Below are positions 1 to 35,661 of a stretch of DNA of 35,661 nucleotides, one piece after another (within the stretch, counting starts at the first letter, position 1; the number at the start of each line of letters is the position of its first letter). A model generated the notes under the pieces. That model was given only the letters and a program-made list of their open reading frames with translations, was not told the origin of the DNA and ran no database searches. The translations under genes and the position numbers were made by a program. Where the stretch lies: the NCBI GenBank assembly GCA_013286315.1, contig JABDFX010000022.1, forward strand, positions 1 through 35,661, written 5' to 3'. The stretch comes from Bacteroidota bacterium (GTDB lineage: Bacteria; Bacteroidota; Bacteroidia; Chitinophagales; Chitinophagaceae).

Positions 1-2
1 TG

Positions 3-245
3 GAAGTAGTGATTTATGGACAGGGCTTGGACCTTGCAATCAAAAACCACTCGGCACAACAGCCGGGTGTTGAAAAAATAATTGCATCAAATAAAGCATC
101 ATTCAAAGTGTGCGCCATGACAATGAAAAGGAATAATATTGACAGTACACAACTGGTGCCGGGTATGGAAATTGTTCCGGATGGTATTTATGAAATAATT
201 TCAAAACAGCAGGCGGGGTGGGGCTATATCAAGGTGGGCCATTGA
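3..245 (+). CDS. DsrE-family protein, C-terminal part (5' end outside window)
   Basis: The reading frame is open to the left edge, so only about the last 80 residues are visible. They carry the DsrE/DsrF-like pattern: a strand ending EVVIYGQGLDLAI, a region with a Cys in 'FKVCAMTMKR', then a hydrophobic turn and the C-terminal motif 'QQAGWGYIKVGH', where DsrE-like proteins usually end in a 'GW.Yi..G' strand. Family members are small cytoplasmic alpha/beta proteins of about 110-150 residues, some involved in sulfur relay, but most Bacteroidota copies have no known function. The next gene follows after 41 bases on the same strand, so co-transcription is possible. The GTG at position 9 is probably internal. 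Family call is fairly secure; function is unknown. Confidence 0.7.
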   Translation, partial: EVVIYGQGLDLAIKNHSAQQPGVEKIIASNKASFKVCAMTMKRNNIDSTQLVPGMEIVPDGIYEIISKQQAGWGYIKVGH

Positions 246-286
246 AGACATAAAAGATATTTTCATTCGCAATAATCATTCATCAT

Positions 287-1390
287 ATGCCCATTTTTAT
301 GGACCGGCACGATGTCTCAGAGGCCGTGACCGCCGAAAATGTAGCTCAAATACACCAGGAAGATTTAAAAATCCAGGGTGAGTTTGGATGCAGGGGACTG
401 ACATATTGGTTTGATGACAAACGGAAAACAGCGTTTTGCTTAATTGAGGCACCCGATGCAAAAGCCATTCAAAAGATGCATGATAAGGCACACGGACAGG
501 TGCCAACTAGCATCATCGAAGTGGAACCCAGCATAGTGGAATCTTTTTTGGGTCGGATTCAGGATCCTGAAAGAGCCCGGGACACGGGATTAAATATTAT
601 CAATGATCCGGCTTTCAGAACCATCATGGTCATTTCTTTAAACCGGATAACACTCAGGAAAGATTCCCGGCCCTTCAAAACTTCATTCGAAAAATTTGAC
701 CAGAATATTCAGAAAACCCTGCATTCGCATGAAGGAAATTTAGTCAGACAAACGGATGATTATTATCTGATTTCCTTTAAATCGGTCACGAACGCAGTGC
801 ACGCAGCTTTGGATATTCAACGAATGAATAGGGAGTTCATGAAGAATGAGAAGAAGGACAAAATGAATATCAAAATCGGGTTAAGTGCCGGTGTGCCGGT
901 TACAGAAAAACAATTGATTTTTGAGGATAGCATTAAACTGGCTGAACGGATTGCTACGCTTATAAAGGGCGAAATCGTTGTTTCCGCTGAGGTAAAGGAA
1001 CTTTACAAAAGCGAGAATGGAAATACGTTTATCAAAGGGAAGGGAATAACATCTCTTATGGAGCCAGACGAGAAATTCATTACGCTATTAATGGATTATA
1101 CGGATAAAGTGTGGAACGATGCAAACCTGAAAGTGGATCATTTTTGTAAACCGCTCGGTCGCAGTAAATCCCAGCTGTACCGTAAAATGATTTTACTCAC
1201 CGGACAGTCGCCAAATACTTTTATAAAAGATTACAGGTTAAAAGAGGCTTTGAAATCTATACAGAAAAGAGTTGGCAATATATCGGAAATCGCGTTTACA
1301 ACAGGTTTTAGCAGTCCTTCCTATTTCACCAAATGCTTTAAAAAGAAGTTCGGTCTCATTCCTGCGGATTATCTTAATGCACAACGTTAA
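287..1390 (+). CDS. DUF4242 / cyclase-like / AraC-HTH fusion regulator
   Basis: A 367-residue three-part protein. Residues 1-95 match the DUF4242 (SCO4226-like, nickel-binding) fold: it opens MPIFMDRHDV and has 'HQEDL', 'GCRGLTYWFD' and an 'AIQKMHDKAHG' helix. Residues 105-250 resemble a class III nucleotide cyclase: 'TDDYYLISF' sits where cyclases have GDGxxxxF, 'KIGLSAG' where they have 'riGlhaG', and 'KLAERIATLIKGEIVVS' where they have 'N.AaRi...GeilvS'. The first metal Asp is replaced ('ISLNRI'), so this domain is probably a sensor rather than an enzyme. Residues 270-367 are an AraC-type double helix-turn-helix ending 'FSSPSYFTKCFKKKFGLIPADY'. It likely binds DNA in response to a metal or nucleotide ligand; the ligand and targets are inferred only. 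The ATG at 287 gives the expected DUF4242 N-terminus. Confidence 0.8.
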   Translation: MPIFMDRHDVSEAVTAENVAQIHQEDLKIQGEFGCRGLTYWFDDKRKTAFCLIEAPDAKAIQKMHDKAHGQVPTSIIEVEPSIVESFLGRIQDPERARDTGLNIINDPAFRTIMVISLNRITLRKDSRPFKTSFEKFDQNIQKTLHSHEGNLVRQTDDYYLISFKSVTNAVHAALDIQRMNREFMKNEKKDKMNIKIGLSAGVPVTEKQLIFEDSIKLAERIATLIKGEIVVSAEVKELYKSENGNTFIKGKGITSLMEPDEKFITLLMDYTDKVWNDANLKVDHFCKPLGRSKSQLYRKMILLTGQSPNTFIKDYRLKEALKSIQKRVGNISEIAFTTGFSSPSYFTKCFKKKFGLIPADYLNAQR

Positions 1391-1461
1391 TGCCCCCGCT
1401 ACATTCTTTTCCGAATCTGATGTAGTCAGGGTGTAGTTAAACTCTCCGGGAAGAATGCTGG

Positions 1462-1764
1462 CTATTTATTAATGTTCAGATTGGAAACTATTTCCTCCCA
1501 TTCACGGTCAAGTGATATATCCGGCATTTTAACACCTGCCTTATGATACCAGTAGCTGGCGTTTGAATGATCCCCTTCCTGCCGGTGAAGGAAAGCATGT
1601 ATGTGGTATGAAAGCGGATCGTTCAAATCCTGAACGATCAGATGTGCTTTTTCCCAATTTCCCCGGCCGGCAAACCAGAGTGCTTTTTCCTGTGCCGAAA
1701 AATCTTCCGGCGGTTCAACCCGGGACAGGGATCTTTTAAATCCTTCCAGGAATATTTCATTCAT
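1462..1764 (-). CDS. Small conserved protein of unknown function
   Basis: A 100-residue soluble protein with no signal peptide or membrane segment. It contains 'ALWFAGRGNWEKAH..VQDL' followed by 'YHIHAFLHRQEGDHSNASYWYHKAG'. This reads like a pair of TPR-like helices with conserved Trp and His, a pattern I recognise from short hypothetical proteins in many bacteria but cannot tie to a function. It starts at an ATG and converges with the upstream regulator gene across 71 bases, so it is its own transcription unit. The 126 bases between it and the lytic transglycosylase gene hold nothing I recognise. Confidence 0.7.
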   Translation of the reverse strand: MNEIFLEGFKRSLSRVEPPEDFSAQEKALWFAGRGNWEKAHLIVQDLNDPLSYHIHAFLHRQEGDHSNASYWYHKAGVKMPDISLDREWEEIVSNLNINK

Positions 1765-1890
1765 ACACTAATTTACAAATATCCTCGCAATCGCAAATTC
1801 ACCGGTAACGAAAAAGCACTGAACAAAATAGCCATCTGAATGCTGTGTGCCGGACTGGAAAAAATAAACAAATCCTTTGAAGTCTCATAA

Positions 1891-2865
1891 TTAAATAATT
1901 TTTTTAGCCCTGTTCAGACTTTCCTGGGATTGTCTCATAAGTCTTTTGAATTTTTGATCTGAAGTTTCTAACTGATTGACCGTGGTTATATTATTCTGAG
2001 GATTATTTGCTTTCGAATCGATTTTAAATCCGAATAATTGGTTTATGTCGAAACGGATTGCCTGCTTCTCTTCTGCTATGAATGGATTGGGATTGATTAT
2101 CTCGTGGATTTTCGGAACCTGATTTGATTTCACAAATTCCTTCACCATTTTTTTAAATTCCAGGTTTTCTGCTCTTGTTAATGTTGTTTCACTTCCCCGG
2201 CCTTCAAAATAATAATGGGTCGCAATGAATTTTTTAACATGATCTCTGCTCTCTGCCGGAAGGTAATTCTGCAGAACCCAGAAGTTTTTACTGCCGGATT
2301 TCTGAATGGCATTGTAAACCGGCTTCGGACCACCGTTGTACGCCGCCAGTACCAATAGCCAGTCATTAAATTGCGCATAGAGATCCCTCAGATATCTGGC
2401 TGCTGCAATCGTACTTTTATAGTAGTTGGTACGTTCGTCATTTTGATGACTTGTTTTTAAACCCAAAACCTGCGCGGTGGCCGGCATTAGCTGCCAGGGG
2501 CCACGGGCACCTACACGACTTAGTGCAGATGGCTTTAGTTCAGATTCAATAACGGCGAGATATTTTAATTCGAGAGGTAGATGATATATATTAAGTACTG
2601 AATCGATAATTGAAAAAGGAACCACACTTCGTTTCTTGACTCTGACGAGGCATTCTTTACTATTCCTAATATATTTCTTAACGAATAAAGCTCCATTTTT
2701 ATTCAGTCTTATTACGGGCTTATCGGACGCTGGTTCCGTTTCTTTTGCCGGCAGCCTGGACTCATGGAAAGAGTGGGCTGATAACGGGCTTACGGTAATT
2801 GAAGTCGTGATCAGTAAGAAAGCATTGCACAGATAGAATGCCTTCACAAATTGAGTTTTCAACAT
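1891..2865 (-). CDS. Secreted lytic murein transglycosylase (SLT/MltD-like)
   Basis: Cleaves the MurNAc-GlcNAc bond of peptidoglycan in the periplasm, forming 1,6-anhydroMurNAc ends. From the ATG at 2865 the protein has 324 residues and opens with a hydrophobic signal peptide ('FYLCNAFLLITTSITVSPLSAHS'-like, split around residues 8-32). The frame continues upstream to a TTG at 2889, but the ATG places the basic residues and hydrophobic core better. The SLT signature is complete: 'YLAVIESELKP' with catalytic Glu at about residue 107, 'ARGPWQLMPATA', 'AARYLRDLY' and 'VLAAYNGGP'. MltD usually carries LysM repeats at the C-terminus; none are seen here, only a polar Asn/Gln-rich tail, so this is a short form. 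The 256 bases upstream (2866-3121) hold no gene that I can support. Confidence 0.9.
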   Translation of the reverse strand: MLKTQFVKAFYLCNAFLLITTSITVSPLSAHSFHESRLPAKETEPASDKPVIRLNKNGALFVKKYIRNSKECLVRVKKRSVVPFSIIDSVLNIYHLPLELKYLAVIESELKPSALSRVGARGPWQLMPATAQVLGLKTSHQNDERTNYYKSTIAAARYLRDLYAQFNDWLLVLAAYNGGPKPVYNAIQKSGSKNFWVLQNYLPAESRDHVKKFIATHYYFEGRGSETTLTRAENLEFKKMVKEFVKSNQVPKIHEIINPNPFIAEEKQAIRFDINQLFGFKIDSKANNPQNNITTVNQLETSDQKFKRLMRQSQESLNRAKKII

Positions 2866-3121
2866 CGTTTTAGTTTTAGGTAAAAACAATGCCGTCCCTG
2901 AGGGATTGGATTAGGAACAAGAAAAGTGAGACATAGGAGTATTGGCAGGATTCAGTCAGCGTATACCGGGGGGTTGGGCGTTTGGGCTTTTCAGTTTTCC
3001 GGCTGCTGTAATTCGTATGGAGCCCAAGATAATACCCTCTGCCGGCTGATCCTAGGGGCTTTTACTAAGGAAAACAACGTGCCCATAAAATGGTGAATAT
3101 CAGTATATTATGTTGTAAAGT

Positions 3122-4636
3122 CTATATGTTGGAAACGGGCAGAAGGGATTGCGGGATATTTTGATAACAAACGGGCCTGGTAAAGCGATAAATGGAACCG
3201 GTTCCTACTGAAGTTACCCTGCTATCGGTTGTAGCCGGATAGGGTCCACCATGTACCATGGCATGGCAAACTTCCACTCCGGTGGGGAAACCGTTCATAA
3301 TTACCCTGCCCACTTTTTGAGTCAGAAGATCTATTAGCTCTCTTGCTGTCGTGTAGTCATTTTCTGCTGCATGAATGGTTCCGGTTAACTGACCGGGCAT
3401 TACTTCTGCCAGGCGGAACATTTCATCGAAACTATCCGCCAATACGGCTACGGTAGACGGACCAAAAACTTCTTCAAAATATTCCGGATTTTGCATAAGA
3501 TTTTTGGCACTAACCGTTATGATACTTGGTTTGATATCCGTTTCAGCAGTTATGGTTTGAATCGAAGCACCTCCCATTTTATGCTGTTTCTCCAGTCCCG
3601 ATTTATATGCGTCCGTTATTCCCTTTGTGAGCAGCGGGTGAATAGGGGTAGCAGACAATCCATCGGCCACATGCTGAATAAATAATTTGCTGTCCTCATT
3701 ATTGATTAAAATACAAAAGCCGGGATTGGTACAAAATTGTCCCGAGCCCATGGTTACTGATTGACCAAATTGCAGGGCCAGTGATTTGGCACCCAGTGTG
3801 ACTGCTTCCGGTAAAAAGAAAACTGGATTCACGCTACCCATTTCGGCATAAACAGGAATGGGTTCAGGTCTTCTTGCCGCGAGATCGTATAATGCTTTTC
3901 CTCCTTTGAAAGATCCCGTAAAAGCGACTGCTTTTATCAGTGGGTGGGTAGCCAGTGCACCGCCTACTTCATTTGACAATCCGTGTAGCATGGAAAAAGT
4001 ACCGTCGGGCATTCCTGTTTCCTTAGCAGCTTTTGCAATCGCATTGCCAATCAACTGGCAGGTCGCCGGATGTGCAGGGTGTGCTTTGAATACCACCGGG
4101 CAACCCGATGCTAATGCGGATACCGTATCACCACCCGCGACTGAAAATGCCAGGGGAAAATTACTTGCACCAAATACAGCTACAACGCCGATGGGTACCT
4201 GCATTTGTATCATTCCGGGACGCGCAACCGGTTTTCTGTCAGGCAACGGTTCATCAATAATTTCTTTATTCCACTTTCCGTCAAGCAAGAGTTGGCCAAA
4301 CAGTCTTAGCTGACCGGTTGTCCGGCCTCTTTCTCCGGTAAGTCTTGTTAATGGCAGGGCAGTTTCTTCATTGATTATTTTTAGTAAATCATCTCCCAAC
4401 GCTTCTATATTGCTGGCAATCGTTTCCAAAAACGAACTCCTTTGAGCAGAGCTTGTTTTCCTGTACAATGCGAAGGCACTGTTAGCCAGCACTATGCTCT
4501 CATTTATTTCAGTTTTGGTTGCTTCTCTGAACGCAGGCGACAGTGGCTTGCCCGTGTACGGATCAAATCCATGGAATATTTCACCGTTCGATTGCACATT
4601 GCGATATCCTATGATTTGTGAAGGTATAATTTCCAT
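3122..4636 (-). CDS. 2,5-dioxovalerate / alpha-ketoglutarate semialdehyde dehydrogenase
   Basis: NAD(P)-dependent oxidation of 2,5-dioxopentanoate to 2-oxoglutarate, the last step of non-phosphorylative pentose (and glucarate or hydroxyproline) breakdown. The protein has 504 residues, normal for the type. Aldehyde dehydrogenase motifs are present: 'FGASNFP' (Asn159), 'VFKAHPAHP' (Lys184), 'FTGS' (239-242), 'AEMGSVNP' (Glu265) and 'GSGQFCTNPG' (catalytic Cys302). The 'KAHPAHP' and 'GQFCTNPG' versions are typical of the KGSADH subgroup rather than of general ALDHs. Its ATG shares one base with the stop codon of the FAH-family gene (TGATG), so the two are translationally coupled. That pairing is what makes the substrate call likely. 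Alternative: a general NADP-dependent aldehyde dehydrogenase. Confidence 0.88.
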   Translation of the reverse strand: MEIIPSQIIGYRNVQSNGEIFHGFDPYTGKPLSPAFREATKTEINESIVLANSAFALYRKTSSAQRSSFLETIASNIEALGDDLLKIINEETALPLTRLTGERGRTTGQLRLFGQLLLDGKWNKEIIDEPLPDRKPVARPGMIQMQVPIGVVAVFGASNFPLAFSVAGGDTVSALASGCPVVFKAHPAHPATCQLIGNAIAKAAKETGMPDGTFSMLHGLSNEVGGALATHPLIKAVAFTGSFKGGKALYDLAARRPEPIPVYAEMGSVNPVFFLPEAVTLGAKSLALQFGQSVTMGSGQFCTNPGFCILINNEDSKLFIQHVADGLSATPIHPLLTKGITDAYKSGLEKQHKMGGASIQTITAETDIKPSIITVSAKNLMQNPEYFEEVFGPSTVAVLADSFDEMFRLAEVMPGQLTGTIHAAENDYTTARELIDLLTQKVGRVIMNGFPTGVEVCHAMVHGGPYPATTDSRVTSVGTGSIYRFTRPVCYQNIPQSLLPVSNI

Positions 4637-5472
4637 CAGGCGACTGTATTTTTAAGTTCCCCGATATGATCTATACGAATGACAATAACATCGCCGCTCT
4701 GAAGTGTAAAGTCGTTTGGGGGAACCAGGCAGGTTCCTGTCATTAATAAACAACCGAAAGGGAAGGTGCATTCGCGGAATAAGAATTCTACCAGTTCAAC
4801 ATGTCCCCGTTTCATTTTGCTGATTGAAATTTCTTCAGCATACATGGTTGTACCCCATCTGTTAATCTGCATATTGATTTTCGTTTCGGGAGAAATAGGA
4901 TCAGCTGATATATACACGCAGGGACCGACAGCTGCAGAGCCATCATAACTTTTTGCCTGTGGCAGGTAGAGCGGGTTTTCACCTTCAATGCTCCTGCTGC
5001 TCATGTCATTTCCTATAGTATATCCTATGATATTTCCAGTATTATTGATTACCAATGTGAGTTCCGGCTCAGGCACATTCCAGGTAGAATCTTTCCTGAT
5101 TCTGACTTTGTCACCCGTTCCGACACAGCGATAAGGTGTTGCCTTAAAAAATAATTCAGGACGCACGGCATCATATACCATGTCGTAAAAACTTCCGCCA
5201 CCCGCATCTTTCGATTCTTCCATGCGCGCATCCCTGCTTCTCGTATAAGTAACTCCCGCCGCCCAAATTTCCTGACTTTGAATGGGGGCCTGAATGACCA
5301 ATTCATTCAATATATCTTTATTTCCCAGGGGTTTTTTTTCAGACAGTCCCTCCCATACTGATTTGAACAAATCAGGTTGGTTTATAAATGAGTCCCAGGA
5401 CACGTATTCAGACAGAAAGATACTTCCTTCGGATTCTATAAATATTCCTGTCGTTGTGTTATATATTTTCAT
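4636..5472 (-). CDS. FAH-family protein, likely 2-keto-3-deoxypentonate dehydratase
   Basis: The 278-residue protein has the fumarylacetoacetate-hydrolase fold. Its metal site is visible as 'VPEPELTLV' (Glu135, Glu137) and '[10 protein letters not shown]' (Asp156), followed by the conserved '[13 protein letters not shown]'. Family members either hydrolyse C-C bonds or, as in archaeal KdaD, dehydrate 2-keto-3-deoxy-pentonate to 2,5-dioxopentanoate. KdaD is similar in length and keeps the E-x-E...D site. The next gene in the operon, overlapping by one base, encodes the enzyme that uses exactly that product, so dehydratase is the favoured inference. The sugar acid (arabinonate or xylonate) cannot be told from sequence. 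A purine-rich stretch just upstream of the ATG may act as a ribosome site. Family call is firm; substrate is inferred from context. Confidence 0.85.
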
Positions 5473-5527
5473 CTTCCCGGGATTTCCGATTTAATTTGAC
5501 AACGAAAGTATGCAACTTTTAAATTGT

Positions 5528-6235
5528 CTAAAGAAGATGGATCCGGCCATTTCTTCTTTCATACCGGGATATGCCATCCTTACCGGCGATAATGGCCCCA
5601 TTCACCAACTGATAAAAAAGAGATATTTCAACAATTCCTGTAATTTTTTTGCACTGAACCTGAAGATTTTCCAGTTCGGGCCATTCATGAAAATGGCAGT
5701 CCAACAGGAAATTTCCATTCCTTGTTAGTACAGGTTCATATTCCTGATCTGGTAATAAACGTATGGCAAGTACAGATACAGGATATAATGATGACATGAT
5801 TCTCTGAACATATGCCATGGCTAACGGAAGAACTTCCAATACCAAAGGGAATGCAGGATCCAGCCTTTGAACAAATTTCGAGTCGTCGCCTATAATGACG
5901 AACTTTTTTGCCATGGAAGCCAGTAATTTTTCCATCGTATGAATGCCTGATCCACTCTTCAAAGCATTCAGATTGCCATCGATCTGATCACAGCCGTCAA
6001 AATAAATATCGAGTGTATCTATGCCGGAAATATCATTTACCAATACATCTCTTCGCTGAAGAAACTCCAGTGTTTGAAGAGATGAGGTATACAATCTGAT
6101 CTCTAAACCTGCATTTATTCTTTCTATCAGATATTCTGCCAGCAAACGAACAGTAGATCCGTCACCCAAACCTACTGATGTATTGTCTTCTACAATCGTA
6201 CTGGCAATCCGGGCCGCTTCTTTTTTAAAGTCCAT
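5528..6235 (-). CDS. Divergent ribose-5-phosphate isomerase A-like protein
   Basis: RpiA interconverts ribose-5-P and ribulose-5-P. This 235-residue protein aligns along its full length with E. coli RpiA from memory, and the catalytic set is kept: Asp80, Asp83, Lys93, Glu102 and Lys120 (E. coli 81, 84, 94, 103, 121). The family strings are altered, however: 'GTGSTA' reads 'GLGDGSTV' (Thr to Asp25 in the phosphate-binding loop), 'DGADEI' reads 'DGCDQI', and 'KGGGAALTREK' reads 'KSGSGIHTMEK'. A housekeeping RpiA would not be expected to lose these, so this may be a specialised paralog. It is the first gene of the operon with the FAH and aldehyde dehydrogenase genes (55-base gap), which points to pentose or pentonate catabolism. 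No gene symbol is given because of the substitutions. Confidence 0.75.
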   Translation of the reverse strand: MDFKKEAARIASTIVEDNTSVGLGDGSTVRLLAEYLIERINAGLEIRLYTSSLQTLEFLQRRDVLVNDISGIDTLDIYFDGCDQIDGNLNALKSGSGIHTMEKLLASMAKKFVIIGDDSKFVQRLDPAFPLVLEVLPLAMAYVQRIMSSLYPVSVLAIRLLPDQEYEPVLTRNGNFLLDCHFHEWPELENLQVQCKKITGIVEISLFYQLVNGAIIAGKDGISRYERRNGRIHLL

Positions 6236-6317
6236 GATGAAAATAAAATTAGCGTAATCCGGATGATTTCCTGCTACTTCAATTATACATCATTAAAAAA
6301 GCCTGTCCGTTCATTCA

Positions 6318-6884
6318 TTACTTACCGGGTTCAAAACACAGAAAAACTTTTCCGTTATGGAATATCCTTGAGCTCATCAGTTTCAATGAAAGCATTTTGT
6401 TCATACCATCGAACATGGTCCTTCCATTGCCGAGCGCCACGGGATTTACGATGATCTGGTACTCATCGATTATTTGCTGAGAGGCAAGTTGGGAAATAAT
6501 ACTGCCACTTCCCATAATGACCATTGCGGGTCCCGATTCATTTTTCATTTTTCGAATTGCTGATACGATATCGGTCTTTATCAGTTTTGTATTATTCCAC
6601 AATGCCTTTTCCATGGTTCTTGAAAACACCACTTTCTGCATATTGTTCATTCCTTTGGCTACAACAGGATCATGCTGTTCCGCCATCGCCGTGGGCCAGT
6701 ACCCGGCCATCAGATCATAGGTGACTCTGCCAAATAATAACTGACCTTCTCCACTGGCATTTCCTGCCACGAATGCCGCATATTCCGGATCATCATTTCC
6801 AGTATGTGCCCATTTGAAATCGCCGTTCTCACCGGTAAAATAACCGTCAATGGATATGTGATTAAATACGATTAATTTTCGCAT
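6318..6884 (-). CDS. Dihydrofolate reductase-family protein (RibD C-terminal-like)
   Basis: A 188-residue protein of the DHFR/RibD-C fold (YyaP/YwjB group). Seen are the N-terminal strand 'MRKLIVFNHISIDGYF', the 'LLFGRVTYDLMAGYWP' helix, 'VVFSRTMEKALWNNT', the NADPH-binding 'VIMGSGSIISQL' and 'NPVALGNGRTMF'. Members are presumed NADPH-dependent reductases, but most, including this group, have no known substrate; they are distinct from FolA. It is transcribed alone: 82 bases separate it from the RpiA-like gene downstream on the same strand, and the upstream neighbour is divergent. The start ATG gives the family's usual N-terminus. Confidence 0.85.
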   Translation of the reverse strand: MRKLIVFNHISIDGYFTGENGDFKWAHTGNDDPEYAAFVAGNASGEGQLLFGRVTYDLMAGYWPTAMAEQHDPVVAKGMNNMQKVVFSRTMEKALWNNTKLIKTDIVSAIRKMKNESGPAMVIMGSGSIISQLASQQIIDEYQIIVNPVALGNGRTMFDGMNKMLSLKLMSSRIFHNGKVFLCFEPGK

Positions 6885-7072
6885 AATATGTCTTTAATGT
6901 TAAAAAATTGAGTTTATAATAAGATAACAAGTGAGAGGGGCGATATAGGACATTTCCGGTTAATCCGTTTGCTGCCTTTCGCATAGCAATTTCTGCCGCT
7001 TATGCATTCTGTCAATCGGAAATAATAAATATTCAGAAAATGGGTTACATTCAAACTTAACCACTGCTCATC

Positions 7073-8602
7073 ATGAGAAAATTAACCGGTCTAATTCTTA
7101 CTACTTATCTGGCTGCCTGTTTTGCAGCTTCTGGTATTGCCCAGATACCTGCGGGCCAGATTCCGCTGAAATCAGATTCCGCCAGTCCCGAAGTTTCAAT
7201 AACAAAGCACTCGGCAACTATCGGGGGCAAACTCATTCATTATACTGCTACGGCAGGTACCGTTCTTCTAAAAAATGAAAAGGAAGATTCTGTTGCGCTC
7301 CTGGGATTTACGGCATATATAAAAGACGGAGAACCGGATCCGGGAAACAGACCCATTACTTTTGCTTACAATGGAGGCCCCGGTTCATCATCTATGTGGC
7401 TTCACATGGGTGCGTTGGGCCCCCGTGTGGTTGTTACCAACGATGCGGGCCTCACAGCCCCGGCCCCATATAAAACAGTAGAAAATACAAATTCCATTCT
7501 CGATGTAACCGATCTGGTTATGATCGATCCGGTGGGAACGGGTTTAAGTCATCCCATCGGTAAGGCTACCGTAAAGGACTTCTGGGGTGTCGATCAGGAT
7601 ATCAAATCCGTCAGCCAGTTTATTAAGCAATATATAACGGGCAACGACCGGTGGAATTCACCTAAGTATTTACTGGGAGAGAGTTATGGTACCATGCGAT
7701 CAGCGGGTGTTTCGGATTATCTTTTTGAAAGCATGGGCATTCAGGTAAATGGTGTGATCCTGGTTTCATCCGTACTCGATTTTCATACACTCACCTTCAA
7801 GGATGATCTTTCTTTTGAATTGTATTTACCCACTTATGCTGCTGTAGCATGGTATCATAAAAAAATTCCCAATACACCCGACGGGCTTGAATCATTTTTA
7901 AAAGAAGTCAGGACTTTTGCTTCCGGTGAGTATGCAGCAGCACTCAGCAAGGGCGATGCGCTCAGTGATGCAGAAAAGGATCAGGTTCTTGTAAAACTCT
8001 CGAATTATACAGGCGTCAGTAAGGATTATTGGAGCAAAGGCAATTTACGGCTTCGTGAAGAAGTCTTCACTGATGAACTGCTGCGAAATGAGCACATGAC
8101 AGTAGGCAGGCTGGACGCACGTTATAAGGGAATCAACCGGGACCTCCTGAGTGAAAATTCACAGGACGATCCGCAGTCCACACAAATCAGTTCGGCTTAT
8201 ATAGCTTCTTTCATGAATTATTTTTATACCGAGCTGAAAGTAAACAAGAGCCTGAATTACAAAATAAACGCCTATAACACCGAAGGATTCAAATGGGATT
8301 TCAGCCGGAAGAAAAACGGTGACAATGGTGGTCTGTATCTTCCCAATACAGGTGAAGACCTTGCCAGTCTGATGAGTAAGAATCCAAATGTAAAGATCCT
8401 GGTGCTGAATGGTTATTACGATCTGGCCACGCCTTTCTATGCTACGGAATATACTTTCGATCATCTGGCTCTGGAGAAGAAAATAAAAAATAATATCAGT
8501 ATGAAGTATTTTGAGGCGGGACATATGATGTATGTAAATCCCGCATCACTTATATTGTTCAAGAAAACAGTGGCGGATTTTATACAGGGTACAACCCGGT
8601 GA
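7073..8602 (+). CDS. Secreted serine carboxypeptidase, peptidase S10 family
   Basis: Releases C-terminal amino acids from peptides outside the cytoplasm. The 509-residue protein has a signal peptide ('MRKLTGLILTTYLAACFAAS', cleavage near 'GIAQ'). It carries every S10 landmark: 'NGGPGSSSMWLHMGALGP' (substrate-recognition and oxyanion loop), 'GESYGT' with nucleophile Ser204, 'NGYYDLATPF' with Asp450, and 'EAGHMMY' with His484. S10 enzymes are best known from eukaryotes, but close relatives are common in Bacteroidota and Acidobacteriota. The AT-rich 188-base spacer upstream separates it from a divergent gene. An imperfect palindrome lies after the stop codon (8657-8687). Confidence 0.93.
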   Translation: MRKLTGLILTTYLAACFAASGIAQIPAGQIPLKSDSASPEVSITKHSATIGGKLIHYTATAGTVLLKNEKEDSVALLGFTAYIKDGEPDPGNRPITFAYNGGPGSSSMWLHMGALGPRVVVTNDAGLTAPAPYKTVENTNSILDVTDLVMIDPVGTGLSHPIGKATVKDFWGVDQDIKSVSQFIKQYITGNDRWNSPKYLLGESYGTMRSAGVSDYLFESMGIQVNGVILVSSVLDFHTLTFKDDLSFELYLPTYAAVAWYHKKIPNTPDGLESFLKEVRTFASGEYAAALSKGDALSDAEKDQVLVKLSNYTGVSKDYWSKGNLRLREEVFTDELLRNEHMTVGRLDARYKGINRDLLSENSQDDPQSTQISSAYIASFMNYFYTELKVNKSLNYKINAYNTEGFKWDFSRKKNGDNGGLYLPNTGEDLASLMSKNPNVKILVLNGYYDLATPFYATEYTFDHLALEKKIKNNISMKYFEAGHMMYVNPASLILFKKTVADFIQGTTR

Positions 8603-8656
8603 TACGGGAATGCCAGCGCGGCAGAATAAGGCGTTTATGGTCCTGAAGGCGATCCC

Positions 8657-8687
8657 CGGGATGTACCGCAGGCGCCTCCGCATCCCG
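8657..8687 (+). terminator. Palindrome downstream of S10 peptidase gene
   Basis: Arms CGGGATG (8657-8663) and CATCCCG (8681-8687) flank the perfect 8-base palindrome AGGCGCCT (8670-8677). No U-run follows, only 'ATAAATCATTT', so it is not a classical intrinsic terminator. It lies 55 bases after the S10 stop codon and 82 before the permease start, and could be a terminator, attenuator or RNA-processing hairpin. Confidence 0.35.
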
Positions 8688-8768
8688 ATAAATCATTTAA
8701 ATATTAAAGAATGAGGTCATCGGCAAACAGTCTGGAGGAAGTGATAAAATAGTATCTTACCGTACATT

Positions 8769-10103
8769 ATGTTAACCCCACTGGCTGATGCCGATGCCCT
8801 GAAGCAAAAGGATAAACTAGGTTTGTGGACGACTACATCGCTCGTTGTAGGAAATATGATCGGCGCCGGTGTATTCCTGATGCCGGCTGCCCTTGCTGCT
8901 TATGGCAGTATCAGTTTATTAGGATGGGTATTTTCTTCTCTCGGGGCCTTCTTACTGGCGAAGATTTTCAGTAATTTAAGCAAAATGCTTCCGAAAGCTG
9001 ATGGCGGTCCTTATGCCTATTCCAGGGAAGGGTTGGGTGACTTTGCAGGTTTCCTGGTCGCCTGGGGATATTGGATTTCTACCTGGTGTACCAATGCGGC
9101 CATCGCAGTCTCTTTCGTGAGCGCATTAAGCACTTTCTTTCCGGCGTTGGCAACCAATGCGTTGCTTGCAGTTGCCACCGGGCTGGCTGCGATCTGGTTT
9201 CTGACATGGGTAAATACGCGGGGCATTGTGGCAACCGGAAAATTGCAACTGGTCACCACGATACTTAAAATAGTTCCTTTGGTTTTGGTTGCTGTCGGCG
9301 GTTTATTTTTTTTTAATGTAAGAAATTTTCTGCCTTTTAATTCAACCGGGGTAAGTAATTATTCAGCTATATTGACATCAGGAGCATACACTTTTTTTGC
9401 ATTTCTTGGAATAGAATGTGCTACCGTGCCTTCGTGCAGCGTTGCCAATCCGGAAAAGACTATTGCCAGGGCCACCATGCTGGGTATGCTGCTGACAACT
9501 TTTATTTATATCATCAGCTGTGTGAGTATTATGGGTATGATTCCCGGAAAAGATCTGCAACACTCATTAACGCCATATGCAGATGCTGCCGTTATCATCT
9601 GGGGCAGCAGTGCGCGGTATTGGGTTAGTGCCGGTGTGGCGATTGCCGCTTTTGGTGCATTGAATGGCTGGATTTTGATTCAGGGACAAATGCCCTACGC
9701 CATCGCGAAAGACAAATTATTCCCCCGGGTATTTGGTAAACTGAATCAAAAAGGGGTTCCGGCTATGGGTATTGTTATTTCAAGTGTCCTGATTTCACTC
9801 CTCATGTCAATGAATTATACGAAAGGCCTGGTTGAGCAGTTTAAGTTTTTGATCATGCTGACTACCTTAACCGTTCTGGTACCCTATCTGTTTTCAACCG
9901 CCGCCTATATGATAATACGCATGGAAAAGAGATATTTAAAACCGGGAGGATGGACGGCTTCCATTATACTTGCATCACTGTCTTTTTTGTTCTGCATCTG
10001 GGCGGTTGCGGGATCGGGTCAGGAAATTGTTTATTGGGGGTTTCTTTTAATACTCGCGGGCCTTCCTTTTTATGTTATCATTCGATGGAATAAAAAACCC
10101 TGA
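8769..10103 (+). CDS. APC-superfamily amino acid permease, AdiC-like
   Basis: A 444-residue inner-membrane protein with about 12 hydrophobic segments. TM1 contains 'GNMIGAGVFLMPAALA', the unwound substrate-binding helix of APC transporters. The overall pattern follows E. coli AdiC (arginine/agmatine antiporter), including 'ADGGPYAYSREGLG', 'SIMGMIPGK' and 'GALNGWILIQGQ'. Trp301 in the last motif sits where AdiC has Trp293, which packs against the substrate guanidinium. AdiC's gating Trp202 is replaced by Phe210 ('TFFAFLGIE'). The stop codon is one base before the ATG of a guanidine-deiminase-family enzyme, so the pair is almost certainly one transcript. Import of a guanidino compound such as arginine, perhaps in exchange for the product, is an inference from this pairing. 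Confidence 0.87.
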   Translation: MLTPLADADALKQKDKLGLWTTTSLVVGNMIGAGVFLMPAALAAYGSISLLGWVFSSLGAFLLAKIFSNLSKMLPKADGGPYAYSREGLGDFAGFLVAWGYWISTWCTNAAIAVSFVSALSTFFPALATNALLAVATGLAAIWFLTWVNTRGIVATGKLQLVTTILKIVPLVLVAVGGLFFFNVRNFLPFNSTGVSNYSAILTSGAYTFFAFLGIECATVPSCSVANPEKTIARATMLGMLLTTFIYIISCVSIMGMIPGKDLQHSLTPYADAAVIIWGSSARYWVSAGVAIAAFGALNGWILIQGQMPYAIAKDKLFPRVFGKLNQKGVPAMGIVISSVLISLLMSMNYTKGLVEQFKFLIMLTTLTVLVPYLFSTAAYMIIRMEKRYLKPGGWTASIILASLSFLFCIWAVAGSGQEIVYWGFLLILAGLPFYVIIRWNKKP

Positions 10104-10104
10104 T

Positions 10105-10983
10105 ATGAATTATACCTGTCATTCAGAAATCGGGAAAATAAAATCCCTGTTCATAAAAAATGTGCAACAGGCATTTATCAGCGATTCTCATCTTGAACAA
10201 TACTGGCGATCCCTGAATTATATCGGCAAACCTGATATGGGTGATGCCCGAAAGGAATATAAATTCTTTCAAAGTTTAATAGAAAATCATGGGGTTGAAT
10301 TACATTTTTTTCCCGAGGACTCATCGGTAAATATGGATTCTATCTATTGCCGCGATGCATCCATTGCAACAAACAAAGGGATGATTATTTGTAATATGGG
10401 AAAGACGGGCAGAATCAATGAACCGCTTGCAGAAGAAAATGCATTTGAAAAAAAATCGATCCCTATACTGGGAACCATTATCGCACCGGGAACCGTGGAA
10501 GGGGGAGATGTCGCCTGGCTTGATGAGCACACGCTGGCTGTCGGCCATACGTATCGTACGAATGAGGAAGGGATCACTCAATTGAAGTCATTGTTACAGC
10601 CATTAGGCGTTGAAGTAATCGTAGTTCACCTGCCACATTATAAAGGAAAGGCCGATGTTTTTCATCTGATGTCTATTTTAAGTCCTGTGGACACTCATCT
10701 GGCTGTCGTTTATTCCCCTTTGATGCCCATTGTATTCCGAAACTATCTGCTGGATCGCGGTTATCAGTTGCTCGAAGTGACCGATGAGGAATTTGATTCG
10801 ATGGGTTGTAATGTATTGACAATGGCACCCAGGGAATGTATAATGGTGAAAGGCAACCCGGTAATAAAAGCTGAATTGGAAAATGCCGGTTGTCTGGTGA
10901 GCGTATATCAGGGCGAAGAAATAAGTGTAAAAGGAGGAGGTGGTCCCACCTGTCTGACCAGGCCCATTCACAGGTGGATATAA
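10105..10983 (+). CDS. Guanidine-deiminase-family (ADI/DDAH-like) amidinohydrolase
   Basis: The 292-residue enzyme of the pentein (guanidine-modifying) fold would hydrolyse a guanidino group, for example arginine to citrulline or a methylarginine to citrulline plus amine. The catalytic set can be read: 'YCRDASI' near residue 82, 'EGGDVAWLD' with Glu132, 'DVFHLMSIL' with His187 and 'GGGPTCLTRP' with nucleophile Cys283 close to the C-terminus. The length matches DDAH or citrullinase-type proteins better than arginine deiminases of about 400 residues. The frame extends upstream into the permease gene, but the ATG at 10105, one base after the permease stop, gives the natural start. The substrate is not decided by sequence alone. 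Confidence 0.87.
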   Translation: MNYTCHSEIGKIKSLFIKNVQQAFISDSHLEQYWRSLNYIGKPDMGDARKEYKFFQSLIENHGVELHFFPEDSSVNMDSIYCRDASIATNKGMIICNMGKTGRINEPLAEENAFEKKSIPILGTIIAPGTVEGGDVAWLDEHTLAVGHTYRTNEEGITQLKSLLQPLGVEVIVVHLPHYKGKADVFHLMSILSPVDTHLAVVYSPLMPIVFRNYLLDRGYQLLEVTDEEFDSMGCNVLTMAPRECIMVKGNPVIKAELENAGCLVSVYQGEEISVKGGGGPTCLTRPIHRWI

Positions 10984-11016
10984 TAAGTTTGTTGATTTCC
11001 GTCACGCACTTTCAAA

Positions 11017-12711
11017 TCAAATCCTTTTTGGCAAAATGGTGGCGAGCATCGAAGAGTCTACTGCCTGAGCCCTGGTGTGGCTGTCAATGAATGTTCCATT
11101 CAATTTACTGATATGAAAATGCGGGAATGTCAGCGTATCCTGTATCATGAAACCTTCATTACGCAGCGAATCGATTTTTATTTTTGGCGCAAAAACCCGG
11201 ATATTTCCTTTCAGGGTATACAGTTCAGATTGTTTTATGAGGTAAACCGGTTGTGCCGAATAAAATTCAAATGCAAATTCGGGAATCAAATCCCTGAATG
11301 TATATACGGGCCCGGTCAGATTGTTTTCTTTCATGAAAGTAGCCGCCTTCATGCCCGATTGATATTTAAATATTTCAGGATAAAACAAAGTGTTCAGGAA
11401 GAGGCTTAAGACCAATACAGCTGAAAAAGATCTTCCGAAAATATTTACCAGTTGATTCCCCGGGAAAAAGCGGTAAATGGAAAATGCCAGCGTCGCGAGT
11501 ACGGCACCTGTCAGTAACAAATTATGCAATCCGAAAATAATCGCCAGCACGATGGCGAAAGAGAATAATAGACAGTATAAGATATTCTGAACATACAATA
11601 TTGTTTTATGATAAACCTGTTCATCCAGGTTTGTCAGAAAAGCAGACACCATGATGGATAGAAATGGATACAGGATATTCAGATAATGGGGCAGTTGAAA
11701 TTGAGATAAGGAAAATATAATAAATCCGGTTACGAAAATAACCGGATTTATATAATCCGTATTTGAATCCGCGGGCCTGCCAAATTTTTTAATCCGCGAC
11801 ACCATCATCAGAATAACAAAAACCGACCATGGAAGGAAACTCCACATCAGCGTATGTGTATAAAACAAAATGTCGCCTTCCCCTTTGATGGGTCCTGTAT
11901 TTAAAAAACGGCCAAACTGACTGTCCCAAAAGAAAAAACGAATACCGGAGACATGTGTTTGACCAAACAATATTTTTTCGGGATGATGGTCAAACTGGAT
12001 ATACAGGCAAATCAATTCCGGCATTATAAAAAGGATCAGCAGGGTGATTGCCAGCCACCATCGTGGATTCCAGAATTCGCTCCATTTTTTTTTAATTGTC
12101 CACTCAGCAATAAATCCGGACGCTACGATAGCTGCGATAAATATCCCTTTTGTCATTACAGCTGCTCCGAGAAATAAGGAGCCCGGTATAATAAATATCG
12201 ATTTGTTCTCCTTATATGTTCTATAATAAAAATAAGTGGCTGCAACAATGAGCCCGGTCAGGTATGGCTCTGCGCGAACGTCGTTATTGGAAATGATCAG
12301 GTGTTCTGCCGCCAGATATACCAACACGGACAATCTCGCTGTTTGTACATTATAAAGTTCTTTTGTCCACGCGAAAATAAAATATGCCCCTGCAAGCCAA
12401 AATAAAAACGCGGGCAATTTATAGGCAAAACCATTTATTCCAAATAACCTGAAGCTCAAAGCCGTCATCCAAAAGGGAAAATGTGGTTTGTCAAGCCAGT
12501 CCTTTCCCTGGACCTTCAGGTTAATGTAGTCACCTGACAAAACCATGGTTTTGGAAATCGTTGCGTATAGTGCTCCATCCGGTTCCATCACTGGCAGTAA
12601 TAAACCGCTGCCATTTACAAAAACCCCCAAAAGCAAAAGCCAGTAAAACCATTTGTCCAGCCAAGCTTTCCAGCTGGTATGGAAAATTGCTTTTTCATAT
12701 GCGCTTCCCAT
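11017..12711 (-). CDS. ArnT/PMT-type membrane glycosyltransferase (GT39/GT83-like)
   Basis: A 564-residue polytopic inner-membrane protein. Its first external loop has the family motif: 'MEPDGALYATISKTMVLSGDY' (split at about residues 41-61), then 'DWLDKPHFPFWMTALSFRLFG', matching the 'DE.ry..ia.eM..sgdw...dKPPl.yWl' pattern of ArnT-like enzymes. Such enzymes move a sugar from a polyprenyl-phosphate carrier to lipid A or another acceptor on the periplasmic side. About 11-12 hydrophobic segments precede a soluble C-terminal domain of about 130 residues ('GPVYTFRDLIPEF' onward). It lies 16 bases downstream of the PAP2 phosphatase gene on the same strand, a sensible pairing because both handle polyprenyl or lipid phosphates. 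The actual donor and acceptor are unknown. Confidence 0.88.
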   Translation of the reverse strand: MGSAYEKAIFHTSWKAWLDKWFYWLLLLGVFVNGSGLLLPVMEPDGALYATISKTMVLSGDYINLKVQGKDWLDKPHFPFWMTALSFRLFGINGFAYKLPAFLFWLAGAYFIFAWTKELYNVQTARLSVLVYLAAEHLIISNNDVRAEPYLTGLIVAATYFYYRTYKENKSIFIIPGSLFLGAAVMTKGIFIAAIVASGFIAEWTIKKKWSEFWNPRWWLAITLLILFIMPELICLYIQFDHHPEKILFGQTHVSGIRFFFWDSQFGRFLNTGPIKGEGDILFYTHTLMWSFLPWSVFVILMMVSRIKKFGRPADSNTDYINPVIFVTGFIIFSLSQFQLPHYLNILYPFLSIMVSAFLTNLDEQVYHKTILYVQNILYCLLFSFAIVLAIIFGLHNLLLTGAVLATLAFSIYRFFPGNQLVNIFGRSFSAVLVLSLFLNTLFYPEIFKYQSGMKAATFMKENNLTGPVYTFRDLIPEFAFEFYSAQPVYLIKQSELYTLKGNIRVFAPKIKIDSLRNEGFMIQDTLTFPHFHISKLNGTFIDSHTRAQAVDSSMLATILPKRI

Positions 12712-12727
12712 AGAGATATTTAAATAC

Positions 12728-13336
12728 CTAATGCAAACTTAGAGAAGAATTTTTTGAAGCTTTAACCGGGAACAAACCAATCCAGGCCTGGAATAATTTG
12801 GCTAGTCCGAGCCCGGTAACTATTCCCAGAACAGCGCCGCCTGCAATATCAAGCGGGAAATGAAGACCGACGTATACCTGGGCAAAAGAGATAAGGAAGG
12901 CCCATATCCAGAGCCAGCGCCATTTTTGAGTTGTAAGCAAATAAATCGAATAATACCAGAAACTGGCCAGACCGAAATGGTTCGCGGCATGGGAAGAAGG
13001 AAAAGAATATTTTCCTCCGCAACCTATTATGCCGTGTATGATTCCTGCGGTATCTGAATCATAACACGGACGAAGACGCTCAAAAAATGGTTTAAAGAAA
13101 TGAGCGGTACTATAATCCGTAATGGCAAAACACGCAATTGAAAAACAAATAAATTTCAGTGTCACGACCCTGTCAAACTTCAGAACCCAAAACAATATGA
13201 AAATATATAAAGGAATCCATGTAAATGGATTTCGGAGCATCAGCATGATGCCATCCAGCCATGGCGCACTTAATTTGGTTTGGATGATCGTAAATGCAAT
13301 CTTGTCAACATGTTCAATCCACTCAATAAACGACAT
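12728..13336 (-). CDS. PAP2-family membrane phosphatase
   Basis: The 202-residue protein has five or six hydrophobic segments and the three acid-phosphatase motifs: 'KPFFERLRP' (K-x6-RP), 'PSSHA' (usual PSGH) and 'AQVYVGLHFPLD', where the classical S-R-x5-H-x3-D reads A-Q. Gln in place of the third-motif Arg is, to my knowledge, frequent in Bacteroidota members, so it is not evidence of inactivity. Typical substrates are undecaprenyl diphosphate, phosphatidate or lipid A phosphates. It is the first gene of a two-gene unit with the glycosyltransferase. The spacer upstream to the MFS gene contains that gene's terminator. Confidence 0.92.
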   Translation of the reverse strand: MSFIEWIEHVDKIAFTIIQTKLSAPWLDGIMLMLRNPFTWIPLYIFILFWVLKFDRVVTLKFICFSIACFAITDYSTAHFFKPFFERLRPCYDSDTAGIIHGIIGCGGKYSFPSSHAANHFGLASFWYYSIYLLTTQKWRWLWIWAFLISFAQVYVGLHFPLDIAGGAVLGIVTGLGLAKLFQAWIGLFPVKASKNSSLSLH

Positions 13337-13422
13337 TGGAACGGCTTTCAGTAAAAATAATAACCCCGGTTAACCCGAATTTTACCATTCCATTAATTAA
13401 ATATTAATTTACTATTGATTTA

Positions 13423-13502
13423 CAAAAAAATGACTGACTGATGTTTTTATAAGCCTGTCAACTTCCCAACGGTTCGTTGGGGTTTTCTTGCGGTAGTCAG
13501 TC
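13423..13502 (-). terminator. Nested-hairpin terminator after the MFS transporter gene
   Basis: Read on the minus strand, GACTGACT starts three bases after the MFS stop codon (13502-13495) and pairs with AGTCAGTC (13439-13432), which is followed at once by ATTTTTTT. Inside the loop lies a second perfect hairpin, CCCAACG / CGTTGGG (13465-13471 and 13475-13481) with a 3-base loop. Stem, position and T-run all fit a rho-independent terminator. Confidence 0.65.
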
Positions 13503-13505
13503 GAG

Positions 13506-14786
13506 TTAAAGTTTGGCTTTGGAAATAGAGAGCAGGTTGCGGGGTTCTTTTACTGCGATCATTCCTGCAATTGAAGAAAGTAAAAGCGATCCTGCCATGA
13601 CCAGATAGGAAGTGGCGGAATCGCCGGTTTTTCCGTTTAAATAGCCAACCAGATAAGAGCCTCCAAATGCACCCAGTGCCCCGAAGCTATTGATCAGGGC
13701 AATGGCCCCTCCCGCGATATTGGCTGGCAATATTTCCGTAATATGAGCGAAGAATGGACCGTAGGGCACATACATGGTCACGCCTGCCAGGCTTAGCACG
13801 GAAAATGACAACCAGAAATGATTTAATCCAACCAGGTACAAACAGCAAAAAGCAATTGCGCCCAGTAGAAAGCATGGCCAGATATACATTTTTCTATTTA
13901 ACGATCGATCGGAAAAATAAGAAACAATGATCATGGCAATGATGGATATCAGATAAGGAACGGCCGAAAGCCAACCGGTTTTTACAATACCAATGCCGGG
14001 TGCCGCATGTAAGATGGAAGGCAGCCAGATCACAAATCCGTAAATGCCAAAACTCCACAATAAATATAAAAGACATAACAGTATAACCAGTTTCGATTTG
14101 AATGCAGTGGCATAATTCTTTACCGGTTTGATGATTTGTTGTTCCTTCTGCAACAGATTCGCCAGTGATTTCTTTTCATCCAGGCTTAACCAGGCAGCTT
14201 CACCCGGTTTGTCATTCACCAGTTTCCACCAGAAGAAAGCCCATAGGATCGCCGGAATTCCTTCCCAGATAAACATCCATCGCCAGCCGAGCGCCTGAAT
14301 TAAATATCCGGATATGATAGACATCCAAAGAATGGTTACCGGATTACCAAACATCAATAATGTATTGGCTCTTGATCGTTCCTCCCTTGTAAACCAACGG
14401 CTGATTAATACCAGCATTGAAGGAAATACGGCACTTTCAAAAACACCCAGCATAAACCGGATGAAAAGTAAAACTTTTATATTATTGATCAGTCCGGTGG
14501 CCATCGCAAACAATCCCCAAAAGATCAGTGACCAGAATATTAATTTCTTTGCACTTTTGTCGGAGGCATAAATGGTTCCGGGGATCTGAAAGAAAAAATA
14601 TCCTAAAAAAAATAATGATCCCATCAGGGAGGACATGGTGGATGTAATGTGCAGGTCCGCGGCCATTCCCCCGGCTGCACCAAATCCGAAATTGGCGCGG
14701 TCAAGATAGGCCAGGCTATACGTAATAAAAACGACCGGTATCAGACGGTACCAACGTGAAACGGCAATCGGTTTTTTACTTTCCAT
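13506..14786 (-). CDS. MFS transporter, ACS (anion:cation symporter) family
   Basis: A 12-TM transporter of 426 residues. 'AYLDRANFGFGAAGG' after TM1 and 'GYFFFQIPGTIYA' in TM2 are typical of the ACS subgroup, which imports organic anions such as sugar acids (galactonate, glucarate, hexuronates), phthalate or nicotinate. A cytoplasmic loop ('NDKPGEAAWLSLDEKKSL') with the 'P..a.WLs..Ek' motif common in this subgroup lies at about residue 190. The ATG at 14786 was chosen because AGGA lies 8-11 bases upstream; the frame runs on to 14825. It is divergent from tryptophanase and single-gene, with its own terminator. The substrate is not readable; a sugar acid feeding the pentonate genes at 3-6 kb is possible but not shown. 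Confidence 0.88.
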   Translation of the reverse strand: MESKKPIAVSRWYRLIPVVFITYSLAYLDRANFGFGAAGGMAADLHITSTMSSLMGSLFFLGYFFFQIPGTIYASDKSAKKLIFWSLIFWGLFAMATGLINNIKVLLFIRFMLGVFESAVFPSMLVLISRWFTREERSRANTLLMFGNPVTILWMSIISGYLIQALGWRWMFIWEGIPAILWAFFWWKLVNDKPGEAAWLSLDEKKSLANLLQKEQQIIKPVKNYATAFKSKLVILLCLLYLLWSFGIYGFVIWLPSILHAAPGIGIVKTGWLSAVPYLISIIAMIIVSYFSDRSLNRKMYIWPCFLLGAIAFCCLYLVGLNHFWLSFSVLSLAGVTMYVPYGPFFAHITEILPANIAGGAIALINSFGALGAFGGSYLVGYLNGKTGDSATSYLVMAGSLLLSSIAGMIAVKEPRNLLSISKAKL

Positions 14787-14975
14787 CCGTATTTCCTGCA
14801 TGAGGTTAATAAAAATAAGAAACAATACTGGTTTAATTTTTTCTTCTGCTTCATAATTGCCATCTTTGCCCGATGCAGATCTGGAAAAATATCATCAGTC
14901 GTCCTTCCTGAATTTCCCGCACATTTCTGCAAATCATCCTTTTTCTTTTAAATTCATATTAAATGATGTTGTTGT

Positions 14976-16346
14976 ATGAAAACAATCATAGAACCATTCA
15001 GAATAAAATCTGTTGAGCCCATTTATTTCAATACTGTGGAGGAACGAAAACTCATTCTGGAGAATGCTTTCTACAATCCCTTCCTGATCCGTTCGAAAGA
15101 CGTATTGATCGATTTGCTGACGGACAGTGGAACCAGCGCAATGAGCAGCAGTCAATGGGCGGGAATCATGCATGGTGATGAATCCTATGCAGGCAGTCCG
15201 AGTTTCTTTCGTTTTGAAGAAACCATTCAGGAAATCACCGGGATGCCATTGGTGATTCCCACTCACCAGGGAAGGGCTTCCGAAAAAATATTATTCAGCA
15301 TCCTGGGTGGAAAGGGGAAATATTTTTTGAGTAACACCCTGTTCGATACAACCCGGGCAAATATTGAATTCTCAGGCGCAGAAGGTATCGATCTGATTTG
15401 CGAAGAAGGGAAACACCCGGCGATTCCGGCTCCCTTTAAAGGTAATATGGATCTGGTCGCACTTAAACAGATCATTAAAGAAAAGGGTGCAGAAAATATT
15501 CCGCTTTGTATAATTACGGTCACCAACAATTCCGGTGGTGGTCAGCCTGTCAGCATGCAAAATATCCGGGCTGTAAGAACGATTTGTTCAGAAAACAATA
15601 TCCCGGTTTTTATTGATGCCTGCCGTTTTGCTGAAAATTCCTATTTTATCAAATTACGCGAGGAAGGATATAACAACAAACCCGTATTTGAAATTGCCCG
15701 GGAACTTTTTTCATACGCCGACGGTTGTACCATGAGTGCGAAGAAAGATGCTTTTGCCAATATCGGTGGTTTTCTCGCTATGCGGAATGAAGAACTTGCG
15801 CTGAAATGCAGGAATCTGCTGGTCATAACGGAAGGATTTCCTACTTACGGCGGACTTGCGGGAAGAGATCTGGAAGCCATTGCGATCGGATTAAGAGAAG
15901 TAATGGAAGAAAATTATTTGCAATATAGAATACGGAGTATTGAATACCTGGCCAATAAACTGATAGCTGCCGGTGTTCCCATTATGCAGCCGGCTGGTGG
16001 TCACGCGGTATATTTGGATGCAAAAAAATTTCTTGCACATATTCCGGTTGCACAATATCCCGGTCAGGCACTGGTTGGCGCTTTGTATCTGCACGGTGGG
16101 ATCCGCAGCGTAGAAATCGGTTCGCTCATGTTTGGGAAATATGATGACAATAAACAACTCATTCCTGCTCAGCTTGAATTGGTGCGGCTGGCCATTCCCA
16201 GAAGAGTATATACACAGAGCCATATTGATTACGTTGCTGAAGTGGTCATTGAGGTCTTTAATGCAAGAGATAAAATAAAGGGGCTGAGCATTGTTGAGGA
16301 AGCGGCCGTACTGAGACACTTTACTGCTAAACTTCAACAACTTTAG
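14976..16346 (+). CDS. tnaA: Tryptophanase (L-tryptophan indole-lyase)
   Basis: PLP enzyme that splits L-tryptophan to indole, pyruvate and ammonia. The 456-residue protein matches the beta-eliminating lyase family over its whole length: 'LIDLLTDSGTSAMS', 'PTHQGRASE', 'SAKKDA' with PLP-binding Lys257, and 'EGFPTYGGLAGRD'. Specificity residues favour tryptophanase over tyrosine phenol-lyase. Asp124 ('LFDTTR') stands where the phenol-lyase has Thr124 and tryptophanase Asp137. 'RSVEIGS' has Ile381 where the phenol-lyase has Arg381. 'LRHFTAKL' carries His448, equivalent to tryptophanase His463, where the phenol-lyase has Phe. No tnaC-like leader peptide with Trp and a transport gene tnaB follow; it appears monocistronic, with a convergent MocR gene downstream. 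Confidence 0.93.
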   Translation: MKTIIEPFRIKSVEPIYFNTVEERKLILENAFYNPFLIRSKDVLIDLLTDSGTSAMSSSQWAGIMHGDESYAGSPSFFRFEETIQEITGMPLVIPTHQGRASEKILFSILGGKGKYFLSNTLFDTTRANIEFSGAEGIDLICEEGKHPAIPAPFKGNMDLVALKQIIKEKGAENIPLCIITVTNNSGGGQPVSMQNIRAVRTICSENNIPVFIDACRFAENSYFIKLREEGYNNKPVFEIARELFSYADGCTMSAKKDAFANIGGFLAMRNEELALKCRNLLVITEGFPTYGGLAGRDLEAIAIGLREVMEENYLQYRIRSIEYLANKLIAAGVPIMQPAGGHAVYLDAKKFLAHIPVAQYPGQALVGALYLHGGIRSVEIGSLMFGKYDDNKQLIPAQLELVRLAIPRRVYTQSHIDYVAEVVIEVFNARDKIKGLSIVEEAAVLRHFTAKLQQL

Positions 16347-16347
16347 A

Positions 16348-16379
16348 AGTATAAGAGTATAAGAGTATAGGAGTATAAG
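16348..16379. repeat. Tandem 8-bp repeat (AGTATAAG)4
   Basis: Four direct copies of AGTATAAG, the third with one change (AGTATAGG), followed by a partial fifth unit. It starts right after the tryptophanase stop codon and leads straight into the AAGGC-type repeat at the end of the MocR gene. Confidence 0.85.
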
Positions 16380-16385
16380 AGTGGA

Positions 16386-16434
16386 GGCCTTGCCTTAGCC
16401 TTAAGCCTTGGCCTTACGCCTTCGCCTGAGCCTT
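16386..16434 (-). repeat. Imperfect AAGGCN hexamer repeat overlapping MocR 3' end
   Basis: On the minus strand this is about eight imperfect copies of AAGGCN, some with an extra or missing base. The MocR stop codon (16414-16416) lies inside it, so the last six residues (KAQAKA) are encoded by the repeat. The same type of repeat follows the stop codon of the tricorn-like gene at 23501-23543. Confidence 0.75.
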
Positions 16435-17862
16435 AATGAGATTTCCCAAAACACGAATACTCTTATCAATGGTTTCGTCAAAGCTGATCCCGAAACTGAT
16501 GCGTATGAAATGAGTGAAACGAGAGTCTGTACTAAAAATTTGTCCGGGTGCTATGCTGATGTTTTTCGTGAGGGCTTCCTGGTAAAGTTTGAATGCATCA
16601 ATGTTCTTATCCAGTTCGATCCACAATACATATCCACCCCCGGGCCGCGTCATTTTCGTATTGGGCGGGAAATAATCCAAAATAGCCTGCATATACCGCT
16701 GGCATTGGGTATACAATGCTCTTCTCAGGTTTCGCATGTGCAGGTCATAACGACCTGTTTCAAAAAAATGAGCAATAGCCGCCTGGGTCGGCGTTGCGGA
16801 TGTAACCGTATGCATACTCTTTATCTGAATAATCTGATCCTTAAATCTGCCCGGTATACACCATCCAACCCGGTAGCCCGGCGCTAATGTTTTTGATACA
16901 GAAGAGCATAACAGGACCCAACCCTTTTTGTCAAAGCTTTTGCAGGTGCGCGGACGACTTTTTCCAAAATATATTTCTCCATAAATATCATCTTCAATCA
17001 ATGGGATTTTTTTCTTTGTCAACAACCGGACGAGCTGTTCTTTCTTTTCTTCGGGCATACAACTGCCCACCGGGTTACTGAAATTGGTTACAAAAAGGCA
17101 GGCTTTGATTGTCACTTTTTCCATGGCCTTCTTTAGATATTCAATGTCCGCACCCTGATCAGGATGAACCGGAATTTCCAAAACATTTAATTCCAGGCTT
17201 AGCATTACGTTGAATATTCCAAAATAGGTTGGACTTTCTATGGCAACCGTATCTCCCGGCCGGGTGACTGCCCGCAAACAAAATACAAGCGCCTCCATGC
17301 AACCTTGTGTGGTCACTACATCGTTTTCGGTAACACTTCCTCCCCAGCTAAAAGCCTGTTTGGCTATCTGTTTTCGAAGGGAAATATTTCCCTGTATATT
17401 TTCATAATTTATATTACCATTGGGACTTTTACGGATTGCTTCTGCCATCGACTTACTCAATTTGGCCAGCGGGATCAGATTGATGGGAGGCGCAGACATC
17501 GATAAACGTAATACACCTTCTTCCTGCATATTTTCATGAATCATGGCGATCATCTGCGTTACGTTCACCTGCCTGAGCTTTTTCAGCGGAGGTTTAATTT
17601 CCGGGGGCTTCGCAAATCTTGCCGGCAGGATCTTGACATAATATCCTGATTTTGGTTTTGCTTCAATCATACCGAGAGACTCCAGCTCCACATAAGCTTT
17701 GAATGCTGTACTCAGACTGATTCCCTGCTCCTGACTTAATGCCCGCACCGAAGGCAGTTTATCTCCTGACTTTAAAAGATTTTGTTTTATCTGATTTTCC
17801 AACCGGGTTGCGATCTGTATATATAAGAAATCGCTGATGGCAGGGGTTGTCGTCGGTTCCAT
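16414..17862 (-). CDS. MocR-type GntR regulator with aminotransferase-fold domain
   Basis: Residues 10-80 form a GntR winged helix ('LYIQIATRLENQIKQNLLKSGDKLPSVR' region, then 'LSTAFKAYVELESLGMIEAKPKSGYYV'). Residues 115-480 form a fold-type I aminotransferase domain with 'NFSNPVG', 'EDDIYGEIYF' and the PLP-binding Lys in 'SSVSKTLAPGYRVGW'. MocR proteins use this domain to sense PLP or an amino acid and usually regulate a neighbouring divergent gene. Here the divergent neighbour, 80 bases away, is a class V PLP enzyme, the likely target. The frame begins at a TTG (17880), but the ATG at 17862 is preferred. The C-terminal KAQAKA tail comes from an intruding hexamer repeat, so the native end may have been altered. 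Confidence 0.9.
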   Translation of the reverse strand: MEPTTTPAISDFLYIQIATRLENQIKQNLLKSGDKLPSVRALSQEQGISLSTAFKAYVELESLGMIEAKPKSGYYVKILPARFAKPPEIKPPLKKLRQVNVTQMIAMIHENMQEEGVLRLSMSAPPINLIPLAKLSKSMAEAIRKSPNGNINYENIQGNISLRKQIAKQAFSWGGSVTENDVVTTQGCMEALVFCLRAVTRPGDTVAIESPTYFGIFNVMLSLELNVLEIPVHPDQGADIEYLKKAMEKVTIKACLFVTNFSNPVGSCMPEEKKEQLVRLLTKKKIPLIEDDIYGEIYFGKSRPRTCKSFDKKGWVLLCSSVSKTLAPGYRVGWCIPGRFKDQIIQIKSMHTVTSATPTQAAIAHFFETGRYDLHMRNLRRALYTQCQRYMQAILDYFPPNTKMTRPGGGYVLWIELDKNIDAFKLYQEALTKNISIAPGQIFSTDSRFTHFIRISFGISFDETIDKSIRVLGNLIKAQAKA

Positions 17863-17901
17863 ATTAACTGTTATGCTCAAAATTAGTAATTCTGCATCTG
17901 T

Positions 17902-17929
17902 TTTGCGGTTGATTTTGTCATTTACTTTG
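17902..17929 (+). promoter_or_regulatory. Possible Bacteroidota-type promoter for the class V PLP gene
   Basis: TTTG (17902-17905) is followed after 17 bases by TACTTTG (17923-17929). This approximates the Bacteroidota -33 TTTG / -7 TAnnTTTG elements, one base short in the -7 box. The ATG follows 13 bases later. This segment would also hold any MocR operator, but no clear repeat was found there. Confidence 0.3.
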
Positions 17930-17942
17930 TATAAAAATCCGC

Positions 17943-19169
17943 ATGGAGATCAAAACATTCAGCGAACGGGAAATTCAGAAATTCCGGAGTGAGACGAGGG
18001 GAACATCTGAATGCACCCATTTTAATAATGCCGGCGCATCGCTGCCACCGGACGAGGTAGTCGAAACCGTGATTCATTATTTAAATGAAGAAGCCACACT
18101 GGGAGGTTATGAAATGGAATATAAGTACAGGGAAAAGCTGGAAAATGTGTACCAGCTGATTGCCCGTTTCATTCATGCGGAAAGAGATGAGGTAGCCATC
18201 GTGGAAAATGCAAGTATGGCCTGGGGACTTGCATTCAACGGAATCGAATTTAAAAAGGGAGATGTGATTATTACCTCTGAAATGGAATATATAACTAACC
18301 TGTTGGGTTTTCTAAACGCAGAACAGACACATGACATACAAATAAAGGTGATACCAAATGATGTGCACGGGAACTTTTCATTGCAGGCGTTGGAAGACGC
18401 CATTACAGCGCAAACCAGGCTGATCGCCATCACGCATATCGCTTCCACTGCGGGAGTAGTAGTACCGGTCGTTGAAATTGGGAAAATCGCACGAAAACAT
18501 AATATTTTATACCTGGTGGATGCCTGTCAGACGGTTGGCCAGATACCGGTCAATGTAAAAGAAATCGGCTGTGATATATTATCCACGACCGGTCGAAAGT
18601 ATTTGCGTGCTCCACGAGGTACCGGTTTCTTATATGTCAGAAAAGAGATACAGGATTCATTGAAAATACTTTTTATGGATGGGCATACGGCGCAATTGAT
18701 AAATGAAAATGCCTTCGAAATAAGAAACGACGCCAGGCGGTTTGAGTTGTTCGAAAAGAACCGTGCGCTTACACTGGGACTTGGGAAAGCCGTTGAATAT
18801 GCAATGAATATCGGAGTGGGAAGAATCTGGCAGCGGATACAATTCCTGGCGGCCGTCATGCGGCGGCAATTGGGAGGTATAGATGGGATCACCGTTCATG
18901 ATAACGGGGAACAAAAATCCGGTATTGTTACCTTTACTGTGGATGGGGTAGGCAGCTCTCATGTTAAGTCCGAACTAGGTGAAAAAAAGATCCATGTATC
19001 TGTAGGATTGGCCAAATCCACATTGATTTACATGAACAGGAACAGTCTGAGCACGGTTGTAAGGGCCTCGGTTCACTATTATAATACCGAAGAAGAAATA
19101 AACAGGATGTGTGAGGCGTTAGAGTCGATAGTAAAATCTGGTTCCCGGCTTCAGTCAGCCGGAAGATGA
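17943..19169 (+). CDS. Class V aminotransferase-fold PLP enzyme (not a desulfurase)
   Basis: A 408-residue PLP enzyme related to SufS/CsdA and isopenicillin-N-epimerase-like proteins. It shows 'HFNNAGASLPP' at the N-terminus, 'ENASMAWGLAF', 'YLVDACQTVGQIPV' with PLP-binding Asp193, and 'STTGRKYLRAPRGTGFLYV' with Schiff-base Lys219. The C-terminal part has no 'R.G.HCA.P' segment: the Cys needed for sulfur transfer is absent ('STLIYMNRNSLSTVVRASVHYYNTE' region instead). So it is not a cysteine desulfurase; lyase, epimerase or transaminase chemistry is more likely. It diverges from a MocR regulator, which probably controls it. The substrate is unknown. Confidence 0.88.
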   Translation: MEIKTFSEREIQKFRSETRGTSECTHFNNAGASLPPDEVVETVIHYLNEEATLGGYEMEYKYREKLENVYQLIARFIHAERDEVAIVENASMAWGLAFNGIEFKKGDVIITSEMEYITNLLGFLNAEQTHDIQIKVIPNDVHGNFSLQALEDAITAQTRLIAITHIASTAGVVVPVVEIGKIARKHNILYLVDACQTVGQIPVNVKEIGCDILSTTGRKYLRAPRGTGFLYVRKEIQDSLKILFMDGHTAQLINENAFEIRNDARRFELFEKNRALTLGLGKAVEYAMNIGVGRIWQRIQFLAAVMRRQLGGIDGITVHDNGEQKSGIVTFTVDGVGSSHVKSELGEKKIHVSVGLAKSTLIYMNRNSLSTVVRASVHYYNTEEEINRMCEALESIVKSGSRLQSAGR

Positions 19170-19221
19170 TCTGAACAGCATAGTTGTGTCTGTTTCTCCA
19201 GACCGGATTTGAAAACAGATC

Positions 19222-19602
19222 ATGAAAATGCTTATCAGTAAAAAAGCCGTTGTCATCGTTGATTTTGAGATTGACGCCGATGCTGTTTTTTTAGTTATTA
19301 AAAACCTTGGAGCCGTTCCTGCGCTAAAACTTAAAATAAGACCCTTAGCAGCCATTCTGGGATTGGAAGGAAAGAAAGACATCACTAAACTCTCTATTTT
19401 TAAGGAAATTAGTTACCTGGCACCTTTAAAGGAAATTAAGATATTCATTGACAGTTACGAATCTTTTTTTACCCACCTGAAAGATTTATCTGTCCATTTC
19501 AAAATTTCCTACAAAAATGAAAAACGCGGATCCTTTAAAATAAAGATTCATCATGATCTGCGGATTTATGCTGATTTAATATATTTCATCAAAAAATATT
19601 GA
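19222..19602 (+). CDS. Small conserved hypothetical protein
   Basis: A 126-residue protein without a clear signal peptide or full-length membrane helix. It looks like one beta-sandwich domain: 'VFLVIKNLGAVPALKLKIRP' (the 'i.NiG..pA..v.i..' strand pair), 'KDITKLSIFKEISYLAPLKEIKIFIDS' and 'HHDLRIYADLIYF'. I recognise this layout (strand with 'NxG', 'LPlFkni.fLaP.KeI', then a C-terminal 'HdL..Y') from Bacteroidota hypothetical proteins and know no function for it. It starts 52 bases after the PLP enzyme stop codon on the same strand and may be read through from it. After it, no gene is seen for 616 bases. Confidence 0.65.
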   Translation: MKMLISKKAVVIVDFEIDADAVFLVIKNLGAVPALKLKIRPLAAILGLEGKKDITKLSIFKEISYLAPLKEIKIFIDSYESFFTHLKDLSVHFKISYKNEKRGSFKIKIHHDLRIYADLIYFIKKY

Positions 19603-19798
19603 GTATACAGGCCCGCCGGAAATTACCCGCCACTATCTCCTGCCTAAAGCTCGTGTACCTCCGGCAGTGAATTGCAACAATCATCAACAGAAGTCTATGC
19701 GGGCATCACCAGTGTGATTGGGAAGATTATTTTTCGCAGCCAATCGTCTCTTTTACCGAAAACCCATTTGATCATAAAAATGGGGTTTCCAAAAAAGG

Positions 19799-20079
19799 AA
19801 AATGCAGAGTGTGTACAGAGGCTCTGCAAAATATTTTTTAGTGTCCTTAATGATTTTTTTGAACATTAAATGATCTTTTGATGCCCTACCAGATTCTTTC
19901 CAACTTCTTATTGGCTTGCTGCTTTGTTGCTGTTTTCCTGCTGTCTTCAGCAGAAAAACAGCAGGCCAACAGCAACCTGGAGAGAAGGATGTACGAACCC
20001 GATGTTTGAAAAGGGGTGTTACCGGAAGAAAAAAAATCAAAATAAAAAACACAGAGGCTCTGTACACACTCTGCATTTT
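19799..20079. repeat. MITE-like element with 28-bp terminal inverted repeats
   Basis: The left arm 19799-19826 and right arm 20052-20079 are reverse complements at 27 of 28 positions; the core is TGCAGAGTGTGTACAGAG. The single mismatch is the centre of a small palindrome (CAGAG-G-CTCTG) found in each arm. The 281-bp unit has no transposase and has a strong hairpin near its centre (19926-19976). No target-site duplication could be identified with confidence. It could be a non-autonomous transposon, a REP-type element or a structured RNA region. Confidence 0.7.
19926..19976. repeat. Central hairpin inside the inverted-repeat element
   Basis: Arms 19926-19944 and 19958-19976 pair at 17 of 19 positions (GTTGCTGTT and CCTGCTGT against their complements, separated by a TT/GG mismatch) around a 13-base loop. 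A shorter alternative stem CTGCTG/CAGCAG lies at 19938-19953. It sits close to the midpoint between the two 28-bp arms. Confidence 0.7.
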
Positions 20080-20218
20080 TACTTTTTAAAGACCGCATAT
20101 TTGTGTAATGGGATTTTTCCCCTTAATCAATGCATATTTGTAAGAAAAGGAAATCCCCCGGGAATTAACGATTGTTATTAGAAGATTTCAATAAATTTAT
20201 CGATACAAAGATTAGATT

Positions 20219-23200
20219 ATGAGAAAACAGGCAGTTTGCAGTATAACGCTGATATTCATTCTTTTAAAACTGAATGCACAAATTGACGCCGGACTCTTCC
20301 GGTATCCCGATGTTTCGGAAAGCCAGATTGTATTTTCCTATGCAAACGACCTTTGGCTGGTACCCAGGGAAGGCGGTGAAGCGATTAAGATCAGCTCTCC
20401 TCCCGGCGTGGAATCATTTCCAAAGTTCTCACCTGACGGTAAATCCATCGCCTTCACCGGCAACTATGACGGCAACAAGGATGCTTATGCGCTTTCTGTT
20501 ACAGGCGGCGTGCCCATTCGGCTGACAGAGCATGGATATACTGACCGGGTGGTGGACTGGACGCCGGACGGAAAGAATATTTTATTCGCTTCAAACAGGG
20601 AAAGCGGGAAAGCGAGGTTCAACCAATTCTATACAGTTCCTGTTTCCGGAGGCCCTGCCTCTAAATTACCTCTTGCCTATGCGGAATTTGGATCCTATTC
20701 TCCCGACGGTAACCAGATGGCCCTGACTTTCCGTACGCAGGCCGGACGGAACTGGAAACGTTACCGGGGCGGATGGAAGGCCGATATTTATATTTTCAAC
20801 TTTAAAACACTCAGTTCAGAAAATATTTCTGGCTCGGAAACGGCCGGTGATGAGTTTCCGATGTGGACCGGAAACTATATTTATTTCTTATCCGATCGCG
20901 GAGCGGACCTCCGGATGAACCTCTGGCGGTATGATATGGGATCTAAATCTTTTGAACAGGTTACCCATTTTACCGATTACGATGTGCACTATCCTTCACT
21001 GGGGCCGAAGGATATTGTATTTGAAGCCGCCGGAAAATTATGGCTCTATCAACTGGCTTCGCAGCAACTGAAGGAAGTAAAGGTAACCGTCATTACAGAC
21101 GAAACCGCCCTCAAACCGAAATGGGTAAGTACTGAGAAAGTGATACAGCAAAGTTTTATCAGTCCGGATGGTAACCGGGTACTCATGGGGGCCCGGGGAG
21201 AAATATTTTCCCTGCCTGCAGAAAATGGCTTTGTACAAAATCTGACCCAGACTTCGGGTATCGCTGAACGTTATCCTGCCTGGTCACCCGATGGTAAAAG
21301 TATAGCGTATTGGAGCGACCGGTCCGGGGAATATGAATTGTATATCTCATCCGGCAGCATGTTCACTGCCGAAACAAAAAAACTGACTTCCTATGGGCCC
21401 GGGTTCAGATACCGGTTATTCTGGTCACCCGACAGTAAAAAAATTGCGTTTATTGACAAGGCCATGCGCATTCAGATATATGATCTGAGCAGCGGCCGAA
21501 CCATACAGCTCGACAAGGCCCTCCGGTATTCAGAAGGAAATTTAGAAGGCTTTACGGGCAGCTGGTCTTCAGACAGCCGCTGGTTTACATACAGCCGCGA
21601 TCTTGAAAACTTGCATGGTGCCATTTTCCTTTTTGATTATGCCAACCGTTCGAAACGTCAGATCACAAACGGTTATTACGATTGCAGTAGCCCGGTGTTT
21701 GATCCGGAAGGAAAATATATTTATCTGTTGACAAATCAGTCATTCAATCCTTCTTACAGCGATATTGATAATTCATTTATTTATGGGAACGCAGCACAAA
21801 TTGCAGCCATTACCCTAAAGAAATCAACTTCTTCCTTATTATACCCGAAGAATGATACCGTAGCCATTCAATCTGATAAACAGGAACCCGCAAAAACAAA
21901 TACGGATAGCAGCAAAAACAAGAAAGGCACGGGGGGATCGGCTTCTACAGCTAAAAAAGAAGAAGCGAAGGCTGTTGATATTGACCCGGATGGTCTGGAA
22001 TACAGGATGGTCATTCTGCCCATCCCTTCGGGTCATTATATCAGTCTGGATGCGGACAAAGGCAAGATATATTTTTTACAATCTCCGGGTACCGGTTCTG
22101 CTGAAACCCAGGCCATCCTTAAATATTACGATGTTGACAAACGGGAAGTGAAAACGATCCTGACTAATGTTGATGACTTCCAGCTTTCCGCCAACAGGTC
22201 GAAAATATTGTTGCATCGGGACAATAGCTGGGCCATCGTAAAGGGAGAGGAAAATCAAAAATTTGAAAAACCATTACGCATAGCAGAGATGAAAATGCTG
22301 GTCGATCCGGTCAGGGAATGGCAGCAGATTTTCAATGATGCCTGGAGGCTGGAGCGGGATTTTTTTTATGATTCTACCATGCACGGCGTGGATTGGAACC
22401 TCGTGAAGGAACGATATTCCAAGATGATGAAAGGGGCTATGACACGCGAAGAGGTTGATTTTATCATTGGAGAAATGATCGGGGAACTGAGTTCCTCGCA
22501 TACCTATCACGGAGGTGGTGACCTGGAAACGGAAAAACATTCAACCGTTGGATATTTGGGAGTCAACTGGGAAGCTGAGGGCAGTTTTTATAAAGTAAAA
22601 CAAATTATACGTGGCGCGTCCTGGGATGCTGAGTCCAGATCTTCCCTCGATCAGCCGGGCGTGATGATCAGGGAGGGAGACTATATCCTGGCAGTAAACG
22701 GTGTGCCTTTGACAACAGCGCATGAACCCTTCGAGTTATTTCAGGACCTTTCAAATAAGCCCGTAGAACTTACTTACAACACATCTCCTTCCTGGAAAGG
22801 CGCAAAAAAAGTGGTGGTTCAAACAATGACTGATGAATACAGGTTGCGTAATCTGGCATGGATCGAAGGAAACCGAAAGCAGGTGGACTCAGCTACAAAA
22901 GGTGAAGTGGGTTATATATTCGTACCCAGCACGGGCATCGATGGTCAGAGTGAACTGATCCGTCAATTCAATGCACAATGGGATAAAAAAGCTTTGATTA
23001 TTGATGAACGTTTTAATGATGGAGGTCAGATTCCGGATCGTTTTATAGAATTATTAAACAGGACACCTTTGGCATTTTGGGCCACAAGAGATGGAGAATT
23101 ACTGCCATGGCCCCCATTTTCGAATTTTGGTCCGAAAGTGATGCTCATTAACGGATGGAGCGGCTCGGGGGGAGATGCGTTTCCGGATTATTTCCGGAAA

Positions 23201-23500
23201 AAGGCCCTCGGTCCATTGATCGGTGCCAGAACCTGGGGAGGACTCATCGGTATCAGTGGTGCGCCCGATCTGATTGACGGAGGCGGAATAACCGTTCCAA
23301 CTTTCAGGATGATTAATCCGGATGGCACATGGTTCAAGGAGGGGCATGGAGTGGATCCGGATATTGAAGTCAGGGAGGACCTGGGCAGTATGGCCCGGGG
23401 GATCGACCCTCAACTGGTTCGTGCAATCGCTGAAATAAAGGAGGAAGTACAGAAAAAAGGATTTACTGCACCAAAGACTCCGCCTTATGAGAAACGATAA
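20219..23500 (+). CDS. Secreted tricorn-like S41 protease with beta-propeller and PDZ
   Basis: A 1093-residue exported protease. Signal peptide at residues 1-20 (ends 'LKLNAQ'). Residues 25-560 carry repeated 'FSPDGK.IAFT', 'WTPDGKNILF', 'WSPDGKSIAYWSDR' and 'WSPDSKKIAF' blades of the TolB/tricorn double propeller. A Lys/Ser/Ala-rich linker lies at about 560-595. Residues 690-770 form the C1 helical domain with 'SSSHTYHGG' (His761), then comes a PDZ domain (775-890), and then the catalytic core with 'NGWSGSGGDAFPDYF' (Ser983) and 'KEGHGVDPDIEV' (Glu1041), matching the tricorn His/Ser/Glu set. It degrades peptides delivered through the propeller; in Bacteroidota such proteins are periplasmic or secreted. 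It is monocistronic, and its stop is followed by an AAGGC-type repeat. Confidence 0.94.
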   Translation: MRKQAVCSITLIFILLKLNAQIDAGLFRYPDVSESQIVFSYANDLWLVPREGGEAIKISSPPGVESFPKFSPDGKSIAFTGNYDGNKDAYALSVTGGVPIRLTEHGYTDRVVDWTPDGKNILFASNRESGKARFNQFYTVPVSGGPASKLPLAYAEFGSYSPDGNQMALTFRTQAGRNWKRYRGGWKADIYIFNFKTLSSENISGSETAGDEFPMWTGNYIYFLSDRGADLRMNLWRYDMGSKSFEQVTHFTDYDVHYPSLGPKDIVFEAAGKLWLYQLASQQLKEVKVTVITDETALKPKWVSTEKVIQQSFISPDGNRVLMGARGEIFSLPAENGFVQNLTQTSGIAERYPAWSPDGKSIAYWSDRSGEYELYISSGSMFTAETKKLTSYGPGFRYRLFWSPDSKKIAFIDKAMRIQIYDLSSGRTIQLDKALRYSEGNLEGFTGSWSSDSRWFTYSRDLENLHGAIFLFDYANRSKRQITNGYYDCSSPVFDPEGKYIYLLTNQSFNPSYSDIDNSFIYGNAAQIAAITLKKSTSSLLYPKNDTVAIQSDKQEPAKTNTDSSKNKKGTGGSASTAKKEEAKAVDIDPDGLEYRMVILPIPSGHYISLDADKGKIYFLQSPGTGSAETQAILKYYDVDKREVKTILTNVDDFQLSANRSKILLHRDNSWAIVKGEENQKFEKPLRIAEMKMLVDPVREWQQIFNDAWRLERDFFYDSTMHGVDWNLVKERYSKMMKGAMTREEVDFIIGEMIGELSSSHTYHGGGDLETEKHSTVGYLGVNWEAEGSFYKVKQIIRGASWDAESRSSLDQPGVMIREGDYILAVNGVPLTTAHEPFELFQDLSNKPVELTYNTSPSWKGAKKVVVQTMTDEYRLRNLAWIEGNRKQVDSATKGEVGYIFVPSTGIDGQSELIRQFNAQWDKKALIIDERFNDGGQIPDRFIELLNRTPLAFWATRDGELLPWPPFSNFGPKVMLINGWSGSGGDAFPDYFRKKALGPLIGARTWGGLIGISGAPDLIDGGGITVPTFRMINPDGTWFKEGHGVDPDIEVREDLGSMARGIDPQLVRAIAEIKEEVQKKGFTAPKTPPYEKR

Positions 23501-23543
23501 TAAGGCTAAGGCGCAAGGCTAAGGCTAAGGCCAAAGCCAAGGC
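23501..23543 (+). repeat. Imperfect AAGGCN hexamer repeat after tricorn gene
   Basis: About seven imperfect copies of AAGGCN (AAGGCT, AAGGCG, CAAGGCT, AAGGCC and variants) begin at the base after the stop codon. It has the same unit and the same orientation relative to the gene as the repeat at the 3' end of the MocR gene (16386-16434). Confidence 0.75.
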
Positions 23544-23607
23544 ATCCCGCGTCGAGCCTCCAGCTATAGTAATAAACACATCGATTGATCAATGTTTATC
23601 TTTAAGG

Positions 23608-25050
23608 ATGAAATGGTCATCCGTTGATTATGACGTGGTGGTTGTCGGTTCTGGTCCCAACGGATTGTCGGCGGCTATCACTCTGCAAAAAGCCGGTTTG
23701 AGAATTTTATTGATCGAAGCCGCCAACACGATCGGAGGTAATATGCGCTCTGCAGAATTAACCCTCCCGGGTTTTATACATGATGTTGGCTCCGCTATTC
23801 ATCCCCTGGCTGCCGGTTCACCATTTTTTGAAAGTCTCCCGCTGAAAGAGTTCGGGCTTGAATATATTTTCCCGGCATACGCCGCAGCGCACCCTTTCGA
23901 TGATGGAACAGCCGCAATATTAGAATCCTCCCTGCACAATACGGCTTCGGGACTTGGTACTGACGGCGATTCTTATATTAAATTGTTTTCCAATCCGGTG
24001 AATGAGTGGCCAATGATTGTTTCCGATGTTCTGGGCCCTTTGCGGATTCCGCATCATCCGCTGGCTATGGCAAATTTCGGAATGAAGGCATTGCTTCCGG
24101 CAGAAATGCTGGTCCGAAAATATTTTAAGGGGGAAAAAGCAAAAGGACTCTTTGCGGGCATGGCAGCACACGGTTTACTTCCCTTTTCGGCAATTGCCAG
24201 TTCTGCTGCAGGCGTTTTGTTGATGATCCAGGGCCATCGCAAAGGATGGCCGGTCATCCGGGGCGGAACGCAACAACTGGCAAATGCTCTATCTGCTTAT
24301 TTTGTTTCGATCGGCGGCCAAATACAAACCAGTTTCCGCGTAGAAAAATTAATGGATCTTCCGAGTGCCCGGGCTGTCGTGCTGGATTTATCTCCTAAAC
24401 AGGCACTGGAGATCGCCGGGCATGCGTTCTCTTCTTCCTATGCGAATCAGTTAAAGAAATACCGGTACGGAATGGGTGTATACAAAATAGACTGGGCACT
24501 CGATGCCCCGATACCATTTACAGCGGTATCCTGCACATCGGCGGGGACGATTCATTTAGGCAATTCATATGCTGAAATCGCATTGAATGAACAACTCACG
24601 GCGGATGGAAAACATCCGGAAAAACCCTTTGTGCTTCTCGCCCAGCAAAGCCTTTTCGATCCGGCGCGTACACCTGCGGGAAAACATACGGCCTGGGCCT
24701 ATTGTCATGTACCTAATGGATCAGTACAGGATATGCGTGGGGCGATAGAAAGACAGGTTGAGCGGTTTGCTCCCGGATTCAGGGAAAGAATATTAGCGGC
24801 ACATACCATGGACACAAAGGAAATGGAAGCGTACAACCCAAATAATGTGGGTGGAACTATCAATGGGGGCGTGCAGGATATCCGGCAACTTTTTACCAGA
24901 CCGGCGCTCAGACTTTCGCCCTATCGTACCTCGGCAAAGGGTATTTATCTTTGTTCCGCATCCACGCCACCGGGAGGTGGCGTCCATGGAATGTGCGGTT
25001 TCCAGGCAGCAAAACGGGTTTTGAAAGATATTTTTGAGTCGGGAAATTAA
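23608..25050 (+). CDS. FAD-dependent oxidoreductase, phytoene-desaturase-like
   Basis: A 480-residue flavoprotein. The N-terminal dinucleotide-binding motif is 'DVVVVGSGPNGLSAAITLQKAG' (residues 8-29, split here) followed by 'LLIEAANTIGGNMRS' and 'FIHDVGSAIHPL', the layout of phytoene-desaturase/NAD(P)-FAD oxidoreductases. A second nucleotide-binding segment near the C-terminus reads 'KGIYLCSASTPPGGGVHGMCGFQAA', where FAD-ribityl contacts are expected. No carotenoid genes are nearby, so 'phytoene' denotes only the superfamily; the substrate is unknown. AAGG abuts the start ATG. The GNAT gene begins 10 bases after the stop codon, suggesting a shared transcript. Confidence 0.88.
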   Translation: MKWSSVDYDVVVVGSGPNGLSAAITLQKAGLRILLIEAANTIGGNMRSAELTLPGFIHDVGSAIHPLAAGSPFFESLPLKEFGLEYIFPAYAAAHPFDDGTAAILESSLHNTASGLGTDGDSYIKLFSNPVNEWPMIVSDVLGPLRIPHHPLAMANFGMKALLPAEMLVRKYFKGEKAKGLFAGMAAHGLLPFSAIASSAAGVLLMIQGHRKGWPVIRGGTQQLANALSAYFVSIGGQIQTSFRVEKLMDLPSARAVVLDLSPKQALEIAGHAFSSSYANQLKKYRYGMGVYKIDWALDAPIPFTAVSCTSAGTIHLGNSYAEIALNEQLTADGKHPEKPFVLLAQQSLFDPARTPAGKHTAWAYCHVPNGSVQDMRGAIERQVERFAPGFRERILAAHTMDTKEMEAYNPNNVGGTINGGVQDIRQLFTRPALRLSPYRTSAKGIYLCSASTPPGGGVHGMCGFQAAKRVLKDIFESGN

Positions 25051-25060
25051 AATATAGCGC

Positions 25061-25606
25061 TTGATATATCATTCCGATAGGCTGGTCATGCGGGACCTGT
25101 TTTTAGGTGACCTGAGTGATGTTCATTTCCTTCTTACGCGCCCCGAGACGGACAAGTATAATACGCTTGGAATACCTGAGACGATCCAGCGGACCGAATA
25201 TTTATTGACCGAATGGATCATTGCACAAAGTGAGCAGCCAAGAATATTATTTGTATTTGCTTTGGAAAACAGAAATAATAGCCACTGGATGGGATTGATC
25301 GGATTACAATTAAGAGAATTAAAATTCAGAAGCGCTGAAGTCTGGTTTAAAATTCTTCCTGCAAATTGGGGCGATGGATTTGCGACAGAATCCCTGAACA
25401 GAATGTTGACATTTGCGTTCAGAGAATTGAATCTTCACAGAGTAGAAGCAGGTTGTGCGATAGGAAATATTGCTTCGGCCAGGGTTCTTGAAAAAGCCGG
25501 AATGGAAAGGGAGGGTATAAAAAGAAAAACCTTACCCATCCGGGGTGAATGGGCAGATGCCTATGGCTACGCGATATTGGAAGAAGATTTTAAAAAATTT
25601 AAATGA
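25061..25606 (+). CDS. GNAT N-acetyltransferase, RimJ/RimL-like
   Basis: Acetyl-CoA-dependent N-acetyltransferase of 181 residues. It opens 'HSDRLVMRDLFLGDLSDV', the usual start strand of the RimJ/RimL group. It continues with 'GLIGLQL', 'AEVWFKILPANWGDGFATESLNRML' (acetyl-CoA loop, with 'NWGDGFATE' for 'yWGkGyatE') and 'NIASARVLEKAGMEREG'. The start appears to be TTG at 25061: an in-frame stop lies six bases upstream, and the first ATG (25088) would cut into the first strand. It acts on a protein N-terminus or small molecule; the target is unknown. DUF3052 follows after six bases. Confidence 0.88.
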   Translation: MIYHSDRLVMRDLFLGDLSDVHFLLTRPETDKYNTLGIPETIQRTEYLLTEWIIAQSEQPRILFVFALENRNNSHWMGLIGLQLRELKFRSAEVWFKILPANWGDGFATESLNRMLTFAFRELNLHRVEAGCAIGNIASARVLEKAGMEREGIKRKTLPIRGEWADAYGYAILEEDFKKFK

Positions 25607-25612
25607 AATAAA

Positions 25613-26035
25613 ATGGCCGGGTCATTGGGATCGGGGTATTCCGGTACAGCATTGGAAAAAAAACTGGGGATCAAAGAAAACTTCAGAATCCGTTTAATTC
25701 ATGCACCTGAAAACTATTTTGACTTCTTTGTAGAATGGCCGGAAAATATTGAGATTTCAGACGAGCCGCGGAAGAAAAAAAATCTTATCCATTTCTTTAC
25801 AAAGGAATTTTCGGAGTACCATCGTTTGCTGCCGTTACTAAAAAAAGAAATAGAACAAAACGGAATGATATGGGTTTCCTGGCCAAAAAAGTCTTCGAAA
25901 ATATCATCAGATGTATCGGAAGATTTAATCAGGAGTTATGCTTTGGAAACCGGTCTGGTAGATATAAAGGTTTGTTCAGTGAACGAAGAATGGTCGGCGC
26001 TCAAACTGGTCATTCCCTTGAAACATCGAAAATAA
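25613..26035 (+). CDS. DUF3052-like protein
   Basis: A 140-residue soluble protein beginning 'MAGSLGSGYSGTALEKKLGIKE' (split at 1-22), the characteristic start of DUF3052 proteins ('aGYSgtpLakKLGik.g..v'). It continues with 'NGMIWVSWPKKSSK' and 'GLVDIKVCSVNEEWSALKLV', where the family has 'iWvsWPKk.s....d..e' and 'vD.Kvc.id..WS.lkf'. The function of the family is unknown. The 3' end lies 6 bases from the start of the DUF1349 protein gene. Confidence is high for the family and none is offered for function. Confidence 0.85.
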   Translation: MAGSLGSGYSGTALEKKLGIKENFRIRLIHAPENYFDFFVEWPENIEISDEPRKKKNLIHFFTKEFSEYHRLLPLLKKEIEQNGMIWVSWPKKSSKISSDVSEDLIRSYALETGLVDIKVCSVNEEWSALKLVIPLKHRK

Positions 26036-26040
26036 TTCAC

Positions 26041-26706
26041 ATGAAAATATGTTTCTGCGTCTTAATGGCAACCTTTCTGCTCTGTTTACATGCGAATGCC
26101 CAGCAACCGGATTCGATCAGGATTCCTGCAATACCCCGCGGATTATATTGGGAGAACTCAGCAAAAACCTTCTCAGTGAAAGGGAATGACGTTGTGATCG
26201 TCGCCGGAGAAAAAACGGATATGTTCCGGGACCCCAACGTGACGTACAATACCGATAATGCACCGAAACTTTTATTTGAAGGAGATGAAAATTTTGTATT
26301 GATCGCATCTATTGAACATGCATTTGCCAGCAAATGGGACGGTGGAGCCCTGGTGGTTAAACAAGATAGCCTGCACTGGATAAAATTTTGTTTTGAAAAA
26401 GATTATACAGGGGCGAAAAGAGTGGTGAGCGTGGTTACAAATGATATTTCGGATGATTGCAACTCTGAAGAAATGAAATCAAACAAGGTTTTTTATAAAG
26501 TGGCAAAGGCAGGCAATGTTATTACATTGTACTGTTCGGAGAACGGAGCCAGGTGGTTCCTCGTTCGGCATTTGCAGTTCGATGCGCGCAAAGGATTTAA
26601 GCTGGGATTTTTGGCGCAATCGCCCACGGGAGACCGGTGCGAAGTAAAATTTTCAAACATCAGTTACAAAAAAGAAAAAATTAAAGATCCGTATGTGGGC
26701 GAATAG
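26041..26706 (+). CDS. Secreted DUF1349 (concanavalin-like) protein
   Basis: From the ATG at 26041 the protein has 221 residues, with a clear signal peptide ('MKICFCVLMATFLLCLHANA'). The frame is open to 25870, but that would overlap DUF3052 and bury the signal. The mature part reads as a DUF1349 jelly-roll domain: 'IPRGLYWENSAKTFSVKGNDVVIVAGEKTDMFRDP', 'WDGGALVVKQDSLHWIKFCFE', 'VVSVVTNDISDDC' and 'FKLGFLAQSPTGDRCEVKFSNISY' (each excerpted). DUF1349 proteins are concanavalin-A-like and often presumed to bind carbohydrate. The site is periplasmic or extracellular. It is probably co-transcribed with DUF3052. Confidence 0.85.
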   Translation: MKICFCVLMATFLLCLHANAQQPDSIRIPAIPRGLYWENSAKTFSVKGNDVVIVAGEKTDMFRDPNVTYNTDNAPKLLFEGDENFVLIASIEHAFASKWDGGALVVKQDSLHWIKFCFEKDYTGAKRVVSVVTNDISDDCNSEEMKSNKVFYKVAKAGNVITLYCSENGARWFLVRHLQFDARKGFKLGFLAQSPTGDRCEVKFSNISYKKEKIKDPYVGE

Positions 26707-26777
26707 AATTACGGAGAGATATCCAGTGAAGAGGTTCAATGAATGGCATCCCGGTTTTCTAAAAAAATTATTTATTT

Positions 26778-27200
26778 ATGGATGAGCAAATCATTTCTCC
26801 GGAAGAAGTTTTACAGATCATGCTAAAGAGGGACCGGTTTTCGGAATGGCTGGGGCTTCAGGTTACTGAATTCGGGAAGGGATACTGCAAATTGCAATAC
26901 CGCATAACTGAAGATATGATGAATGGATTCAATAGTATTCATGGCGGAGTTTTATTTGCGGCAGCCGATTCCGCATTCGCTTTCGCATGTAACTCATATG
27001 GCCATCTGACCGTGGCGCTGGATGCTTCTGTGCATTTTACTAAACCGGTTACAACGGGCGAACTGTTACAGGTGGAGGCGGTTGAAGTTTTCCTGGGAAA
27101 CAAAATCGGAATCTACGATGTGCGTACAACGAACGAAAAAAGTGAACTGGTTGCCCTGTTCAAGGGGACGGCTTACCGTACATCAACGGAGATCAGCTGA
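26778..27200 (+). CDS. PaaI-family hotdog thioesterase
   Basis: Hydrolyses acyl-CoA thioesters; the PaaI group prefers hydroxyphenylacetyl-CoA and related compounds. The 140-residue single hotdog domain shows 'GFNSIHGGVLFAAADSAFAFACN', with the conserved Asn52, His55-Gly-Gly and catalytic Asp64, followed by 'ALDASVHFTKPVTTGELLQVEA' and 'LVALFKGTAYRT'. The length is normal. No phenylacetate genes are nearby, so the physiological substrate is open and the gene symbol is withheld. Its 3' end overlaps a truncated gene on the opposite strand by 28 bases. Confidence 0.88.
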   Translation: MDEQIISPEEVLQIMLKRDRFSEWLGLQVTEFGKGYCKLQYRITEDMMNGFNSIHGGVLFAAADSAFAFACNSYGHLTVALDASVHFTKPVTTGELLQVEAVEVFLGNKIGIYDVRTTNEKSELVALFKGTAYRTSTEIS

Positions 27201-27364
27201 GAATACTTCTCGTCGATATCAATCAATATTTTGGTATATCTATTCGACTTAGCTATCCATTCTTTATTTTCTGAAGTTTTTGGGGAAAGATTTTGCGATT
27301 GAGAACCAATAGCAATAAAGCCGGAAAAAAAGACAACAAAAAACCGGAGTATTTTATTGGACAT
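27173..27364 (-). pseudogene. N-terminal remnant of a secreted DUF885-like protein
   Basis: A 63-residue frame starts with a signal peptide ('MSNKILRFFVVFFSGFIAIG') and then reads 'NKEWIAKSNRYTKILIDIDEKYS'. I recognise this as the mature N-terminus of Bacteroidota DUF885 proteins (full length about 600 residues), where 'DEKYSPE..S' continues. Here the match ends after 'DEKYS' and the frame closes eight residues later, inside the 3' end of the paaI-like gene. Nothing of the remaining domain is present. It looks like a deletion remnant; a genuine short secreted peptide cannot be excluded. The call is from memory of the family, not a search. Confidence 0.45.
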
Positions 27365-27486
27365 ATATATGATTTTTTTGCGTCGCTAAGATATTTAAAT
27401 GATTTGACACCGGAGGATACAATCACTCGTATTACTTATCCGGAAGTGGAATGAATAATTGGTAATTTAATGGTCAAATCAGGTAT

Positions 27487-29157
27487 TTGAAGCAGATTCT
27501 GAAGGATATATTTAAAATACTCGGCCGGAGAGAGACCCAAAGACTTTGGCAACTCACGGTGGCGGATGTCTTCATCAGTATTTTAGATATTGTGTTTCTG
27601 ATCGTATTGCTTTATGTGATCAATTTTTATACTCAATCCGCTGTACCGGTATCAATAAAATATTTTTCACCCGCCCTTTTCAATGAACATCCGGTCTTAC
27701 TCATCATTTTATTTTTACTTCTCTTTTCGATAAAGAACGTCCTGGGGTTTTTCATTTCAAAAGCACAATTTAATTATGTTTACGGAGTTGCTTCGCGGAT
27801 TTCCAGGGATAATTTATTGCAATATCTGAACGGTCCATATACCGATTATATTCATGTGGATTCTTCTGTGATGAACAGAAGGATCAGCCAGCAGCCCATC
27901 GAATTCTGTCATTATGTTTTGAACGGTTTTCAACAGATTTTCAGCCAAACCGTCTTGATCCTGATCACCATCCTCGCGGTCGTGATCATTAATCCTTTAT
28001 TGTTACCGCTTCTTATTTTGATCCTTGTACCACCTGTTTTCCTGATTTCCATTTTTATAAAAAGAAAGCTCCACGAAGGCCGTATGCAGGGAAAGAGAAT
28101 GAGCGAGAAATCTTTGCAGCATTTGCAGGAAGCACTGGCCGGGTACGTGGAGAGTAACCTGAATTTGAAGAATAATTTCTTTACGAACCGGTATCACCGT
28201 TTCCAGTCTCAACTCAATCATTATCTTTCTGAGCGTCTGACCATACAAAATATGCCTACCCGTTTTATTGAGGTGTTTGCGGTTTTTGGTTTGTTTCTGC
28301 TCATCCTGTTCAATTTTCTTACCTCTCATCAACATTCGATCCCTTTAATAGCTCTGGGGGCCCTCATGGTGGCGGCATATAAAATTATTCCCGGTATCGT
28401 TAAAATCACCAATTTGGCAGGCCAGGTTAAAACCTATGATTATACTACGAAGGGATTAACGAACGGAGAAGGATCATCAGCGGAAACGGCCAATATTCCT
28501 GCCTCCATTTCTTCCGTTGGTTTTGAAAATGTTTATTTCGATTTTGGCAGGAAGAGCCTCCTCAAATCTTTTTCTCTGACCCTGGAGAAAGGAGATATGA
28601 TTGGGATATCCGGCATATCAGGCAGGGGTAAAACGACATTGGTGAATTTACTATTGGGATTTTTATCAGCGGATAAAGGGGATATATATATAAATGGTCT
28701 GATCGCCGATGCAGGAACGAGAAGGAAATTCTGGAAGAGAATTTCATATATCAGGCAGCAACATTTTTTCCTGCATGGCTCGGTAGCGGAAAATATCACG
28801 TTCGAAGAATCTGACTATGACAAAAAAAGACTGAATGATATCCTGACCCTGACGGGAATTGATCAAATGACCCATTTGTTTTCCGATGGACTGGATACTG
28901 TCATAACTGAAAACGGGAAAAATTTAAGCGGGGGACAAAGGCAGCGTTTTATGTTGGCTCGTGCCTTATATAAAGATTTTGACCTGCTCGTATTAGATGA
29001 GCCATTCAGTGAATTGGATAAGGCTGCGGAGATTGAATTGTTGAAGCAACTACGGATGCTTGCAAATATGGGTAAGATCATCCTTTTGATTACGCATAAT
29101 ACGGATGCATTTTCTTTCTGTAATAAGAAAATTCAATTGGATGACACTGAGAAATAA
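27487..29157 (+). CDS. MsbA-type ABC transporter, fused permease and ATPase
   Basis: A 556-residue half-transporter for export of a lipid, glycan or small molecule. Residues 1-310 contain about six TM helices; residues 340-556 are the nucleotide-binding domain with Walker A 'GISGRGKT' (376-383), signature 'NLSGGQRQR', Walker B 'LLVLDEP' and the H-loop His in 'LLITHNT'. It probably works as a homodimer. The start appears to be TTG at 27487 (an in-frame stop lies at 27463, with no in-frame ATG between). The downstream glycosyltransferase gene overlaps it by 17 bases, tying export to glycosylation. The substrate is unknown. Confidence 0.9.
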   Translation: MKQILKDIFKILGRRETQRLWQLTVADVFISILDIVFLIVLLYVINFYTQSAVPVSIKYFSPALFNEHPVLLIILFLLLFSIKNVLGFFISKAQFNYVYGVASRISRDNLLQYLNGPYTDYIHVDSSVMNRRISQQPIEFCHYVLNGFQQIFSQTVLILITILAVVIINPLLLPLLILILVPPVFLISIFIKRKLHEGRMQGKRMSEKSLQHLQEALAGYVESNLNLKNNFFTNRYHRFQSQLNHYLSERLTIQNMPTRFIEVFAVFGLFLLILFNFLTSHQHSIPLIALGALMVAAYKIIPGIVKITNLAGQVKTYDYTTKGLTNGEGSSAETANIPASISSVGFENVYFDFGRKSLLKSFSLTLEKGDMIGISGISGRGKTTLVNLLLGFLSADKGDIYINGLIADAGTRRKFWKRISYIRQQHFFLHGSVAENITFEESDYDKKRLNDILTLTGIDQMTHLFSDGLDTVITENGKNLSGGQRQRFMLARALYKDFDLLVLDEPFSELDKAAEIELLKQLRMLANMGKIILLITHNTDAFSFCNKKIQLDDTEK

Positions 29158-30196
29158 AACACTGATCATTTTGATTCCTGGTTTTCCAGCCAATGTGGAA
29201 GACAGTACCTGCCTGCCTTTTCCTCAGGCATTTGTCAAACATCTCAAATTATCTAATCCGGGGCTGAATATTAAAGTCCTGGCTTTCCAATATCCGTTTT
29301 TTGAAGCTGTTTATGAATGGCATGGTGTTGAGGTACATGCCTTCAACGGCAGAAACAAAGGTGGATTGCAACGTTTATTTTTATGGAGAACGATATGGCG
29401 GCGTCTGAAAAAAATATTCCGGGAGGGACAGGTATTGGGAATTTTGAGTTTCTGGATGGGAGAGACGGCGCTGTTAGCCAAATACGCTTCAAAGAAATAC
29501 GGCGCACGATCTTTTACCTGGCTAATGGGTCAGGATGCAAAAAAAAATAACCGCTATGTTTTTATCACGCGCCTGAAGAGTGAATCACTGATCGCCCTGT
29601 CAGATTTTCTTGCGGATGAATATTACATAAATTACCAAATTAAACCCGCCGTTACCATACCTCCCGGGATTGATGTTGTCTCGTTTCCTGCCCATTCGAT
29701 GGAGAGAAAAATTGACATTCTGGGTGTTGGTTCCCTCATTCCGCTGAAGCAGTTTGACCAGATTATTATGCTGCTTGCAGAGCTCGCAGAATCTCATCCG
29801 GGGATCAGGGCAGTAATTTGTGGTGAGGGACCGGAACGGAGTAAGTTGCAACAACTCATCCATGATTTTCATTTAACCAGCCAGATCGAATTACGCGGGG
29901 AACTGGATCATAATAGTATATTAGCTATCATGGGAGAATCCAGCATACTGGTTCATCCCTCCGCCTATGAAGGATTTGGTGTCGTTTTATTAGAGGCGCT
30001 ATATACAGGTACCCAGGTTATAAGCTATTGTAAACCGATGATTATCCATTTTGACCACCATCATATTGTCAAAACGAAAGAGGAAATGAAGAAAAAACTG
30101 ATGGAGTTGTTAGAAAATAAACGGCTGAATCATGATTCAGTATTGATTTATCCGATCGAAGAAACCTGCAAAAAAATATTATCCCTTTACAGCTGA
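29141..30196 (+). CDS. GT4-family glycosyltransferase
   Basis: A 351-residue GT-B glycosyltransferase. The N-terminal domain opens 'LIILIPGFPANVEDSTCLPFPQAF', and the C-terminal domain has 'DILGVGSLIPLKQFDQ', 'VICGEGPERSKLQQLI' and the donor-binding 'SAYEGFGVVLLEAL', the E-x7-E motif with Glu277 and Glu285. The ATG at 29141 lies inside the ABC transporter gene (17-base overlap); the longer frame from 29105 has no support. Its 3' end overlaps the next, convergent glycosyltransferase gene by 10 bases. The donor and acceptor are unknown; the coupling to an exporter suggests a secreted glycoside or glycolipid. Confidence 0.9.
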   Translation: MTLRNKTLIILIPGFPANVEDSTCLPFPQAFVKHLKLSNPGLNIKVLAFQYPFFEAVYEWHGVEVHAFNGRNKGGLQRLFLWRTIWRRLKKIFREGQVLGILSFWMGETALLAKYASKKYGARSFTWLMGQDAKKNNRYVFITRLKSESLIALSDFLADEYYINYQIKPAVTIPPGIDVVSFPAHSMERKIDILGVGSLIPLKQFDQIIMLLAELAESHPGIRAVICGEGPERSKLQQLIHDFHLTSQIELRGELDHNSILAIMGESSILVHPSAYEGFGVVLLEALYTGTQVISYCKPMIIHFDHHHIVKTKEEMKKKLMELLENKRLNHDSVLIYPIEETCKKILSLYS

Positions 30197-31290
30197 TTGA
30201 TTACCTCGCCCAGACTTTCCGCAATACTTTGAAAACTGAGTTTCTCGCGGAAGTATTTTTCAATTCGCAACCTCTCTTTTTCTATCGGCAGCGTGTGTAG
30301 ATTTTCAAGCAGTTGAGCCAGGGTTTCGACATCTCCCGGCGGGAATAAATATCCATATTTTCCCTTTTCAGTAATTTTTTCGAATGAAGGGATTGCAGTA
30401 ACCACCGGTATACAACCGCAGGCCATGGCTTCCAGCAATGCATAACCACTGCCCTCTGAAAGGCTACCGGAAATGAAAAAATTGGCTGCACTAAACCAAT
30501 ACGGCAATTCACGATGATCCACTTTCCCAATCAGTTTTACCGCATCTTCCAGTACAATACTTTGAAGAACTTTATTCTTTATTTCCTCCAACAGATCTTC
30601 GTTCTGGTATATCATATACAACCTGGCATTCGGATGATAAAGGCCATATTATTTAAAAGCCTTCAGTACGGTGAGCGGATCCTTATTTTTATTCAGCCGC
30701 CCTACCCATAAAAAATTATGTGTACCGGACATACCGAGTCTGGCCTGACTTTTCAATTTATCCTTCCTAATAAAGTTGGTCGATGCCTCCAGCACTTCCT
30801 TACACTTGTATGGGTTTCGTATGATCTTCTTGTTGATCCACGCGGCTGCATTTCTATAGGAAGTAAAGAGGTAAGCATTTATATTCCTGTCAGCCATTTT
30901 TTGCAGAAATCCCTTTATTCCTTCAAACGGTTTTTCCCCGTGATGCTGAACAATGATCCGGCAGTTTTTCCCCATCGTCCATTTTAATGATATTAACTGT
31001 AAAGGGAACACGAGTCCCTCTACCAAAACAATGTCGGGATGTTGACTCTTGATATACCGGTGGGTTTTAAATGGGATATGCCAAAACTTATTGCTGCTTC
31101 TGAAAAAAGCATAAGCCTTCCCATTGATATACTCGATGCCATTATAATCCAGGTGTTTTACGAAGATAAACTGAATCGATTGCTGTATGAAGTCCGCGAA
31201 ACCCAGCGAAGGAGCATGTTTTTCCAATACCTGCAGGGGTTTATTGAATTCACTATGATGATGGTAAACAACATCCACAACTTTAATCAT
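30187..31290 (-). pseudogene. GT4 glycosyltransferase interrupted by an in-frame TAA
   Basis: Two open segments in the same reading frame are separated only by the ochre codon at 30649-30651. The first (to residue about 213) holds the acceptor domain and the start of the donor domain ('FLWVGRLNKNKDPLTVLKAFK'). The second continues without a break ('YGLYHPNARLYMIYQNEDLLEEI') through 'LPYWFSAANFFISGSLSEGSGYALLEAM', which has the E-x7-E donor motif. A CAA-to-TAA change would explain the stop. The complete gene would give about 367 residues, normal for GT4. The start at 31290 (MIKVVDVVYHHH) overlaps the amidohydrolase stop by eight bases; an ATG at 31302 is the alternative. It is either a recent pseudogene or a sequencing error; readthrough is less likely. 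Confidence 0.8.
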
Positions 31291-32470
31291 AGTGAGATTC
31301 ATTAATCGTTGCGAAAACTTCTACCGGGAAATGCATATTCGGTTGATACTTTCTGATTTCGCCAATGAGTCCTGGCAAATCACCCTCCACGAATTTTGTA
31401 TTTCCATTGATGTTTACCTGATTATACCGGAAGAGATTCACGGGGAGGTCCCTGAGCCGGGAAAGTAATGATTTATCAAATAACCTGATTTGCCCTTTAT
31501 GAACAATCAGCAATATGTCTTCGGGATTTGCACTGAATAACTCACTGGTGCCGCATGATTTGTTTTTCATTTTCAGCACAACGATATCTGCATCTTGTTT
31601 AGGTTGTAATTTGCCTTTATTTAAATTCCATAATCTGGCTGGGGTTTCAGTGATCATTCCGAATAATTCATCGTCAGTAACCTGTTGCAATGTGCGCGCA
31701 AGCCTTAGATGTTTCCAGATATTCCAGCTGCCCGTTAAAGTGGAATCGGATCCGAATACAATGGTTGTGCTTGTTTTCAGGTCACGAATCCGTGCATGAC
31801 GATCCAGCAATATTTTATTCGATTCGGGACACCATACCAGGGCTTTGAAATGTTTAGCCTGTTCAGGGTTCATGGACACGCCGTGTACACCTATTAAATT
31901 TCTTCTCAGCAGATTATATTTTATCAACTCATCTATTTCATCAGCGGATCGTTTACTGGTGCCTTCTCCTGTATGTATAACACAATCTTTCCGAAGATGC
32001 ATAGGATTATTCAGTTTCAACTTCCAGTTTTTTTCATATTCAACTGAATGCAAATTTTGCGTTTCCTGTAGTATGTCGATCAATGGGTTTTCGATATCAA
32101 GTCTGCTGCCATGATTGACTACTGTTGTGACACCGGCCAGCAGATTTTTATACATTCCCCAGGCCGACCGCAGTTTTTTGGGAATTCTTAATATTTCTCT
32201 GATATTTTCTTTGTGGGCTTCATGGATATGTTTTCCCCATTCGACATAGTGATCGTACTTTCTGTTACCCAATACCGAAAAGCAATTAAAATCAAGATGG
32301 TCGTGTGAGTTGATGAGTCCTGGAATGGCAATGGCATCAGTGAAACCTATCTGCAGGGGGTCGGAAGAAGGCTGTGCCTGACCGGTTCCAATACCCATGA
32401 TTTTTTCTCCGTAAATAGCAATATTTACCGGCTGTTCTGAATGGACGATGGATAAATGATTAAGCAGCAC
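31283..32470 (-). CDS. Metal-dependent amidohydrolase (SAH/MTA deaminase-like)
   Basis: A 395-residue amidohydrolase-superfamily enzyme. The metal ligands are visible: 'INSHDHLDF' (His56, His58), 'VIHTGEG' (His166), 'GVHGVSM' (His196) and 'FGSDSTLTG' (Asp242). 'LVWCPESN' corresponds to the 'HCP.SN' segment of the TRZ/ATZ and SAH-deaminase branch, so deamination or dechlorination-type hydrolysis of a ring amine is possible. The C-terminal 70 residues are unusual for the family ('LLSRLRDLPVNLFRYNQVNINGN' onward). It lies between a methyltransferase gene (11-base overlap upstream) and the interrupted glycosyltransferase gene (8-base overlap downstream), a tightly coupled minus-strand operon. A tailoring role in a biosynthetic pathway is inferred. 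Confidence 0.85.
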   Translation of the reverse strand: MLLNHLSIVHSEQPVNIAIYGEKIMGIGTGQAQPSSDPLQIGFTDAIAIPGLINSHDHLDFNCFSVLGNRKYDHYVEWGKHIHEAHKENIREILRIPKKLRSAWGMYKNLLAGVTTVVNHGSRLDIENPLIDILQETQNLHSVEYEKNWKLKLNNPMHLRKDCVIHTGEGTSKRSADEIDELIKYNLLRRNLIGVHGVSMNPEQAKHFKALVWCPESNKILLDRHARIRDLKTSTTIVFGSDSTLTGSWNIWKHLRLARTLQQVTDDELFGMITETPARLWNLNKGKLQPKQDADIVVLKMKNKSCGTSELFSANPEDILLIVHKGQIRLFDKSLLSRLRDLPVNLFRYNQVNINGNTKFVEGDLPGLIGEIRKYQPNMHFPVEVFATINESHYD

Positions 32471-33233
32471 GTTGTTTCCTTAAATATAATCCGTAAATGA
32501 CAGGCAGGCCCTTGAAACGTTCATAGACGGCCAGGGCGTTTTTTGTCTCGTAATATGACTTCACTTCTTCATTCACCGTTTTTTCTTCTTCCCGGATCAG
32601 TGTGAATCCGGCATCACAAAAAGTTTTCTTTATTTTTCCGATAGAATGAATATAATTTTTTACTGACAGGCTCCTGCCCCCGTGGCTAAAACTTCGTTTC
32701 CCGCCATTTGCTAGTAAGGAGGGATGGAAATCAGTAACTACCAGCTCACCTCCATTTTTCAGAACCCTGAACCATGATGCGATTGCTTCTTCAATGTTTT
32801 TAATATGAGCGATGGTGAGGGTTGAAATAATCATATCTATGGAGGAATCCGGTATGGACGTCAACAAATTATCGGTGGTTTTTTGCGTCAGGGCGAACGG
32901 GAATTTACACTTTAACAGTTCGAGCATAGAACCCGAAACATCAAAACCAGTTAAATGGGAAGGGTTTTTTGAATAGATTTTTTGCCAATGCCTGCCGGTG
33001 CCACAGCCGATGTCCGCTACTTCTTTGTCCCTGAGGTCGATGTTTTCAATGAGATCAGAAAAGATCCTTTCATCCAGATCAAGCATGAGATTGCCAGGCT
33101 GTTTATCATAATCCGCCGACCAGATTTCATATGCCTGTTCAGGGGCCAGCTCAGATTTTGAGAGGCCGGTTTTGTACAGAAAGTCTTTGAAGGTTGTGAT
33201 CATTTTGTTAACAGACGTTTGGATTCCTGTCAT
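32460..33233 (-). CDS. Class I SAM-dependent methyltransferase
   Basis: A 257-residue Rossmann-fold methyltransferase. Motif I is 'VADIGCGTG' (residues 72-80), followed by 'LTGFDVSGSML', 'DMIISTLTIAHI' and 'VLKNGGELVVTDFHPSL', the UbiE/Methyltransf_11 pattern. It transfers a methyl group from SAM to an unknown small molecule. A second ATG (33203, 'MITTFKDF') is an alternative start. The 3' end overlaps the amidohydrolase start by 11 bases, so the two are coupled. It is the first gene of the minus-strand arm and diverges from the radical SAM genes. Confidence 0.88.
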   Translation of the reverse strand: MTGIQTSVNKMITTFKDFLYKTGLSKSELAPEQAYEIWSADYDKQPGNLMLDLDERIFSDLIENIDLRDKEVADIGCGTGRHWQKIYSKNPSHLTGFDVSGSMLELLKCKFPFALTQKTTDNLLTSIPDSSIDMIISTLTIAHIKNIEEAIASWFRVLKNGGELVVTDFHPSLLANGGKRSFSHGGRSLSVKNYIHSIGKIKKTFCDAGFTLIREEEKTVNEEVKSYYETKNALAVYERFKGLPVIYGLYLRKQRAA

Positions 33234-33364
33234 TCCTTTCTATGAATACGCGATTTCAGCGGAACAGGTTGTATTTCTGCTATTTAATATCGTTTTTTTG
33301 CAACCAGTTTAAGATGGCCGACGTATCCACATGTGGAGGGGGGCACCAGGCCCCGGGAATTTCT

Positions 33365-34864
33365 ATGACTGGTATTTTATTATTCAATCCGCGAAGTGCC
33401 AACGCCAAATATCGTGTACCCAATTCCATCCTGAATATAGCCGCTTCCGTAGAAGGCAAATATCACTGGGTAATCATTGACGGAAACCGGGAAATTGATC
33501 CGTTGGCGAGGATCATGCAGTGGCTGGAAACGGGCAATTACAAATATGTTGGATTTACGGTCATGCCCGGTCCGCAACTGAAACAGGCGATACCTTTTTC
33601 AAAAACAATCAGGGAATATTTCCCCGGGATAACAATGATCTGGGGCGGATATTTTCCGACGAATCAGTATAAGTCCGTTTTGCATTCTGGTTATGTGGAT
33701 TTCGTGATCAACGGACCCGGCGATCATTGTTTCCCGCAGTTGATCGATGCCCTGGAAAATAATAAACCATATGAGCTGATAAAAAACCTGATTTATAAGT
33801 CCGGCGATCAAATTATAAAGACCAGAAAGGAGGATCTGATTGAGCAGGACGAACTGCCGGATCTCCCTTATGATAAACTGGCCGGGTTTTATCCGATGGA
33901 AAAATACCTGGGTAAAACCTATCTCGGTAATAAAACACTTGCCTATCATTCGAGTATCGGCTGTCCTTTTACCTGTTCGTTTTGTGCTGTTGTTCCAACG
34001 TATGAGGCCCGCTGGAAAGCAAAATCGGCTCAAAAAGTATATCGTGATATTAAATACATTAAAGATAAATGGGGTGCCGATGCGATAGAATTTCACGATA
34101 ATAATTTCTTCGTCTCAGAGAAACGTACAGTGGAATTTGCAAAACTCATACTGCCGGAAAAAATGAGCTGGTGGGGTATGGCACGTATCGACACGATGCA
34201 TAAATTCAAAGACGAGTCCCTGGCGCTGATACGGGAGGCAGGTTGCAGAATCATTTTTTTTGGCGCAGAAAGCGGTAACAACGCGATACTGAAGCAAATG
34301 GATAAGGGCGGCACGCAAAACGGTGATCAGATTGAAGAATTTGCGGCCCGCATGAAAAAATTTGACATCATCCCGGAATATTCTTTCGTGTTGGGTATGC
34401 CGGCACCAACACCTGCGGAAGTTGAAGCGCAGATTGATTTCGAAATCAATTTTATAAAAAAGATAAAACGTATTAATCCCGATACGGAAATTATTCTATA
34501 TACCTACAGCCCCGTGGCAACCGAAGGTTCCGATCTGTATAATGATGCTCTTTCAAAGGGATTTAGATTTCCGGAAAAACTGGAGGACTGGATCAGTCCA
34601 GCCTGGGAAAATTTTGATCTCCGGAAAAATCCGTTGACTCCCTGGCTCACGCCGGGCATGATTGATAAAATCAAAAACTTTGAGACTGTATTAAACGGAT
34701 ATTACCCGACCATAACGGATATACGCTTGAACTCGTTCAAAAGGAAGGCGATGCACCTGCTGGCGGGCATCCGGTATAATATCAACGTACACAAATATCC
34801 CTACGAAATAAAATTATTACATCGATTGTGGAAATATCGCCAACCTGAAATTCAGGGATTTTAA
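33365..34864 (+). CDS. B12-binding-type radical SAM enzyme (BchE/HpnJ-like layout)
   Basis: A 499-residue radical SAM protein with a 4Fe-4S motif 'CPFTCSFC' (Cys200, Cys204, Cys207) preceded by a Rossmann-like cobalamin-binding domain ('MTGILLFNPRSANAKYRVP', 'YVGFTVMPGP', 'MIWGGYFPT', 'YVDFVINGPGD'). The DxHxxG base-off loop is not evident, as in several members of this class. The core continues with 'EFHDNNFFVSEKRTVEF', 'FGAESGN' and 'EYSFVLGMPAPT'. The frame is open from 33242, but the start at 33365 fits the family and leaves 131 bases for the divergent promoters. Two bases after its stop a second radical SAM gene begins. Members methylate or rearrange unactivated carbons; the substrate is unknown. 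Confidence 0.86.
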   Translation: MTGILLFNPRSANAKYRVPNSILNIAASVEGKYHWVIIDGNREIDPLARIMQWLETGNYKYVGFTVMPGPQLKQAIPFSKTIREYFPGITMIWGGYFPTNQYKSVLHSGYVDFVINGPGDHCFPQLIDALENNKPYELIKNLIYKSGDQIIKTRKEDLIEQDELPDLPYDKLAGFYPMEKYLGKTYLGNKTLAYHSSIGCPFTCSFCAVVPTYEARWKAKSAQKVYRDIKYIKDKWGADAIEFHDNNFFVSEKRTVEFAKLILPEKMSWWGMARIDTMHKFKDESLALIREAGCRIIFFGAESGNNAILKQMDKGGTQNGDQIEEFAARMKKFDIIPEYSFVLGMPAPTPAEVEAQIDFEINFIKKIKRINPDTEIILYTYSPVATEGSDLYNDALSKGFRFPEKLEDWISPAWENFDLRKNPLTPWLTPGMIDKIKNFETVLNGYYPTITDIRLNSFKRKAMHLLAGIRYNINVHKYPYEIKLLHRLWKYRQPEIQGF

Positions 34865-34866
34865 TA

Positions 34867-35661
34867 ATGGCCATCCAATCACTATATCAAACCTATAACC
34901 GGTTTCTTACGCTGCAAACAGATAAGATCAGCAGCCTGCCGATCGTTATCCTGATGCCACATAGTTCCTGTAACTGCCGCTGTGTAATGTGCGATATCTG
35001 GAAGGGAAATCATAATCTCAGGCAACTGGATGAATCGGATATCAGGGGCCTGTTGCATACTTTCAGAAAATATCAGACCCGGCAGGTGGTTATGTCGGGT
35101 GGCGAAGCCTTACTGAACCCTCATTTTTTCAGATTCTGCGAAATATTAAAAAGCCAGCAGATAAAAATCACCCTTCTTTCTACCGGACTGACCGTTCAGA
35201 AAAATGCAGAACTTCTGGTGAAATGGGTGGATGATATCATTGTATCACTGGACGGGAACGAAGTATTGCATGATACAATACGAAATATACCGGGCGCTTT
35301 TAAGAAGTTAAAAGCAGGCATTCAATCTATCCGGTCCATCGACCCTCATTTTCCAATTACAGGAAGATCCGTGATTCATCGGCTCAATTTTCGTCATTGG
35401 CGGGAAATTATTCGCGCAGCCAGGGAAATCGGTCTGGATTCCATCAGTTTCCTGCCTGCAGACGTCAGTAGCACAGCTTTCAACAGAGAGTTAGTCTGGA
35501 CTGAGAACCGGCAGCAGGAGATCGTGTTAAAAGAAGCTGAGCTGGAAGAGATGAAAATGATTACAGGCTCGATACTGGAAGAATTTAGTGATGAATTTAA
35601 AAGCCGGTATATCGTTGAGTCTCCGCAAAAATTCCAAAAGATCTATTATTACTACGCCGCA
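34867..35661 (+). CDS. Radical SAM enzyme, N-terminal part (3' end outside window)
   Basis: 265 codons are visible before the window ends. The 'CNCRCVMC' motif holds the cluster cysteines (Cys35, Cys39, Cys42, C-x3-C-x2-C), followed by 'VVMSGGEALLNP' (the GGE SAM-binding motif) and 'DDIIVSLDGNEVLHD', the pattern of the MoaA/PqqE/SPASM-type radical SAM group. Cys37, between the ligands, is extra. Whether a SPASM domain follows cannot be seen. The start ATG is two bases after the previous stop codon, so both radical SAM genes form one transcription unit. Confidence 0.88.
   Translation, partial: MAIQSLYQTYNRFLTLQTDKISSLPIVILMPHSSCNCRCVMCDIWKGNHNLRQLDESDIRGLLHTFRKYQTRQVVMSGGEALLNPHFFRFCEILKSQQIKITLLSTGLTVQKNAELLVKWVDDIIVSLDGNEVLHDTIRNIPGAFKKLKAGIQSIRSIDPHFPITGRSVIHRLNFRHWREIIRAAREIGLDSISFLPADVSSTAFNRELVWTENRQQEIVLKEAELEEMKMITGSILEEFSDEFKSRYIVESPQKFQKIYYYYAA

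Follow-up and report, generated by a model that had tools for sequence, protein, structure and literature searches.

What is made by seven side-by-side genes that combine an exporter and glycosyltransferases with two radical SAM enzymes, a methyltransferase and an amidohydrolase? These genes lie at the right end of a 35,661-nucleotide stretch of Bacteroidota DNA (the window), which makes up the entire contig C22 of a MAG with 58.8% completeness. Open reading frames (ORFs) were called mechanically, longest first, and the region contained, from left to right:

27487 to 29157, plus strand: ABC exporter, MsbA/PglK-type half transporter (ABC_tran, 101 bits)
29105 to 30196, plus strand: GT4a, family 4 glycosyltransferase (Glycos_transf_1, 88 bits)
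30187 to 31302, minus strand: GT4b, family 4 glycosyltransferase, in two ORFs (30187-30621 and 30649-31302; Glycos_transf_1, 71.5 bits, C-terminal part)
30649 to 30651, minus strand: in-frame TAA breaking GT4b (read from the sequence)
31283 to 32470, minus strand: AHY, metal-dependent amidohydrolase of the nucleoside/chlorohydrolase deaminase group (Amidohydro_1, 55 bits)
32460 to 33233, minus strand: MTa, class I SAM methyltransferase (Methyltransf_11, 58 bits)
33234 to 33364, no strand: divergent intergenic stretch between MTa and B12a (start of B12a placed by conservation)
33365 to 34864 (mechanical ORF from 33242), plus strand: B12a, radical SAM enzyme with a B12-binding domain (Radical_SAM, 46.5 bits; B12-binding, 33.6 bits)
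34867 to 35661, plus strand: SPASM-group radical SAM enzyme, cut by the contig end (Radical_SAM, 51.5 bits)

The families and order of the seven contiguous genes were as described in an earlier note made from the window alone, except that GT4b, interrupted by the TAA, is not an intact gene and the last gene is not whole. The junction lengths given there were reproduced once inner start codons were taken: the exporter and GT4a overlap by 17 bases with the inner ATG at 29141 (53 from the first ATG), GT4a and the convergent GT4b by 10, GT4b and AHY by 8 with an inner start (20 from the first ATG), and AHY and MTa by 11, with a 2-base gap between B12a and the second radical SAM enzyme.

The GT4b frame holds this single TAA. 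The Glycos_transf_1 domain was found on its C-terminal part, and the N-terminal part gave no domain match. Because both halves matched one single protein in seven relative loci, and because GT4b is mostly uninterrupted in relatives (of the 67 that have it, 63 carry a stop-free version of more than 330 aa, all 63 with a residue at the TAA column), we regard it as one interrupted gene. The TAA reflects either a nonsense mutation of recent origin or an error in the assembly. B12a probably starts near 33365 rather than at 33242, since the mechanical ORF resembles other B12a proteins only from about residue 42 onwards. With this start, the divergent genes MTa and B12a are separated by about 131 bp; divergent gaps of more than 60 bp separated the two genes in 63 loci (median 202 bp, from mechanical ORFs) and could serve as a two-way promoter region. 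No Rfam match at the gathering score, whether to a B12 riboswitch or to another RNA, was obtained in the window, L131, L096, L119, L082, or L182. In our scan, the widest family of small ORFs lay in the MTa-B12a gap, on the minus strand (12 ORFs, those listed being 22-26 aa).

Homologues of the window ORFs (blastp, E < 1e-10) were counted in 80 relative loci, the best 80 of 534. These were picked by B12a, whose presence in all 80 is by construction; the counts do not represent independent samples, and loci cut by contig ends were scored as misses. The boundary at 27487 was sharp: the 25 ORFs to its left had homologues in 0-2 loci, whereas the eight ORFs to its right had homologues, in order, in 50 (the exporter), 61 (GT4a), 59, 60, 69, 70, 80, and 76 of the 80. 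In many Bacteroidota, these seven genes form the left portion of a larger shared neighbourhood. Because of this co-conservation and synteny over the best 80 of 534 loci, the earlier proposal that the genes act together is supported. AHY and MTa, for which an origin in an unrelated locus had been considered, were conserved with the rest (69 and 70 of these 80 loci), and the supposed rarity of this enzyme combination did not stand up within Bacteroidota, where the set recurs. The spread is patchy, B12a being present in 15 of 395 Bacteroidota genomes, and in other classes no member of the Wzy_C family was found near the core. Named strains of Mucilaginibacter, Pinibacter, and Dyadobacter also carry the syntenic locus, which makes it amenable to experiment. 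No description of it was found in open-licence PubMed Central (titles and abstract openings, among the matches listed, which are not the whole literature).

Beyond the point at which the window ends, the relatives hold more glycan and radical SAM genes; overall, their additional genes encode another B12 radical SAM enzyme (B12b), two methyltransferases, a nucleotidyltransferase (NTase), further glycosyltransferases, an initiating sugar transferase, and Wzy_C proteins. Presence was scored as the best profile at no fewer than 90 bits in the 55 covered loci, whose sequence extends 5 kb to either side of B12a. We found the SPASM enzyme in 54, MTa in 51, AHY in 52, B12b in 54, and MTc in 55 (its models also catch other methyltransferases), as well as GT4a in 50, GT4b in 49, the ABC exporter in 43, NTase in 47, WzyC in 38, and MTb in 42. 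The families are Louvain groups combined with best profile matches, possibly with mixed membership in some cases (C18). When the remainder of the window's MAG (58.8% complete, so that absence is not proven) was searched, an NTase query found nothing, and a B12b query matched only B12a itself and, on C8, a protein of 26% identity. By profile, NTase had no PDB relative up to an E value of 0.1.

With a probability of roughly two in three, we propose that the locus builds a lipid-linked glycan, which is tailored by the radical SAM/methyltransferase core, flipped across the membrane and then passed on by a Wzy_C ligase or polymerase to the cell surface. Among the products previously considered, a glycan or glycolipid is favoured because relatives carry Bac_transf, Wzy_C, and glycosyltransferases of the GT2, GT4 (including DUF1972-GT4), GT9, and GT-C types, in addition to GT4a and GT4b in the window itself, and because three of the eight scanned loci lacking the ABC exporter hold a Wzx/MOP-type protein. 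A peptide product is disfavoured, there being no C39 domain match on the exporter and no widely conserved small ORF in the gaps between genes. Bac_transf scored 206.6 and 197.2 bits in two relatives; its family (C19) occurred in only 16 of the 55 covered loci and is absent from the window. The Wzy_C gene would, in the window's genome, lie past the contig end. No sugar-nucleotide genes were recognised among the relatives' representatives scanned.

The exporter (556 aa) comprises about six transmembrane stretches, as judged by hydropathy, and one ATPase domain. It scored 177.6 bits against the MsbA profile (TIGR02203; cut-off of 602) and 155 bits against the PglK profile (NF050066; cut-off of 1000), with positions 1-556 of 558 matched. 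It thus shares a near full-length half-transporter match with the PglK/MsbA-type flippases of lipid-linked saccharides and is related to them, but with both scores below cut-off it is a member of neither equivalog. A role as a lipid-linked glycan flippase is probable from these similarities. Seventeen loci with flanks of 8.5 kb lacked the ABC exporter; eight of them were scanned for Wzx/MOP proteins, with three matches (L067, above the Pfam cut-off; L181 and L182, below the NCBIfam cut-off) and five without. The family of the L067 protein (C44) is also present beside the ABC exporter in L104 and L133, so this protein is no clean replacement for the exporter. The case for a flippase became weaker under scrutiny, and the probability given above for the glycan proposal was reduced slightly.

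In the proposed pathway, a Bac_transf enzyme, seen in relatives, would start the chain on polyprenyl phosphate, and GT4a, GT4b, and further glycosyltransferases would extend it. B12a and B12b may C-methylate or rearrange a sugar, the SPASM enzyme may oxidise or epimerise one, and MTa, MTb, and MTc would add methyl groups. AHY might strip an amine or another leaving group off a glycan precursor, letting MTa act. The ABC half transporter would then flip the product over the inner membrane, where it would be passed to a Wzy_C-type ligase or polymerase to give a surface glycan or glycolipid. More tentatively, and at a little under even odds, the product could represent an unnamed class of Bacteroidota surface glycans with a sugar remodelled through radical chemistry (C-methyl branching, deoxygenation, or ring contraction), made by a portable core, NTase-B12b-MTc-B12a, with an interchangeable end module, either AHY-MTa or the methyltransferase C30. 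Bacteroidota glycans are known for O-methylation; to our knowledge, radical C-chemistry on surface glycans is hardly documented.

The catalytic motifs of the radical SAM enzymes are intact. B12a has the CxxxCxxC motif (113 of 113 proteins, duplicates included), the B12-binding domain, and the modelled fold of B12-binding radical SAM enzymes, as seen at the level of sequence and model, and its model matched TsrM, AprD4, MgmA, OxsB, TokK, and CysS. The SPASM-group enzyme has CxxxCxxC in 93 of 93 proteins (duplicates included), and the SPASM domain itself was detected only in relatives (47 bits in the L057 orthologue).

AHY was modelled with high confidence (AF2 pLDDT of 92.9), and Foldseek matches included TrzN, adenosine-type deaminases, and TM0936. 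Its catalytic set (HxH, H, E, H, D) was identical in 94 of 94 proteins (duplicates included), and in residue set and fold it agrees with deaminases of S-adenosylhomocysteine (SAH), methylthioadenosine (MTA), and 5'-deoxyadenosine. It fell below every NCBIfam deaminase cut-off, with a best score of 41.8 of 320 bits (aminofutalosine deaminase family) and 23.9 of 522 bits against the 5'-deoxyadenosine deaminase model. AHY thus has its fold group and catalytic residues in common with TM0936-type SAH/MTA deaminases, but is 17% identical to them, reaches no cut-off, and is tied to a methyltransferase in B12a loci. AHY and MTa were on the same strand and at most 120 bp apart in all 79 B12a loci holding both.

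Among 84 deduplicated covered loci, 67 had AHY and MTa, 11 had C30, 2 had AHY alone, 4 had neither, and none combined AHY with C30. Within this set, AHY-MTa and C30 are mutually exclusive. Seven switches between these states were counted along the B12a tree, four of them forced by well-supported branches; this is a quick tree, with 37 of 101 inner branches open and six rows flagged as long. The repeated alternation amounts to a natural experiment that could reveal the role of an uncharacterised amidohydrolase.

The strongest competing explanation concerns AHY only, leaves the rest of the glycan proposal as it is, and overlaps with it in its odds: AHY may be a by-product deaminase that disposes of SAH, MTA, or 5'-deoxyadenosine and so relieves inhibition of the SAM enzymes. 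The profile match to TM0936 (2.8e-9), the closeness of the models to adenosine-type deaminases, and the retention of every catalytic residue are consistent with this role, as is the inhibition of radical SAM enzymes by 5'-deoxyadenosine, described in PMC6079011. Moreover, in two loci devoid of B12a, L156 and L157, MTa is two genes away from AHY, whereas L133, L155, and L184 have AHY but no MTa; in L184, a nucleoside transporter is found close to AHY. We nevertheless consider disposal the less likely role, because AHY is only 14-17% identical to the named deaminases and is adjacent to MTa in the 79 loci above, and because the 11 covered C30 loci keep B12a (10 of them B12b too) without AHY, so that disposal by AHY is not needed there.

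Considerably less likely than the lipid-linked glycan is a diffusible glycosylated small molecule, such as an antibiotic or a signal, exported by the ABC protein. Such a product would suit the patchy spread (15 of 395 genomes), the half-transporter exporter, and the resemblance of the B12a model to enzymes of antibiotic pathways (TsrM, AprD4, TokK, OxsB, and CysS), but the relatives carry Wzy_C, Bac_transf, and Wzx/MOP-type genes, and no PKS or NRPS family was present among the representatives scanned, a set that did not extend to the relatives' large flanking ORFs.

Maturation of a small peptide by the SPASM and B12 enzymes, as in a RiPP locus, is very improbable: although the SPASM enzyme is weakly similar to peptide maturases and B12a to RiPP C-methyltransferases, the 669 small ORFs (20-110 aa) lying between the genes of 104 loci, scanned with ATG starts and in gaps of more than 60 bp only, formed no family wider than 12 loci (the next, 8). 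This reading was rejected, as the gap scan gave no widely conserved candidate for a precursor gene and the domain search gave no C39 peptidase match in the exporter. An anti-phage defence island with a viperin-like radical SAM enzyme and a nucleotidyltransferase was likewise rejected as hardly credible, since the PADLOC matches (mad2 at 39.7-62.4 bits on the three methyltransferases scanned, pVip at 36.5 on the SPASM enzyme, PDC-M51A at 25.4 on B12b, and PDC-S09 at 18.1 on NTase) were limited to shared enzyme domains (methyltransferase, radical SAM, and NTase), and glycosyltransferase, Wzy_C, and flippase-like partners do not fit.

Returning to the lipid-linked glycan, precedents exist for its proposed chemistry. 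B12b of L131 scored 158.6 bits against HpnJ (TIGR03471; cut-off of 577.6) and 91.2 bits against TIGR04295 (B12_rSAM_oligo; cut-off of 400), and is a member of neither family; this sub-cut-off similarity includes an enzyme, HpnJ, that acts on a glucosamine-bearing lipid, a hopanoid, according to PMC12583986. In gentamicin biosynthesis (PMC4340712), GenD1 and GenK are B12-dependent radical SAM C-methyltransferases whose substrates are aminosugar oligosaccharides, a pseudotrisaccharide in the case of GenD1. They serve a soluble antibiotic pathway, however, and the motif of GenD1 is Cx4Cx2C, in contrast to CxxxCxxC in B12a. A known Bacteroidota glycan locus, in the main text of PMC6120980, resembles the locus described here, with its putative flippase, in having a Wzx flippase, several glycosyltransferases, and three methyltransferases. 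It differs in its CMP-sugar genes, none of which were recognised in the conserved set here, and the word "radical" is absent from that main text, whereas the present locus has two B12 radical SAM enzymes, a SPASM enzyme, AHY, and an ABC exporter.

Since the window is an entire contig (C22, 35,661 bases; source MAG 58.8% complete), its right edge is the end of the assembled sequence. From position 27487 to this edge, eight ORFs were found, corresponding to seven genes:

From 27487, first gene: ABC, an MsbA/PglK-type half transporter
Second gene: GT4a, a glycosyltransferase
GT4b, a glycosyltransferase present as two ORFs that share a reading frame and are separated by a TAA codon
Fourth gene: AHY, an amidohydrolase
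Fifth gene: MTa, a methyltransferase
From about 33365: B12a, a B12-binding radical SAM enzyme
Last gene: SPASM, a second radical SAM enzyme, with its initial 265 residues present before the contig edge

The packing described in the earlier note stood in part: the overlaps of 10 and 11 bases and the 2-base gap were correct as given, and the overlaps of 17 and 8 bases require inner start codons. With the B12a start placed at about 33365 by conservation, MTa and B12a are divergent, with a gap of about 131 bp. GT4b is interrupted by a single in-frame TAA (30649-30651), which is either a nonsense change or an assembly error; the gene was stop-free in 63 of 67 relatives. Beyond the cluster boundary, the window carries a Tricorn-like protease with PD40, PDZ and S41 domains (20219-23500), a beta-eliminating lyase family enzyme (14976-16346) and a PMT_2 membrane protein (11017-12711).

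The cluster is a genuine co-conserved grouping. Searching named genomes with an alignment of B12a yielded at least 534 confirmed relatives (at least 587 stretches), the best 80 of which were kept; these came from Chitinophagaceae and from other Bacteroidota MAGs and included many Mucilaginibacter and two Pinibacter, as well as Sediminibacterium, Taibaiella and Dyadobacter. Among these best 80 loci, homologues of the window's 25 ORFs to the left of 27487 were found in 0-2 and those of the eight ORFs to the right in 50-80, bearing in mind that early contig ends overcount misses and that B12a reaches 80 by construction. Counting only loci flanked by 5 kb or more on each side (n = 55), SPASM was present in 54, AHY in 52, MTa in 51, GT4a in 50, GT4b in 49 and ABC in 43. 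In the window's genus (33 genomes), AHY (E 1e-80 or better) was matched in 20 genomes, B12a (1e-200 or better) in 21, and both in 16; five genomes had B12a without AHY (G004, G008, G013, G014, G030) and four had AHY without B12a (G011, G021, G029, G032), with B12b, another B12-type radical SAM enzyme, kept in three of these four loci and the contig ending in the fourth. By the earlier note, its reading would fall if the genes proved not to be co-conserved, or if the amidohydrolase and methyltransferase belonged to an unrelated neighbouring locus; neither was the case, as homologue counts change at 27487 and the genes co-occur in relatives.

The usual order in relatives was ABC, GT4a and GT4b (reverse), at times C14, C16 and C17, then AHY and MTa (reverse) and B12a, often followed by the methyltransferase MTb, SPASM, B12b, the methyltransferase MTc, a nucleotidyltransferase (NTase; reverse), a Wzy_C-protein family member (WzyC), and the glycosyltransferases GT4d, GT4c and GT2. 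MTb is optional: no copy separates B12a from SPASM in the window, L076, L082, L084 and L099, among others. Scanned representatives identified C17 as a polysaccharide deacetylase, C19 as an initiating Bac_transf sugar transferase, C23 as a GT9 and C20 as a PMT_2-like membrane protein; C14 was weakly flavin-reductase-like and C16 weakly GNAT-like. In one locus, ABC follows a MIP (aquaporin) gene (L131:3-686), whose family, C25, occupies the same place in several Mucilaginibacter loci.

The distribution of the locus in Bacteroidota is scattered, not general: in an evenly drawn sample of the phylum, B12a (E 1e-150 or better) was found in 15 of 395 genomes and 12 of 170 genera. The surroundings were examined in 13 of these 15 genomes (G000 and G010 left out). 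Models of B12b, MTc and NTase each matched 12 of the 13 loci, with weak scores (100-114 bits) for NTase in three; AHY was present in seven, C30, an MTS-type SAM methyltransferase, in four, and neither in two. These matches define a common core of NTase, B12b, MTc and B12a, accompanied by AHY-MTa or C30, which polysaccharide genes did not always adjoin. Neither B12b nor NTase was found in the rest of the window's MAG (58.8% complete). The B12a of a Dyadobacter locus (L119) was placed among Mucilaginibacter sequences in the B12a tree, a position that suggests horizontal transfer of the locus.

B12a is strongly constrained, with a mean column identity of 82% (30 sequences chosen from the nearest 80), and its AF2 model (pLDDT 82.2) matched TsrM, AprD4, MgmA, OxsB, TokK and CysS. 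The CxxxCxxC cysteines were identical in 113/113 B12a and 93/93 SPASM proteins (duplicates included). For B12b, the nearest profiles were HpnJ and BchE, with scores far under their cut-offs. The reactions assigned to B12a, B12b and the SPASM enzyme are putative.

The best explanation of the cluster is a lipid-linked glycan assembly locus with a radical SAM core (probability about 0.66). This glycan assignment is supported, though short of proof: many of the cluster's partners are glycan genes, and loci from other classes had GT87 and GT4 neighbours, one of them also an ABC exporter whose membrane domain is complete. Bac_transf and WzyC were not universal among the covered loci, and no sugar-nucleotide genes were recognised among the scanned set. 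Eight of the 17 ABC-less loci with long flanks were examined for a Wzx/MOP-type flippase; a match was found in three and none in five. Upstream of its GT4a, L067, which is from the window's genus and has no ABC, encodes a MOP flippase that scored 56.3 bits against Polysacc_synt, above the cut-off, and 48.9 bits against PRK10459, below it; L181 and L182, from another class, encode Wzx-like proteins scoring 59.8 and 61.3 bits against a cut-off of 300. The family of the L067 flippase (C44) is also present alongside ABC in L104 and L133, so that an ABC/flippase exchange is suggestive only. This unclean exchange and the patchy spread (B12a in 15/395 genomes) slightly lowered our estimate for the glycan reading and slightly raised that for a diffusible glycosylated small molecule exported by the ABC protein, which we consider improbable.

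The best clue to function is the repeated alternation of AHY-MTa with C30. The AHY model (pLDDT 92.9) groups with TrzN, adenosine-type deaminases, TM0936 and aminofutalosine deaminase at 14-17% identity, and its metal and acid residues were identical in 94/94 proteins (duplicates included). AHY adjoined MTa on the same strand in all 79 B12a loci holding both, with an overlap in 70. Two loci with no B12a or SPASM match (L156, L157) carry AHY, MTa, MTb, B12b, MTc and NTase, with two genes between AHY and MTa. Among 84 deduplicated covered loci (nine duplicates dropped, as well as L100, where two ORFs at 803-2305 make up B12a), 67 had AHY and MTa, 11 had C30, two had AHY alone (L133, L184) and four had neither; AHY was never found together with C30. 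On the B12a tree, these states changed seven times, four changes being forced by well-supported branches. AHY-MTa and C30 thus look like alternative finishing steps. A general role of AHY in disposing of SAM-enzyme by-products would fit the CNT-type nucleoside transporter that a distant locus (L184:15893-17251) carries near AHY, MTb and SPASM, but is less likely because C30 loci lack AHY yet retain the radical enzymes.

None of the papers listed by literature searches on this locus describes it. The cluster has an unusual radical SAM core and is apparently a variant glycan assembly locus not described before. Among the described systems that were read, the nearest is the Tannerella O-glycan cluster.
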